From the NCBI GenBank assembly GCA_015233035.1, contig JADFYM010000003.1:1-64000 (forward strand): a stretch of 64,000 bases of DNA, given 5' to 3'. The position numbers and the translations under genes are program-made. Below are positions 1 to 64,000 of the stretch, piece by piece; position 1 is the stretch's first letter; each line of letters starts with the position of its first letter. A model generated the notes under the pieces. That model worked only from the letters and a program-made list of their open reading frames with translations. It ran no database searches and was not told where the DNA came from. This stretch comes from Magnetococcales bacterium (lineage in GTDB: Bacteria; Pseudomonadota; Magnetococcia; Magnetococcales; Magnetaquicoccaceae).

Positions 1-121
1 TCTCCTGGATGCCCGCCTTCGCGGGCATGACGGGAATGGGTATGACACGAAATTCGCTCGTCATTCCCGCGAAGGCGGGAATCCAGGGTTCTGACTGGAA
101 TGGCCGAAACGATGATCAAGG
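1..121 (-). repeat. Truncated copy of a 147-bp REPIN/MITE-like inverted-repeat element
   Basis: This stretch is the reverse complement of most of the complete element at 22004-22150, with only a few mismatches in the overlap. It contains the two internal palindromes (GATGCCCGCCTTCGCGGGCAT and CATTCCCGCGAAGGCGGGAAT type) and one terminal repeat, ACGATGATCAAGG at 109-121. The other end lies outside the window. Elements of this kind are usually moved in trans by a RAYT-type transposase; none is visible here. Confidence 0.8.
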
Positions 122-243
122 CCCCCGGCAACGGCGCGAGAATACCCTTTTTAAAAAACTTCCGCTTTTGCTCGCCATGCAGCCAAGCCGGTTGCGAGGG
201 TTCTTGCCCAATCCCAAAAAGCAACCGGGCCGATGTTTTGGGG

Positions 244-273
244 TTGACACCCGGCTCCTGAACCCAATACTAT
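244..273 (+). promoter_or_regulatory. Probable sigma-70-type promoter of the first signalling operon
   Basis: A perfect -35 box TTGACA (244-249) is followed by an 18-nt spacer and a TACTAT -10 box (268-273). It lies about 150 nt upstream of the first gene of the 427-16696 array, and the region 122-426 holds no convincing gene. The long leader after the promoter contains several TTGC/TTTGC repeats (about 277-298). Identification is by eye from consensus boxes only. Confidence 0.5.
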
Positions 274-426
274 GTTTGCTAATGTTGCGAAATTTGCGAA
301 ACCATGTCAAGCCATTTTCGGAACAAGAGGTTTTTTTTTGCGCTGCGCTGCACTCGAACAGACAAAAGAGAATCAAGGCGTTGTGAACAGTAGAATCAAG
401 CACCGATTTTTTCAGGAAACTCTGGC

Positions 427-2781
427 ATGGTCAAGAAGATATATCGCCGGGTGATGACAGGGGTGAGCGGTTTGCCTTGGGACTTCCTGGCGTTCAGGAC
501 CGCGCTGGTCGGCGTGTGCCTCACTGTGGGGGTCGGCATCTCCTTGTATTACAGTATCTGGAACGAAAACAACCAGACCATGACACTGGCAACCAACATT
601 GCCCGCGCCAACTTTGCCAAGGATCTTGCCCTGAACCAATGGGCCACCAGCCACGATGGGGTGTATGTTTTCGTGGATGCCCGCACACAGCCCAATCCGG
701 GGCTGGCCAATATCCCGGAGCGGGACATCAGCACCCCTTCGGGCAAACGCCTGACCTTCATGAATCCCGCCTATATGCTCCGCCAGGTGATGGACGAATA
801 TTCCGCCGCCTATGGTATCAAGGGCCGGATTGTTTCGCGCAAATATATGAATCCCGCCAATGCCCCCGACCCCTGGGAAGAACAATCCTTGCAGCGGTTC
901 GAGCAGGGGACCAAAGAAATCATGGAGGTGGTGGGCGAGGGTCTGGATGCCTCGCTGCGGCTGATGCGTCCCCTGTTTACCCAGGCAGAGTGTCTGGAAT
1001 GTCACGCCTTTCAGGGGTACAAGGTGGGGGATGTACGGGGCGGGGTCGGGGTGCAGATGCCCCTGCGCAGTCTGCTGGAAAAAGAGGCGGTCGCGCTGCA
1101 CAATGTTGAGATGGCACACGGTTTTTTCTGGGTTTGCGGCATGGTATTGATCGGCTTTTACCATCGGTTGGCCCGGATGCGCCTGCAGGAACAAAGAGTG
1201 GCGCGTCGGGTACTCCAGCAAAGCGAGGCCAAATGGCGTGCCATGGTGGACAATGTGGGAGTGGGAATGATTCGGGTCGACCTGCAAGGCACCATTCTGG
1301 AGGCCAATGCGGCCTTTGCGGCCATGTTGGGTTATGCCCCTCAGGCGTTGGTGGGGGTTCCCACCGCCCGCATTTCCCATCCCGATGACATGCCACGCAA
1401 TCGGGCCTTGTCGCAGGAGTTGCTGCGCGGTTCCATTCCCTCGTTCCAGATGGAAAGACGTTATCTCACCCAGGATGGTCTGTATCTGTGGGGCAGCCTG
1501 ACAGTCACCCTGATTCCCGGCAACGAAGGCGAACCGGGGTTTTTCATGGCGGCGGTCGAAAACATCAACCAGCGCAAGCAGGTCGAACTGGCCCTGTGGC
1601 AGGCCAAGGAACAGGCCGAAGCGGCCACCAGGGCCAAGGGCGAGTTTTTGGCCACCATCAGCCACGAGATCCGCACCCCGATGAACGTGGTGCTGGGCAT
1701 GTCAGAAATGTTGCTGGAAACCGACCTCAACCCCTTGCAGCGTCGCTTTGCCCAGACCATGCACCATTCGGGCAAAATTTTGCTGGAAGTGATCAACGAT
1801 GTGCTGGATTTTTCCCGCATCGAGGCGGGACGGATCACCCTGGTGGAGACCCCCTTCTCCCCCCGCCAGGTGGTGCGGGAGACCACCCATATGATGCAAA
1901 TGGCCGCCGAGAAGAAGGGACTGCTCATGCAGGTGGAGGTGGCACCCGACATACCGGAAACCGTGCTGGGTGATGGGGGACGGCTCAGGCAGGTACTCAT
2001 CAACCTGCTGGGTAATGCGATCAAGTTTACCCAACAGGGACGGGTGGAAGTCGGCCTGACCCGCTCTCGGCCCGAACCGGGCACCCTGTTGTTTCGGGTG
2101 GTGGATACCGGCATTGGGATTGCCCAGGAACAGGTGGAGCAGATCTTTGAACGGTTCACCCAGGTTGACCCCAGCGTGACACGGCGTTATGGGGGCACGG
2201 GTCTGGGTTTGGCCATTTCCCGACGTTTGGTCACCCTCATGGGGGGCCGGATTTGGGTGGAGAGTCAATTGGGTCAGGGCAGTGTCTTTCTGTTCACCCT
2301 CCCCCTGCACTGCATCGCCACCCCGCCTGCACCCGTCCCGGTCGCCCATCCCCCCGTCACGCCAACCAGAGGCCTGCGCATCCTCCTGGCAGAAGATGTC
2401 GAGGAAAACCAGGTCTTGTTTGAGGCCTATCTCATGCAGACCCCGCATCAACTGGTGATCGCCAACGATGGCCTGGAGGCCATCGCCCGGATACAAATAG
2501 AGCGGTTTGACGTGGTGGTCATGGATGTACAGATGCCCAGGATGGATGGCTATACCGCCACCCGCCGGATTCGCCAGTGGGAACAGGAAAGAGACTTGGC
2601 CCCGGTGCCCATCATCGCCCTGTCCGCCCATGCCATGGAGGGGGAAATAGAACGCAGCCAGGAGGCCGGTTGTGACCTTTATCTCTCCAAACCGATCAAA
2701 AAGCAGGCCTTGTTGGAGGTACTCCACAGGCTTGCCAACCAGACGACAGCCCCTGCTCAAGACGGAGGAGTCCCATCATGA
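427..2781 (+). CDS. Hybrid sensor histidine kinase: DUF3365-like haem-motif sensor, PAS, HisKA, HATPase, REC
   Basis: Membrane hybrid kinase of 784 residues. A transmembrane segment (about 24-43) precedes a periplasmic domain of DUF3365/Tll0287 type that ends with C189-L-E-C192-H193, a CxxCH haem-c motif, suggesting redox or gas sensing. A second membrane helix lies near 232-246. A PAS domain (268-385) follows, then HisKA with phosphorylatable His413 in SHEIRTPMN, a HATPase with N530, DTGIGI (560-565) and GGTGLGL (589-595), and a C-terminal receiver with Asp700 and Lys755. AGGA precedes the start at suitable distance. Its stop overlaps the next gene by ATGA. The kinase-receiver core closely resembles those of the genes at 9542, 12150 and 22181, so these are paralogues with different sensors. 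The ligand is unknown. Confidence 0.93.
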
Positions 2782-3689
2782 ATCGTCTATGGTGTGTTCT
2801 GGCTTTGGCCATCCTGGTGGCCACGCTGTCCGTCCCGGCCACGGGCAAGGAGATCACCCCTGCCGAAGTCTATGCCCAGGCGGTCCGCATCGAGAAGGAG
2901 ATGGATCTGCTCAAGGCGTACAGGAAGGTATCGGAGATCAGGCCAGTGGCGGAGGTCCATGCCACGCTGCTGCCCCGCCACGTTTGGCAGGAGTGCTATC
3001 TGATCCAGCTCAAGATCAACATTTTTCGCCGACAGAACAATTTTCCCGTGCTCTCTGCCCAGACACGGGAACCCGTGCGGGATCTGGAACCCTTGATGAA
3101 CTATGAACAGACGCAACGCCTGCTCACCGAGATCGGCCTGTTGAAGCTGCGCCTGGGGATCAGCGACCAGATACCCCCCCAGGAGGTGGTGCCGGGCAAG
3201 ACACCCATGGATGTCTTCAACAAGCTCCACTTTATCTCCCGGCAATGGGATGTCATCAACCACAGCGAGGTCAGCCCGTCCGATGTCTACGCAGAGGTCC
3301 TGCGGGTGGACGAGGATGTCAACGCCCTCCTCGTCCACCTGGGCATTCAGGATACGGCCTATCCCCCGGCCAAGGTGGCCGATGTCCCGTCCGCCGAAGT
3401 TCTGACCTCGGCCTTTGCCGTGCTGACGGAGGTCCAAAGGTTGCAGCAGATGGCTGGCCAGCCCCAGGTGGATTTTGCAGCCTTCCACATCCAGGAGGAG
3501 ACATCCACGACGGATGTGCTCGACCTGGTGAGCATGATACAGGCTGAGTTGCAAACCCTGAAGGCCTACCTGGGGTTGCTCCATGTCCTGACCCCGGTGG
3601 CAGAAAGACAGGGAGAGAAGACCAAAGCCAATGTCAACCAGTTTCTGGGTTATGTGGCCAACAAGTTGCGACTGATCCGGTCGTTTTAG
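2778..3689 (+). CDS. Periplasmic helical-repeat protein of unknown function
   Basis: A 303-residue protein with a clear Sec signal peptide (about 1-23, ending ATG-KEIT). The rest appears wholly helical and shows about five related segments that each begin with a T/S-P-x-D/E-V-type turn: near residues 26-52 ([16 protein letters not shown]), 141-161 (TPMDVFNKL), 165-192 ([16 protein letters not shown]), 203-227 ([15 protein letters not shown]) and 243-267 ([15 protein letters not shown]). I do not recognise the family. A strong GGAGGAG ribosome site and the ATGA overlap with the upstream kinase show co-translation. An exported partner for the periplasmic sensor domains of the flanking kinases is a reasonable inference. 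No catalytic motif is visible. Confidence 0.85.
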
Positions 3690-3706
3690 CGAAGGAGGCA
3701 GAGATC

Positions 3707-6700
3707 ATGGCCGAAACCAACCAGTCGGTGCACGTCCCCTGGTATGCCCGCTTGGGTCTGGCAGGCAAATTCACCCTGCTCTTTTACCTGGTCAACCTCT
3801 TTACCCTGGGGGTGGTGGGATACTATGGTTACAACAGTGCCGCCGATGCCCTCCGGGCCAGGACAGCGGAAACGGTACAGGACACCACCCGGCAAGTTGG
3901 ACAAAAAATAAGCTATTTTATGGAGATGGCCCGCAACGATCTCAACTTTGTCACCAACAGTGCCAGCCTGCTGCGCCGACTGTACTGGCAGGATATGAAT
4001 GACAGCAAAAAGCGCGACCAGTGGCAGGTGGTGACCCAGAACGGCTGGCAGGAGTTTGTGCGCAACAACGACTATATTTTCAAAGTCCGCTTCCTGGACA
4101 GCGATGGCCAGGAAAAAATGGTCATTCGTCGCGACCCTCTGACCCGCGAGGTGCGCATCCTGCCCGAACACGAACTGCAAGATAAAAGCACGGAAGCCTA
4201 CTTTCAGAAAGGCCTGGTATTGGCGGGATCTGCCTATTTTGTCGCTGCGCCGGACCTGAATCGGGAGCATGGCCAAATCGAGCAGCCCCTGGTGCCGGTG
4301 GTACGTATTGCCCGCCCGGTCATCGGCGAGAACAAGGTCCACTATGGCGTCACCATCATCACGCTCTTTTCCGATGCGATCTTCGAGACCATCCGTGCGG
4401 CCAACAAACGGTCGGAAAAGGGGGTATTCTACCTGCTGGACAGCCAGGGTGAATATTTATTCCATCCCGACCGGGATAAAATGTTCGGTACCCTGCTGGG
4501 CCATGGCGACAATTTTCGCGCCCATTATCCAGGGATTATGGAACACCTGCGAGAACAGGCGGAGGGCACCCTGTTCGATCAGGGTCACATTATCAGTTTT
4601 CAGCGCATCCTACCCCATCCCGGTGATCAGGACCACTATTGGACCTTGGTGGGGATCATGGATGAAGCGGCGTTTCTGGGTGATCTCACCCATTTCAAGC
4701 TTGTCTTCTACAGCCTGATGCTGCTCATGTTGGCCATGGTTTTTCTCGCTTCCCGCTATTATGTGGGCGGCATCATCCACCCCTTGCGCTTCGTGACCCG
4801 CCAGTTGCAGCACCTGGGTCGGGGTCAGGTGGCACCGGAAGCCATCCTGTACCGACCGCAGGATGAAATTCGCCAGATGCTCGACTCCACCGAACGGCTC
4901 ATGGCCAACATGGAAGCCCTGGTCAACCAGGCCGATGCCATCGCCCATGGTGATTTTTCCCATGATGTATCGCTGCTGTCGGACACGGATCGTCTGGGGC
5001 AGGCCATCAACCATATGACCGCCATGCTGCGCGCGGGACGCCAGTCCAGCGAGCAGCAACTGTGGCTCAAGGATGGTATTGGCCGGTTGAGTCAAGCATT
5101 GACTGGCGATCTGACCCTGCAAACCCTGGCGGAACAGGCACTGGCCCTCATCGCCCATACCCTGAACGTCGGACGGGGCGTTTTTTACATCTATAATGGC
5201 CAAGAGCAGGTGCTGGAGTTGACCGGTTCTTTCATGTTTACCGAGCGCACCCATTTGTCCAACCGCTTTCGTCTGGGCGAAGGGGCCGTGGGCCAGGCCG
5301 CCATGGAGCGCAAACCCATCCTGCTGGCCATGCCCGAATGGGAGGATGCCCCGTTTATTGTCACCGGTACCGCCAGCCAGCCCTCCCGCTTCACCTGCAC
5401 CTGGCCCCTGGTCCGGGACGGGCAATTGCTGGGCGTGCTGGAATTGAACGGCTTCACCCCCCTGGATCCCCTGCAACGGGAATTTTTGGCCAGTGCGACC
5501 GAAGTGGTGACCTCTTTCCTGCTGATGGCCGTGCAGCGGCAGCGTATCCAGGATCTGTTTACCGTGGCCGAAAATGCCAAGCGGCAGGCCCAGGAACAGG
5601 CCAGCCGACTGGAACTGGCCAACGCACGCCTGGAGGAGCAACAGCAACAACTGCAACAGCAAACCGAAGAGTTGCAACAGAGCAATACCCAGATGGAGGA
5701 GCAGCAGCAACAACTGCAACAGCAAACCGAAGAGTTGCAGCAGAGCAACGCCCAGATGGAGGAACAACAACAGCAGTTGCACCAGCAATCCGCCATCCTG
5801 CAACACAAAAATGAGGCGTTGCTGCTCTCCCAGCAGGCGTTGGATCAGCGCGCCCGGCAACTGGAGGAGTCCAACCGGTACAAGTCGGAATTTCTCGCCA
5901 ACATGTCCCACGAACTGCGCACCCCGCTCAATTCCATCATTGTGCTCTCCAAAATGCTGGCCGCCAACGACCGGCCGGATACCGACGCGGAGCGTATCAA
6001 GCAGGCCCTGGTCATTCACGATTCCGGCAACGAGTTGTTGCGTCTCATCGACGACCTTCTGGACCTGTCCAAGATTGAGGCGGGCCGGGTGGATATGCAC
6101 TGGGAGACTTTTTCCAGCACCGAACTGGTGGACGAATGGCAGGAACTGTTCGCCGCCAGTGCCGAGGAAAAAGGGCTGACCTTTACTATCGATGACCAGT
6201 ATCATGACAGCCTGACCAGTGATCGCCACAAACTTTCCCAGGTGGTGCGCAACCTGCTGGCCAACGCCTGCAAATTTACCCGCCAGGGGCGGGTGGATCT
6301 GCTGGTGCAACGCAACCCCCTCGCACCGGCAGAACTGTTGATCCAGGTGCGGGATACGGGTATCGGCATTCCAGCCGACAAACAACGCATCATTTTTGAG
6401 GAGTTCCAACAGGTGGACGGCTCCGTCTCCCGACAGTTTGGGGGGACCGGGCTGGGGCTTTCCATCTCCTGGCGGTTGATGGAACTGCTGGGCGGCAGGA
6501 TTGGCGTGGAGAGCCAGGAGGGCCAGGGCAGCACCTTCACCATTCACCTGCCCATCCAGGCCCCGTTACCCACCCCAGCCACCCCGGCAGTGGCCCAGGA
6601 GTCGCTGCACCCCGGCGTGCCCGCACAACACCTGGCCGATGACCGTGCCAGTTTGGCCAAGGGTGCCCGCCCCATCCTGATCATTGACGATGACCCCCTC

Positions 6701-7843
6701 TTTTGTGCAACGGTGATCCAGATCAATCGGCACCTGGGCTACCAGACCATCGCCGCCGGCAGTGGTGCCGAAGGGCTGGAACTGGCCCGCGCATTTCGAC
6801 CACTGGGCATTATTCTGGACCTGGAACTGCCTGACCGGAACGGCATGGAGATACTCAACCAGCTCAAGGCCACCCACGAACTCAATGCCATTCCCGTCTA
6901 TATCGTGACCGGCAAAGAGAAACAGGTGCATTGGCAGCAATGGGGTGCCCTGGGCCTGCTCACCAAGCCGGTCAGCGTCGAATCATTGACCGGGGTGATG
7001 GCGGCGTTCCTGCGCGGGGGCAACAGTCCGGCCAGGGTGCTCATGGTCGTCGGCGACGGTACGGAGCGGCACGCGGCGGCGGAGCGGGCGATGCCGCCGG
7101 GGGTGGAGGTCGTCCAGGTGACGGATATCGCCGGGGCGGTCGCCGCCTTGGCGGCGGCCCAGGAGATCCCGTTTCGTGTGGTGGTCAGTGATTACCGACT
7201 CCAGGATGGCACGACCGTTGCCGCCCTTGGCCAGCAGTTGCGCCCGCTCTACCCCCACCTGCCCTTCATTGTCTTGTGCGACGCCCCGCTGAGCGAAGAG
7301 GAAGAGATGGCGGTGCGCCCCTACACGGACACCATCATTCAGCACAGCCCCCAGGCCAATGTGCGCCTGTTGGCAGATGTGGAACGGTTCCTGACGGGGA
7401 TCCGTCCCCCCTCCGCCCTCCCCGCCCAGCCAATCAGTATCCAGGGTCAGGAGATGCGCACCGCTTTGGCCGGTCGCACCCTCCTGGTGGTCGACGATGA
7501 TCCGCGCAACCTGTATGTGATCACCGCCGCCCTGGAGCGGCATGGGGGCCGGGTGCTACAGGCCATGAATGGCAAAAAAGCCATGGAACTGTTGGCAAAA
7601 GAGACGGTGGATCTGGTCATCATGGATATCATGATGCCGGAGATGAACGGCTACCAGGCCATCGAGGCCATCCGCGCCGATGATCGACTGAAGACGCTCC
7701 CCATCATCGCCCTCACCGCCAAGGCCATGCAAAAAGATCGGGAAAAATGTCTGGCCGTAGGGGCCAACGACTATCTGGCCAAGCCGGTGGATTATGAAAT
7801 GCTGATCAACATGGTGCGGGTCTGGAGTCAACAAACACCATGA
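3707..7843 (+). CDS. Large hybrid histidine kinase: Cache, HAMP, GAF, coiled coil, HisKA, HATPase, three receiver domains
   Basis: A 1378-residue inner-membrane kinase. Order: membrane helix 20-41; large periplasmic Cache-like domain (42-328); membrane helix 331-350; HAMP region to about 450; GAF (455-610); Gln/Glu-rich coiled coil (615-725); HisKA with His735 in SHELRTPLN; HATPase (about 840-950, DTGIGI and GGTGLGL); REC1 (988-1100, Asp1038, Lys1087); a degenerate receiver (1109-1230) that keeps an Asp in VVSDYRL but lacks the acidic pair and the conserved Lys; and REC3 (1256-1375, Asp1307, Lys1359). The coiled coil holds 21-residue repeats, three heptads each. AGGAGG precedes the start. ATGA overlap couples it to the CheB-CheR gene, a pairing that suggests methyl-dependent adaptation. 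The architecture matches the gene at 50323. Confidence 0.93.
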   Translation: MAETNQSVHVPWYARLGLAGKFTLLFYLVNLFTLGVVGYYGYNSAADALRARTAETVQDTTRQVGQKISYFMEMARNDLNFVTNSASLLRRLYWQDMNDSKKRDQWQVVTQNGWQEFVRNNDYIFKVRFLDSDGQEKMVIRRDPLTREVRILPEHELQDKSTEAYFQKGLVLAGSAYFVAAPDLNREHGQIEQPLVPVVRIARPVIGENKVHYGVTIITLFSDAIFETIRAANKRSEKGVFYLLDSQGEYLFHPDRDKMFGTLLGHGDNFRAHYPGIMEHLREQAEGTLFDQGHIISFQRILPHPGDQDHYWTLVGIMDEAAFLGDLTHFKLVFYSLMLLMLAMVFLASRYYVGGIIHPLRFVTRQLQHLGRGQVAPEAILYRPQDEIRQMLDSTERLMANMEALVNQADAIAHGDFSHDVSLLSDTDRLGQAINHMTAMLRAGRQSSEQQLWLKDGIGRLSQALTGDLTLQTLAEQALALIAHTLNVGRGVFYIYNGQEQVLELTGSFMFTERTHLSNRFRLGEGAVGQAAMERKPILLAMPEWEDAPFIVTGTASQPSRFTCTWPLVRDGQLLGVLELNGFTPLDPLQREFLASATEVVTSFLLMAVQRQRIQDLFTVAENAKRQAQEQASRLELANARLEEQQQQLQQQTEELQQSNTQMEEQQQQLQQQTEELQQSNAQMEEQQQQLHQQSAILQHKNEALLLSQQALDQRARQLEESNRYKSEFLANMSHELRTPLNSIIVLSKMLAANDRPDTDAERIKQALVIHDSGNELLRLIDDLLDLSKIEAGRVDMHWETFSSTELVDEWQELFAASAEEKGLTFTIDDQYHDSLTSDRHKLSQVVRNLLANACKFTRQGRVDLLVQRNPLAPAELLIQVRDTGIGIPADKQRIIFEEFQQVDGSVSRQFGGTGLGLSISWRLMELLGGRIGVESQEGQGSTFTIHLPIQAPLPTPATPAVAQESLHPGVPAQHLADDRASLAKGARPILIIDDDPLFCATVIQINRHLGYQTIAAGSGAEGLELARAFRPLGIILDLELPDRNGMEILNQLKATHELNAIPVYIVTGKEKQVHWQQWGALGLLTKPVSVESLTGVMAAFLRGGNSPARVLMVVGDGTERHAAAERAMPPGVEVVQVTDIAGAVAALAAAQEIPFRVVVSDYRLQDGTTVAALGQQLRPLYPHLPFIVLCDAPLSEEEEMAVRPYTDTIIQHSPQANVRLLADVERFLTGIRPPSALPAQPISIQGQEMRTALAGRTLLVVDDDPRNLYVITAALERHGGRVLQAMNGKKAMELLAKETVDLVIMDIMMPEMNGYQAIEAIRADDRLKTLPIIALTAKAMQKDREKCLAVGANDYLAKPVDYEMLINMVRVWSQQTP
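5630..5790 (+). repeat. 63-bp in-frame tandem repeat encoding a Gln-rich coiled coil
   Basis: Two full 63-nt units (5630-5692 and 5693-5755) and a partial third from 5756 encode (L/M)EEQQQQLQQQTEELQQSN-x-Q, exactly three heptads per unit. The units are nearly identical in DNA, which suggests copy-number change by slippage. The coiled coil joins GAF to HisKA, so unit number would change the helical linker by whole heptads and keep the register. Confidence 0.9.
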
Positions 7844-9552
7844 ACATTTCCGTCATCGAACAGAATGGGTGCCGCCACGTGATGGTCCAAAAGGAGAGCC
7901 TCACCGAGGCGGAGGAGAGCCGACTCCTGGCCCTGCTGGCAACCCCATCGTCTTTGCCGATAGAGCTGCGCTTTTATGAGTTGAAGTGGATCTCAGCCAC
8001 CCTGGTGGAGGCCATTGCGCTGGCCTTGGCGCAAGAAGAACGCAGCATGGTATACTTTTACAGTTACCATCTCTTCACCTATCTCAGAAGTCTGGGCCTG
8101 CCCGTGCGCCTGGTGCATGGACAGCGGCTGGAAAGTGCCGCCGCCCCCCCCTGCCGCGCCCTGGTGCTGGGCGGATCCGCAGACAGTCTGGACAAGATCC
8201 GTTATCTCATCGAACGCCTGCCCCTGGGGCCAGTGACGGTCTTCGTCATCCAACATGTCGCCGAGGATAAAATCAATCGGCTGGACGAACTGCTGCGGCA
8301 GCAAACGCCCTATCAGGTACTCATGCCCCACGACATGATGGCGGTGGAAACGGGAACCATTTATGTGGCCCCACCGGGATACAACATGCGCGTGGCCCAT
8401 GGGCAGGTCTACCTGACCCGCGACCGCAAGAAAAATGCCGCCCGCCCTTCCATTGACCTCCTCTTCGAGGCCGTGAGTCGGGAATATGGTGCCACAGCCC
8501 TGGGGGTGCTGTTGTGCGGTTGGGGACACGACGGCGTGGCCGGGGCACAGCATGTGGTGGCACAGGGGGGGAAACTGTTGATTCTCAACCCGGACGATTG
8601 CCCAACCGCCAAGGCCCTGGTGAAACAGGCCCAGCGGGAGGTGGTCGGGGCGTTGGTGGTACCCCTGGAGGTGGCGACTTGCCTGGCCGCAACCGCCGCC
8701 ACAGGGGACAAACCACCGGAGGAACACGCGCTGGAACTGTTTTTCGCGGCGGTGCGCCGGGTCTATGGTTATGATTATCGCAACCATCACGCGGATATGC
8801 TGGGGCGGCGACTGGAAATTACCCGCCAGGCCCTGGGGCTGGCCAGTCCGTATGCCTGCCAACGGGAGATCCTCACCAATCCAGAGGCTGGCGAACGACT
8901 TTTCCTGGAACTCTCCATCCATGTCACCGCCTTTTTTCGCATGCCGGAGCAGTTCAAGTTGCTGCGCCAGGCCATTCTGCCCTTCCTGGACAGTTTTTGC
9001 CGCATCAAAATCTGGGTGGCGGGCTGCGCCAGCGGCGAGGAGGCCTACTCCCTGGCCATCCTGTTGCAAGAGTTGGGGCTTTATGAGCGGAGCATGATCT
9101 ATGCCACGGATATCAATCCCTTTATTCTCATGCAGGCCCGCAACGGCCTCTATGGACGGGAGGAGATGGCAACCAGCCGCGCCCACTATGTGCAGGCGGG
9201 CGGCACGGGCCGGTTTGATGACTATTGCGTGGAGCGGAACGCGCCCTTTTTTGCCATTCACCCCGACCTGCGCCGCAACATTCTTTTCTACCGCCATTCC
9301 CTGGTGGAAGATGGGCCGTTCAACGAATTTCAGTTGATTGTGTGCCGCAATCTATTGATATATTTCAACCAGACGCTGCAAAATTCGGTCATGGAGTTGT
9401 TTGAACGTTCTCTGCACCAGGATGGCGTATTGTTGCTGGGAGAAAAAGAGAATATCCGGCACGGACAAGGGGAACGTTTTTTTACGCCCCTGACCAAGGG
9501 GCAGACGGCATATGCCCGCCATTCGAGGATTATGGCCAACCATGGACAATGA
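7840..9552 (+). CDS. STAS-like domain fused to CheB methylesterase and CheR methyltransferase
   Basis: A 570-residue fusion. Residues 1-100 look like a STAS-type fold. Residues 105-285 are a CheB catalytic domain with the expected triad Ser113 (GGSADS), His139 (VIQHVA) and Asp231 (GWGHDGVAG), but with no regulatory receiver domain. Residues 295-560 are a CheR SAM-dependent glutamate methyltransferase, with the SAM loop AGCASGEEAYS (about 395) and the motif VCRNLLIYF (501-509). CheR adds and CheB removes methyl groups on glutamates, classically on chemoreceptors. No MCP, CheA or CheW gene is nearby, so the substrate may be the coiled-coil linkers of the neighbouring kinases (inference). The start is coupled by ATGA to the upstream kinase, and the end overlaps the next gene by 11 nt. 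Confidence 0.92.
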   Translation: MNISVIEQNGCRHVMVQKESLTEAEESRLLALLATPSSLPIELRFYELKWISATLVEAIALALAQEERSMVYFYSYHLFTYLRSLGLPVRLVHGQRLESAAAPPCRALVLGGSADSLDKIRYLIERLPLGPVTVFVIQHVAEDKINRLDELLRQQTPYQVLMPHDMMAVETGTIYVAPPGYNMRVAHGQVYLTRDRKKNAARPSIDLLFEAVSREYGATALGVLLCGWGHDGVAGAQHVVAQGGKLLILNPDDCPTAKALVKQAQREVVGALVVPLEVATCLAATAATGDKPPEEHALELFFAAVRRVYGYDYRNHHADMLGRRLEITRQALGLASPYACQREILTNPEAGERLFLELSIHVTAFFRMPEQFKLLRQAILPFLDSFCRIKIWVAGCASGEEAYSLAILLQELGLYERSMIYATDINPFILMQARNGLYGREEMATSRAHYVQAGGTGRFDDYCVERNAPFFAIHPDLRRNILFYRHSLVEDGPFNEFQLIVCRNLLIYFNQTLQNSVMELFERSLHQDGVLLLGEKENIRHGQGERFFTPLTKGQTAYARHSRIMANHGQ

Positions 9553-11995
9553 GCAGTACACCCTGTTGATTGTGGATGACAATCCCCACAACCTGTTCTC
9601 CCTGCGCACCCTGCTGGGGCGTCTGCCCCACTGCCAGGTGGTGGAGGCTCTGTCCGGCGAGATGGCCCTGGGGGTGATGATCGAACAGTCCGTGGACCTG
9701 GTGCTGCTGGATATCCAAATGCCGGGCATGAACGGTTTCGCCATCGCCCAGCACATGAAAATGACCGAACGAACCCGGCACATTCCCATCATCTTTATCA
9801 CGGCGGTCTTCCGCGCCGATGAATTTATCCGCCAGGGCTTTCAGATGGGTGCCGTCGATTATCTCACCCGCCCGATTGACGACAACCTGCTGCTCAACCG
9901 CATCCAGCTCTATCTGCGTCTGTTCAACCGGGAGAGAAAGCTGCAAGCCGCGCTGACCGATCTGCGCCGGAAAGAGTGCGAGTTGGCCGAGGTCAACCGG
10001 GAACTGGAACACCGCGTCCTGGAGCGTACCCACGCCCTGCAACAGGGCAACGACCGACTGCGAGAGATTACCAATGCCTTGATGGAAGGGTTGTATGTGA
10101 TCGATCAGGCCGGACGGATCACCTTTATCAATCCCACCGCCCTGACCCTGCTGGGATGGCACGAAGAAGAGGTGCTGGGCAAAAATTCCCATGCCCTGTT
10201 CCACCATTCGCGTGTGGATGGCTCGCCTTATACCCACTCTGACTGTTTCCTGTGCGACGTGTTGCAGGTCGGTCGCGTGGTGACCACCGAGGCGGAATGG
10301 CTCTGTCGCCAGGATGGACAATATTTCCCGGTCTCCATCACGGCCTCGCCCATTCTGCGCGACGGGACATTGTTTGGTGCCGTACTGGTTTTTCGGGATA
10401 TTACCGACCGCAAACGCATGGAAAGGGAACTGGTGGAACGAGAAAAACTCTACAGTTCCCTGGTCAACAATGTCCCCGACTATGTGATGCGCTATGATCG
10501 GCAACACCGCCATATCTTTGTCAACGAAGGCACGCTCCGGGCGACCGGCAAAACAAAAGAGGCAATGATTGGCAAGACCCATCGGGAACTGGATTACCCG
10601 GAACCCCTGTGTGTCTTGCTGGAACAGGCCATTGACCGGTGCTTCACCAGAAAAGCGAAACAAACAGAGGTGTTTGACTGGGAAAGCGTCTTTGGGGTCG
10701 TGACGCTGGAATGGCGTGTCATCCCGGAGTTCAAGGAAAACGATGTGGTGGAGACCGTGCTGGGACTCGCCCGCGATGTGACAGAATTCAGACGCATCGA
10801 CCTGGCCATGAAACAGGCCAAGGAACAGGCCGAGGCCGCCAACCGGGCGAAAGGAGAATTTCTGGCGGCCATGAGCCATGAAATCCGCACCCCCATGAAT
10901 GTGGTCCTGGGCATGGCGGAAATGTTGCTGGAAACCGAGTTGGATCCCGTCCAACGGCATTTTGCCCAGACCATGCACCACTCGGGCCGTGCGCTGATGG
11001 AAGTGATCAACGATGTCCTGGACTTTTCCCGCATCGAGGCGGGACGCATTACGCTGGCGGAGGTGCCCTTCTCCCTGTGTCAGGTGGTGAAAGAGACCAC
11101 CCATATGATGCAAGTGGCCGCCGAGGAGAAAGGGCTGGTCATGGAGATCCATGTGGCACCCGACCTGCCAGAAGCCATGTTGGGTGACGATGGACGACTC
11201 CGGCAGATACTCATCAATCTGCTGGGCAATGCGATCAAATTTACGCAACAGGGACGGGTGGATGTCTACTTGACCCGTCATCCGCAGGAATCCGGCCACC
11301 TGCTGTTTCAGGTGATCGATACCGGCATCGGGATTGCCCCGGAACAGGTGGAACATATTTTTGAACAGTTCACCCAGGCGGACACCAGCATTACGCGACG
11401 CTATGGGGGCACCGGTCTGGGGTTGACCATCTCCCGCCGGTTGGTGGAACTGATGGGTGGCCAAATCGGCGTGACCAGCCAATTGGGGCAGGGAAGTCAG
11501 TTTTTTTTCACATTGCCCCTGCGCATTGTCGCGGCCCCGACCGCCCTGGTCACGCCAGTGGAACAGGCCACGGCGACCAGTGCGAGAAGTCTGCGCATCC
11601 TGCTGGCAGAGGATGTCGAGGAGAACCAATTGCTGTTTGAGGCCTATCTCATGCAAACCCCGCATCAATTGGTCATCGCCAACAATGGGCTGGAGGCGGT
11701 GGCTCTGCGGCAAAAAGAGACGTTCGATGTGGTGGTCATGGATGTGCAAATGCCCAAAATGGACGGCTATACCGCCACCCGGAAGATTCGCCAGTGGGAA
11801 CGGGAGATGGCCTGTGCCCCCGTGCCCATCGTCGCCCTTTCCGCCCATGCCATGGAGGGGGAAAGGCAGCGCAGCCGGGAAGCCGGATGCGATCAATATC
11901 TCTCCAAACCGGTCAAAAAAAAGGCCTTGCTGGATGTGCTCCAGCAGATTGCCAACCAGACCGGGCTGTTGGTACCTGCCGGACCGGACCAATGA
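9542..11995 (+). CDS. Cytoplasmic hybrid histidine kinase: REC, PAS, PAS, HisKA, HATPase, REC
   Basis: Start ATG 9542 (MDNEQY) was chosen because it begins directly at the receiver; an in-frame ATG at 9512 would add ten residues of different composition. The protein has 817 residues and no membrane helices: REC1 (7-130, Asp57), a coiled linker, PAS (172-290), PAS (303-418), HisKA with His446, HATPase, and REC2 (685-803, Asp734, Lys789). The N-terminal receiver implies it takes phosphoryl signals from another kinase before deciding its own activity, as expected of a downstream node. It overlaps the CheB-CheR gene. The HisKA-to-REC2 part is closely similar to the kinases at 427, 12150 and 22181. 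Confidence 0.93.
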   Translation: MDNEQYTLLIVDDNPHNLFSLRTLLGRLPHCQVVEALSGEMALGVMIEQSVDLVLLDIQMPGMNGFAIAQHMKMTERTRHIPIIFITAVFRADEFIRQGFQMGAVDYLTRPIDDNLLLNRIQLYLRLFNRERKLQAALTDLRRKECELAEVNRELEHRVLERTHALQQGNDRLREITNALMEGLYVIDQAGRITFINPTALTLLGWHEEEVLGKNSHALFHHSRVDGSPYTHSDCFLCDVLQVGRVVTTEAEWLCRQDGQYFPVSITASPILRDGTLFGAVLVFRDITDRKRMERELVEREKLYSSLVNNVPDYVMRYDRQHRHIFVNEGTLRATGKTKEAMIGKTHRELDYPEPLCVLLEQAIDRCFTRKAKQTEVFDWESVFGVVTLEWRVIPEFKENDVVETVLGLARDVTEFRRIDLAMKQAKEQAEAANRAKGEFLAAMSHEIRTPMNVVLGMAEMLLETELDPVQRHFAQTMHHSGRALMEVINDVLDFSRIEAGRITLAEVPFSLCQVVKETTHMMQVAAEEKGLVMEIHVAPDLPEAMLGDDGRLRQILINLLGNAIKFTQQGRVDVYLTRHPQESGHLLFQVIDTGIGIAPEQVEHIFEQFTQADTSITRRYGGTGLGLTISRRLVELMGGQIGVTSQLGQGSQFFFTLPLRIVAAPTALVTPVEQATATSARSLRILLAEDVEENQLLFEAYLMQTPHQLVIANNGLEAVALRQKETFDVVVMDVQMPKMDGYTATRKIRQWEREMACAPVPIVALSAHAMEGERQRSREAGCDQYLSKPVKKKALLDVLQQIANQTGLLVPAGPDQ

Positions 11996-12149
11996 TACCG
12001 TATACAAGACAGCGTGGGCCTCATTTTCCCTCTTACGGCCTGTGCGTCTGTCTGGTAGGATGCGACCATGTGGATGGCATGACACCGGGATATTGTCGCC
12101 GTCTTTTATCCAAAAGTCCCAAGACACCGTTTCAGAATGAGGTTTTGTC

Positions 12150-14738
12150 GTGGCTTTACATCTTGACAAAATGATTTCCCGGGCACTGCACTGGACACCG
12201 ATCCAGATTCTGGGAGTTACCATCCTGATGGCAGAGATGGGCACAGCCCTCATTGTCAGCGGGATGAGCTTGTGGTTCCATGGCGAGATCCGCCGGGACT
12301 ACCTGATCACCGGTGTGGTGACCGCCCTGCTCGTCTCCCTGCTGGTGGTATCCGTCATGCTGCATCTGCTGCATCTGTTGCACGTGCGCATCAACGCAGC
12401 ACGTCAGGCAAATGAGGCTTTGCAAACCACGCTGGCGGAACACAAGAGCGTGGAGGATGCCCTGCGCATTCTCCTGAACATTGAGGAGGACATTGTCCTC
12501 GTCCGGGTCCATGACAGGGCAATCCTGTATGCCAACCCGAAATTTGAGCGCATGTTTGGCTATGACAAGGACGAACTGAACGGGCAGCATGTCAGCACAC
12601 TCAACGCCCCCACAGACAAGACGCCCGCCGAAATGGCAGCGATCATTCAGGACACTCTCAAACAGACTGGCCGCTGGACCGGGGAAATCCGCAACCGCAA
12701 GAAGGATGGCACCGAGTTTTGGTGTTATGCCACGGTTTCCACCTTCGAGCATCCGACGGCCGGCACAGTCTGGGTCAGCTTTCATCAGGACATCAGCGAA
12801 AAGAAACGGTTGAAAGAGGAGATCGACCAGCTCTTTTCTGTGGTGAATGATCTGTTGTGCATTGCTGATACCGATGGTTATTTCCGGCGCATCAACCCGT
12901 CCTGGGAGAAAGTGCTGGGATACTCGATGGAGGAACTGACCGCCCAGCCGTTCATCACCTTTGTGCATCCCGAAGATATCGAGCCAACCAGGCAGGCGAT
13001 TGCCCTCCAGATAAAACAACGACCCATCATTAATTTTGTCAATCGGTATCGCACCAAAGCAGGCGATTACCGCTGGCTGGAATGGCATTCCATCCCGGTA
13101 GGCAACCTTCTGTATGCCGCTGCGCGCGACATTACGGAGCGCAGACTGGCCGAAATTTCGCTGGCCGAAGCCAAGGAGATGGCCGAGTCGGCCTATCAAT
13201 ATTCCCGCAGTCTGATTGAGGCGAGCCAGGATCCGTTGGTGACCATCAGTGCGGAGGGCAAGATTACCGATGTCAACAAGGCCACGGAACAGGTCACCGG
13301 CGTGGCGCGCAACGACCTGATCGACAGCGACTTTTCAAACTATTTTACCGAACCCGAGCAGGCCCGGACCGGATACCAGCAGGTGTTTGCGCAAGGTTTT
13401 GTGACGGATTATCCGTTGGCCATCCGCCATGTCTCCGGCAAAGTGACCGATGTGCTCTATAATGCCAGTGTCTACCGTGATGCCCATGGTACGGTGCAGG
13501 GGGTGTTCGCCGCCGCACGGGACATTTCGGATCGCAAGCGGATCGAACGGGCCATCAAAAACGCCCTGGCACAGGCCGAGGCGGCCAACCGGGCCAAAAG
13601 CGAATTTTTGGCCGCCATGAGCCACGAAATTCGCACCCCCATGAATGTGGTCCTGGGCATGTCCGAAATGTTGCTGGAGACCGAACTCAATGCGGTACAA
13701 CGCCGTTTTGTGCAAACCATGCATCACTCGGGTCGTGCCCTGATGGGGGTGATCAACGATGTATTGGATTTTTCCCGCATTGAGGCCGGACATCTCACTC
13801 TGGTCGAGATACCTTTTTCCCCGCGCCAGGTGGTGGAAGAGACCGCCCGTTTGATGCAGGTGGCCGCCGAGGAAAAAGGGCTGACCCTGGAGGTGGCGGT
13901 GGCACCGAACATACCGAAGGCCGTGCTGGGTGATGATGGACGGATCAGACAGGTACTCATCAATCTGCTGGGCAATGCGATCAAATTTACGCATCAGGGG
14001 CGGGTGGATGTCTGCCTGACGCCCCATCCTCAGGAACCGGCGATGCTCCTGATTCGGGTCACGGATACCGGCATCGGGATCTCCCAGGAGCAAATAGACC
14101 ATATTTTCGACCTTTTTATCCAGGCAGATGCGGGTATCAGCCGCAGATATGGCGGTACGGGTCTGGGACTGGCCATTTCCCGGCGTCTGGCAGAGTTGAT
14201 GGGGGGCCAGATTGAGGTCACCAGCCAACTGGGACAGGGCAGTTCTTTCTGTTTCACCCTCCCCATGCGCATTGTGGCATCCGTCACGCCCCTGGTCGAG
14301 GAACCGAGCACCACTGTCGACACACGCAGTCTGCGCATCCTGCTGGCGGAAGATGTCGAGGAAAACCAGATGCTGTTTGAGGCTTATCTCATGCAAACCC
14401 CCCACCAATTGGTCATGGTGGACAATGGGATGGAGGCCATTGAACGGGTCCAGAAGGAGACCTTCGATGTGGTGGTCATGGACGTGCAGATGCCCAAAAT
14501 GGACGGCTACACCGCCACCCGTCACATCCGCCAGTGGGAACAGGCCATGGCCCGTTCCCCCGTTCCCATCATCGCCCTTTCCGCCCACGCCATGGCGGGA
14601 GAAAAGGAACGCAGTCGGGAAGCGGGATGTGACATCTATCTCTCCAAGCCCATCAAAAAACAGGCGTTGCTGCATGCCCTCCAGCAGATTGCCAGACATG
14701 CGGACCAGGATGTCACTTTCATCAAGGTGCCGGCATGA
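12150..14738 (+). CDS. Membrane hybrid histidine kinase: 2 TM, three PAS, HisKA, HATPase, REC
   Basis: A GTG start at 12150 was chosen because an AGG stands about 7 nt upstream; an in-frame ATG lies at 12171. The protein has 862 residues, with two closely spaced membrane helices (about 19-42 and 52-72) and hardly any periplasmic domain. Then follow PAS1 (105-218), PAS2 (225-332), PAS3 (353-462), HisKA with His492, HATPase, and a receiver (729-846, Asp778). Sensing is therefore likely in the membrane or cytoplasm. It lies 154 nt after the previous gene, the only sizeable gap in the array, and overlaps the next gene by ATGA. Its core is paralogous to those at 427, 9542 and 22181. Confidence 0.92.
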
Positions 14739-16696
14739 CCAGGAGATCCTCTCAACAATCGACAACCAGGACGGGCACCATCCTGCTGGTGGACGATCAA
14801 CCGGAACAAATCAAGGTGATCCGGGCGGCCTTGGACCCCCAGTTCCTGGTCAAGGTTGCCATTCGGGGAGAACAGGTACTCCCCATCGCCTTGGCCGGGG
14901 ATATTGATCTCATTCTTCTGGATGTGCTGATGCCGGAAATGGATGGGTACTCGGTCTGTCAGCAATTGAAGCGGCATCCCGCCACTTGCAAGATCCCGGT
15001 CATCTTTTTGACCTGTCGGGAGTCCCAGGATGACGAATCGCTTGGCCTGGAACTGGGGGCGGTGGATTTTATTCGCAAACCCAGCAGCCCGGCGGTGCTG
15101 GTGGCCCGGTGCAGCAATACCATCGCCTATCAACGCGCCAAAGAGGATCTGCGGCAGAAAAACGAGGAACTCCGCCAGGCCCTGCACATTCGCGAAGATG
15201 TGGAACGCATGTCCCGGCATGACATCAAGGGACCTTTGTCCGCCATCCTCGGTCTGCCAGAGATTCTCCTGGCCGATGGCACCCATACGGAAGGGCAACA
15301 GGCACTGCTGAAATTGATAGAAAAAAGCGGGTATATTATTTTAGATATAGTCAACCGATCTCTGGATCTTTTCAAAATGGAAAATGGCACCTACCAACTC
15401 CAGCCGGAAAAATTTGACCTGCTGGAAGTGTTGACACACATTGTGGGTGATCTTGAAAAACGTATCCGTGCGAAAGGGATCCATATTTCCCTGACGGATG
15501 CGGCGCAGGGCAACAACATGGCGTCATTTTTTGTTGTCGGAGAAAAGATGCTCTGCTATCCTCTTTTCTACAATCTGATCTTGAATGCTGTTGAGGCCTC
15601 TTGTGATCAGGGACACATATCCATTTCTCTGGCGACCGATGCGGGTTTCGGGATAATCCGCATGACCAACCCTGGGGAGGTACCCGGCGCGATCAGGTCA
15701 CAATTTTTTGATAAATATGTGACCTTTGGCAAGGCGGATGGCACCGGACTGGGCACTTATTCCGCCTGGCTGGCCGCCAAATCCCAGGGGGGAAGGATCG
15801 AACTGGATACCAGCCAACCCGGTGAGACATCCGTGACGGTGCTGTTGCCCAAAGAGGGCACCGTTCCGCCTCGGGCATCCACTGCCGACCACTGGCCGAC
15901 CGGGCCTGCGTTGCCGACGTCAAAACAGCCCGCAGGCTTGCGCATTTTACTGGTAGACGACGTGCAGGACAACCGCCTGGTGGTCGTGGCGTTTCTGGAC
16001 AATACCCCCCATCAGGTGGTGGAGGCGACCAGTGGCGAGGAGGCCATCGCCCTTTTTGCCGCAGGCTCGTTTGATCTGGTGTTGATGGATATCATGATGC
16101 CCGGCATGGACGGCATCGAGACAACGCGGAGAATCAGAGAAATGGAAGCGGCCAGGGGTACCCCTCGTGCAACGGTAGTGGCTCTGACAGCCAACACCAC
16201 GAAAGAGGATATGGACAGGGAATTGGCAGCGGGATGTGACCGGCATCTTTCCAAGCCACTGCGCCGTTCCAGTCTCCTGGAGGTCATCGACCAGACGGCG
16301 GAACAGGAAAATGTCACTGCAACACCCGTGGCCACCCCTGCGGTGGTTTCTCCCAATGCCATCAATGGCGATACGCTGGCGCGCCTGAAGGCAGAAGCCG
16401 GGAGTGGCTTTGAACGGGTGTTGGCCATGTTTCTCAGAAATTTTCCCGGTCGTCTTGACACTTTGCACAGCGCGTGGCAGATGCACGACCAGGAGGCGTT
16501 CAAGCAGGCGGCCCACAAACTCAAAGGAACCTCAGCCACCTTTGGGGCAGAAGGGTTTTCCAGCCTCTGCGCGACACTGGAACGACACGTGGCACAGGGC
16601 ACGGCAACAGAAACCGCCCCGGATATTCTGGATCAGATCAGGAAAGAAGGTGCGCGTGTCCAACAGGAACTGCAAGCTTTCCTGCCGCAAGCCTAA
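14735..16696 (+). CDS. REC, divergent histidine kinase, REC, Hpt phosphorelay protein
   Basis: A 653-residue soluble protein: REC1 (15-133, Asp63), a kinase core with an unusual H-box around His162 (SRHDIKGPL), an ATPase domain (about 265-375; NLILNAVEAS and DGTGLGTY), REC2 (402-522, Asp452, Lys507), and a C-terminal Hpt domain with His594 in HKLKGTSA. It thus contains every step of a His-Asp-His-Asp relay. The H-box and short ATPase resemble the HDxKxPL subgroup rather than the SHEIRTP cores of its neighbours. As last gene of the array, with a terminal Hpt, it is a candidate hub passing phosphate onward to stand-alone receivers such as those at 19679-21688 (inference). Confidence 0.9.
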   Translation: MTRRSSQQSTTRTGTILLVDDQPEQIKVIRAALDPQFLVKVAIRGEQVLPIALAGDIDLILLDVLMPEMDGYSVCQQLKRHPATCKIPVIFLTCRESQDDESLGLELGAVDFIRKPSSPAVLVARCSNTIAYQRAKEDLRQKNEELRQALHIREDVERMSRHDIKGPLSAILGLPEILLADGTHTEGQQALLKLIEKSGYIILDIVNRSLDLFKMENGTYQLQPEKFDLLEVLTHIVGDLEKRIRAKGIHISLTDAAQGNNMASFFVVGEKMLCYPLFYNLILNAVEASCDQGHISISLATDAGFGIIRMTNPGEVPGAIRSQFFDKYVTFGKADGTGLGTYSAWLAAKSQGGRIELDTSQPGETSVTVLLPKEGTVPPRASTADHWPTGPALPTSKQPAGLRILLVDDVQDNRLVVVAFLDNTPHQVVEATSGEEAIALFAAGSFDLVLMDIMMPGMDGIETTRRIREMEAARGTPRATVVALTANTTKEDMDRELAAGCDRHLSKPLRRSSLLEVIDQTAEQENVTATPVATPAVVSPNAINGDTLARLKAEAGSGFERVLAMFLRNFPGRLDTLHSAWQMHDQEAFKQAAHKLKGTSATFGAEGFSSLCATLERHVAQGTATETAPDILDQIRKEGARVQQELQAFLPQA

Positions 16697-16760
16697 CCGG
16701 GTGGTGTGGTTGGATCTCTTTTCCGGGGAGGCACAAGTCCCTTCCACCGTTTTTTTTAGT

Positions 16761-16852
16761 CATGATCAAGGGGGTCCGGGGGGGATTATCCCCCCCGGTG
16801 GGGTCCAGGGGCAAAGCCCCTGGTGGGGTTGGGGGCGAAGCCCCCACTTTTA
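16761..16852. repeat. Cluster of three GC-rich stem-loops in the intergenic gap
   Basis: Three successive hairpins can be drawn: CCGGGGGGGATTATCCCCCCGG, CCAGGGGCAAAGCCCCTGG and GGGGGCGAAGCCCCC. None is followed by a T run, so they are more likely a dispersed extragenic repeat than an ordinary terminator, though they could still slow readthrough after 16696. Confidence 0.6.
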
Positions 16853-16899
16853 TTGACCCATCATACCAAATTGCAATCGAACGGGGAACAAGGCGACAA

Positions 16900-16953
16900 G
16901 CACGGGCACCCGCTATCGCACGGGCACCCGCTATCGCACGGGCACCTGTTACC
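16900..16953. repeat. Three tandem copies of an 18-bp unit
   Basis: Units 16900-16917 and 16918-16935 are identical (GCACGGGCACCCGCTATC). The third, 16936-16953, differs at a few positions. It lies immediately next to the palindromic element that follows. Noncoding. Confidence 0.8.
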
Positions 16954-17025
16954 GTCATTCCCGCGAAAGCGGGAATCCAGGAGTTCTGCGGGGCTGGCTG
17001 GATTCCCGCCTGCGCGGGAATGACG
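16953..17025. repeat. REPIN-like pair of inverted palindromes
   Basis: The ends are inverted copies: CGTCATTCCCGCGAAAGCGG at the left and the complementary CGGGAATGACG arm at the right, separated by a short GC-rich loop. It is the same REP family as in the 147-bp elements at 1-121 and 22004-22150, but without their outer GATCATC-type termini. The rest of 16697-17102 holds no gene I can support. Confidence 0.75.
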
Positions 17026-17102
17026 GAATCAGGAAGTGTCACTCACGACCGCATGCCGTAACGACGCAGCCAAGCCGTGACCCGTCTGCTTGCCACTTGG
17101 TG

Positions 17103-17735
17103 TCAGGTCACCTTGACACGTGTCACGGCATATTTGCCCCGACTGTGCCGACGCAAAAGCTCCAGCACAATTTCCTTCAACCGGTCATAGGGCGTTGGTT
17201 TGTGCAAGACCTCCACATCATCCGGCACCCCGCCGTTGGCGGCGATTTGCTGATCGTTCATGCCGGTCACCACGACGATCCGTGGCATATTGAGATCGGG
17301 CGTTTCGCGGAGGCTTTTGAGCATCTGGAATCCATCCATGGCTGGCATCATCAGATCGGTGATGATCACTGCCGGTTTATGCATCCCGGCCTGAATCAGT
17401 CCATCGAAACCGTTGGTCGCCACAACCAGCTGCACGGGCCATCCCCAGTTGGCGACAACCTCTTTGGCTATTTCCCGCAAATCACCATCATCTTCCACCA
17501 ACAGGATGGTAATCGCGGGCTGTTCGCCTTCCAGCAGTTCTTCCTGACGCTTTTGCAACAATTGGTTGATAGAACTCATCGGAATGCGAAAATGCCCTCC
17601 GGCGGTCTTCCAGAACTTGATGGCACCCCGATCCATCCAATAATGGACGGTTCGTTGGGAGACACCCAGCAGACGGGCCGCCTTGGAAGAGGTGATAACC
17701 ATTTCCGATTCGTTTGTGGTCTGTGGTATATTCAT
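17103..17735 (-). CDS. HTH (MerR/excisionase-type) DNA-binding domain fused to a receiver domain
   Basis: A 210-residue response regulator with reversed order: an excisionase/MerR-like helix-turn-helix (14-65; SSKAARLLGVSQRTVHYW, then a GGHFRIP wing) precedes the receiver (75-195; Asp127, Lys179). Start ATG 17735 was chosen because it begins the conserved HTH and has GGA upstream; an open extension to 17939 reads like noncoding sequence. It is the only protein in the window with a recognisable DNA-binding output. The receiver is strongly similar to the stand-alone receiver at 21173 (shared VVANWGWPV, DLMMP, ANGGVP and LHKPTPYDRLKEIVL). It is transcribed away from the small gene at 18037. Its targets are unknown; a shared upstream motif at 17916 and 21044 is a candidate. 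Confidence 0.85.
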   Translation of the reverse strand: MNIPQTTNESEMVITSSKAARLLGVSQRTVHYWMDRGAIKFWKTAGGHFRIPMSSINQLLQKRQEELLEGEQPAITILLVEDDGDLREIAKEVVANWGWPVQLVVATNGFDGLIQAGMHKPAVIITDLMMPAMDGFQMLKSLRETPDLNMPRIVVVTGMNDQQIAANGGVPDDVEVLHKPTPYDRLKEIVLELLRRHSRGKYAVTRVKVT

Positions 17736-17915
17736 AGCAATTCCAATATGATGAATTGTTTTCACACCCGGCTTCACGCACCGCACGACTCCCAGCAAAC
17801 CGGCAAATAAAGAAAATCCGGTGATCGTAAGACACAAACGTACTCCACGCAAGCAAAATCTATGCATCAGGAGACAAAAAATTTGCAAAAAAAGCGATTG
17901 GAGCAAAAATAATCC

Positions 17916-17945
17916 TTGCAATATTTGCATAGAAAGCAATAATGA
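17916..17945 (+). promoter_or_regulatory. Candidate promoter/operator with TTGC...GCAA motif
   Basis: The region holds TTGCAATATTTGCATA followed by GAAAGCAATAA. TTGCAA (17916) and TAATGA (17940) with an 18-nt spacer could form a weak promoter reading toward 18037. The same approximately 27-nt arrangement, with few differences, recurs at 21044-21070. The outer TTGC and GCAA form an inverted repeat, so this may be an operator. The rest of the 301-nt gap 17736-18036 is AT-rich and shows nothing else. Confidence 0.4.
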
Positions 17946-18036
17946 GACACAGGTGCCGTCTGTGGCGGCCGGGGTGGCGGGTCTGTTGCAGGTTGCAGCG
18001 GCTTTTGTTCAACTTACTGTTAAGGATCGATAAAAA

Positions 18037-18300
18037 ATGATCACCATGCAAATTGATGGCTCTCAATATCAGTTTCCTTCTCCCCTGGTGGCGGAACGGG
18101 AGGCAGTGTCCCATCTGGATGAATTGCGCACTCAGGCCGCGCAAGCCAGAAAGTTGTCCTGCCAACTGGATGGCGTTCTGTGCGCCCGTCCGTATCGGAC
18201 CACGCAAGAAAACCGGTTGGCCTCTCTGCGGGCAGAGATACGCACCTGGCACGATATCCGGCGTCGGGCGGTGCAGTCCCGATACGGCACCACCGGGTAA
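18037..18300 (+). CDS. Small protein of unknown function
   Basis: An 87-residue protein starting MITMQIDGSQYQF. AGGA sits about 10 nt upstream; a second in-frame ATG lies at 18046. It is hydrophilic, probably helical in the middle (HLDELRTQAAQARKLSCQLDG), and has no signal peptide or recognised motif. It lies divergent from the HTH-receiver gene and 114 nt before the kinase-receiver fusion. I do not recognise it. Coding is supported by the ribosome site and by fitting the gap between neighbours. Confidence 0.55.
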   Translation: MITMQIDGSQYQFPSPLVAEREAVSHLDELRTQAAQARKLSCQLDGVLCARPYRTTQENRLASLRAEIRTWHDIRRRAVQSRYGTTG

Positions 18301-18414
18301 TAGGGCGGCGGACGGGAACAGGTTCGACATCTGGCCAGGGTGGATCAGATGACGAACGCAACAAGCCATCACCATCAAAAAACAATCCATTAAATCTCGC
18401 ACTGGAGTTGGTCC

Positions 18415-19614
18415 ATGGATACTCGTTCAGGCATCAGTAGTGTGGTTAAATCTCATCTTGTCAGTGTGGCACCGAGCGACACCACACTGCCGGAAAAGCA
18501 GCCTGTTGTCGTCTCCGTTTCCAGAAACTTTGGCTCCAACGGGGGAAAAATCGCGGAACTGTTGGCCGCACGTCTCCAGGTAAACTGTTATGGACACTCG
18601 ATGATCGACGAGTTGATCAAAACGACCAAAACAACGAAGAGATTGATGTCACTCATGGACGAAAAATTGCCCAAGCCGATTGACAGCTTTCTCTACTCCC
18701 TGTTCCTGGCACCGGAACAGTCCGTGGCCGGGTATTACAAGAATATGATAAAAACAATTTTGATGATCGCGCAAAAGGGAGGGGTGATCCTTGGGCGCGG
18801 GGCACGCCTGGTCCTGGCCAATCATCCACACGTGTTTCGTGTGGGGATCGAGGGGTCATATGATGTGTGCGTCCGGCGGGTTGCCCAACGCGAAAGTATC
18901 AGCCTGGAAGAGGCGAAACGGAAAATTGCGGAGACAGAGAAGGAAAGATCGCGTTTCCTGAAGGGTTTGTACAAACGGTTTCCCAGCAATCGCACCTATT
19001 ACGATCTGGTCATCAATTCAGACAAGATTGATCCGCAACATGCGGTGGAGATTATTGTCAATGCCATGGAGAGTATGGGCTACCCCGTCCCAGGGAAGGA
19101 ACTCAAGGCAGAGGAAATACCGCAGCCGCACGCTGTCGTGCGACATGCGGCCACACCAGCACAAAAAACGGACGCGATCAGGATTGGGATGAATTTCCTG
19201 ATTGTCGAAGATGAGGTGGAATTTTTTGCCATCATCAATGGATGGTTGACCAATTCGATAGCCGGCAAGGAATCCTCCAGCCAGATGCCATCGCTCCATT
19301 TGACCCATGCCAAAACCTTCAAGGAAGCCGAATTGTTTCTGTCACAGCACAAGTATGACCTGATCCTGCTGGATCTCAATCTGGCCGACAGTCATGGGTA
19401 TGAAGAGACCTTTGTACGCATGAACCAGAAAAATCTGGACACCCCCATCATCGTATTTACCGGCCTGGACGACGAACAAAAGGCCATTCAGGCTGTGGCA
19501 GACGGCGCGCAGGATTATCTGGTGAAAGGCCAGGTGAACAAAAAGACCCTGGTGCGCTCGATCAAGCAGGCCATGTCGCGCTACAAGATCATGCGGCAGT
19601 ATACCCGGATCTAG
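18415..19614 (+). CDS. Cytidylate-kinase-like protein fused to a receiver domain
   Basis: A 399-residue fusion. Residues 30-225 match the cytidylate-kinase-like family (Cytidylate_kin2): a P-loop-like SRNFGSNGGKIAELLAARL (36-54), the motif GGVILGRGARLVL (about 122-134) and the Arg-rich lid region (155-186). Nothing shows that the substrate really is CMP; many members of this family are uncharacterised. Residues 255-390 form a receiver with acidic residues in LIVEDEVEF, phospho-acceptor Asp320 (LILLDLNLAD) and Lys371. GGAG stands 8 nt before the ATG. A nucleotide-kinase fold as the possible output of a phosphorelay is unusual. Neighbours are an HTH-receiver and single receivers, so it likely takes phosphate from the surrounding hybrid kinases. 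Confidence 0.85.
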   Translation: MDTRSGISSVVKSHLVSVAPSDTTLPEKQPVVVSVSRNFGSNGGKIAELLAARLQVNCYGHSMIDELIKTTKTTKRLMSLMDEKLPKPIDSFLYSLFLAPEQSVAGYYKNMIKTILMIAQKGGVILGRGARLVLANHPHVFRVGIEGSYDVCVRRVAQRESISLEEAKRKIAETEKERSRFLKGLYKRFPSNRTYYDLVINSDKIDPQHAVEIIVNAMESMGYPVPGKELKAEEIPQPHAVVRHAATPAQKTDAIRIGMNFLIVEDEVEFFAIINGWLTNSIAGKESSSQMPSLHLTHAKTFKEAELFLSQHKYDLILLDLNLADSHGYEETFVRMNQKNLDTPIIVFTGLDDEQKAIQAVADGAQDYLVKGQVNKKTLVRSIKQAMSRYKIMRQYTRI

Positions 19615-19678
19615 AAGATGGGACAGTGCCGTGTGGTGGTACCCGGCAGAGCGGGAAAGGATCACGAAGGAAAGACAA

Positions 19679-20119
19679 ATGGCCCATATTCTGGTTGTTG
19701 ATGATGATGACCTGTCGCGCCTGTATCTGGTCGCGATATTAAGGAATGCCGGTCACACGGTACAAGAGGCCGAAAGCGGGCAAAAATGTCTGGAACAAAT
19801 TGACCTGAACGCTGTCGATCTGACGATCACAGACATTTTCATGCCCGTGATGGATGGGTTTGAACTGCTCGCCACGCTTCTGAAAGCGCGTCCAGGCAGC
19901 AAGGTGATTGCCATGTCCGGTGGCGGATTGACCATGCGCAAAAAATTGGCGTTGCATGTGGCAAAAAAATTTGGGGCGATTGATTTGATCAGCAAACCAT
20001 TTCAGTCCAGTGGTGTACTCGACACAGTGACCCAGGCTCTTTGCCCCGCAAAGTCATTTATTGCCTGTCAAAACTGGCTGTGCAGACAAGACGCATTATT
20101 TTTTTCAGGAACAGGGTAG
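19679..20119 (+). CDS. Single-domain response regulator
   Basis: Start ATG 19679 (MAHILVVDDDD) was chosen because AAGGAAAG lies just upstream and the receiver begins immediately; an upstream in-frame ATG at 19631 adds 16 unlikely residues. The protein has 146 residues and one CheY-type receiver, with phosphorylatable Asp in LTITDIFMP and Lys in ISKPFQ. The last ~25 residues (CPAKSFIACQNWL...) go beyond the fold and are not conserved. It is a tandem paralogue of the next gene. With no output domain it probably shuttles phosphate or acts by protein binding. Confidence 0.85.
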   Translation: MAHILVVDDDDLSRLYLVAILRNAGHTVQEAESGQKCLEQIDLNAVDLTITDIFMPVMDGFELLATLLKARPGSKVIAMSGGGLTMRKKLALHVAKKFGAIDLISKPFQSSGVLDTVTQALCPAKSFIACQNWLCRQDALFFSGTG

Positions 20120-20187
20120 CGGCGGTAAAACGAGGGCAGGTCGTGGTTGCAGCCCGCCACATAACGGACACAAGAGGTTGAACACGC

Positions 20188-20592
20188 ATGGCACACATCC
20201 TGGTTGTTGACGATGACGAAGCCATCAGGAGCTTTTTGGCCGAAATTTTGCGGAAGGCCGGACATACCGTGATCGAGGCGGAAAATGGCTGCGCCGGTTT
20301 TGAAAAGATTAAAGTGGATCCTGTTGATCTCACTATTACCGACATCTTCATGCCAGAAATGGATGGCATTGACCTGTTGGCAGCCATTCTGCAAACCTAT
20401 CCAAACAGCAAGGTGATTGCCATCACCGGTGGTTACAAGGCCATGTATTCCCATCTGACGTTGAAACTGGCTCAGTCGTTCGGTGCAGTGGATATTATTA
20501 CAAAACCTTTTCAAGTTGACCAAGTGATCAGAAAGGTCGCACTGGCCCTCCAATCCATGGACATCCAGGCAGAAGAAGGGGTAATGACATGA
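20188..20592 (+). CDS. Single-domain response regulator
   Basis: A 134-residue CheY-like receiver beginning MAHILVVDDDEAIR, with the phospho-acceptor Asp in LTITDIFMPEMDG, and Lys in IITKPFQ. It shares the start and the ITDIFMP block with the gene at 19679, pointing to tandem duplication. Its stop overlaps the start of the Hpt gene by ATGA, so the two are probably made together and may exchange phosphate. Confidence 0.88.
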   Translation: MAHILVVDDDEAIRSFLAEILRKAGHTVIEAENGCAGFEKIKVDPVDLTITDIFMPEMDGIDLLAAILQTYPNSKVIAITGGYKAMYSHLTLKLAQSFGAVDIITKPFQVDQVIRKVALALQSMDIQAEEGVMT

Positions 20593-20999
20593 ACACGTTC
20601 GCCAAAAACGATCTACATCCCGACCGGGATATGGAACTGAGCCAGGATGCCGACAATGAACCGTTTCTGGTTCTGGACAAGCTGGCCGAAATGAAACAGG
20701 AACTGGGTCCCAGTTTTCTCAACGTGATACAACATTTTCAATCCGGGATCCTGTTGCGTCCGGAAAAAATCAATCAGGCCATCCAGGCAAACGATCCAGA
20801 ACGAGTGGAAAGGGAAAGTCATTCCCTGAAAAGCGTGTGCCGACAAATCGGTCTGGTCCAGATGGGACATTTGGCTGCCAACCTGGAGTCTCTCGCCCAT
20901 GCTGGCGAACTGCGCGGGGCTGGCTTGCTCGTCGGGCAGCTGATTCAGGCAGGACAATTGGCCCATTCTCAACTGACAGAATATTGCACCTCGCCCTGA
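20589..20999 (+). CDS. Stand-alone Hpt (histidine phosphotransfer) protein
   Basis: A 136-residue helical protein with the Hpt signature ESHSLKSVCRQIG near residue 83, where the His is the expected phosphate carrier (canonical form H-x-L-K-G/S), followed by GHLAANLESLAHAGEL. No membrane segment. Hpt proteins carry phosphoryl groups between hybrid-kinase receivers and terminal regulators. It is translationally coupled by ATGA to the receiver at 20188, which suggests a dedicated pair. Confidence 0.82.
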   Translation: MNTFAKNDLHPDRDMELSQDADNEPFLVLDKLAEMKQELGPSFLNVIQHFQSGILLRPEKINQAIQANDPERVERESHSLKSVCRQIGLVQMGHLAANLESLAHAGELRGAGLLVGQLIQAGQLAHSQLTEYCTSP

Positions 21000-21043
21000 C
21001 ACCTCAGGGCCGATGGCCGGGGAAGCGGTCGCTGCGCTTTATC

Positions 21044-21070
21044 TTGCAATTTTTGCATAAAACGCAAAAA
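21044..21070 (+). promoter_or_regulatory. Second copy of the TTGC...GCAA motif
   Basis: TTGCAATTTTTGCATA followed by AAACGCAAAAA closely matches 17916-17942 (about 23 of 27 positions by eye). It stands directly upstream of the promoter-like boxes at 21075-21103 and about 100 nt before the receiver gene at 21173. It could be an operator shared by the two genes with paralogous receivers. Confidence 0.4.
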
Positions 21071-21074
21071 GATC

Positions 21075-21103
21075 TTGACTCTTGCCGCCAAACGGCTGAC
21101 AAT
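21075..21103 (+). promoter_or_regulatory. Probable promoter of the receiver gene at 21173
   Basis: TTGACT (21075-21080), a 17-nt spacer and GACAAT (21098-21103) form a plausible sigma-70 promoter. The TTGACTCTTGCC block recurs upstream of the opposite-strand gene ending at 30596 (there at 31218-31229 on the minus strand). Confidence 0.5.
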
Positions 21104-21172
21104 GTCGCTGACAGTGCGAGATTTGCCGTGTGAACCACAGAGTCTTTTCCCATTCATCTGATTGGAACTGCC

Positions 21173-21688
21173 ATGAACAGCGCACAAACCACCCCCGAAA
21201 CAGGCTCTTTTCTCACAACCTCCCCGACGACCCAGACGCCGGAGCAAAGTGAAGATCAGGAGGTGCCACAGGCATTTCATCCGCCGACCCTGACCATTTT
21301 GATGGTGGAGGATGATGGCGAGTTGATGGAGATGACCAAAGCAGTCGTCGCCAACTGGGGATGGCCCGTTCGCCTTGTCGTGGCGAAAAATGGTTCCGAT
21401 GGACTGCTGCAGGCCGGTTTGAACAGACCGGTCGTGATCGTCACCGACTTGATGATGCCAGACATGGATGGGTTTCAGATGCTGAAAAGTCTGAGCGAGA
21501 TGCCGGATCTCCAGGTATCACGTGTTGTGGTGGTGACGGGGATGGACGACCAACATATTGCCGCCAACGGCGGTGTGCCGACAGGTGTCGAGATATTGCA
21601 CAAACCAACCCCCTATGACCGGTTGAAGGAAATTGTGCTGACTTCCACCATGTTCACGCCCTCTGCCTGTTCGCGGACCGTTCAATGA
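21173..21688 (+). CDS. Response regulator receiver protein, paralogue of the HTH-receiver
   Basis: A 171-residue protein: about 40 polar, disordered N-terminal residues, then a receiver (EDDGEL acidic pair, Asp in VTDLMMPDMDG, Lys in LHKPTPYD). The receiver is close to that of the gene at 17103, but the helix-turn-helix is absent, so it cannot bind DNA in the same way. It may compete for phosphate or dimerise with the HTH protein (inference). The end diverges (TSTMFTPSACSRTVQ). Confidence 0.85.
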   Translation: MNSAQTTPETGSFLTTSPTTQTPEQSEDQEVPQAFHPPTLTILMVEDDGELMEMTKAVVANWGWPVRLVVAKNGSDGLLQAGLNRPVVIVTDLMMPDMDGFQMLKSLSEMPDLQVSRVVVVTGMDDQHIAANGGVPTGVEILHKPTPYDRLKEIVLTSTMFTPSACSRTVQ

Positions 21689-21721
21689 CAGGTTGCATCG
21701 AACACAAACAAGGAGACAAAC

Positions 21722-21976
21722 ATGGGACTCATCGGTATTTGCCAAACCATTCGCCAAGCCATGGCGCATTGGACGGAGGAGATCCGGGCGGCGCGACAAA
21801 AAGGCCATCCGATGGCAAGATGGGAGGACGACCCCAACGGAAACTTTCTCATGGATGACCAGAAAACGGTTGAGTTGCTTATACATACCTTCGATGGGAA
21901 ACCCCCTGTATGTCTCTCTCTTGGCCAGCCTCTTTTGCCAGAACTGGGCACGGGCGTGGAAGTTTTCTGGCCTTGA
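21722..21976 (+). CDS. Small protein of unknown function
   Basis: An 84-residue protein (MGLIGICQTIRQAMAHW...) with a strong AAGGAGA ribosome site 6 nt upstream. Short and soluble, with a charged helical N-terminus and a LMDDQKTVELLIHTFDGKP segment. I recognise no family. It lies 33 nt after the receiver gene, so probably the same transcript, and just before the REPIN/MITE element. Confidence 0.6.
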   Translation: MGLIGICQTIRQAMAHWTEEIRAARQKGHPMARWEDDPNGNFLMDDQKTVELLIHTFDGKPPVCLSLGQPLLPELGTGVEVFWP

Positions 21977-22003
21977 TTCTGCTGGCACACGGTGCCTTGC
22001 CAG

Positions 22004-22150
22004 CCTTGATCATCGTGTCAGCCATTCCAGTCAGAACCCTGGATTCCCGCCTTCGCGGGAATGACGAGCGAATTTCGTGTCATACCCATTCCCGTCATGC
22101 CCGCGAAGGCGGGCATCCAGGAGAGTTCGTGGACGAAACGATGATCAAGG
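22004..22150. repeat. Complete 147-bp REPIN/MITE-like element
   Basis: It is bounded by perfect 13-bp inverted repeats, CCTTGATCATCGT (22004-22016) and ACGATGATCAAGG (22138-22150). Inside are two inverted REP palindromes. A near-identical copy in opposite orientation is cut by the window start (1-121). The element has no room for a transposase. It separates the plus-strand island from the minus-strand kinases. Confidence 0.85.
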
Positions 22151-22180
22151 CCGCCATGCCGTATCACCCCGCCGTCCCGG

Positions 22181-24136
22181 TCAGGATGAGACAGTGGTCC
22201 GGTTGGCAATTTCCTGGAGCACATCCAGCAGCTTTTTTTTGTTGATCGGTTTGGTCAGATACAGATCACAGCCGACTTCCTGGCTGCGTTGGATCTCCGT
22301 CTCCATGGCGTGGGCGGACAGGGCGACAATCGACAAGGGAGCACGTCCCATTTCCCGTTCCCACTGGCGAATCTGCCGGGTGGCGGTGTAGCCGTCCATT
22401 CTTGGCATCTGGATGTCCATGACCACGACGTCGAATGGCTCCTCTTGCACACGTGCGACCGCTTCCACCCCATCGCCCACCATCACCAGATGGTGCGCTG
22501 TTCCCATGAGATAGGCCGCAAACAGCAGTTGGTTTTCTTCGACATCTTCCGCCAGCAGGATGCGCAGCGTGCGGTTGCTGGCGGCCGTGGTCGGCACAAC
22601 AGATTGGGTCGGCAGCACGGGGGTGGCCGCTATTCTTATGGGCAGCGTGAAATAAAATTGACTCCCCGCCCCCAATCGGCTTGCCACCCCGATCTCCCCC
22701 CCCATCAATTCCACCAAACGCTTGGAAATGGCCAACCCCAAACCGGTACCCCCATAACGCCGGGTAATCCCCTTGTCGGCCTGCGTAAACCGGTCGAAGA
22801 TATCCACCACATCTTCCTGGGCAATGCCGATGCCGGTATCAACCACCTGAAAGAGAAGGCTGCCCGGCACATGGGGATGCTTGGTCAAACGCACATCCAC
22901 CCGCCCCTGTTGGGTAAATTTGATCGCATTACCCAGCAGGTTGATGAGCACCTGACGTATCCGGTTCTCGTCACCCAGAATGGCTGCCGGCAGATCGGCG
23001 TCCACCCACTCCGTCATGGTCAGCCCTTTCTGCTCGGCCACCACTTGCATCAGATGGGCGGTATCCTCCACCACCTGGCGGGGGGAGAAGGGGCTCATCT
23101 CCATCGAGATGCGCCCTGCATCAATGCGGGAAAAGTCCAGCACATCGCTGATCACCCCCAGCATGGCCTTGCCCGAATGGTGCATGGTCTGGACAAAACG
23201 ACGTTGCACAGGGTTGAGCTCGGTTTCCAGTAACAATTCCGACATGCCCAGCACCACGTTCATGGGGGTACGGATCTCGTGGCTCATGGAAGCAAGAAAC
23301 GCGCTCTTGGCCTGGTTGGCCTGCTCGGAAGCCTCCATGGCGGCCTGCAACTCTACCTGAATTTTTTTGTACGCGGAAATATCGGTGATCGTACCCACAT
23401 ACCCGATTACCTTGTGGTCGTCCTCCTGGAGGGGGGTGGCCTGCGCCATGACCCACACCACCGTTCCATCCTGCCATTGGTAGCGAAATTCGGCCTGAAA
23501 AGCCTCCTGACGGGCCACACAGTCAAACCATGCCGCCTCCAATGGGGCCCGATCCTGCGGATGAACCGCCCATGACCACTCCAAGCCCGAACGTTCGTCC
23601 TGCGCCAACCCGGCAATCCGTCGCCACGCCTGGTTGACATAGAGTGTTTTCCCCGAGGTGTCGGTATGGAAGATGCCGGAAGGGGAATGGTTGGCCAAGG
23701 TGAGAAACCGGTTTTCGCTCTTGCGCAGTGCTTCTTCCGCCACCCGCCGCTGTTTGCGTTCTGCCACCTCGCGCACCTCCCGCGCAATGGCGGGAGCCAG
23801 GCGGGAAAAATTGGCTTTCGAGACAAAGTCATGGGCTCCGGCCTTCAACAGCGAGACGGCCTGTGCTTCGTCAATCACCCCGGATATCACGATGAACGGG
23901 ATATCTCCCACCCGCTTCTGGCAGAGGAGCAACGCTTCCATCGCCGTAAACTGGGGCAAGTGGCAATCGGAAATCACCACATCCCAACGCTCCCGTGCCA
24001 AGGCATCCGTCATGGCTTCGGCACTCTCCACCCGCTGGGAGACAAACATCACCCCCTGTGTACGCAAAGCACGCACCATCAGCAGATAATCGGCTTCCGC
24101 ATCTTCGACGACCAGAATGTGGAGCTCAGAGGTCAT
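22181..24136 (-). CDS. Hybrid histidine kinase: REC, PAS, HisKA, HATPase, REC
   Basis: A 651-residue soluble kinase. REC1 (2-120) has Asp57 in ISDCHLP and ends in VSKANFSRL, typical of receivers at the start of PAS-kinases. PAS with PAC motif (135-256; VGTITDIS) follows, then HisKA with His286 in [16 protein letters not shown], HATPase (DTGIGI, GGTGLGL), and REC2 (525-645, Asp574, Lys629). Its start overlaps the stop of the upstream Rcp1-like receiver gene by 4 nt, so the two are co-translated. The HisKA-REC part is nearly the same as in the kinases at 427, 9542 and 12150. Confidence 0.93.
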
Positions 24137-24585
24137 ACACTCACCTTTTCGACCGGCAGAGGCTCATTCAGCAACACCCAATAGAGTCCCAGTTGCGCCA
24201 CGGACCGACTGAACTCTTCGAAACCAATCGGTTTTTGTACAAAACTGTTGGCTCCCAACTGGTAGCCGGAGAGAATATCCCGATCTTCGTTGGAAGAGGT
24301 CAGGATAACCACCGGCAACAACCGTGTCCGTTGGTCTGCCCGAATCTCTTGCAATACCTGCAACCCTCCCATCTTGGGCAGTTTCAGATCCAGCAGCACT
24401 ACCGTTGGCAGATCCTGGGTGTCACGCGCCGCATATTCCCCCTGGCCAAACAGGAAATTGAGTGCCTCTTCGCCATCGCGCACCACCTCAATCTTGTTGG
24501 TCACATGGTGTTTGGCCAATGCCCGCAGGGTGAGCATCTCATCCTTGGGATTGTCTTCCACCAACAGTATAAATCTCTTATCCAT
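24133..24585 (-). CDS. Rcp1-like single-domain response regulator
   Basis: A 150-residue receiver starting MDKRFILLVEDNPKDE (ATG 24585). An in-frame extension overlaps the upstream kinase end and was rejected. It has the phytochrome-partner (Rcp1) style: VEDNPKDEMLTLRAL, a long insertion, phospho-Asp in VVLLDLKLPKMGG, and Lys in FVQKPIGFEEF. Members of this subfamily usually receive phosphate from kinases with the [14 protein letters not shown] type H-box. That fits the preceding gene, which ends with just such a module 2 nt upstream. Confidence 0.9.
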   Translation of the reverse strand: MDKRFILLVEDNPKDEMLTLRALAKHHVTNKIEVVRDGEEALNFLFGQGEYAARDTQDLPTVVLLDLKLPKMGGLQVLQEIRADQRTRLLPVVILTSSNEDRDILSGYQLGANSFVQKPIGFEEFSRSVAQLGLYWVLLNEPLPVEKVSV

Positions 24586-25272
24586 TGTCACTCTCCCCGT
24601 TCCGGCAAGGTAAAGAAAAAGGTGGCCCCCTTGCCAACCTCGGCCTGGGCCCACAGGCTCCCGCCATGCTGGCGAATGATGCGTTGTACCGTGGCCAGAC
24701 CGATCCCGTTCCCCGGAAATTCATCGGAACGGTGCAGGCGTTGGAAGGGGATGAACAGTTTGTCGCGATATTTCATGTCAAAGCCAGCCCCATTGTCCCG
24801 CACCGCATAGACCGTGTTGCCCTCCTGCAACACGCTGCCAAGCGATATCTCGGCCTGGGGGGTCTTACCCGTATATTTCCAGGCATTGCCCAGCAGGTTT
24901 TCCATGGCCACCATCAGCAGTTGGGCGTTGCCATGCACCACCAGATGGGGGGCGATCTCCACCATTACCCGGCGATCCGGCTCCGCCTGCCGCAGAGAGG
25001 CCACGACCTTGTCCGCCAACCCGGAAAGATTCACGATCTCTTGGCGCATTTCCCCACGGGTCACACGGGAAAGTTGCAACAACCCATCAATCAGCCGCCC
25101 CATCTCCTGGCTGCTCTCCTGCAACATTCTGAGATAGGTCTGCGCCTCACCCTGCAGTTGGTCTCCATAATCCTCCATGAGAGCCTGGCTGAAACCACTG
25201 ATGGCCCGCAGGGGAGCGCGCAGGTCGTGGGAAACGGAGAAGGAGAAGGATTCCAACTCCTGATTGGCCGCA
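24515..25272. repeat. Copy A of a ~750-bp segmental duplication
   Basis: It spans the first ~70 nt of the Rcp1-like receiver gene and the final kinase module of the 24588 gene. Copy B lies at 28592-29348 in the same orientation. In the protein-coding part the two copies encode only about four amino-acid differences over ~215 residues, indicating recent duplication or gene conversion. Confidence 0.9.
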
Positions 25273-28200
25273 GCCAACTGCCTGACATGAAACGCCACCT
25301 GGCGTTGCAACCGGTTCTGGCGCACGTGCGTGTTGACTCGCGCCAAAACTTCGGTCGACCTGAATGGTTTGGTAATATAATCAATCCCCCCTGCCGCGAG
25401 GGCATTGGCGATGACCTGAGCATCCGTCAAACCGCTGATGAACAGGATCGGAATGTCTTGGCTCTCGTTCTGCAACTTGAGGCGGCGGCAGACCTCCAAT
25501 CCGTCCATGCCCGGCATCTTGATGTCCAGCAGGATCATGGCTGGCCGTCGGGCATGAACACTGCGCAGGGCCAGCGCGCCGGAAGTGGCGGGACGCACCC
25601 GGAAACCACCCCCAAGCAAAATCTCCCCCAACAGTTTGAGACTGGCCGGATCGTCATCCACGAGCACAATTTCTTCCCTGCCGGAGATGTCCGTCTGTCC
25701 ACCCTCTGCCCCGACGGTGTCCTCCACCAGCCCATCCAGTACCGACAATATTTCCTCATGGCACAGCCCTTCCACCCTCTTCCGCAGCAGTTCGCCCACT
25801 TCGTGGTTGAGATCGCTGATCTCGCCCGCCACCTCCAGGCAACGGTCGCCATCCAAATGGATGGCCGCTTTCCGCAACGCGGCGAGCAGAGCAAGAGGAA
25901 TCCCTTCCAGGTGTGCTGCGGTCAGCACTTCTCCCTGGAACCTGGTCTCTGCCGTCTGCTCATCCTCATAGAGAAAACGCACCCCCAAATGGCGGACCAG
26001 GGACTCAAAGATCTCCACCTCCCGATAAGGCTTGCGGATAAAATCGTTGCACCCTGCCGCCAGAATCTCCAGTCGTTCCTCCTCCAGGGCATGGGCGGTC
26101 AGGGCAACGATGCGGATGCGCTCGCCGTTGGGCAAGGCCCGGATGCGTCGTGTGGCATCCAATCCGTTCAATACCGGCATACGGATATCCATCCAGACCA
26201 GGTGAGGTTGCCATTCCTCGCATAATACCACTGCTTCCTGGCCGTTGGCCACTTCGCGCAGTTCGAAGCCCAGTGGTTCGAGGAGACGGCGCAGGAGCAG
26301 GCGATTTTCCGGTTGGTCCTCCGCAATGAGCAGGCGATAACGCGGCTGTCCCGCCGCCAAACCCGTAACGGTGGTGTAGCGCAACGCGATGGCCGCCAGC
26401 GAAGCCGGGGGAGGAATGCCGACCGGGATCTCAAAATGAAAGGTGGAACCGGCACCCGGTGTGCTGACAACACCGATCCGTCCTCCCATCAGTTCGACAA
26501 ACTGCTTGCTGATGGCCAGCCCCAGGCCTGTCCCGGCTTGAGAGGATGCCAAGTCGCCAAGCTGTTCGAAGGGGTGGAAAATACGCTCCCAATCTGCTTC
26601 GTGGATGCCGATCCCGGTATCCTCCACCTCAAAACGTACCCGCTGTGCTGGCGGTGTCGCGCCAGCCACCGGCGCGGCCCGCAAAACCACCTGCCCGCTG
26701 TCGGTAAATTTGACGGCGTTGCCGATCAGATTGATCAACACCTGGCGCAGTTTGCCCGCATCGGTGGCAATGAATGGCGGCAGATCCGGTGCCTGCTCCA
26801 GGATAAAGCCTACCCCTTTCTCCATGACCTTCCCGGACATCATGGCGTGGAGTTCGTCCAACAGTTGATGCAGATCCAGCGCGATATTCTCCATCGCCAC
26901 GCGACCGGACTCAATCTTGGAAATGTCCAGGACATTGTTGATCAGCGACAGCAAATGTTCACTGCTTCTAAGGATGATCTCTATCTCCTCTCTTTGTCGG
27001 GCACTGAATGCGGAATCCCGCGCCAGCAGCCTGGAAAATCCCAGGATGGCGTTGAGCGGAGTACGCAGTTCATGGCTCATATGGGCCAGAAACATGCTCT
27101 TGGCCCGGTTGGCCGCTTCGGCAGCGTCACGCGCCAGCACCAGGTCTTGCTCGGCATCCAACCGTGCCTGACGATCGCAGCAGGCAACAATGATGCGACC
27201 ACAAGCCTCCACGACGGGGTGCAGGTAGTCAAGCATCGCCTGGTCATAGCCACCGGGACGATTGGCCAGGCCGATTTCACCGACCAGTCGATCACCGTAA
27301 AACACCGGAATGCCGAGAAAAGCGGCCAGCACAGGATGACCGGGCGGCAATCCGGTACTCTGCGGGTGATGCGGTGGATCATTGGCAATGATCGGCTGGC
27401 GACCTGTCACGACACGGCCAAACAGGTTATTCAATTTTTTGAAAATACATTTCTTTGTCTTGTTTTCCGCGCAGAAACGATGCGTTTCCTCATCCCAGGC
27501 AATGTTGGTAATGGCATGGATGATGAGATAATCGATGCCCGCTTCATCCTGTCTGACTTCGCCAACCAGACCATATTGACTGCCGGTGAGCGCGATAATG
27601 TCCTGCAACAACTGGTCAAACAAGGCTGGTTGATCCGGTTCATGGATAAAGGCGTCCTGCATGTGTTCGATCAGTTCGAACAGACGGTTTTTGCCAATCA
27701 GATCGGCAGTACGTTTGGCGACCTGATCTTCCAGACTCTCATTCATTCGCTGCAATGCCTCGCGTGCGCTGATGATCTCTGTCTCGCGGCGCGCCATGAT
27801 ATCCAGCATATCATTGAACTGGCGCGCAAGCTGTGCCGCTTCGTCGCTGCCGGGCACATCTGCCCGCACGCCCGCCTCTCCAGACTGCACGGCAATGGCT
27901 ACCCGCTGGATGGCATACAAACGGCGTGTCAAGTAGCGACCAGCCAGTTCGGCCAGCACAATGATGAGCGCAATCGAGACCACGACATAAAGAATGCCGC
28001 TGCGCCGCACCTCTGCCAACTTGGCCTCAAGAGGATGCCCGGCGAGGCCGATCCGTATCCAACCGATATGATGTTCGGCCAACAGCACGGGACTGGCGGC
28101 ATCGACCAGGCTGGATCCACGTTGCAAAATCGTCGGCCTGACCTCTGCGGGCAGATCCACCAAATACTGACCCCGTTTGGCCGGGATGCTGTGGGCCAAT

Positions 28201-28499
28201 ATTTGTCCCCTGGTATCCAGCACAATGGCATGCCGCAAATCGGGATATTGCGCGAGACTGTCGATGATCTCCTGCAGGCCGCTGTAATCCCGCGCACTGA
28301 CCCACACGGACGCTGACGTTGCCACGTTGCGCGCCAGGGCAACCGCCTGCTCGGCCTGCTGCTCCAACATCACCGTTTGCTGCCGACGGGTCTGATCCCA
28401 AACGAACAAAGAGGTCATGGCAGAAACGACCAGTACCATACCCAGGATCAATTGTTGACGCAGCGTGCCGACCAGCAGATTTTTCAGTCTTTTGAACAT
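24588..28499 (-). CDS. Double-module hybrid kinase: sensor, HAMP, GAF, HisKA-HATPase, REC, REC, second HisKA-HATPase
   Basis: Start ATG 28499 (MFKRLKN) has GGAGAG upstream, giving 1303 residues. Order: membrane helix (about 12-34), short periplasmic domain, membrane helix (168-186), HAMP (187-240), GAF (270-440), first kinase with His476 (SHELRTPLN) and ATPase (EDTGIGI, AGTGLGL), REC1 (Asp771, Lys823), a helical spacer, REC2 (943-1060, Asp992, Lys1044), then a second, phytochrome-type kinase with His1091 ([14 protein letters not shown]) and ATPase (to 1298). Two full kinase cores in one chain are rare. Residues from about 1078 onward are almost identical to the C-terminus of the gene at 28664. 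The N-terminal ~240 residues are paralogous to the sensor at 54292. The last module likely phosphorylates the adjacent Rcp1-like receiver. Confidence 0.92.
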
Positions 28500-28591
28500 C
28501 ACTTGCTCTCCACAGCACGCACTTCTCTCTCGAAGCACGCGATGTACAGCATTATCGACGGCATATGACCTGGTGCCAGGTCACAGAGACA

Positions 28592-28661
28592 GCCAATGCC
28601 CGCAGGATGAGCATCTCGTTGTGGGAGTGTCTTCCAGCAACGGTATCAGCCTCTTATCCAT
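28592..28661 (-). pseudogene. Remnant of a duplicated Rcp1-like receiver gene
   Basis: Directly after the kinase stop at 28664, with the same 2-nt spacing as at 24585/24588, a start codon (28661) opens MDKRLIPLLEDTP, clearly matching MDKRFILLVEDNP of the gene at 24133. A 1-nt deletion then shifts the frame; the shifted frame continues with MLILRAL, matching MLTLRAL. Homology ends near 28592. It cannot make a receiver. Confidence 0.8.
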
Positions 28662-29348
28662 TGTCACACTCCCCGTTCCGGCAAGGTAAAAAAAAAGGTG
28701 GCCCCCTTGCCAACCTCGGCCTGGGCCCACAGGCTCCCGCCATGCCGGCAAATGATGCGCTGTACCGTGGCCAGACCGATCCCGTTCCCCGGAAATTCAT
28801 CGGAACGGTGCAGGCGTTGGAAGGGGATGAACAGTTTGTCGCGATATGTCATGTCAAAGCCGGCCCCATTGTCCCGCACCGCATAGACCGTGTTGCCCTC
28901 CTGCAACACGCTGCCAAGCGATATCTCGGCCTGGGGGGTCTTGCCCGTATATTTCCAGGCATTGCCCAGCAGGTTTTCCATGGCCACCATCAGCAGTTGG
29001 GCGTTGCCATGCACCACCAGATGGGGGGCGATCTCCACCATTACCCGGCGATCCGGCTCCGCCTGCCGCAGAGAGGCCACGACCTTGTCCGCCAACCCGG
29101 AAAGATTCACGATCTCTTGGCGCATTTCCCCACGGGTCACACGGGAAAGTTGCAACAACCCATCAATCAGCCGCCCCATCTCCTGGCTGCTCTCCTGCAA
29201 CATTCTGAGATAGGTCTGCGCCTCACCCTGCAGTTGGTCTCCATAATCCTCCATGAGAGCCTGGCTGAAACCACTGATGGCCCGCAGGGGAGCGCGCAGA
29301 TCATGGGAAACAGAAAAGGCGAACGCTTCCAACTCCTGGTTGGCGGCT
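28592..29348. repeat. Copy B of the ~750-bp segmental duplication
   Basis: It matches 24515-25272. Identity fades just beyond the H-box upstream region at about 29300-29348 and, at the other end, within the broken receiver remnant (28592-28661). Confidence 0.9.
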
Positions 29349-29806
29349 TGCAGGGCAATCTCGACCAGATGCCGCTCCTCCATTTCTGCCCGCAACCGGG
29401 CGTTGGTCTGATTGAGCAGATCAACCATCCGCCGGGTTTCCAACAACCGGGCCACCTGATTGACCAGATTGATCAAAAAGGGCAAATAAGGGCGCAACGC
29501 TTCCGGTTCGACGACCTCTATGACCAGGGCACCGTAACAGTGGGTCAGGGAGCGCAAGGGCAACAGGTTGCGTCCTGCCACCATTCCAGACAAGGGGGCC
29601 AGCGCGGACCTGGGCAAATGGGGAGAAGGAGCAGAAGTTTCCGACCAGGGCACCAGTTCCAACCAGGCCCCCGTGACACCGGGCATCTCTCCCAACATCG
29701 CCCCAAGAAAGCCGCCCATCTCCTCGACCGAGGGCATGACATCCATGGTCGTTTGGACCAGCAACAACCGCCCCAGAATTTCCGGCAGTGGCATTTCCAA
29801 ACTCAT
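28664..29806 (-). CDS. GAF-like sensor with phytochrome-type histidine kinase (HisKA, HATPase)
   Basis: ATG 29806 (MSLEMPLPEILGRLL) overlaps the upstream MEDS gene stop by ATGA, giving 380 residues. Residues 10-125 look like a GAF-type domain; a helical linker (125-155) follows, then HisKA with His168 in [14 protein letters not shown], and a HATPase ([23 protein letters not shown]). There is no receiver of its own. The kinase half is almost identical to the C-terminal module of the 24588 gene, and its former partner receiver is the broken remnant right downstream. It may therefore now depend on the receiver at 24133 (inference). Confidence 0.9.
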   Translation of the reverse strand: MSLEMPLPEILGRLLLVQTTMDVMPSVEEMGGFLGAMLGEMPGVTGAWLELVPWSETSAPSPHLPRSALAPLSGMVAGRNLLPLRSLTHCYGALVIEVVEPEALRPYLPFLINLVNQVARLLETRRMVDLLNQTNARLRAEMEERHLVEIALQAANQELEAFAFSVSHDLRAPLRAISGFSQALMEDYGDQLQGEAQTYLRMLQESSQEMGRLIDGLLQLSRVTRGEMRQEIVNLSGLADKVVASLRQAEPDRRVMVEIAPHLVVHGNAQLLMVAMENLLGNAWKYTGKTPQAEISLGSVLQEGNTVYAVRDNGAGFDMTYRDKLFIPFQRLHRSDEFPGNGIGLATVQRIICRHGGSLWAQAEVGKGATFFFTLPERGV

Positions 29807-30456
29807 TGCCCCAATGACCCCTGGAACGCCCCGCCCCAACGGGCCAGCCACTGCTTGACATCCACATAGTAGGGATTGCGCACCACCTGCCCATGCACGA
29901 CCATCAGTGGATGCACCTGCAAAGCCGCAAAGAGGGCGGCACCACTGAAACGCCGGGCGTCGTACTGGCAAATCGGAATGATGGGACATTCCAGGACAAG
30001 ATCATTGAGGAGACATTCATACTCGAAGAGATGACAGGCCCCAGGGACATTGCCCAAAGCCCATTGCATCTCCCCGCTGGCGCGAAAATGCCGCCAGCCC
30101 CCGGCCTTGCTGGCGGCGTAGAGCTTGCGCAGTCGTCCCAACATCGCTGCCGGGGTGAATGTACCATCGGGGAAATAGGACTCCTGGGTGGTCAGCAGCA
30201 GCAGTTGTCGCCGCGCTTCGAGGGTCGCGCAATCCACCCCCAGAGAGACCAGCATCTGGCGGATCTGATCGGTGTTGACATCATCGGCCAGATATCCCAC
30301 CTGTTCCCCGTTTTCCAGACCCGCTTGCAGGAATTGGCCGACCACCCGACAGCGTTCCGCCTCATCGTTGTAGATAAGACACATGTGGCCACCCGGAGGA
30401 AACCTTTCCTCCGTAAAGCCGAGGTTGATACGGGTTTCCTGCTCGTTTTCGTTCAT
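29803..30456 (-). CDS. MEDS-domain sensory protein
   Basis: Start ATG 30456 (MNENEQETRINLGF) follows a GGGGGAGAAT ribosome site, giving 217 residues. The protein matches the MEDS (DcmR-type sensory) family: HMCLIYNDEAE, the LENGEQVGYLADD segment, MLGRLRKLYAASKAGGWRHFRASGEM, and the CLLNDLVLECPIIPICQYD block. MEDS domains resemble RecA/KaiC folds and sense small, often one-carbon or halogenated, compounds; the ligand here is unknown. Coupling by ATGA to the following GAF-kinase suggests it gates that kinase. Confidence 0.82.
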   Translation of the reverse strand: MNENEQETRINLGFTEERFPPGGHMCLIYNDEAERCRVVGQFLQAGLENGEQVGYLADDVNTDQIRQMLVSLGVDCATLEARRQLLLLTTQESYFPDGTFTPAAMLGRLRKLYAASKAGGWRHFRASGEMQWALGNVPGACHLFEYECLLNDLVLECPIIPICQYDARRFSGAALFAALQVHPLMVVHGQVVRNPYYVDVKQWLARWGGAFQGSLGQ

Positions 30457-30595
30457 CAGTATTCTCCCCCTGCCCGTCAAGCAGTTTAACGGTTTTCTGG
30501 ACAAATGGGACAACCAGGATCTCTGCCTGCACGGGGACGGGACACGGCATGACAACGGGCAGTCACGTCACGTCTCCCGGTTGGGCACCGTTCTC

Positions 30596-31042
30596 TCAAT
30601 AAACGCCCGGAGTTTGCCATTTTACTTCATTGCGAGAGGAAATCGCAACATTGTCCGGCATGTCTCCTGCGACCAGACCTTTTTTGGCTGCTGTCATCCT
30701 CCCGAGCGGGACCGGCCTGTTCGGCAATACCGGGGTGAATGTCAGGTTGTCCCGCTCATTTTTTTCCGTGAAGAGAATCCAGTTCCTTTTCAACCCATCC
30801 ATGAAACCCGCGCAGAGGGAAAGGTGGCTGGCAGACAAGGCCGATTCGACCTGCTCTGCCGTAACCTGCCACAAGTCATAGGAAATTTTTACTGTGCCGT
30901 GGGCAACATCCAGCGCAGAGTCCAGGATGCCACAGGTTCCTTGCAACCAGGCTGTCAGCGCGGCGCGCGCCTCCACGTCGCTCAAGCCGCCGACATGCCA
31001 GGAATGGGTCACGGGATGAAGATCATGCAGGGTGGTAGTCAT
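30596..31042 (-). CDS. Small protein of unknown function, possibly HMA-like fold
   Basis: ATG 31042 (MTTTLHDLHPVTHSWHVGG) has AGGAG 8 nt upstream; 148 residues. The middle segment (ARAALTAWLQGTCGILDSAL, then VKISYDLWQVTAEQVESAL) has the beta-alpha-beta rhythm of heavy-metal-associated domains, but the CxxC metal site is missing, so this is only a structural guess. No membrane helices. It is separated by 139 nt from the MEDS gene on the same strand. The C-terminal part is polar and unremarkable. Confidence 0.6.
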   Translation of the reverse strand: MTTTLHDLHPVTHSWHVGGLSDVEARAALTAWLQGTCGILDSALDVAHGTVKISYDLWQVTAEQVESALSASHLSLCAGFMDGLKRNWILFTEKNERDNLTFTPVLPNRPVPLGRMTAAKKGLVAGDMPDNVAISSRNEVKWQTPGVY

Positions 31043-31394
31043 CTTTTTTACTCCTGTTCGTGGTAGTGATGGACGGTATGTCAACCTCACTGCAATCGAT
31101 GCCGGTCGTCTGGAATATCGCGGCAACGGCGTCTTTCCGTGCCTCCGTGCAGTCCATACCCCCCCTGACTGCTTTACCGAACATCACAAGTCGATTGTCT
31201 CCCATTCCTGCCAACAAGGCAAGAGTCAATTTGCATTGTTTGCGTTTTTTTCGCATACCATGCCCACCACTCCGCTTGACCAACAGACAGGTTACAGGGT
31301 GAACCGTGCGTGATAAACAGCCGACATCTTACGAACCTTTTTCGATGGAACTTTATACAAGCGTGGAAGTCGAACCTACCAAGTCAGATTTTTC

Positions 31395-31423
31395 TTGGTT
31401 TTTGGACAACAAAAATGTATACA
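31395..31423 (+). promoter_or_regulatory. Probable promoter for the gene at 31460
   Basis: TTGGTT (31395-31400), a 17-nt spacer and TATACA (31418-31423) are placed so that a transcript would carry a ~30-nt leader with AGGAG before ATG 31460. The remainder of the 417-nt gap 31043-31459 contains a TTGACT-bearing block on the minus strand (31218-31229) that may serve the gene ending at 30596; I see no gene in it. Confidence 0.5.
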
Positions 31424-31459
31424 AGACAAAGTTTGCCACAACACTGACAGGAGAAAAAC

Positions 31460-31789
31460 ATGGAAATATCAGAAAAAACCCCCATCGAGGCAATCGCCGC
31501 CCATTATGGCACGACACCGGAGATTATCAAGAGTGTTATCGACCAGGCGCAGGATTGCTGGAAAGGCATCGAACATTACTACTCCATCACCTACAGCGAC
31601 GACAGTGAACATTTTGATGTCTCTCTTGGCTGCAAGGATAACCGCACCGGACCGCAAACTGTGTGGGATCTGGTCATGGCGATACTGGAGCATATCGACA
31701 ACGCGGATGAATGGTCCGACTATCCAAAGCATATGTGTGGTACGGGTGGAATCGGGGTGCATTGCAGACTGATCACTGAGGTGAAATGA
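31460..31789 (+). CDS. Small protein of unknown function
   Basis: A 109-residue acidic protein (MEISEKTPIEAIAAHYGTTP...) with AGGAG before the ATG. The N-terminus resembles a short helix-turn-helix-like helical pair; the rest includes YYSITYSDDSEHFDVSLGCKD and two cysteines near the C-terminus (HMCGTGG, VHCRL). No family recognised. It is followed closely by the ferredoxin-like gene and may share its transcript. Confidence 0.65.
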   Translation: MEISEKTPIEAIAAHYGTTPEIIKSVIDQAQDCWKGIEHYYSITYSDDSEHFDVSLGCKDNRTGPQTVWDLVMAILEHIDNADEWSDYPKHMCGTGGIGVHCRLITEVK

Positions 31790-31811
31790 TCATTGCCATG
31801 CGCAAACAGGG

Positions 31812-32117
31812 ATGGAACAAGTGGACATAAAAATTGTGGTTTGCGTCAAGGAAAGGTTCAGTGACCGTCCGTCTTGTGCACAAAGGGGTAGCGTGCCTTT
31901 GGCGGACAGCCTGGAAAGCGCGTTGGCGGCACAAGGCCTGGAAATTCCGGTCGAGCGCATCCTGTGTTTTGGTCGTTGTCATGAAGGTCCGAACATGCGG
32001 ATCTCTCCAGGAGGAGCGTTTTTTACGGGCATGACCCAGGAACGATTGGATGAAGTGGTACAGGCGGCCCGCTCTGCACGAGCGGCCGCATTGGAGACCC
32101 CGGCAGTCTCTTCCTGA
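31812..32117 (+). CDS. Thioredoxin-fold [2Fe-2S] ferredoxin-like protein
   Basis: A 101-residue protein of the (2Fe-2S) thioredoxin-like ferredoxin family. Cys11 (VVCVKERF), Cys22 (PSC), Cys52 and Cys56 (ILCFGRCHEGPNM) fit the four cluster ligands, and the PGGAFF block is typical. Such proteins carry electrons or act as subunits or sensors beside redox enzymes. No redox enzyme is adjacent, so its role here is unknown. The ATG at 31812 has AGGG very close; a GTG at 31821 is an alternative start. Confidence 0.78.
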   Translation: MEQVDIKIVVCVKERFSDRPSCAQRGSVPLADSLESALAAQGLEIPVERILCFGRCHEGPNMRISPGGAFFTGMTQERLDEVVQAARSARAAALETPAVSS

Positions 32118-32168
32118 CCAACAGTCTCACCTATCACACTCAGACCATGCAGCAGGGGAATAGCGACC

Positions 32169-33942
32169 ATGAACGAAGAAAGCGCAACACTATCGGTCGT
32201 TGATGAGGATGAAATTCATATAAAGCCTCTGGCCCAGTCGGCCATGAGACAGCAGGAGATGTATCTGCGCGAACTTAATGTACTGAAAGAACAACTGGTT
32301 CGCCAGGGCAACCAGACAATTGATGAGGGCGATTTTCCAGAACGGTGCAACAGTTGCGATATTGAACGTTTGAATGATATTGGCATTGCCCTCTCCTCGG
32401 AACGCAATGCCAACCGCTTGCTGGAACTCATTCTCCTGGGAGCCAAAGAGCTGACCAGGGCGGATGCCGGAACACTGTACAGTGTCACCAGCAGAAAGAC
32501 GCTTAAGTTTGAGATCTTGCGTACTGATTCCCTGGGTATTGCCATGGGCGGCAGCACCGGCGTTCCCATTCACTTTCCTGAATTGCCCCTGTACGAGAAT
32601 GGCGAGCCCAATCTGCATATGGTGGCGGTATTTGCCGCTCTGAAAGAGACCACGATCAATATTCCAGATGCCTATGAGACCAAAGAGTTTGATTTTTCCG
32701 GTACACGGGCGTTTGACCAAAAGAACCACTACCATTCGCAATCCTTCTTGACGGTACCCCTGAGAAATCACGTCAATGAGGTCATTGGCGTATTGCAACT
32801 CATCAACGCCAGGGATGCCAGGACCGGGGCCATCAGTGCGTTTTCTGCCACCAATCAAAAACTGGCGGAGTCGTTGGCCTCACAGGCCGCCATTGCCTTG
32901 ACCAATCAAAAATTGATTGCGGATCTGAAAGCCCTGTTCGAGTCCTTGATTCGCACGATTGCGTCTGCCATCGACGAAAAATCTCCCTATACGGGCGGAC
33001 ACTGCCACCGGGTACCGGTGTTGGCGGAAATGTTGGGCAGATCCGCCAGCGAAACCCAGGAGGGCCCCTTGAAGGATTTTCATCTGTCCGATGAGGATAT
33101 GTACGAATTGAAGACCGCCGCCTGGCTGCACGATTGTGGCAAGGTGGTGACGCCTACGGAAGTGGTCGACAAGGGAACCAAACTGGAAACCATCTTCGAC
33201 CGCATACATCTGATCAACACCCGTTTCGAGGTCATCAAGAAAGATCTGGAAGTCCGGTTTTTGCAAAAGAAAATAGCTCTGTTGGAGGCCGGTGTCACCA
33301 CCGATATGACAGCCCTCGAGGAGGCATTTCAGCAGGAACGTGCCCGCCTGGATGCGGATCAAAAATTTTTGCAGGAAACCAATATTGGCGGGGAGTTCAT
33401 GTCCACCGCTTTGCAAGATCGGGTACGCGCCATTGCCCGTTCCCGATGGGTCGACTCCAACGGCCAGGAACACCCTTTCCTTTCCGATAACGAGGTGTAC
33501 AATCTGAATATTGCCAAGGGAACCATTACCCCTGAAGAACGGACCATTATCAACAATCATATCGTGGTCACCATCAAGATGCTGGATGGAATTCCCTTTC
33601 CCAAGCATCTCAAACATGTCCCGGAAATTGCGGGCGGCCATCACGAACAAATGAACGGCAAGGGCTATCCCAAAGGATTGACCGGAGATCAAATGTCCAT
33701 TCAGGCACGAATCATGGCCATTGCGGACGTTTTCGAGGCACTCACCGCCCGGGACCGTCCCTATAAAAAAGGCAAGACTCTGTCGGAGTCATTAAAAATA
33801 CTGGGCTTTATGAAAAATGATGGCCATATTGACCCCGATCTTTTCAAGCTGTTCATCGATAAACGGATTTATCTTGAATATGCCCAGGATTACCTGGAAC
33901 CCGAACAAATCGATACCATCGATCTGAATAAGATTCCAGGTT

Positions 33943-33953
<11 letters not shown>
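32169..33953 (+). CDS. GAF-HD-GYP cyclic-di-GMP phosphodiesterase
   Basis: A 594-residue soluble protein. A short coiled N-terminus precedes a GAF domain (about 60-248). The HD-GYP domain follows, with metal ligands in GGHCHRV (about 277), His321-Asp322 (AAWLHDCGK), His464 (NNHIVVT), His491-His492 ([13 protein letters not shown]), the GYP motif at 499-501 and the Asp in [23 protein letters not shown] enzymes hydrolyse c-di-GMP to GMP. The segment 335-455 between HD and GYP is longer than usual and contains a coiled coil. It overlaps the next kinase gene by 11 nt, and that gene overlaps a GGDEF-EAL gene, forming one c-di-GMP control unit. Confidence 0.92.
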
Positions 33954-37808
<3,855 letters not shown>

Positions 37809-37812
<4 letters not shown>

Positions 37813-39557
37813 AAAATATTGACAAACGCTCGACCATTCTCATTGTCGATGATGTGCCAGACAATATTCGTCTGCTGGGCAGTATACTGGATGGCGAGTA
37901 TCAGGTAATGTTCGCCACGGGCGGCCAAGAGGCCATGGTGTGCGCTGTTGCCGAGTTGCCGGATCTGATTCTGTTGGATGTCATGATGCCGGGCATCGAT
38001 GGATTTACCGTCTGTGCCTGGTTGCGTGACAACGAACACACCAGCAACATCCCAGTCATCATCGTGACGGCCATGCACGATATCGACGCGGAAACGCGCG
38101 GATTTGCCTCGGGTGCGGTGGATTTTTTGACCAAACCGGTCAATCCTCCTGCCGTGCGCGCCCGGATTACGGCACAATTGGCGTTGAAAAGACAACGGGA
38201 AGAGTTGGAGAAAGCCAATGCGCAACTGCGGGAACTGGCGGAGTTTGATGTCCTGACCGGACTGCCCAACCGCAAGTTGTTCCAGGATCGCCTGCAACAG
38301 GCCGTCGTGATGGGAGAACGCAACCAGGGGATCTTTGCCTTGATGTTTGTGGACCTGGACCGCTTCAAATGGGTCAATGATACCTTGGGACACGATGCGG
38401 GCGATACATTATTGATCGAAGTCGCCCAACGCATGAAGAGTGTGGTGCGCAAGTCCGACACGGTCGCGCGACTGGGAGGCGATGAGTTCACCGTGATTCT
38501 CACCGACATGCAGCATGATTCCATGGCGGAGTTGGTGGCGCACAAGATACTGGAACAACTGGCTACCCCCTTCACCCTGAAGGGACAGGAGATCGCCATC
38601 TCCGGCAGCGTGGGCATCGCTCTCTTCCCAGGTGACGGCACCACGACGTTGGAACTGACCAAAAATGCCGACAGTGCCATGTATCAGGCCAAGGAAGCAG
38701 GCCGCAACACCTTTCGGTTTTTCTCTCAGGAACTGAACCGACTGGCCAGTCGCCGCATGAATCTGGAAGGGGAGATGCGGCAGGCTTGTCAAAAGAATGA
38801 ATTTTTCCTCGACTACCAGCCCAAGGTCAAGAGCACAACCGGCCAGATCATCGGCATGGAGGCCCTGGTGCGCTGGGACCATCCCCGTGAAGGGATCCTC
38901 TTTCCGAAGCAGTTTATTCCCCTGGCCGAAGGCACGGGCCTGATTGTGCCAATCGGTAGCTGGGTTTTGCGTACTGCCTGCCGCGATGCCGCCTGCTGGG
39001 CTGACAAGGGCTATCCCGACCTGAAACTGGCGGTGAATCTCTCTGCGCTACAGTTCCGGGAGGGGGATAAACTGTTGAACCTGGTGGAAGAGATCCTGCA
39101 GGAAACCGGTTTTCCCGCCCGCAACCTGGAATTGGAAATCACGGAAAGCATGATGATGACCAACACGGAACAGACTGCCAGCACACTGTGGAAATTGCGC
39201 GACCTGGGGGTTGCCATTGCCTTGGATGATTTCGGCACCGGGTACTCCTCCCTGGCACTGTTGAAACGTCTGCCGGTGCAAATACTCAAGATTGACCGAT
39301 CTTTCGTCAACGATATGCAGCCGGGTTCAAACAATGCGGCATTCATCTCGGCGATCATTTCCATGGCCAAGCAATTGGGTCTGCATGTGGTGGTCGAGGG
39401 CGTGGAAACCGCCGAGCAGTTGGAGGTCACGACCAGCCAAGGCGGGAATGATGTGCAGGGATTTTTTTTCTGCCCCCCCTTGGGGCGGGCGGCATTTCTG
39501 GAACTGCTGCATGGCCGGATTCCCCTGGGAGGCCGTGCGGGCGTACCCCGCCTGTAA
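37809..39557 (+). CDS. REC-GGDEF-EAL cyclic-di-GMP turnover protein
   Basis: A 582-residue response regulator. The receiver (8-125) has Asp57 and Lys109. The diguanylate cyclase domain (about 145-305) has an intact GGDEF (223-227) with an I-site RKSD (214-217) five residues upstream, implying product inhibition. The EAL phosphodiesterase domain (about 320-575) keeps the EAL motif (351-353), [10 protein letters not shown] and LKIDRSFV, so it should be active. Both opposing activities could be switched by receiver phosphorylation. ATGA overlap with the Hpt-ending kinase upstream argues for a direct phosphate route. It is the last gene of the unit. Confidence 0.94.
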
Positions 39558-39607
39558 ACCCGGCCCACCTGTGCTCGCGCGTGTCTCGCCCGTCTTGCGC
39601 AGTCTTG

Positions 39608-39859
39608 TCACGCCCAGGCAACATTCTGGCGAAACCGGCGATCTCTCTTCAGGTACCACTCCCGACTCATGGCCTCCCTGCGGGTGACATGGCGTTCTGC
39701 GTAGAGGAGAGACCATTGCCGGCCCCTGGTTGATCGGGCACCGGTCCCGGCATTGTGCTCGGCCAACCGTTTGTCCAGGTCAGTGGTCCAACCGACATAG
39801 GTACGCCGCCCGCCTCGCCCATCACTGCCCAAAATATAAACAAAACACGACGTGGTCAC
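39608..39859 (-). CDS. GIY-YIG family nuclease-like protein
   Basis: An 83-residue protein with a GTG start at 39859. It matches the YhbQ/UPF0213-type GIY-YIG family: FVYILGSDG for the first motif, TYVGWTTDLDKRLAEHNAG for the second, and the Arg and Glu of RREAMSREWYLKRD, consistent with the small bacterial members of usual length. Function in these small proteins is poorly known; DNA-end processing is the common guess. It starts 4 nt after the stop of the truncated sensor at 39864. Confidence 0.85.
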   Translation of the reverse strand: MTTSCFVYILGSDGRGGRRTYVGWTTDLDKRLAEHNAGTGARSTRGRQWSLLYAERHVTRREAMSREWYLKRDRRFRQNVAWA

Positions 39860-39863
39860 CCAA

Positions 39864-41243
39864 TCAACCTGTCAGGTCAAGAGAAGGACCACCGGCCTCC
39901 GAGGTCTGCAGGGATTGGGCCCGGAGTTCTTCGTTGGAATGGCACATGACCGCGCTGTTGCGCTCCAGTCCCAGTACTTTCTCCTGGGAGCGTTCCAACG
40001 CCTGGCGCAACAGTGCACGGGACTGGGCGGCGGTCACGGCCATGGCAATACCTTTTGCCTCCTGCGTCAAAAATTCCAGATGCGCATCTGTGAATGGATC
40101 AAACGCCCCCAGTTCAACAATGGCCTCAACCTTATGGTCGAGCAAAAAGGGAAACAGCAGCAAATAGCGCGGATCGGCGTCTCCCAATCCTGATTGAATG
40201 CAAAAGTAACCGACGGGAACGGGATGAATGCGGATCGGTTTTTTCTCCACCATACATTGCCCAACCAGCCCCACTCCAGGCGCAAAAGCAACATTATGCA
40301 CGCGCGTGGCCGAAGGCAGGGCAAAACTGCCGCACCGGACCATGCCCCCCTTGGTCTGGGTGGCATAAAACACGCCCGCCTGTGCCCCCAGGAAAGTGGC
40401 CAGGAAGGAAACCACCTGACTCGCCAGTTCAAGCAATTCCCGCTCGCCGCGCAACCGCTCGTTCAATTCGGCGGCACCGTTTTTGAGCCACAAGGTAAAA
40501 TCCCGTTCCTGACGCAAGACGACTTCCGCTTCCCGCAGGGCCCCTTCAGCAGCCCTGCGCTTGGCAACCTCCTTCCGCAGCAGGCGATTCCAAACCGCGA
40601 CGAGAACGATGGAGACAGCCATCAGCAATACCGTTACGATGACCTTCACCATGCTTTCTTGTTGCTCGGCCATCTCCCGCAACTGATCGTCGTTGATAAT
40701 GGTTTTCACTCTCGTGACCACATCTTCCAGCAACTGATCCATTTTATCCGTGGGCCCACGATCCATGCCACGCACCATGGTGTCCACAATTTTGTAAGAT
40801 TGTGCATTATCCATATCAAACGATTCAAGACCTCGTCGATACCTGTTGCCCAGGTTGGTATGCTCACGATCCAACACATCCAAAGCGGACAAGACATCAC
40901 TGGAAATATTAATATTTTGCAACAGGGGAATGGCAGCGGACAAACTTACTTTAAACATTTTTTCTTCCGCAAAAAAACCTCCCAAATGTTTTTTATAGCT
41001 GTCGCGATCATTTTCACCCCTGAGCAGGATGTCTTTCCATTCCTGAACCTGTTTCTTGAAGTGAAGTTGGGCTTTGTGCAGTTGATCCAATGCATCCAGA
41101 CCATAAGCAATGGCGGCATGCTTGGTCCGATTCGCATCCCAATCGGATCTCAGATCCATCACCTCCACAATCCCCCCTCCCACCACGGCAAACATGAAAA
41201 AAATAATGAGACGCGGAAAATATCTTGCCTTGGCTTGTTCCAT
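39864..41243 (-). CDS. Membrane GAF sensor lacking a kinase (truncated hybrid-kinase paralogue)
   Basis: A 459-residue protein with AAGGAT upstream of ATG 41243. Membrane helices 9-28 and about 203-222 flank a helical periplasmic domain of four-helix-bundle type; a coiled coil and a GAF domain (about 270-410) follow. From WLKNGAAELNERLRGER onward it is highly similar to residues 443-640 of the kinase at 50323. Where that protein continues into its coiled coil and HisKA, this one ends with SLQTSEAGGPSLDLTG. It therefore cannot autophosphorylate. It may be a decayed kinase, or a sensor subunit that works through the coiled coils of its paralogues. Confidence 0.82.
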   Translation of the reverse strand: MEQAKARYFPRLIIFFMFAVVGGGIVEVMDLRSDWDANRTKHAAIAYGLDALDQLHKAQLHFKKQVQEWKDILLRGENDRDSYKKHLGGFFAEEKMFKVSLSAAIPLLQNINISSDVLSALDVLDREHTNLGNRYRRGLESFDMDNAQSYKIVDTMVRGMDRGPTDKMDQLLEDVVTRVKTIINDDQLREMAEQQESMVKVIVTVLLMAVSIVLVAVWNRLLRKEVAKRRAAEGALREAEVVLRQERDFTLWLKNGAAELNERLRGERELLELASQVVSFLATFLGAQAGVFYATQTKGGMVRCGSFALPSATRVHNVAFAPGVGLVGQCMVEKKPIRIHPVPVGYFCIQSGLGDADPRYLLLFPFLLDHKVEAIVELGAFDPFTDAHLEFLTQEAKGIAMAVTAAQSRALLRQALERSQEKVLGLERNSAVMCHSNEELRAQSLQTSEAGGPSLDLTG

Positions 41244-41280
41244 ATATTATCCTTACTCTTGCTTGAAAAGGACGTTCACT

Positions 41281-44200
41281 CTATTCCAACGATACCCCGA
41301 CGGTTTGTGCAATCTCCAGCAACCCGTGCAAGGCACCCTCGTAGTCATACTGTTTGAGATGTTGGGTCAAAGCATGAAACAACGGTTGTGCCGCATGGCC
41401 CTGCAACCGGACAGACAAGGGCTCCAGCAGGGTATCGGCCTTGGAGTCTTGCTCCCGCAGCAAGACCGCCAATTGTTGCAGCAAAGACGCGAGATCCGTC
41501 CCATCTTCTGCCTGCGTGGCAACCGGCACAGCCACCGCAGACGACTGGCCAGACCAGGTGGCCAGCGCAGAGATGACCTCCGCCAAGGTATCGGCAAATC
41601 CTTGCATGAGTGACTCAATCTGCCCACTCTCCTGGGCAATCCCCTCCTCCAGATTTCTGGCTGCCAAGTGGAGTGCGTGGGCACCCAGTTGCCCGGCAAT
41701 GCTCTTGAGGGTGTGGGCCAGCCGTTCGGCCCGGGCATGATCCTGCTCGGCCCAGGCCTGCGCAATCCGTGCGGCATCCTGGGCATGGTCCTCGTACAAT
41801 TGGTGCAATAATTTTTCGTACAGCAAGCGGTTGCCAGCCAGTCGCTCCAGACCTGCGGCCGTATCCACACCCGACAAAGCGGGCAAACCCTCCCCGCCGT
41901 CTGGCGTGGACGGCAGGGACAGATCCTCAGGCAACTGTTCTACTTTGGCCCACTTGGCCAGGGTGCGATACAACTCTTGCAGATCGATGGGCTTGCCCAC
42001 ATGATCGTTCATGCCGACTTCCAGACATTTTTGTCTGTCTTCCTCCATGGCATGGGCGGTCATGGCAATGATCGGCAGGGTGTCAAACCGCCGGTTGCTC
42101 CGAATGATCCGCGTGGCGGTCAAACCATCCATCTCCGGCATCTGCACATCCATCAAGACGAGGTGGTAGGAGAGGGTCTGCAACATGCGCAACGCCGTCC
42201 CCCCATGATCCGCCTCGGCAACGATCACCCCCACGCGCTCCAGCAATTCACGGATGATCTGCCGGTTGATGGGATTGTCTTCCACCACCAGCACCCGGAT
42301 ACCGTCCAGCATACCCTCGCATTGGGCCTTCGCGTGGGTCGGGTCAGCGGTGGTGGCGTAGAGACTACTGGTCGACTGCGCACCTTGCCCCTGGAACTCG
42401 GCGGGGTGCTCAAAAACCGCAGTAAAACGGAATGTACTGCCCGCACCCTCTTGACTTTCCACCCAGATTTCGCCACCCATCATGTTGACGATGCGCCGGC
42501 AGATCGCCAGTCCCAAACCGGTTCCCCCATATTGACGGGTGATGGAACCATCGGCCTGCACAAAAGGCTCGAACAATTTCGCCACCTGGGATGGCGCAAT
42601 GCCAATGCCGCTGTCGCGGACCGCAAACTCGAGCATCAACCGCCGCGTGTATTGTTCCCGCAAGGTGACCTGGATGACAATCTCGCCGTGTTCGGTAAAC
42701 TTGAGGGCGTTGCCGACCAGATTGATCAACACCTGTTCCAGACGCATGGCATCGCCCCACAAAGACGGCATCTCCTGGGCAATGGACCAACGCAGCGCAA
42801 TACCTTTGGCAGTGAGTTGATGTGCAAACAGGTCGACCAGATGACTGAACACATCCGGCAACAGAAACGCCACCGGGGTCAAACGCATCTTGCCCGACTC
42901 GATGCGGGAAAAATCCAGAATGTCATTGATGACATTCAACATGGTGTGGGAGGCCCGGTCAATTTTGGTCAAATAATCCTGCAACTTGGGCGTCAGATCA
43001 ATTTTCAGTGCCAATTGGGTCAGGCCGATGATGGCATTCATGGGGGTACGAATTTCATGGCTCATATTGGACAAAAATTCACTTTTGGCCCGGTTGGCCT
43101 CTTCGGCGGACTTGAGCGTTTTATTGAATGAATCCAACAAGAAACGTCGCTCGGAAATATCATGGATGAAAGCGGTGAAGGCACTGTTTGCGCCATTGTG
43201 GGAACCGACGATGGCGATCTCCACCTCGACTTTGCTGCCGTCACGCTTCATGGCGGTCGACTCGAATCGCCGCTTGAGCACACTCGACTCCTGGGCCTGT
43301 TGGATAAAATGGTGCATTTTTGCCAGATGTTGTGCACGCCATTCCGGTGGTATGACCAGGCTGGCCACATCCTTGCCCATCGAATCCGGCTCTGAATAAC
43401 CGAACAGCGTTTCTGCGGCGGGATTCAGACCCAGAATCCTGCCAGCGGCGTCCACGGTGATAATGGCATCCATGGCATTGTCCAGAATGGAGCGCAGATC
43501 GCTTTCCCGCTCCCGGAGCCGCGCAAAGGTATTGATCAAATTCAGATGCGTTTGGATGCGTGCCTTGACGACCGGTGGACTGAAGGGTTTGGTGATAAAA
43601 TCCACGGCCCCCAAAGCCAACCCGCGCGTCTCATCCGCTACATCACTTTTTGCGGTAATAAAAATGACGGGGATATGCCGGGTCTCTTCCCGGGCTTTCA
43701 GTTGGGTACAGACGGCAAAACCATCCAGTCCCGGCATGACAATGTCCAGCAGGATCAAATCCGGTCGACCCGTCGCGACAGCCTCCAGGGCATCGTGGTC
43801 ATTCAGGGCGAAAAAGATTTGGTAATCTTCGCGCAAAAGATTCCGCAACATATGGATATTGCTGGGCACATCGTCCACAATGAGAATCTTTTGTCTGGTC
43901 GTCTCCAACACGCATGTGCCCAACCTGGCCACACCCAGGGCCTGGGCCAGCTGTTCCAGGGTGACCTGGGCACCGGGATAATCCAACTGCTCGATTTGGC
44001 TTCCCATTTCTTGCAATGCTTCCTGCTGGCAATCCTCCGTGAGCAGATCTTGCAAGGCGGCAAACCCCTGTTCCGCCTCGGTATCACGGGTACGCAGATA
44101 ATGCGACAATGTTTGCAATTGGGATTCGATCCCGGTCATGGTGGCGACGGACTCCACGGGCACCGTCTCTTGCGCAGGACTGGCCCCTCCCGACACCTCC

Positions 44201-46749
44201 CCTTCCAGGTAACGAACCGTGTTGAGAATGCGGTTCAACTCGTTCTCGAACAGAACCAACAAGGCGGGTTCCTGCTGGATGTTGCCCGAGTCAAGGGCTG
44301 TTTCCAGGCGACGTGCGGCCAAGGAGAGATCCACAGCGGCCAGATTGCCCGCCATGCCTTGCATGGTGTGCGCCATATCCCGGGCCGCTCCCAGATCGTT
44401 CTGGGCCACAGCCTGTTTGATATCATCGGCCACCGTGGCGTAACGCATCATTTCCAACAACATTTTCTTGAAGAAACGCTTTTGCCCCCGGAACCGTTCC
44501 ATGGCATTCGTCAAGTCGATGCCATCCAGATGGGCTGGCAGGAACGGCTCGTCCGCCGGGAGCGCAGCAATCGACTGCGGTGTTCCCAAACCGGGACGGT
44601 CACCATGCGGATTGAGCCATTGGACCAATGTCAAATAAAGTCGTTTTATATCAATCGGTTTTGCAACATGGCCATTCATGCCAACGGCATAAACCTTTTC
44701 CATGGCATCGGTCAGGGTATGGGCCGTCATGGCAATGATCGGCAACTGCGCAAAACGGGCATCCCGCCGGATCTGGAGGGTAGCCTCATAACCATCCATT
44801 TCAGGCATTTGCACATCCATCAATACCAGATCGGGAAATGGGAGATGTTCCAACCGGCGCAAGGCCTCTTTGCCATTGTTGGCAATCTCCACGAGGATGC
44901 CCACCCGTGCCAACAGTGCTTGCGCGACCTGCTGGTTGATGGGATTATCCTCAACCAGCAAAATCCGGGCACCACCGATGCGTGACGTGACCGCCAACTC
45001 CTCGGTCAACACCTGTTCCAGGGGATCTTGCCTGGAAATTCCCTTGCCAAACACCTCCAGAATGCTGTTGAACAGATGAATCCGGGTGACGGGCTTGTGC
45101 AGAAACAGGTCAACACCGGCATTCCTGGCAAAATTTTGAATGGTGCTCTTGCCAAAAGCGGTCAGCATGATTATTTTCGGCTGGACGGCCTGCGGGGCTA
45201 TCACAGCCAGCTTGGCACGTATGACAACCGTCGTTTCTATACCGTCCATGCCCGGCATGCGCCAGTCCATGAAAATCAGGTCAAACGGTCTCCCGGCGGC
45301 CTGGGCCGCCAGTATTTCAGACAGGGCCGACTCCCCGGACGTGGTTGATGTCGGGGAAAAGCCCAGGCCACGGAGCATCTCTTCCATCACTTCCCGAATA
45401 AGATCATGGTCATCCACCACCAGGATCCGAATATTTTGCAGATATTCCGGTACAATGCAACGGCAATCGGTCTGGGTCTGGCAATCCAGGATGATGGTGA
45501 AATGAAAGGTACTGCCTGCACCCAGGGTGCTCTCCACCCAGATTTGGCCACCCATCATCTCAACCAGACGTTTGCAAATATTCAAGCCCAGCCCGGAACC
45601 CCCATAGCGCACGGCAATGGAGGGATCGGCCTGGGCAAACGGGTTGAACAATTTGTTGAGCCGCTCCGCATCAATGCCGATGCCCGTATCCTGCACCGCA
45701 AAGTGCAGGTTGTCCGACTCGCTGGTGCCGGTGTTGGGATAGGCACTGACGACAATGGTCCCCTGATCGGTAAACTTAATGGCGTTCCGCACCAGGTTGA
45801 TGAACACCTGCTGCAATCGTTTGCTATCCCCGACCAGGGTGGAAAAATAGTCGGACGGGATCGAAAAGACCAGTTCCAACCCCTTGTTCGCCGCCTGGTC
45901 ACCGAACATGTCGGCCAAGTTGTTGAACAGATCGTGCAGATTGAACGGTTCCGGGTATAATTCCAGCTTGCCCGCTTCGATCTTGGAAAAATCCAGTATG
46001 TCATTGAGACACCCCATCAGGGTCTGGGACGCCTTTTCCACCTTGCCCAGATAATTCCGAATGTTGGTGGTCGGTTTGTCCCGCATGGCCAAATCCGTGA
46101 ACCCCATGATAGCGTTCATGGGGGTACGGATTTCATGGCTTAAATTGGCGATAAACTCGCTCTTGGCCCGATTGGCGGCATCGGCGATCTCCTTGGCCTG
46201 CTCCAGGGCCAGCAGTTGTTCGCGAATGATCACCTCGGCCTGTTCCCGCTGTGCCATTGCCTGGGTCAACTGCTGGTTGGTCACCCGCAATTCCGACTCC
46301 ACCCGCTTGCGCCGTTCCGCCTCGGCTTCCAACTGCAAGACGTATCGTTTCTGCTCGTCCCGACGCCGGTACAGTTCCAGAAACACCTTGACCTTGGAGA
46401 GCAGGATTGTGTTGTTGATCGGCTTTTGAATAAAGTCGACTGCGCCCGCATGGTATCCCTGGAGTCGGAGTTCTTCATCGGAATGGGCAGCGGTCACAAA
46501 AATGATGGGCAGGTTTTTGGTCCTTTCTGCACCACACAAGGCTTCTGCCACCTCAAAACCGTCCATTTCCGGCATGTTGACATCCAGCAGGACCACGGCA
46601 AACTCGTGCTCCATGCAGAGCATCAGGGCATCGATACCCGAGGAGGCCTCGACAATTTCCACCTCCAGTCGCTCCAGCAGGCGGCGCATGGCCGTCAGGT
46701 TGGCGGGCAGGTCATCGACCACCAGAATTTTGGGCAATGGTTCATTCAT
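41281..46749 (-). CDS. Giant double hybrid kinase: REC, HK, REC, REC, Hpt, REC, PAS, HK, REC, Hpt
   Basis: About 1822 residues from ATG 46749; a GTG at 46761 is an alternative and both overlap the CheB stop. Numbered from the GTG: REC1 (10-130, Asp60), HisKA with His209, HATPase, REC2 (444-572, Asp499), REC3 (597-716, Asp649, Lys701), Hpt1 (His798 in HTMQGMAG), a helical tail (870-945), REC4 (956-1075, Asp1006), PAS (1085-1205), HisKA with His1235, HATPase, REC5 (1488-1605, Asp1538), Hpt2 (His1682 in HTLKSIAG), and a second tail (1755-1826). There are no membrane helices. It looks like two complete relay proteins fused end to end, each opening with a receiver. It follows CheR and CheB, so methylation may be coordinated with it. 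Confidence 0.92.
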   Translation of the reverse strand: MNEPLPKILVVDDLPANLTAMRRLLERLEVEIVEASSGIDALMLCMEHEFAVVLLDVNMPEMDGFEVAEALCGAERTKNLPIIFVTAAHSDEELRLQGYHAGAVDFIQKPINNTILLSKVKVFLELYRRRDEQKRYVLQLEAEAERRKRVESELRVTNQQLTQAMAQREQAEVIIREQLLALEQAKEIADAANRAKSEFIANLSHEIRTPMNAIMGFTDLAMRDKPTTNIRNYLGKVEKASQTLMGCLNDILDFSKIEAGKLELYPEPFNLHDLFNNLADMFGDQAANKGLELVFSIPSDYFSTLVGDSKRLQQVFINLVRNAIKFTDQGTIVVSAYPNTGTSESDNLHFAVQDTGIGIDAERLNKLFNPFAQADPSIAVRYGGSGLGLNICKRLVEMMGGQIWVESTLGAGSTFHFTIILDCQTQTDCRCIVPEYLQNIRILVVDDHDLIREVMEEMLRGLGFSPTSTTSGESALSEILAAQAAGRPFDLIFMDWRMPGMDGIETTVVIRAKLAVIAPQAVQPKIIMLTAFGKSTIQNFARNAGVDLFLHKPVTRIHLFNSILEVFGKGISRQDPLEQVLTEELAVTSRIGGARILLVEDNPINQQVAQALLARVGILVEIANNGKEALRRLEHLPFPDLVLMDVQMPEMDGYEATLQIRRDARFAQLPIIAMTAHTLTDAMEKVYAVGMNGHVAKPIDIKRLYLTLVQWLNPHGDRPGLGTPQSIAALPADEPFLPAHLDGIDLTNAMERFRGQKRFFKKMLLEMMRYATVADDIKQAVAQNDLGAARDMAHTMQGMAGNLAAVDLSLAARRLETALDSGNIQQEPALLVLFENELNRILNTVRYLEGEVSGGASPAQETVPVESVATMTGIESQLQTLSHYLRTRDTEAEQGFAALQDLLTEDCQQEALQEMGSQIEQLDYPGAQVTLEQLAQALGVARLGTCVLETTRQKILIVDDVPSNIHMLRNLLREDYQIFFALNDHDALEAVATGRPDLILLDIVMPGLDGFAVCTQLKAREETRHIPVIFITAKSDVADETRGLALGAVDFITKPFSPPVVKARIQTHLNLINTFARLRERESDLRSILDNAMDAIITVDAAGRILGLNPAAETLFGYSEPDSMGKDVASLVIPPEWRAQHLAKMHHFIQQAQESSVLKRRFESTAMKRDGSKVEVEIAIVGSHNGANSAFTAFIHDISERRFLLDSFNKTLKSAEEANRAKSEFLSNMSHEIRTPMNAIIGLTQLALKIDLTPKLQDYLTKIDRASHTMLNVINDILDFSRIESGKMRLTPVAFLLPDVFSHLVDLFAHQLTAKGIALRWSIAQEMPSLWGDAMRLEQVLINLVGNALKFTEHGEIVIQVTLREQYTRRLMLEFAVRDSGIGIAPSQVAKLFEPFVQADGSITRQYGGTGLGLAICRRIVNMMGGEIWVESQEGAGSTFRFTAVFEHPAEFQGQGAQSTSSLYATTADPTHAKAQCEGMLDGIRVLVVEDNPINRQIIRELLERVGVIVAEADHGGTALRMLQTLSYHLVLMDVQMPEMDGLTATRIIRSNRRFDTLPIIAMTAHAMEEDRQKCLEVGMNDHVGKPIDLQELYRTLAKWAKVEQLPEDLSLPSTPDGGEGLPALSGVDTAAGLERLAGNRLLYEKLLHQLYEDHAQDAARIAQAWAEQDHARAERLAHTLKSIAGQLGAHALHLAARNLEEGIAQESGQIESLMQGFADTLAEVISALATWSGQSSAVAVPVATQAEDGTDLASLLQQLAVLLREQDSKADTLLEPLSVRLQGHAAQPLFHALTQHLKQYDYEGALHGLLEIAQTVGVSLE

Positions 46750-47326
46750 GGGTGACGGCACCCCACTCTTTCAATGTTTGAGCAATAGCCTCCAGCGACA
46801 AGACCTGGGTGGCCGCCCCGACGGCGATGGCAAAACGTGGCATGAGGGGAGCCTCAGCGGTGGTCGGATCCTGTACCAGCGTTGTACCCCCCCGGTGCAA
46901 TATTTTCAACAATCCTTGCGTACCATCCTGGCTGGCCCCCGTCAACAGCACGCCGATCAATCCTTCCCGATACACATCGGCAGCCGTTTCAAACAAAACA
47001 TCAATGGAGGGCCGGGAGTGGTTGACCTTGGGATCAATGGACAGGGAGACCGTCTCGTTCGGCTCCACCAACAGATGATAGTCGGGAGGGGCAAAATAGA
47101 TCCTGCCGGGACGAATCGGTGCCTTGTCCATCTCTGCCTGAATGGAGAGGGCACATTGGCCGGCAAACCACGCCGGATCCCATCCCGGCGCACAAGCCGC
47201 CAGATGCTGCACCACCAGGATGGGCAGGGGATAGTCCTGGGGCAAAACAGGCAAAATGGTGCGCAGTGCCTGCAATCCCCCGGCGGAAGTACCCATGACA
47301 ACGGCCCGGCGACGGGAACCGTTCAC
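46742..47326 (-). CDS. CheB-type protein-glutamate methylesterase without receiver
   Basis: A GTG start at 47326 was chosen because it forms a GTGA overlap with the CheR stop and yields exactly the catalytic domain (194 residues); the longer open frame runs inside CheR. Triad: Ser14 (GTSAGG), His41 (VVQHLA), Asp134 (LLTGASQDGTQG). CheB removes methyl groups or deamidates glutamines on receptors. With no N-terminal receiver, its activity is not controlled by its own phosphorylation; control by the adjacent REC-rich kinases through binding is possible. Confidence 0.9.
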   Translation of the reverse strand: MNGSRRRAVVMGTSAGGLQALRTILPVLPQDYPLPILVVQHLAACAPGWDPAWFAGQCALSIQAEMDKAPIRPGRIYFAPPDYHLLVEPNETVSLSIDPKVNHSRPSIDVLFETAADVYREGLIGVLLTGASQDGTQGLLKILHRGGTTLVQDPTTAEAPLMPRFAIAVGAATQVLSLEAIAQTLKEWGAVTHE

Positions 47327-48156
47327 CGGGGCACCCGCTTCTGGTAGATGCGCAACTCCTGGGAAAGCGGGACAAAATGGTCCGCCACATCGGTAAACTG
47401 GAGAGATTCCTTGGTGCCCAGACACAAAAAACCGCCAGGAACCAGACTGTCATCGAAGAGTTTCAACGCCCGATTTTTTAAATCATTATTGAAATAAATC
47501 AGCACGTTGCGACATAATATCAAGTGCGTTTCGGAAAAGACGCCATCCGTGGCCAGATTGTGGGCCGCAAAAACCATATTTTCCTTGAGCGACGCACTCA
47601 TGCGGGCCAGGTCATACTTGGCATGATAATAGTCCGCCAGGGTGCCGGGGCCACCCGTTGCCCGATAGTTGTTGGCGTATTCTTCCATGTTTTTGACGGT
47701 ATAGATCCCTTCCTTGGCCTGATGCAATGATTTGTTGTTGATGTCGGTGGCAAAAATTCTGGCGCGATGATACAACCCTTCCTCCTGCAACAGGATGGCC
47801 ATGGAATAGACCTCCTCACCGGTGGCACAGCCCGCATGCCAAATATTGATGAAGGGGTAGGTGGCCAGGACGGGCATGACCTTCTGGCGCAGCAGGCGAT
47901 AAAAAGGCGGGTCGCGAAAGCATTCCGTGACCGTGACCGACATGGCGTAGATCAGTTGATCCAGAAAAGAGCGATCATGGATAATTTTGGGGATGGCATC
48001 CGAAATATGTGTGATGTCACACGCGGTCAGACACTGCAACAGCCGACGTTTGAGGGAGGCCGAAGTATATTGCCGAAAATCATACCCATAGCGCAGGAGC
48101 ATGGTTTCCAGCAGTAACCGGATTTCCAGATCCTCAATCTCTACCGGGACATCCAT
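47323..48156 (-). CDS. CheR-type chemotaxis methyltransferase
   Basis: A 277-residue SAM-dependent protein-glutamate methyltransferase. The N-terminal helical domain ends in the TVTECFRDPPFY loop (74-86). The SAM site is WHAGCATGEEVYS (106-118) with acidic ATDIN (136-140), and LILCRNVLIYFN (212-223) is the conserved CheR block. Standard length, so likely active. It forms a pair with CheB, unlike the fused CheB-CheR at 7840. No MCP gene lies in the window, so the methyl acceptor is unknown. Confidence 0.92.
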   Translation of the reverse strand: MDVPVEIEDLEIRLLLETMLLRYGYDFRQYTSASLKRRLLQCLTACDITHISDAIPKIIHDRSFLDQLIYAMSVTVTECFRDPPFYRLLRQKVMPVLATYPFINIWHAGCATGEEVYSMAILLQEEGLYHRARIFATDINNKSLHQAKEGIYTVKNMEEYANNYRATGGPGTLADYYHAKYDLARMSASLKENMVFAAHNLATDGVFSETHLILCRNVLIYFNNDLKNRALKLFDDSLVPGGFLCLGTKESLQFTDVADHFVPLSQELRIYQKRVPR

Positions 48157-48157
48157 A

Positions 48158-50326
48158 TTATGGGCTCATCCATTGTGTCAGTTTTTCCAGCAGCAGTTCG
48201 ACATCCACTGGTTTGGGCAGATAGTCATTGGCACCCGCTTCCAGTGCCTGCCGACGATCCTCTTCCATGGCCTTGGCGGTCAGGGCAATGACGGGGAGTG
48301 TCGCCCAGCGCGGCTGGGTGCGCAGTTGGCGGATGGCCTCCAGGCCATCCATGACTGGCATCATCATATCCATGAGTATACAGGCAATCTCTGGATATTG
48401 ATCCAGTGCCGCCAGTGCCTTGGCTCCGTTGGCGGCCATACGGACCTTTAACTGTTTTTGTTCCAGTTGCCGGGTCAGGGCATAGACATTGCGCACGTCA
48501 TCGTCCACCAGCAGCACCGTTTTGTCTCGAAGATCCGCCATATGCCCGTGGTGCGCCGTGTCCGGGAGGGGTGCCGGGGTCGGATCTGGCGGGGTCTGGG
48601 CCAACAACAGGGCCAACTCACTGAGCAGACGGACGGGGGCATTGACCCCCTTGACCACAATGCTGTTGGTATGTTGTTTGAGCCGTTCGTACTCCTCGCG
48701 CGTCAACTCCCGACCCGAATAAACGATGCTCGGCGTCCTGGGCAGGGTGGATTCCTGGGTCATGCGGTCCAACAGATCGAAGCCATCGATGTCGGGCAGT
48801 CCCAGATCCACGATCATCCCATCGAACGGCTGTTCCCGGAGACTGGTCAAGGCGGCCGCCCCGGTGGCGGCCTGGACGACCCTGACCGGATGGCCCTGCA
48901 ACAACCGGAGCATGGCCGCACGGGCATGGGCATCATCCTCCACCAGCAGCAGCGTACACGGCTTGGCCTGTGAGCACCGTTGCGGAAAAGCAACCTGGAG
49001 GGGCGGGAGAACCTCAGGGGGGGGCGACTGACGGACAGGCGGGGCCGCACGCGCCCTCTCCGGTCTGGGCATCCTGGCAACCGCCCCCTCGTTGACCGGT
49101 TCAGCGGTCATCCTGTCCGGATCCGGCTGGGTCGGCACAGGATCAGCCGGGATCGCCTCCCTGGCGGTACGCCGCAAGGCCTCCTGGGCGGCAACCAGTT
49201 CCGCGTTTTTGCGGTCAGCCACCTGTTTTTGTTCTTCCAGCAACTGGGCCTGGGCTGCCAACTCCTCGTTGGAAACCCGCAATTCCTCCTGCTGTTCCAG
49301 CAACTGGGCTTGCGACAATAACAGGGCCCGTTTTTGTTCTTCGAGCCGTTCGTTGGACTGCCGCAGTGCCTCGCTCGTCGTTTCCACCGTTTGGCGTTGC
49401 TCCCGCAGTTGGGCGAGGGCGGTGGCGGTGACGGCACGGGACTGGGCCGCTGTGACCGCCATGGCCACCCCTTCGGCCACACTGTGCAGAAACAGCAGGT
49501 GATGCTCGGTAAATGTGGTGAACGTCCCCAGTTCCACGATCGCTTTCACCTCCCCGTGCAACAGGAAGGGAAAGACCAGCAGGGTGTTGGGCACAGCCTG
49601 TCCCAGACCCGACTGGGCCACCACATAGTCGGCTGGCACCCTGGAGAGCAGCATATATTTTTTCTCCAGCAGAACCTGTCCCACGATCCCTTCGCCGGGG
49701 GTGAACAGATTGCCGGGGGTTTTGCGTTCATGGTAGGCATAACTGCCCAACAGGCGGAGAAGACCCGCCTCATCCACCCCATAGAATGCCCCCAGAATGG
49801 CATCCAGAAAAGGGGTCAGGAAAGAGATTACCGCCGCACTGAGGGGAACCAGGTCGCTGTTTTCTCCCAGATGACGGTGCAAGGTGGCCACCCCTTCCCG
49901 GAGTTGTTGCTCGCGCAACCGGATACGTTGTTGTGCCACCATGCCCTCGGCAAACCCGTTGAACATCTCGCCCACTCGGGCCATGACCGTCATCGATGCG
50001 ACCTGGACCCGACTGCCCATATCCCCGCCAGCCAGGCGGGCCGAGGCCTCGAGCAATTGCCCGGTATCCGCCAGCAGGCCGCGTGTGCGCCACCAGAAAA
50101 TACCGCCCACCAGGGCCAACAGCAGCACGGCCAACGTGGCCAGGGACCACCCAAGCCACCAGAGATCGTGCAACAGAGGCACGAGGTGCGCCATCACCCC
50201 GCTCGCCATGGCCAGCACGGTCTGCCGGGAGCACAACCAGATCACCCCCACGACCAGGAGTACGGCCAACGCCACGCGGGTTACCCGCCACAACCGGTGT
50301 CTCTTGAGGGAAGAAAAGGGGTTCAT
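48158..50326 (-). CDS. Membrane GAF-coiled-coil-REC-REC protein lacking a kinase
   Basis: A 722-residue protein. Membrane helices (15-34 and 56-78), HAMP-like segment (79-135), GAF (155-300), Gln/Glu-rich coiled coil (300-395), a Pro-rich linker (395-450), then REC1 (457-578, Asp507, Lys559) and REC2 (603-720, Asp653, Lys705). The layout is that of the adjacent hybrid kinase at 50323, but HisKA and HATPase are exactly missing between coiled coil and receivers. It could accept phosphate from that kinase, perhaps in a mixed complex formed through the coiled coils (inference). ATGA overlap links the two genes; CheR starts 1 nt after its stop. Confidence 0.9.
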   Translation of the reverse strand: MNPFSSLKRHRLWRVTRVALAVLLVVGVIWLCSRQTVLAMASGVMAHLVPLLHDLWWLGWSLATLAVLLLALVGGIFWWRTRGLLADTGQLLEASARLAGGDMGSRVQVASMTVMARVGEMFNGFAEGMVAQQRIRLREQQLREGVATLHRHLGENSDLVPLSAAVISFLTPFLDAILGAFYGVDEAGLLRLLGSYAYHERKTPGNLFTPGEGIVGQVLLEKKYMLLSRVPADYVVAQSGLGQAVPNTLLVFPFLLHGEVKAIVELGTFTTFTEHHLLFLHSVAEGVAMAVTAAQSRAVTATALAQLREQRQTVETTSEALRQSNERLEEQKRALLLSQAQLLEQQEELRVSNEELAAQAQLLEEQKQVADRKNAELVAAQEALRRTAREAIPADPVPTQPDPDRMTAEPVNEGAVARMPRPERARAAPPVRQSPPPEVLPPLQVAFPQRCSQAKPCTLLLVEDDAHARAAMLRLLQGHPVRVVQAATGAAALTSLREQPFDGMIVDLGLPDIDGFDLLDRMTQESTLPRTPSIVYSGRELTREEYERLKQHTNSIVVKGVNAPVRLLSELALLLAQTPPDPTPAPLPDTAHHGHMADLRDKTVLLVDDDVRNVYALTRQLEQKQLKVRMAANGAKALAALDQYPEIACILMDMMMPVMDGLEAIRQLRTQPRWATLPVIALTAKAMEEDRRQALEAGANDYLPKPVDVELLLEKLTQWMSP

Positions 50327-53300
50327 AGTGTGTGATACAACCAGATTTTGAGCATGGCCAAAAGCTTGTCCACGTCCACCGGTTTGGCCAGATAGTCATT
50401 GGCACCCGCTTCCAGGGCGCAACGACGGTCCTCCTCCATGGCCTTGGCGGTGAGGGCGATGAGCGGCAGATGACGATGGCGTGGTTGTTGCCGGATACGA
50501 CGCATGGCCTCGTAGCCATCCATGACCGGCATCATGATATCCATCAGCACACAGTCGATATCCGCGTATTGCTCGATGGCTGCCAATGCCTCTTCCCCGT
50601 TGGTGGCCAGGCGAACGGTCAATGACTTGCGTTCCAACTGCCGAGCCAGGGCATGGGCATTGCGCGCATTGTCATCCACCAACAGTATGGTCTTGTTCTG
50701 GAAGACCTCCGCCGGATTGTGCAGTTTGGGGATGATCTGGCGTTGTTCTGGCGGCAGGTCGCATTCCACCCGGTGCAGAAACAACGCCACTTCGTCCAGG
50801 ACTTTCGTGTCCGTTCCCCCCTTGCCAGCCGCTGACACCACCGGGCCGGGTGGTTGCGTGGCGAGATGGTCCGTGGCGGAGAGGGCCTTCTGGATGTCGG
50901 CCTTGGAAACAGGCTTGGCAAATTGGCTGGCAGCCCCTTTGGTCAACCCATCCACGCCCAGGTCTGCCGCCGACATGATATGGACCGGAATGTGTCGGGT
51001 CAGGGGATTCGCCTTGAGCTGTTCCAGAACGCTCCAGCCGTCCAGAACGGGCAAACCAATATCCAGGATGATGCCCGTTGGCAACTGTCGGCAGGCCAGT
51101 TCCAGCCCGGTTTGGCCATCGGCAGCCGCGAGACATTTAAACCCCTGTTCATGGGCGAATTGCGCCACGAGACGGGCGAAGGTGGGGTCATCCTCGATGA
51201 TCAACATGACCCGTTCCCCCGGTTGCATCTGCGCCCGGTCATCTTCAATGGCTGGTGCAGACGGAGCCGCCCCGGCCATTTCTCCGGCGACCTCCTGGGT
51301 GCGCACCATGGGGGCAGAGGGTGCGGGAGTTGGCGTGGCCGCGCCGGGCTGCCAGGGCAACAACAAGGTAAAGGTGCTCCCCACCCCCTCGGTGCTGGCC
51401 ACCCGGATCTCCCCACCCAGCAGATGGGCCAATTGGGTGGAGATGGTCAAACCCAGCCCGGTACCGCCATATTGACGACTGGTGGAGCCATCGGCCTGCC
51501 GGAATGCCTCAAAAATGGTGGCCTGTTTGTTTTCCGGGATGCCAATGCCGGTGTCGATCACCGCCATGGCCACCCCTCCCGGTACCCCGCCTGGTTGCCC
51601 CATCGTTGGCCTCCAGTCAACCGGCGGCGGCGCAAAGCGCAGGGTCACACGGCCTTGACTGGTAAATTTGAAGGCATTGGAAAGCAGATTTTTGAGAATG
51701 CGCACCACCTTTTCCTGGTCCGTGTGCAGAGTTTCCGACCGGACGGCGTCGGCCATATCGATCATGAAGGCAACGCCCCTCTGGTCAGCCACATGACGGA
51801 AATGCCGTTCCAGATCCTGGGCCAGATCCTGGATGGTCACGGATTCCACATGGAGATCCATCCGCCCGGCCTCAATTTTGGCCAAGTCAAGAATTTCATT
51901 GATTAAACCCAATAAATCCTTGCCGGAGGCATGGATAATCTGAGCATCCTCCACCTGCCGCGCCGTCAGGTTGCCATCCTCGTTTTGGGCAAAACTGTTG
52001 GCCAGAATGAGCAGGCTGTTCAGCGGGGTGCGCAGTTCATGGGACATGTTGGAGAGAAACTCGGACTTGTAGCGACTGGCCTGTTCCAGCGCGAAGGCCT
52101 TCTGCTCCAGTGCCTGTCGCATCACTTGCAAGGCCTCGTTTTTCCGCTGGTCGGCGATATTCTTTTCTTCCAGTATCTGGGCATGAGCCTCCAATTCCTC
52201 GTTGGAGACGCGCAACTCCTCCTGTTGCTGCTGCAACAGAGCCTCCGAGGCCTGCAATGCCTGGGATTGTGCCTGGAGTTCCTCGTTGGAGTGGCGCAAG
52301 GCCTCGCTGTTGCGTTGCAACTCCTGGGCTTGCGCCTGGGAACGTTCCAGGGTTTCGCGCAACAGGGCTCGGGACTGGGCCGCCGCCACGGCCATGGCAA
52401 TCCCTTTTGCCTCCTGGGCCAAAAATTCCAGGTGCAGATCCGTGAACGGATCAAACGCCCCCAGTTCCACCATGGCCTCGACCCGGTCGTTGAGCAGGAA
52501 AGGGAAGAGCAACAAATGGCGCGGTTCGGCCTCTCCCAGTCCCGATTGAATGCGGAAATAACCGGCAGGAACAGGATGAATGCGGAGCGGTTTTTTTTCC
52601 ACCAGGCATTGTCCCACCAAGCCGACCCCCGGTGCGAAGGCAATATTGTGCGCGCGTGTGGCCAAAGGCAGGGCAAAACTCCCACAGCGGACCATGCCCT
52701 CCCCCCTGGACCGGGTGGCATACAACACGCCCGCCTGTGCCCCCAGAAAAGTGGCCAGGAAGGAAATCATATTGCCCGCCAGTTCCGTCATGATCCGTTC
52801 GCCGCGCAAGTGCTCGTTCAAGGCGGCGGCCCCTTCTTTCAGCCACAAATCCTGTTGATTTTTCTTGTCGGTGGCGATCAGGGTCGTGGTCATGCCTGCA
52901 AAAGCGTCCACCAGAGTGCCCAATTCATTGTCGGGTGCCTGGATGGACACCATGGTCAACGCTCCAGACTGAATCTGCTCGGCCCAGCGGGTCAGGTGCC
53001 GCAAGGGGGTGACAATGTGTCTGGCCACGCCCCAGGCCACCACCAGCACCAATACCAGGATCAATAACAGGGCAATCAGTACGCGATTGCGGAGTTGAAT
53101 GGAGGGCGCGAAAAATTCCTCGACATCCATTTTCGCAATCATCACCCAGTGGACACCCAACTCGTCCAAAAAGTCCAGATCAAAATAGATCCCCAGTACC
53201 TCAACGCCGCGATAATCTCGATAGGTTGCAGAGACCTCCTGAGGGCGTACCTGGTGGTCTTGCTGTGCTGGCGCGCCTTTCAGTCTCGCGGTTTCCCGTG

Positions 53301-54168
53301 CCACATCCTCGCCTACCCATTGACGGGTAAGCTCTGTATCCACCTTGACTTCCCGCATGGAAGCATGTTGCACAAAACGGGCGTTGGAGCGCATCAACTG
53401 GTCGCGTCCCAACAGAAAAGTCTCACCCGTCTCACCCAATCCGGTATTGTTTTCCATGATGGCCGAGAGGGCGAACAGATTGACCTGGAGCAGCAAGGCT
53501 CCGATGGTCTCCCCGTGTTCCGCCACCATGGGGCAGACCAGATAGGCACTGGGCACGGCGGAATCTTGGTGCTCCAAGTCGGAAAAAACTATTTTCCGTT
53601 CGGCAATGGCCTTGCGCACCGCCTCTCCCGCTCGGGAATCTTTCAGAGGGCCAGTCAACAGGTTGGTACCCAGCAGCGCGTCGGGGTGCACCGCGAACAA
53701 CACCGCCCCACCAGGTTCCATGAACAGCAGATTTTTGCGATGACTGTTGTCGACATAATCCTTCAACTCGCCCGCCTCTCTTTCGACCAGATCAGCCCAG
53801 GCAACACTCTGCACAAAGAGTTCCAACGGGATTTTGCCAGCCTGCCAGACGGAACTCAAGTGGCTGAAGAATTTGATATTATCTCGGGAGTGGGCCAGGA
53901 TTTTGAGATCATTGATCCGTTCGACAAAAAAAGACTCCAGGATGTTGGTTTTCAGTTCAAGTGTTTCGGACAACCTTTGCACGGTCATGGTGCGCAACAC
54001 GTCCACGGCCTGGGAATAGTCGCGCCAACTGACGAAAGCCAGCGGGATCAGGGCCAGGCCCAAAAACCAGAGAAACAAGGTTCGACCCAACCCGGAACGG
54101 ATGAAAAGGAGCGAATCCTCCTGGTTGCGTGGGGTAGAATTAGACAATGAGGGCCTCTTCCCGTTCAA
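50323..54168 (-). CDS. Hybrid histidine kinase: Cache, HAMP, GAF, coiled coil, HisKA, HATPase, REC, REC
   Basis: About 1281 residues. A TTG at 54168 is the only extended start; another TTG lies at 54147, and neither has a good ribosome site, so the start is unsure. Membrane helix (30-47), Cache-like periplasmic domain (48-360), membrane helix (363-383), HAMP (385-440), GAF (455-610), coiled coil (605-700), HisKA with His710, HATPase (DTGIGI, GGTGLGL), REC1 (987-1098, Asp1036, Lys1085), REC2 (1160-1278, Asp1210, Lys1262). The architecture parallels the kinase at 3707, and both sit beside CheB/CheR. It overlaps the kinase-less protein downstream by ATGA. Confidence 0.92.
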   Translation of the reverse strand: MNGKRPSLSNSTPRNQEDSLLFIRSGLGRTLFLWFLGLALIPLAFVSWRDYSQAVDVLRTMTVQRLSETLELKTNILESFFVERINDLKILAHSRDNIKFFSHLSSVWQAGKIPLELFVQSVAWADLVEREAGELKDYVDNSHRKNLLFMEPGGAVLFAVHPDALLGTNLLTGPLKDSRAGEAVRKAIAERKIVFSDLEHQDSAVPSAYLVCPMVAEHGETIGALLLQVNLFALSAIMENNTGLGETGETFLLGRDQLMRSNARFVQHASMREVKVDTELTRQWVGEDVARETARLKGAPAQQDHQVRPQEVSATYRDYRGVEVLGIYFDLDFLDELGVHWVMIAKMDVEEFFAPSIQLRNRVLIALLLILVLVLVVAWGVARHIVTPLRHLTRWAEQIQSGALTMVSIQAPDNELGTLVDAFAGMTTTLIATDKKNQQDLWLKEGAAALNEHLRGERIMTELAGNMISFLATFLGAQAGVLYATRSRGEGMVRCGSFALPLATRAHNIAFAPGVGLVGQCLVEKKPLRIHPVPAGYFRIQSGLGEAEPRHLLLFPFLLNDRVEAMVELGAFDPFTDLHLEFLAQEAKGIAMAVAAAQSRALLRETLERSQAQAQELQRNSEALRHSNEELQAQSQALQASEALLQQQQEELRVSNEELEAHAQILEEKNIADQRKNEALQVMRQALEQKAFALEQASRYKSEFLSNMSHELRTPLNSLLILANSFAQNEDGNLTARQVEDAQIIHASGKDLLGLINEILDLAKIEAGRMDLHVESVTIQDLAQDLERHFRHVADQRGVAFMIDMADAVRSETLHTDQEKVVRILKNLLSNAFKFTSQGRVTLRFAPPPVDWRPTMGQPGGVPGGVAMAVIDTGIGIPENKQATIFEAFRQADGSTSRQYGGTGLGLTISTQLAHLLGGEIRVASTEGVGSTFTLLLPWQPGAATPTPAPSAPMVRTQEVAGEMAGAAPSAPAIEDDRAQMQPGERVMLIIEDDPTFARLVAQFAHEQGFKCLAAADGQTGLELACRQLPTGIILDIGLPVLDGWSVLEQLKANPLTRHIPVHIMSAADLGVDGLTKGAASQFAKPVSKADIQKALSATDHLATQPPGPVVSAAGKGGTDTKVLDEVALFLHRVECDLPPEQRQIIPKLHNPAEVFQNKTILLVDDNARNAHALARQLERKSLTVRLATNGEEALAAIEQYADIDCVLMDIMMPVMDGYEAMRRIRQQPRHRHLPLIALTAKAMEEDRRCALEAGANDYLAKPVDVDKLLAMLKIWLYHTL

Positions 54169-54235
54169 AAGGATGGTCTGGGGCGATGCCGGCCAATGCG
54201 CAGGGTGTCATCGTCGGGAGCCGCATACTGTTCAT
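54140..54235 (-). CDS. Possible 31-residue leader peptide
   Basis: In the 123-nt gap before the TTG-started kinase, an ATG (54235) preceded by GGAGAA opens MNSMRLPTMTPCALAGIAPD and ends with TAA at 54140, past the TTG candidates of the kinase gene in another frame. It may couple translation to the poor TTG start, or may mark a frameshift near the kinase N-terminus. Only the ribosome site and the overlap support it. Confidence 0.25.
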   Translation of the reverse strand: MNSMRLPTMTPCALAGIAPDHPFEREEALIV

Positions 54236-54291
54236 GATATTGTCTTCTCCACCAGGAGGAGCGGGGCACGATCACTCTGCCAGAGGAGGCA

Positions 54292-55476
54292 TTAACCGAC
54301 CTCCTCATTGGTCGAGCCCCAACTCAGGCAAAGCTGCCGCACAGTATTCTCTTCGGCCTGTTTGCGCTCCGTGATATCCACCACGCTGCCGATCATGCGC
54401 AACGGTTTTCCCTCGCCATCCCGTTCCACGACATCCGCACGATCCTGCACCCAGATGATCCGACCGTCGCCGAGACGCACACGATGCTCGCTCGCATATT
54501 TGCCCTTGCCCGCCAAACAGGCTTGCAGGCAGGCCATCGCCGTGACCCGGTCGTCTTCGTGCAGTCGTGCCGTATAGTCGGCGATTTTGTAATCGGGACG
54601 ACGGCCATCCAGTCCCAGGATCTCGCACCAACTGGCATTGTGCCGGACACAGTCCTTGGCGATATCCCAATCCCAGATGCCCTCTCCGGTAATCGCCATG
54701 ACGTGCTGCAAACGACTCTCGCTTTGCAGCAACGCATCGCGTGCGCTGACAATTTCCTGTTCGCGACGGACGATGGTATCCAACATGCTGTTGAACTGCC
54801 GCGCCAGTTGTGCCGCTTCGTCGTTACCCGCAACCTCGGCGCGTCGGGCCGACTCGCCCGCCTGCACGGCAATCGCCACCCGTTGAATGGCATACAACCG
54901 GCGCGTCAGATAGCGACCAACCCATTCGGCCAACAGGGCAATGAGCACAATCGCGACCATGGTATACACCATGCCGTTCTGCGTCACGCCAGCCAGCTTG
55001 GCGTCGAGAGAATGCCCAGAGAGGCCGATTCTTACCCAACCGATATGCTTGCCAGCCAGGGTGACGGGACTGACGACATCGACCAGGGTTGAGCCACGTT
55101 GCAACACCTTCGGTTCTGCCTCTTTGGGCAGGTCGACCAGATATTGTCCCCGTCGAGCCGGGGTGCTGTGCGCCAATATCAACCCTCTGCTGTCGAGCAC
55201 GATGGCGTGCCGCAAATCGGGATACGGCGCGAGACTGGTGACAATTTCCTGCAAACCGGTGTAATCCTGCGCAGCGACCCACACGGCTGCCGACGTTGCC
55301 ACACTGCGCGCCAGTCCGACTGCCTGGTCGGATTGTTGCTCCAACAGGATGGTTTGCTGCCGACGGGTCTGATCCCAGACAAACAGAGACATCATGGTGG
55401 AGACAACCAGCACCATGCCGAAGATCAATTGGCGGCGCAATGTCCCCGCAAACAGAGAGTGCAGATGGCGAAACAT
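54292..55476 (-). CDS. Membrane HAMP-PAS sensor lacking a kinase
   Basis: A 394-residue protein. Membrane helix (about 14-34), short periplasmic domain, membrane helix (162-184), HAMP (190-245), PAS with PAC (255-375; IGSVVDITERKQAEE). It then stops with NTVRQLCLSWGSTNEEVG instead of entering HisKA. Residues 1-240 are strongly similar to the N-terminus of the 24588 double kinase. It starts 1 nt overlapping the stop of the PhnD-like lipoprotein gene, so the two likely form a ligand-binding and transmembrane signalling pair. Probably a kinase that lost its catalytic part, or a sensor that works through the next kinase. Confidence 0.85.
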   Translation of the reverse strand: MFRHLHSLFAGTLRRQLIFGMVLVVSTMMSLFVWDQTRRQQTILLEQQSDQAVGLARSVATSAAVWVAAQDYTGLQEIVTSLAPYPDLRHAIVLDSRGLILAHSTPARRGQYLVDLPKEAEPKVLQRGSTLVDVVSPVTLAGKHIGWVRIGLSGHSLDAKLAGVTQNGMVYTMVAIVLIALLAEWVGRYLTRRLYAIQRVAIAVQAGESARRAEVAGNDEAAQLARQFNSMLDTIVRREQEIVSARDALLQSESRLQHVMAITGEGIWDWDIAKDCVRHNASWCEILGLDGRRPDYKIADYTARLHEDDRVTAMACLQACLAGKGKYASEHRVRLGDGRIIWVQDRADVVERDGEGKPLRMIGSVVDITERKQAEENTVRQLCLSWGSTNEEVG

Positions 55477-56387
55477 TATTTGCTTTCCACTTTGCGCACT
55501 TCCTGCTCGAAGCGCGCCACATACTGCCGCACAACGTCGTAGGTGGCATCATTGGCGGGATGAAAACGGGATGTCTCCATGCCAGCGAGAATTTTTTGGC
55601 CCTCTGGTGTCTTCGGCAAATCCAGCAGAGCCTGCCGGAATCCTTGCCAGACAATTTCCGGGACATCGTCGCGCACCATCACGGAATTGTTCACCAGTGA
55701 AGGGGTCTCCCAGATCATTTGGAGTTGAGCGGCCTCGTCGGGGTGCGATTTCTGGAACATCCGCCAGGGCGGCGGCCAAGTGGCACCTGCGGCAGATTGG
55801 CCCAGATAGACGTTCATGATGGACGATTCCTGCGAACCGACATAGTTGTTCTGGATATCCTTGTTAACGTTGATGCCATGGGTATGCAAAAAATATTGTG
55901 GCATGATGGCTGCCGCCAGGGCCGTCGGGGAGGGATAACTGACCACCTTGCCTTTGAGATCGTCGGGCGTCTGGACACCGCCGTCCTTGCGCACAATAAA
56001 AATCCCCTTGAAATCTTCCGCGTCGCCCCACATCGCGATGACATGATACCCCACCCTCATGGCCTCGACCGTCTGCCAGGGGTTGGGCATGATCCATTCG
56101 GCTTCGCGGGCGCGGAATTTTTGCTCATAGGCCTGGTAGTCACGTGAGGCTTCCAGCACAATGTGTGCCTCGGGCATGCGACGATTCAGATGATCAACAA
56201 GAGGCTGAAAAACCTCGCTGAGTTTTTGCGGGTTGTACAGGGGATGGGGAACCAGTCGGTTGACAGCGGCCCGATTGTCCAGCAGGGTATCGCGGTATTG
56301 CAGCGGCTTTTCCTCCTCTTTCTGGGAACAAGCCACCAGGCTGATCAGGGCAACCAACAGTCCACCGAGAGCAGGCAATATGCGCAT
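55476..56387 (-). CDS. PhnD-like periplasmic substrate-binding lipoprotein
   Basis: A 303-residue protein with a lipoprotein signal (LISLVAC-S, Cys at about 20) and the phosphate/phosphonate-binding (PhnD-type) fold: NPQKLSEVFQPLVDHLNRRM, WIMPNPWQTVEAMRVGY, GIFIVRKDGGVQTPDDLKGKVVSYPSPTAL and AAGATWPPPW. Start ATG 56387 has a perfect AGGAGG 5 nt upstream. No ABC permease or ATPase gene accompanies it. It is coupled to a HAMP sensor instead, so it probably serves signalling rather than uptake. Its ligand cannot be told from sequence. Confidence 0.88.
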   Translation of the reverse strand: MRILPALGGLLVALISLVACSQKEEEKPLQYRDTLLDNRAAVNRLVPHPLYNPQKLSEVFQPLVDHLNRRMPEAHIVLEASRDYQAYEQKFRAREAEWIMPNPWQTVEAMRVGYHVIAMWGDAEDFKGIFIVRKDGGVQTPDDLKGKVVSYPSPTALAAAIMPQYFLHTHGINVNKDIQNNYVGSQESSIMNVYLGQSAAGATWPPPWRMFQKSHPDEAAQLQMIWETPSLVNNSVMVRDDVPEIVWQGFRQALLDLPKTPEGQKILAGMETSRFHPANDATYDVVRQYVARFEQEVRKVESK

Positions 56388-56450
56388 AACATCCTCCTGA
56401 GGTGAGTCGATATTTGCAGTTGGTTCACGATTTGCTTATTCATGCGGTAT

Positions 56451-56478
56451 ACTATAGCAACTCATCAAAAGAAAGCAA
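56451..56478 (-). promoter_or_regulatory. Probable promoter of the long minus-strand operon
   Basis: On the minus strand TTGCTT (56478-56473), a 16-nt spacer and TATAGT (56456-56451) precede the PhnD-like gene start by about 60 nt. The -10 box overlaps a TATACT on the plus strand, so a divergent promoter toward 56765 is possible. The rest of the gap 56388-56764 shows no gene I can support. Confidence 0.5.
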
Positions 56479-56764
56479 CCATCGAATCCCGTCCCAGGCA
56501 AAACGCTCGCGCCCGGCATGTCTGGTCTCCCAGGAAACGGGTTTTGTTTCCTGCCCGACCGGTCGGGTCGGCGTGATACCCCCCTGTTTTTCACCTTTTA
56601 CAGCGCGATATTCGGCTGGTAGGATACGCCGATGCTGGCAGGCATGTCTGATCAGTTGAGGAAGGCCGGAAGCGGGACAAGGTTTTGCAGGAGGAAACCA
56701 CTGGCAAGAGCGGCAAACCAACCTTCAACAGCCTCCCATCACCTATAACATCTGGAGACGACGC

Positions 56765-58804
56765 ATGAATGCACCTGGGAAAACCAAGACCTTGTTCGTA
56801 GCCTGTATGGTGTACATGGCGGTTGCCGGAGGGTTGATTGCGGACGATTGTCCTCCCGGTCCGCAGAAGGTCGAGTGCCAGCAGGAGAAGGAACGCAAGC
56901 AACACCAGCAACCGGAGCAACACCCGCAACGAGAGCAACCCGAAAAACAGCATCCCGCAGCGGCACCGCAACGGCCACAACCCGAACCACCCGCACAACG
57001 TCCCACAGCGGCACCGCAACGGCCACAACCCGAACCACCCGCACAGCGTCCCGCAATGGAACCGCAACGGCCACAACCCGGACCACCCGCACAGCATCCC
57101 GCAGTGGCACCGCAGCGGCCACAACCCGAACCACCCGCACAACGTCCTGCGGTGGAACCGCAACGGCCACAACCCGGACCACCCGCACAGCATCCCGCAG
57201 CGGAACCGCAACGGCCACAACCCGAGCCACCCGCACCGCATCGAGCAGTGGAACCGCACCAGCCACAACCTGGACCGGTGGAACAACGTCCCGCAGTGGA
57301 ACCAAAACGGTCACAACCGGAACCGGCAAATGCCCATTCAGAGCAGATCGACAGACAACCCGAAAAGCATCACGACCACTCGGTTCCCGATTTTGGCAGG
57401 TCACCAGAACCGACGCTCCCTGTCCCCCCCTCTGGTGGAAATATTAACAATCGGGAGACATTGCCTCACACAGGCGATACCTCATCCCGTCCTGGGCATC
57501 TTCTCTCTCCCGCTGCTGCACCACCCAACAAAGCCGGGACCGCATCCCATGCCATCCCCATCAATCAAAACGTGCAGGCGATCAGGCATGGTAAAGCGAA
57601 CGACTACACCATCATCCACCATCCAAAGGATGGATCCGAAGTGGTGTTCAGGAGACAACGTCTGCCAGATGGACAGACTTTCGTGTCTGGATACAAACAA
57701 ACCCTCCGTGCCGAGGGGAGTGGCTGGACGCGCACCTATCTGGATGGACGCCGGGTTTCTGTCAATCCCCAGTACGTGGAACGTTCTGATCCCTTGCGCC
57801 CCTTCGATGTCATCACGCATCACAACGGTCTGCGCGAGGGCTTCACCCATACCGGCCGTCCTGCGTTCCACGAAATTTTCACCGAGATCCAGCACAACAA
57901 CCGGCATGAACAGGTAGTACAGCGGATCATGAGCGTTACGATGGCCAACCATACCGTGGTGCCTCTTGCTGCACCCATCCTGCAATACTATGCCATTGTG
58001 CCATTCGGCGACATCACCGTGTTTTCCTATTATCCCGCCAGCCGGGATGCGGAATACTATGCCATGCTGTACCGTCCTATCGCGCTCTCTGTGACCCAGG
58101 ATTGCACCTATTGTCCGCCACCAGTCATCGTGTACGAACACCCGGTTGCCTTCTACAGCGACCCGATCGTGCTGTTGAGTGACATGACCTTGGCCACCCC
58201 CCTGTATGAAGGCATGATGCCGGTTGCCAGCAATGCGCATCAGGCAGAGATCGACGCACTCCAAAACCAGTTCTCTGCTTTGCAACAAACAGTCAATCAT
58301 GAGGTCCAAGGAAATACCGAATTGCTGTCTCAGTTGGCTGACCTCCAAATGGATCCCCAGGCAATGAACCAGCCCATGCCTGGCATCGACACATCCAGAA
58401 CAGAGCAGGTCATGGTACCGGAAGATGTGCGCGAACAGATCAAACAACAGATAATCCAGGCATTGGCTTATCAAAAAGAGGGAAAAAATCTGTCCATCAT
58501 CGATGTGATTACCTCCCCCAAAGCCAGCCATCATCTTTTTCAGGTAGCAGAAACGATTGACGCCATCAATGCCGATAGCGGCGAGGATTGTACTCTGACC
58601 AGCGGCGACCTTATCTCCTTCAATACCGTTCCCATTGAAGGAGACTCGTCTGCCTCCATGCTGGTCACTGTCAGCAAAAAGAAGAGCTGCCCGATGGGAG
58701 CACATATCCATGTCGGCCTGTACGATTTACAAGAAATGCTGAACAGTTTCAACCAGAACCTGGAAAAAAACATGGAAGAATTGCATAAACATATTGCACA
58801 ATAA
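56765..58804 (+). CDS. Secreted Pro/Gln-rich repeat protein of unknown function
   Basis: A 679-residue exported protein: signal peptide (about 1-26), a charged Gln-rich stretch (40-65), seven full 16-residue repeats of the APQRPQPEPPAQRP type (67-178), a further polar region to about 255, then a folded domain (about 265-490) containing YTIIHHPKDGSEVVFRRQRLPDG and Tyr-rich segments (YYAIVPFGDITVFSYYP), and a helical C-terminus (490-679). GGAG stands 7 nt before ATG. The Pro-rich region likely spans the periplasm or cell wall as an extended arm. I do not recognise the C-terminal domains. It is divergent from the PhnD-like gene and has its own transcript. Confidence 0.85.
   Translation: MNAPGKTKTLFVACMVYMAVAGGLIADDCPPGPQKVECQQEKERKQHQQPEQHPQREQPEKQHPAAAPQRPQPEPPAQRPTAAPQRPQPEPPAQRPAMEPQRPQPGPPAQHPAVAPQRPQPEPPAQRPAVEPQRPQPGPPAQHPAAEPQRPQPEPPAPHRAVEPHQPQPGPVEQRPAVEPKRSQPEPANAHSEQIDRQPEKHHDHSVPDFGRSPEPTLPVPPSGGNINNRETLPHTGDTSSRPGHLLSPAAAPPNKAGTASHAIPINQNVQAIRHGKANDYTIIHHPKDGSEVVFRRQRLPDGQTFVSGYKQTLRAEGSGWTRTYLDGRRVSVNPQYVERSDPLRPFDVITHHNGLREGFTHTGRPAFHEIFTEIQHNNRHEQVVQRIMSVTMANHTVVPLAAPILQYYAIVPFGDITVFSYYPASRDAEYYAMLYRPIALSVTQDCTYCPPPVIVYEHPVAFYSDPIVLLSDMTLATPLYEGMMPVASNAHQAEIDALQNQFSALQQTVNHEVQGNTELLSQLADLQMDPQAMNQPMPGIDTSRTEQVMVPEDVREQIKQQIIQALAYQKEGKNLSIIDVITSPKASHHLFQVAETIDAINADSGEDCTLTSGDLISFNTVPIEGDSSASMLVTVSKKKSCPMGAHIHVGLYDLQEMLNSFNQNLEKNMEELHKHIAQ
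56963..57325 (+). repeat. 48-bp in-frame tandem repeat array
   Basis: Seven full 48-nt units (56963, 57011, 57059, 57107, 57155, 57203, 57251) and a partial eighth encode 16-residue Pro/Gln-rich units. The middle units alternate between PQPEPPAQR and PQPGPPAQH forms, so the array may have grown by doubling a 96-bp pair. Last units are degenerate. Confidence 0.92.
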
Positions 58805-58886
58805 GCGTCCAATGCGAAATGCTGATCAATTGGTTAATAGAGATTCATATGACCCTACACCCTTTCTGATTGAGTCCGGCCATCAC

Positions 58887-61800
58887 ATGTCTATTTCACC
58901 CAAACTGCTCTGTCTCAACACCACATGGCGCACGCCTGTCTGGGTCGGCCTGCTGCTCTTGCTGGGTCTGCTCGTGTCTGGAGAAGCCTATCCGCAGGCC
59001 GAGGTTGTCCCAGAGGCGAAGGTGCTCTTTTTTTCGCCCCAGAGCCCAGCAAAAGCGATCCGACAAGTGGCGGTGCGTTTCAGCCATCCCATGGTTGCCT
59101 TGGGCAATCCCAGCAGGATGGAGCCTTTTTTCATCAATTGCCCGGAACCGGGCACGGGGTCATGGAGTGACAGTCACAACTGGGTTTATAATTTTGATCA
59201 CGATCTGTCCGCAGGTCTCTCCTGCACTTTTACCCAAAAACCAGACCTGGCGACCCTGAACGGTGCACCGGTAGTGGGCAAAAGCCGCTATACCGTCTCG
59301 GCTGGTGGTCCGACCGTGCTTGTCTCCTCGCCCAACTCTGACATCGCGGAGGAACAAATTTTTATCCTGGGCCTGAACACACCGGTGGACTGGACTTCCA
59401 TTGAGGCCAATGTGCATTGTGACATCGCAGGGGTTGGAGAACAGGTGGGGGTGCGCCTGCTGCGCGGCCAGGCCCGCCGGGAGGCGTTGCAGCAGACCCA
59501 GACCAGTTTATTGAACACCTATCTCAAGGGCAAGTTTGCCAAAGGCTGGGGCCCCATTCATGCCAACAGGCTACCCAAACAGGGTACCTATATAGAAAAA
59601 TTTGCGGCTCTGACCGACTGGCCAGATTCTCCCATCATCACGGTCCAGTGTCAGCGACCGCTCCCCAATGGTGCAAAAGTCGGGCTGGTATGGGGCAAAG
59701 GGATCCGCGCGTCCGGCGGCGTGGAGACCAGCCAACCGCAGCGGCTCAACTTTCGGGTTCGCCCGCACTTTACGGCCGAATTTAATTGTACACGTCATGC
59801 GAAACACGCCCAATGCATCCCCATCCTGCCCATGTACCTCCGGTTTTCCACAGCCATCCCGGCGGCACAGGCCCGGCAGATTCTCCTCCGGGACAAAAAT
59901 GACCAAACCTATGCCACCACCCTGGAGCGTGTCGAAGAGGCAGAAGACGATGCGCAAGCACCGCCAGAGGACAATCCAGCAGAAAAAGGCTGGGTGCATG
60001 CACTCACATTGCCGGGACCGTTTCCGGAAGAGAGCGATTTTCGTCTGGAAATACCCCCGGACATCCGGGATCGCGATGGCCGGAAACTGTTCAACCAGGA
60101 GCAGTTTCCTCTGCCGATCAAGACCGATCGCTCCCCTGCGCTGGCCAAATTTGCCGCCGATTTTGGCATTGTCGAGGCCAAGGGCGATGCCACCTTGCCG
60201 GTGACCGTGCGCAATCTGGAAGCGGTCCTGCCTCTGGATGCTGCTCATCCCGGCTCGACCGCCACAGAAGAGGAGAATCCACCCGCTCCCGTCATGGAGA
60301 TCGATAGTGTCCTGCCTCGCCCAGGTCATGCCGCAGCAACCGCTGTCGAACTGCGCGGTCGTCGCCTGCGGGTGGCAACCGCCGTGGAGTTTCTGGACTG
60401 GATGCGACGGGTGGACAAAACGAAAGCGGGATACACTGTCCGGCAAAAAGGGCAAGAACAGCAGATATTGCCAGGGGCAACCTCCGTTTTTGCCCATCTG
60501 GAACCGGGCAAAGAGCCGCTTGAAACCTTTGTTCTGCCCAAACCGGGTGGCCAACAGGCCTTCGAGGTGCTGGGCATCCCGTTGCCAAAACCGGGCATGT
60601 ATGTGGTGGAATTGGCCAGTGACCGGCTGGGTGCCGAGTTGCACGGGGAGAAAAAACCCTATTTTGCGCAGACCGCTGTCGTGGTGACCAATCTGGCCGT
60701 TCATTTCAAAAAGGGGCGGAATGCCTCCCTGGTTTGGGTCACCTCCCTGGACCAGAGCCGCCCGGTTGGCAACGCCACCGTGACCGTGCATGACTGTCAT
60801 GGTGCGCCACTCTTTACCGGGCCTACCGATGCCCAGGGCATTGCCGTCATCAACCAGCCGTTGCCTGCCCAGCGTGCAAAGCCTGCCTGCCCGGACACCA
60901 ACCATAACGGTTATCTGGTCACGGCCCGTTCCGGGGAGGATACCACCTTCCTGCTCTCCTCCTGGAACGAGGGCATTGCACCGTTCTATTTCAATCTGCC
61001 CCATGACACCGGGAGCAGACCCGTCCCCCTGTTCGGCACGGTGCTGGACCGCAGCCTGCTGCGGGCTGGCGAGACCCTCTCCATGAAACACTTTGCCCGT
61101 CAGGGTGCGGAGGCCGGTCTGGTCCGGCAAGCCACGGCGAACCTGCCCAAACAGGGCAGCATTCGCCATACCGGCAGTGGACAAAAATATCCGTTCTCCC
61201 TCACCTGGGATGACAAGCAAAGCGCGGAAAGCACCTGGTCCATCCCCAAAGAGGCCCGCTTTGGCCAGTATCAGGTGTTGCTCACCCTGCCGAACAGCTC
61301 CCCGCCGGAAGAGGTGGTCTCTGGACAGTTCTGGGTGGAGGCCTTCCGCATGCCTACCCTGCGGGCCTCGATCAACCCGGTCCAACCAGAGGCGATTGCC
61401 CCCACGCAGATGGCCTTTGATCTGCAACTCAGCCCGCTGGCCGGAGGCACTGTCGGGGCCGTCCCGGTCAAACTGCGGGGTATGCTCCGCCCCAAGAGTG
61501 TACAGTTTGAGGGATATGATGATTTTGAATTTGCCAACGGCCCCGTCAAGATGGGGGAGGAGATCAACGCTGCCAACCCCTGGGAGCGCAGTGAGACAGA
61601 GGACCAGGTTCCCGACGGAAGCGGGCAACCCGCCCAGTCGAGTCGTCCCTTGCCGGTGCAATCCTTGACCCTGAATCCGGCTGGCAGTGTGCGTGCCGTC
61701 CTGGCGGGGTTGGGTCCAATCGACACCCCACAGGAGTTGTTGGCAGAGTTGGAATACCAGGATACCAATGGGGAACGGTTGACCTCCGCCAGCCGGGTGA

Positions 61801-64000
61801 CACTCCTGCCTTCCGAGGTGATTCTGGGCATCAATCCAGACCGGTGGGACTCCAATGGAGCGGATCTGAAGCTGCATGTCGTCGCCCTGGACCGGCAGGG
61901 ACGACCCATGGCCAAGGTGCCAGTCACCGTCGATGTGCTGGAACAAAAATATTTTTCCCACCGAAAACGACTGCTTGGCGGTTTTTATACCTATGAACAT
62001 CACAACCGGGTCAAACCGGTGGCCACATTTTGCACCGGGGTCACGGATGAGATGGGGCAACTGTTGTGCACGGGCCGTGCTCCGGTTGCCGGCCAACTCC
62101 TGCTGCAGGCCCGGGCGGTGGATGCCCAACAGCACGCCAGTTTTGCGCACACTTCGGTCTGGGTGGCCCAAGACAAACAGTTCTGGTTCCCGGTGGAAAA
62201 CAACAACCGCATGGATCTGCTGCCGGAAAAAAGACACTATGAACCGGGTGAGGAGGCCGTGTTGCAGGTACGCATGCCCTTCCCGGAGGCGACGGTGCTG
62301 GTGACGGTGGAACGGGAGGGGGTGTTGGACCATTTTGTGCAAACGCTGCGCGGCACCAATCCCACCCTGCACATCCCCATGCAGGGCCATTATGCCCCCA
62401 ATGTGTTCATCTCGGCCCTGGCGGTGCGGGGTCGCGCCACCGAAGTGGCAGCCACCGCCATGGTGGATCTGGGCCGACCCACCTTCCGCATCGGCTACGC
62501 CAGGCTCAACGTCGGCTGGCAGGCCCATACCCTGGCGGTGCGGGTGACGACCGACCGGCCTGTCTACAAGGTGCGCGAGTCCGCTGTCGCCACCATTCAG
62601 GTCACACCACCCGCCGGGCAGCCCTTGCCAGCCGATGCCGAGGTGGCCTTGGCCGCCGTGGACGAGGGGTTGCTGGAACTCAGAGCCAATGATTCCTGGA
62701 ATCTGTTGGCCACCATGATGCAACCGCGCGCCATCGCCGTCGAAACCTCGACTGCCCTGGGGCGGGTGATTGGCCGCCGCCATTATGGCTTGAAGAGCGT
62801 GGCCCAGGGGGGTGGCGGCGGGCGCATGCCCGCAGGGCGACAGTTGCTGAAACCGCTGTTGTTGTGGCAGGGGCGGGTCAAACTGGATGCCGCAGGACGT
62901 GCCCAGGTCACCATTCCCCTGAACGATGCCCTCTCCTCCTTCCGGGTGGTGGCGGTGGCCAGTGCCGGGGAAAAGCTGTTTGGTACCGGCTTCACCTCCC
63001 TGCGCACCACCCAGGATGTGGCCATCCAGGCCGGTTTGCCACCGCTGGTGCGGGAAGAAGACCATTTGCGGGCCGGTTTTACCGTGCGCAACGGCAGTGA
63101 GCACCCGATGCAGGTGACCGTCAATGCCACCCTGGCGAGCCAACCCCGCACCGGGTCCGCATCGTCACCCAAAACACCCCTCGCCCCGCAGGCCGTGACG
63201 CTCGCACCTGGGGAGGGCCAGGAGATTGCCTGGGAGGTGACGGTCCCCGGCAACAGCCAGCGGTTGCAATGGGAGATCCAGGCCACGACCGATGGTGCCG
63301 CAGACCGCCTGCTGGTTGACCAGGAGGTGATCCCCGTCCTGGCGGTGCAGGTGGTGCAATCCACTCTGACGGCGTTGAACACCCCCCAGGAGATCCCGGT
63401 GGAGCGACCGGCAGCCGCCCTGGCCGACCGGGGGGGCATCCGGGTCCAGTTGCAGGACCGCCTGACCGGCACGCTCGCCGCTGTCCGGGAATACATGATG
63501 GTTTATCCCTATACCTGTCTGGAACAACGCATTTCCAAGGCGATTGTCCTGCAGGATACCACCGCCTGGCAAAGTCTCATGAATGCCTTGCCCGCCCTGC
63601 TGGACCAGAATGGCCTGGCCAAATATTTTGCCTCCACCCCCCAAGGCAGCGAGATACTCACGGCCTATTTGCTGGCCATCGCGGATGAAAATGGCTGGTC
63701 TGTGCCGGAAGAGCCGCGCCAAAAAATGGTGCACGGCCTGCTCGCTTTCGTGCAAGGCAAAATTCAGCGACCGGTTGCCCAGACCCTGCCGGTTGCCCAC
63801 CTGGTGCTGCGCAAACTGGCTGCCCTGGAAGCTCTTTCCCGATACCAGGCCATCCCGGTCGAGATCCTGACCTCGATTGCCGTCGAACCGGAGCAGTGGC
63901 CGACTTCGGCACTCATCGACTGGTTGAATCTGCTGCAACGAAGCGCGTGGCCAACACGGGATGCGCTCCGCCAAAAGGCAAGCGACCTTTTGCGTGCCCG
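58887..64000 (+). CDS. Alpha-2-macroglobulin family protein (YfhM-like), 3' end outside window
   Basis: The frame is open from ATG 58887 to the window end (over 1700 residues). The N-terminus (WVGLLLLLGLLVSGEA) is a signal peptide or anchor, with no lipobox Cys. Macroglobulin domains follow (for example VALAAVDEGLLEL near residue 1255), and the thioester motif is Cys-Leu-Glu-Gln at residues 1544-1547 (VYPYTCLEQ), so covalent trapping of attacking proteases should be possible. Bacterial members guard the periplasm and are often paired with penicillin-binding protein 1C, which could lie beyond the window. The distance from the signalling genes and its housekeeping nature suggest that the signalling region ends here. 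Confidence 0.93.
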   Translation, partial: MSISPKLLCLNTTWRTPVWVGLLLLLGLLVSGEAYPQAEVVPEAKVLFFSPQSPAKAIRQVAVRFSHPMVALGNPSRMEPFFINCPEPGTGSWSDSHNWVYNFDHDLSAGLSCTFTQKPDLATLNGAPVVGKSRYTVSAGGPTVLVSSPNSDIAEEQIFILGLNTPVDWTSIEANVHCDIAGVGEQVGVRLLRGQARREALQQTQTSLLNTYLKGKFAKGWGPIHANRLPKQGTYIEKFAALTDWPDSPIITVQCQRPLPNGAKVGLVWGKGIRASGGVETSQPQRLNFRVRPHFTAEFNCTRHAKHAQCIPILPMYLRFSTAIPAAQARQILLRDKNDQTYATTLERVEEAEDDAQAPPEDNPAEKGWVHALTLPGPFPEESDFRLEIPPDIRDRDGRKLFNQEQFPLPIKTDRSPALAKFAADFGIVEAKGDATLPVTVRNLEAVLPLDAAHPGSTATEEENPPAPVMEIDSVLPRPGHAAATAVELRGRRLRVATAVEFLDWMRRVDKTKAGYTVRQKGQEQQILPGATSVFAHLEPGKEPLETFVLPKPGGQQAFEVLGIPLPKPGMYVVELASDRLGAELHGEKKPYFAQTAVVVTNLAVHFKKGRNASLVWVTSLDQSRPVGNATVTVHDCHGAPLFTGPTDAQGIAVINQPLPAQRAKPACPDTNHNGYLVTARSGEDTTFLLSSWNEGIAPFYFNLPHDTGSRPVPLFGTVLDRSLLRAGETLSMKHFARQGAEAGLVRQATANLPKQGSIRHTGSGQKYPFSLTWDDKQSAESTWSIPKEARFGQYQVLLTLPNSSPPEEVVSGQFWVEAFRMPTLRASINPVQPEAIAPTQMAFDLQLSPLAGGTVGAVPVKLRGMLRPKSVQFEGYDDFEFANGPVKMGEEINAANPWERSETEDQVPDGSGQPAQSSRPLPVQSLTLNPAGSVRAVLAGLGPIDTPQELLAELEYQDTNGERLTSASRVTLLPSEVILGINPDRWDSNGADLKLHVVALDRQGRPMAKVPVTVDVLEQKYFSHRKRLLGGFYTYEHHNRVKPVATFCTGVTDEMGQLLCTGRAPVAGQLLLQARAVDAQQHASFAHTSVWVAQDKQFWFPVENNNRMDLLPEKRHYEPGEEAVLQVRMPFPEATVLVTVEREGVLDHFVQTLRGTNPTLHIPMQGHYAPNVFISALAVRGRATEVAATAMVDLGRPTFRIGYARLNVGWQAHTLAVRVTTDRPVYKVRESAVATIQVTPPAGQPLPADAEVALAAVDEGLLELRANDSWNLLATMMQPRAIAVETSTALGRVIGRRHYGLKSVAQGGGGGRMPAGRQLLKPLLLWQGRVKLDAAGRAQVTIPLNDALSSFRVVAVASAGEKLFGTGFTSLRTTQDVAIQAGLPPLVREEDHLRAGFTVRNGSEHPMQVTVNATLASQPRTGSASSPKTPLAPQAVTLAPGEGQEIAWEVTVPGNSQRLQWEIQATTDGAADRLLVDQEVIPVLAVQVVQSTLTALNTPQEIPVERPAAALADRGGIRVQLQDRLTGTLAAVREYMMVYPYTCLEQRISKAIVLQDTTAWQSLMNALPALLDQNGLAKYFASTPQGSEILTAYLLAIADENGWSVPEEPRQKMVHGLLAFVQGKIQRPVAQTLPVAHLVLRKLAALEALSRYQAIPVEILTSIAVEPEQWPTSALIDWLNLLQRSAWPTRDALRQKASDLLRA

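Follow-up and report, generated by a model that had tools for sequence, protein, structure and literature searches.

The window, a 64,000-nucleotide stretch of a Magnetococcales genome (contig JADFYM010000003.1, positions 1 to 64,000), encodes a protein in which a Cytidylate_kin2 (PF13189) domain, hereafter CK2, is joined through a linker to a C-terminal receiver. The gene for this CK2-REC protein and its recognisable parts are as follows:

18415-19614, plus strand: CK2-REC fusion gene, an ORF of 399 amino acids (Pfam domains; 14 full-length homologous loci; dN/dS)
18508-19026, plus strand: PF13189 Cytidylate_kin2 (CK2) domain, residues 32-204 (Pfam, 1.3e-39; P-loop NMP-kinase fold by AlphaFold2 and Foldseek)
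18523-18543, plus strand: P-loop equivalent R37-N-F-G40-S-N-G43 (Cmk alignments; both models place a strand at 32-37 and the start of a helix at 43)
18796-18798, plus strand: R128 of the GRGA motif, by motif order the counterpart of the Cmk GRD arginine (invariant in 51/51 intact PF13189 domains)
19081-19185, plus strand: linker, residues 223-257 (low model confidence; fast-evolving)
19186-19599, plus strand: receiver domain, residues 258-395 (E265-D266, phospho-acceptor D320, T349, K371)

A first-pass annotation of the DNA had read this gene as a cytidylate-kinase-like domain fused to a receiver, and Pfam bears this out: PF13189 is matched with 136.6 bits (cut-off 28; E = 1.3e-39) over positions 1-176 of its 176-position model, and Response_reg (PF00072) with 53.1 bits (cut-off 30.2) over residues 295-382. 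The receiver starts at about residue 258, a short insert past helix 1 masking its N-terminus in the Pfam model. An AlphaFold2 model of the CK2 domain, obtained with a 24-sequence alignment, has P-loop kinase topology (mean pLDDT 74, with 87-96 in most core blocks; pTM 0.65), and a Foldseek search with it returns the solved PF13189 members 3hdt and 3fdi at the top (TM(target) 0.85 each), with shikimate, adenylate and CMP kinases next at about 0.5-0.6. In the full-length model (15 sequences; pLDDT 66, pTM 0.46), the receiver is complete, starting at residue 259, and the linker is unstructured; the arrangement of the domains is unreliable. E265, D266, D320, T349 and K371 are invariant in 15/15 CK2-REC sequences; judged by its residue content, the receiver keeps the full phosphorylation set and is predicted to be phosphorylatable.

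The fusion is real, neither a chance event nor an assembly join, since both domains are encoded end to end at 14 further loci in 13 other genomes. These full-length homologues, recovered from a sample of 48 Magnetococcales genomes, share 60-73% identity and all belong to the same family, so that the earlier concern that no homologue might retain the fusion falls away. Carriers account for 5 of the 7 genomes of the window's own genus (own genome counted) and 9 of the 11 of a sister genus, and none of the 30 genomes from other Magnetococcales families contains CK2-REC in this form. The named examples are Magnetococcales MAGs, and a search of viral contigs found no encoded relatives. dN/dS (NG86) is about 0.05-0.15 in CK2 and receiver alike and the 35-residue linker evolves far faster, the contrast alone being meaningful because some pairs are dS-saturated; by this measure, both domains are under purifying selection, from which the linker is exempt.

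The gene is embedded in a dense set of signalling genes, which comprises the following neighbours:

12150-14738, plus strand: hybrid histidine kinase PAS-HisKA-HATPase-REC, candidate phosphodonor (domain scan over 12183-14738)
14735-16696, plus strand: hybrid kinase REC-HisKA-HATPase-REC-Hpt, candidate phosphodonor (domain scan)
17103-17939, minus strand: divergent HTH_17-REC regulator (Pfam; translation probably begins past the first start listed)
19679-20119, plus strand: single-domain receiver a (Pfam; synteny)
20188-20592, plus strand: single-domain receiver b (Pfam; synteny)
20589-20999, plus strand: free Hpt phosphotransfer protein (Pfam; homologue downstream of the fusion in 11/14 other loci)
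21173-21688, plus strand: receiver at the usual place of a REC-GGDEF protein (Pfam; 80% DNA identity to the HTH_17-REC receiver)
22181-24136, minus strand: hybrid kinase REC-PAS-HisKA-HATPase-REC, candidate phosphodonor (domain scan)

The window thus shows the order divergent HTH_17-REC, CK2-REC, two single receivers, Hpt and a further receiver, with hybrid kinases flanking both sides. The island of receivers with a free Hpt that had been described from the sequence is verified by Pfam and syntenic in most CK2-REC genomes. No more than 6 kb from the fusion, the other loci encode HTH_17-REC in 10/14 cases, single or tandem receivers in 12/14, Hpt in 11/14 and REC-GGDEF in 8/14, with the order kept and short contigs accounting for some of the absences. 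From this shared gene order we conclude that the genes form a fixed phosphorelay module, in which a single free Hpt accompanies four or more receivers. The proposal that CK2-REC is the effector of the whole network is not borne out: it would be at most one branch, because the same Hpt neighbours two lone receivers, the HTH-receiver and usually a REC-GGDEF protein.

The receiver at 21173-21688 is an inverted copy of the HTH_17-REC receiver (17163-17510) that lacks the HTH and replaces the REC-GGDEF protein usual in relatives. A 754-bp direct repeat of 96% identity (24515-25268 and 28592-29344), judged from its sequence to be a recent duplication or conversion, makes two adjacent histidine kinases near copies of each other in their C-terminal kinase regions. 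A MEDS sensory-domain ORF and the beginning of a HisKA-HATPase ORF overlap in different frames (29803-30468 and 28664-29989, minus strand), and a frameshift may have divided what was a single MEDS kinase. A tandem array with a 48-bp period occupies 56947-57324.

The loop following strand 1 of CK2 reads S-R37-N-F-G40-S-N-G43-G-K45. In an ungapped alignment with Cmk, R37 lies opposite the first Walker glycine and G43 opposite the catalytic lysine; the scores of CK2/Cmk profile alignments are not significant by themselves, and it is the topology of the fold together with the order of the motifs that supports the residue equivalence. In the modelled domain, the strand ends at residue 37 and the helix begins at residue 43, as a P-loop requires. 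We surveyed 66 non-identical PF13189 domains, of which 51 are intact in that they keep R37 and R128 and 15 have neither. Each of the 51 intact domains has Gly at position 43, and Lys occurs there in 0/66; Gly is also found there in proteins of Treponema, Lachnospira, Subdoligranulum and Nonomuraea (n = 4; Spirochaetota, Bacillota and Actinomycetota), and the solved structures 3fdi and 3hdt carry it opposite the Walker-A lysine. At position 45, the CK2-REC clade has Lys or Arg, whereas relatives have His, Glu, Asp, Tyr or Asn. The possibility that K45 is a shifted Walker lysine was ruled out, since relatives carry His, Glu, Asp, Tyr, Asn or Arg at this position.

Conservation of the remaining pocket is extensive, with R37, G40, G43, G122, G127, R128, R155 and D203 present in all 51 intact domains and D82, E83, R142, R178 and D197 in 96-98% of them, and the family invariants cluster in the P-loop, GRGA and lid motifs. 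Because its Arg, Asp and Glu residues are invariant or near-invariant, the sequences indicate that the ligand pocket of PF13189 domains is maintained. The perfect co-occurrence of R37 and R128 (51 domains with both, 15 with neither) was dropped as proof of their coupling, as the tree places the change on one branch and the cases are not independent evidence. The window's genome has a separate, ordinary Cmk with an intact P-loop (L008:1336-2124), which was the sole match in a TIGR00017 search of that genome, CK2-REC not being found, and the Cmk proteins of 14/14 Magnetococcales relatives retain the Walker-A lysine. Against TIGR02173, the model for archaeal (d)CMP kinase, CK2-REC reaches 37 bits compared with a cut-off of 102, a weak similarity in its C-terminal part.

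P-loop phosphotransfer is usually lost when the lysine is lost. The first-pass annotation had pointed to the nucleotide-binding residues in a structure model as informative and had wavered between a nucleotide kinase and a domain that simply binds nucleotide. Its P-loop NMP-kinase fold stands, and the pocket arginines and acidic residues are invariant, but the Walker-A lysine is missing, as in every PF13189 protein examined; for this reason, nucleotide binding is favoured over nucleotide phosphorylation. Given that the Arg/Asp pocket residues remain and that the genome has a separate Cmk, CMP kinase activity of CK2-REC appears unlikely and ligand binding by its CK2 domain likely. Unusual catalysis by means of another residue set conserved across the family is possible.

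PF13189 domains also occur in other settings. Elsewhere in the order, fusions of the types CK2-cNMP-REC (L108, L110), CK2-cNMP (L109) and cNMP-CK2 (L111) branch elsewhere in the PF13189 tree. At 13 of the 21 PF13189 loci outside the CK2-REC clade, the gene itself encodes a receiver or histidine kinase or has one at most 3.5 kb away; among arbitrary stretches of related genomes, 4 of 20 contain one (Fisher p = 0.011). Once the two REC-fused loci are left out, the count is 11 of 19 (p = 0.022). This enrichment is suggestive only, the sample not being blindly drawn (four loci were picked for long ORFs) and some control stretches being short. In the window's own genome (L007:1426-3324, contig C202), a PF13189 domain devoid of R37 and R128 occupies the usual place of the sensor domain at the N-terminus of a HisKA-HATPase-REC hybrid kinase; among the matches listed for relatives, the kinase half was found alone. 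Tandem PF13189 genes (L108:4005-6463, L110, L124:5511-6925 and L127:4920-6455) combine one copy that has R37 and R128 with a neighbour that lacks both, like an active/inactive pair. A divergent PF13189 gene adjoins the gene for a NiFe hydrogenase large subunit (L117:5084-7731), and another proteobacterium encodes a PF13189-BON fusion (L121:4920-5771); the main text of the BON-domain paper does not discuss PF13189. The standalone genes of Treponema and Lachnospira have metabolic neighbourhoods. In [Eubacterium] eligens, such a gene is situated between those for an SLC13 permease and a phosphatase (L151:3995-5319), a possible hint at a metabolite substrate. In the open-access literature, we found nothing on PF13189 together with receivers or on any PF13189 function, and we know of no ligand for any PF13189 protein.

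Phylogenetic analysis sheds light on the origin of the fusion. In the receiver tree, all 15 CK2-REC sequences group as one clade (SH-aLRT 99) nested among cNMP-binding-REC proteins found throughout the order (enclosing nodes 83-99), with some long branches and open forks that leave their exact sister unsure. In the PF13189 tree, the 15 CK2-REC domains likewise form a single clade (SH-aLRT 100), placed inside a group of standalone PF13189 proteins that are about 47-52% identical to them and include one from the window's genome. As the receiver nests in the cNMP-REC family, the PF13189 domain appears to have taken the place of a cNMP-binding domain, the simplest history being one replacement in the ancestor of the family. 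A cNMP-REC gene lies directly upstream of CK2-REC in three sister-genus (g2) genomes (L060-L062), and none was found in the window's own genome.

We see about an even chance that CK2-REC is a response regulator of a multi-receiver phosphorelay that carries a non-canonical ligand-binding module of NMP-kinase fold, with ligand and receiver coupled. Nearby hybrid histidine kinases would pass phosphate to the free Hpt, which would then phosphorylate D320 of CK2-REC as one among several competing receivers. The conserved Arg/Asp pocket of the CK2 module may accommodate a nucleotide or a different phosphorylated metabolite as ligand; because the Walker-A lysine is absent, the module would be no classical P-loop kinase. 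If D320 phosphorylation and ligand occupancy were coupled, a metabolite signal could be integrated with the phosphorelay in one direction or the other, the pocket either adding this signal or presenting a ligand-dependent surface, and such a mode of integration would match the sister cNMP-REC proteins. By analogy with PhyR, an output role for CK2 is also plausible. Several points speak against this reading: we know of no PF13189 ligand, the CK2/Cmk profile alignments are not significant, the standalone Lachnospira PF13189 gene adjoins a phosphatase gene and the metabolic settings in Treponema and Lachnospira would suit an enzyme, and the Lys or Arg at position 45 of the CK2-REC clade could in principle serve catalysis.

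The last two points lend some weight to a distinctly less probable reading in which CK2 catalyses phosphotransfer by way of an unusual P-loop and is switched on by the receiver, a phosphorylated nucleotide or small molecule serving as the output signal. The NMP-kinase fold and the invariant arginines and acidic residues of the pocket would be consistent with such an enzyme, as would the K/R at position 45 and the transporter, phosphatase and aminotransferase genes beside standalone relatives elsewhere, and PhyR offers a precedent for an N-terminal output domain with a C-terminal receiver (PMC3892343). However, the Walker-A lysine is found in 0/66 domains, relatives have His, Glu, Asp, Tyr or Asn where the CK2-REC clade has K/R at position 45, the module in the window has no co-occurring substrate gene, and CK2 stands in for the ligand-binding domain of the sister family. 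We give slightly less credence to the idea that CK2 is a protein-binding or dimerisation scaffold whose fold was kept and whose interface is exposed or hidden upon receiver phosphorylation. Such a role would again resemble that of PhyR, with its N-terminal partner and C-terminal receiver, and could explain the persistence in the order of a PF13189 lineage without R37 and R128, one copy of it on a hybrid kinase, and the tandem pairs of intact and degenerate copies (L124, L108, L110 and L127), but it fits poorly with pocket residues that are invariant in the CK2-REC clade and with family invariants that gather in the P-loop, GRGA and lid motifs. The reading as an ordinary CMP/dCMP kinase with an incidental receiver is hardly credible, as only the database name and the weak C-terminal similarity to TIGR02173 (37 bits vs 102) speak for it, against the lack of a Walker-A lysine, the separate intact Cmk and the failure to reach the cut-off of Cmk models.

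On a broader level, it is conceivable, if improbable, that this order uses its PF13189 domains, gated by the receiver, either as phosphotransferases without the lysine or as sensors of a nucleotide signal yet to be described, and that they can be exchanged for cNMP-binding domains. If so, a phosphorelay would write or read a new nucleotide messenger. PF13189 is a kinase family by annotation name and has two solved structures, and the absence of the Walker-A lysine throughout our sample is a caution against that label. Repeated and independent ties link the family here to modules of two-component and cyclic-nucleotide signalling, and since the CK2-REC receiver can be switched with beryllofluoride, PF13189 function becomes directly testable.

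Among known systems, the solved PF13189 proteins 3fdi and 3hdt share with CK2-REC the full-model match, the lysine-less GS[GN]G P-loop and the GR[GC]A motif, and they are its best fold match; whereas PF13189 covers nearly the whole of their short chains (201 and 223 amino acids), CK2-REC adds the receiver and a conserved N-terminal GIS..S..F segment. The Magnetococcales cNMP-REC proteins (PF00027-PF00072) have the same receiver subfamily (about 50-64% identity) and domain order but a cyclic-nucleotide-binding fold where CK2-REC has PF13189. The triple CK2-cNMP-REC proteins (L108, L110) also unite PF13189 and a receiver in one protein, with a cNMP domain in between, and as their PF13189 copy belongs to another clade, this fusion arose independently of CK2-REC. 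With Cmk (EC 2.7.4.25), CK2 has in common the P-loop NMP-kinase fold, the GR motif and the lid arginine region, whereas CK2-REC lacks the Walker-A lysine, scores under the family cut-offs and bears a receiver. PhyR of the Alphaproteobacteria, in which phosphorylation turns the N-terminal domain into a docking interface (PMC3892343), likewise combines an N-terminal partner with a C-terminal receiver, but in place of PF13189 it has a domain resembling a sigma factor, to which an anti-sigma factor docks, and the likeness is one of architecture. Response regulators with unusual partner domains are already known, and PF13189 is a new variant among these partners.
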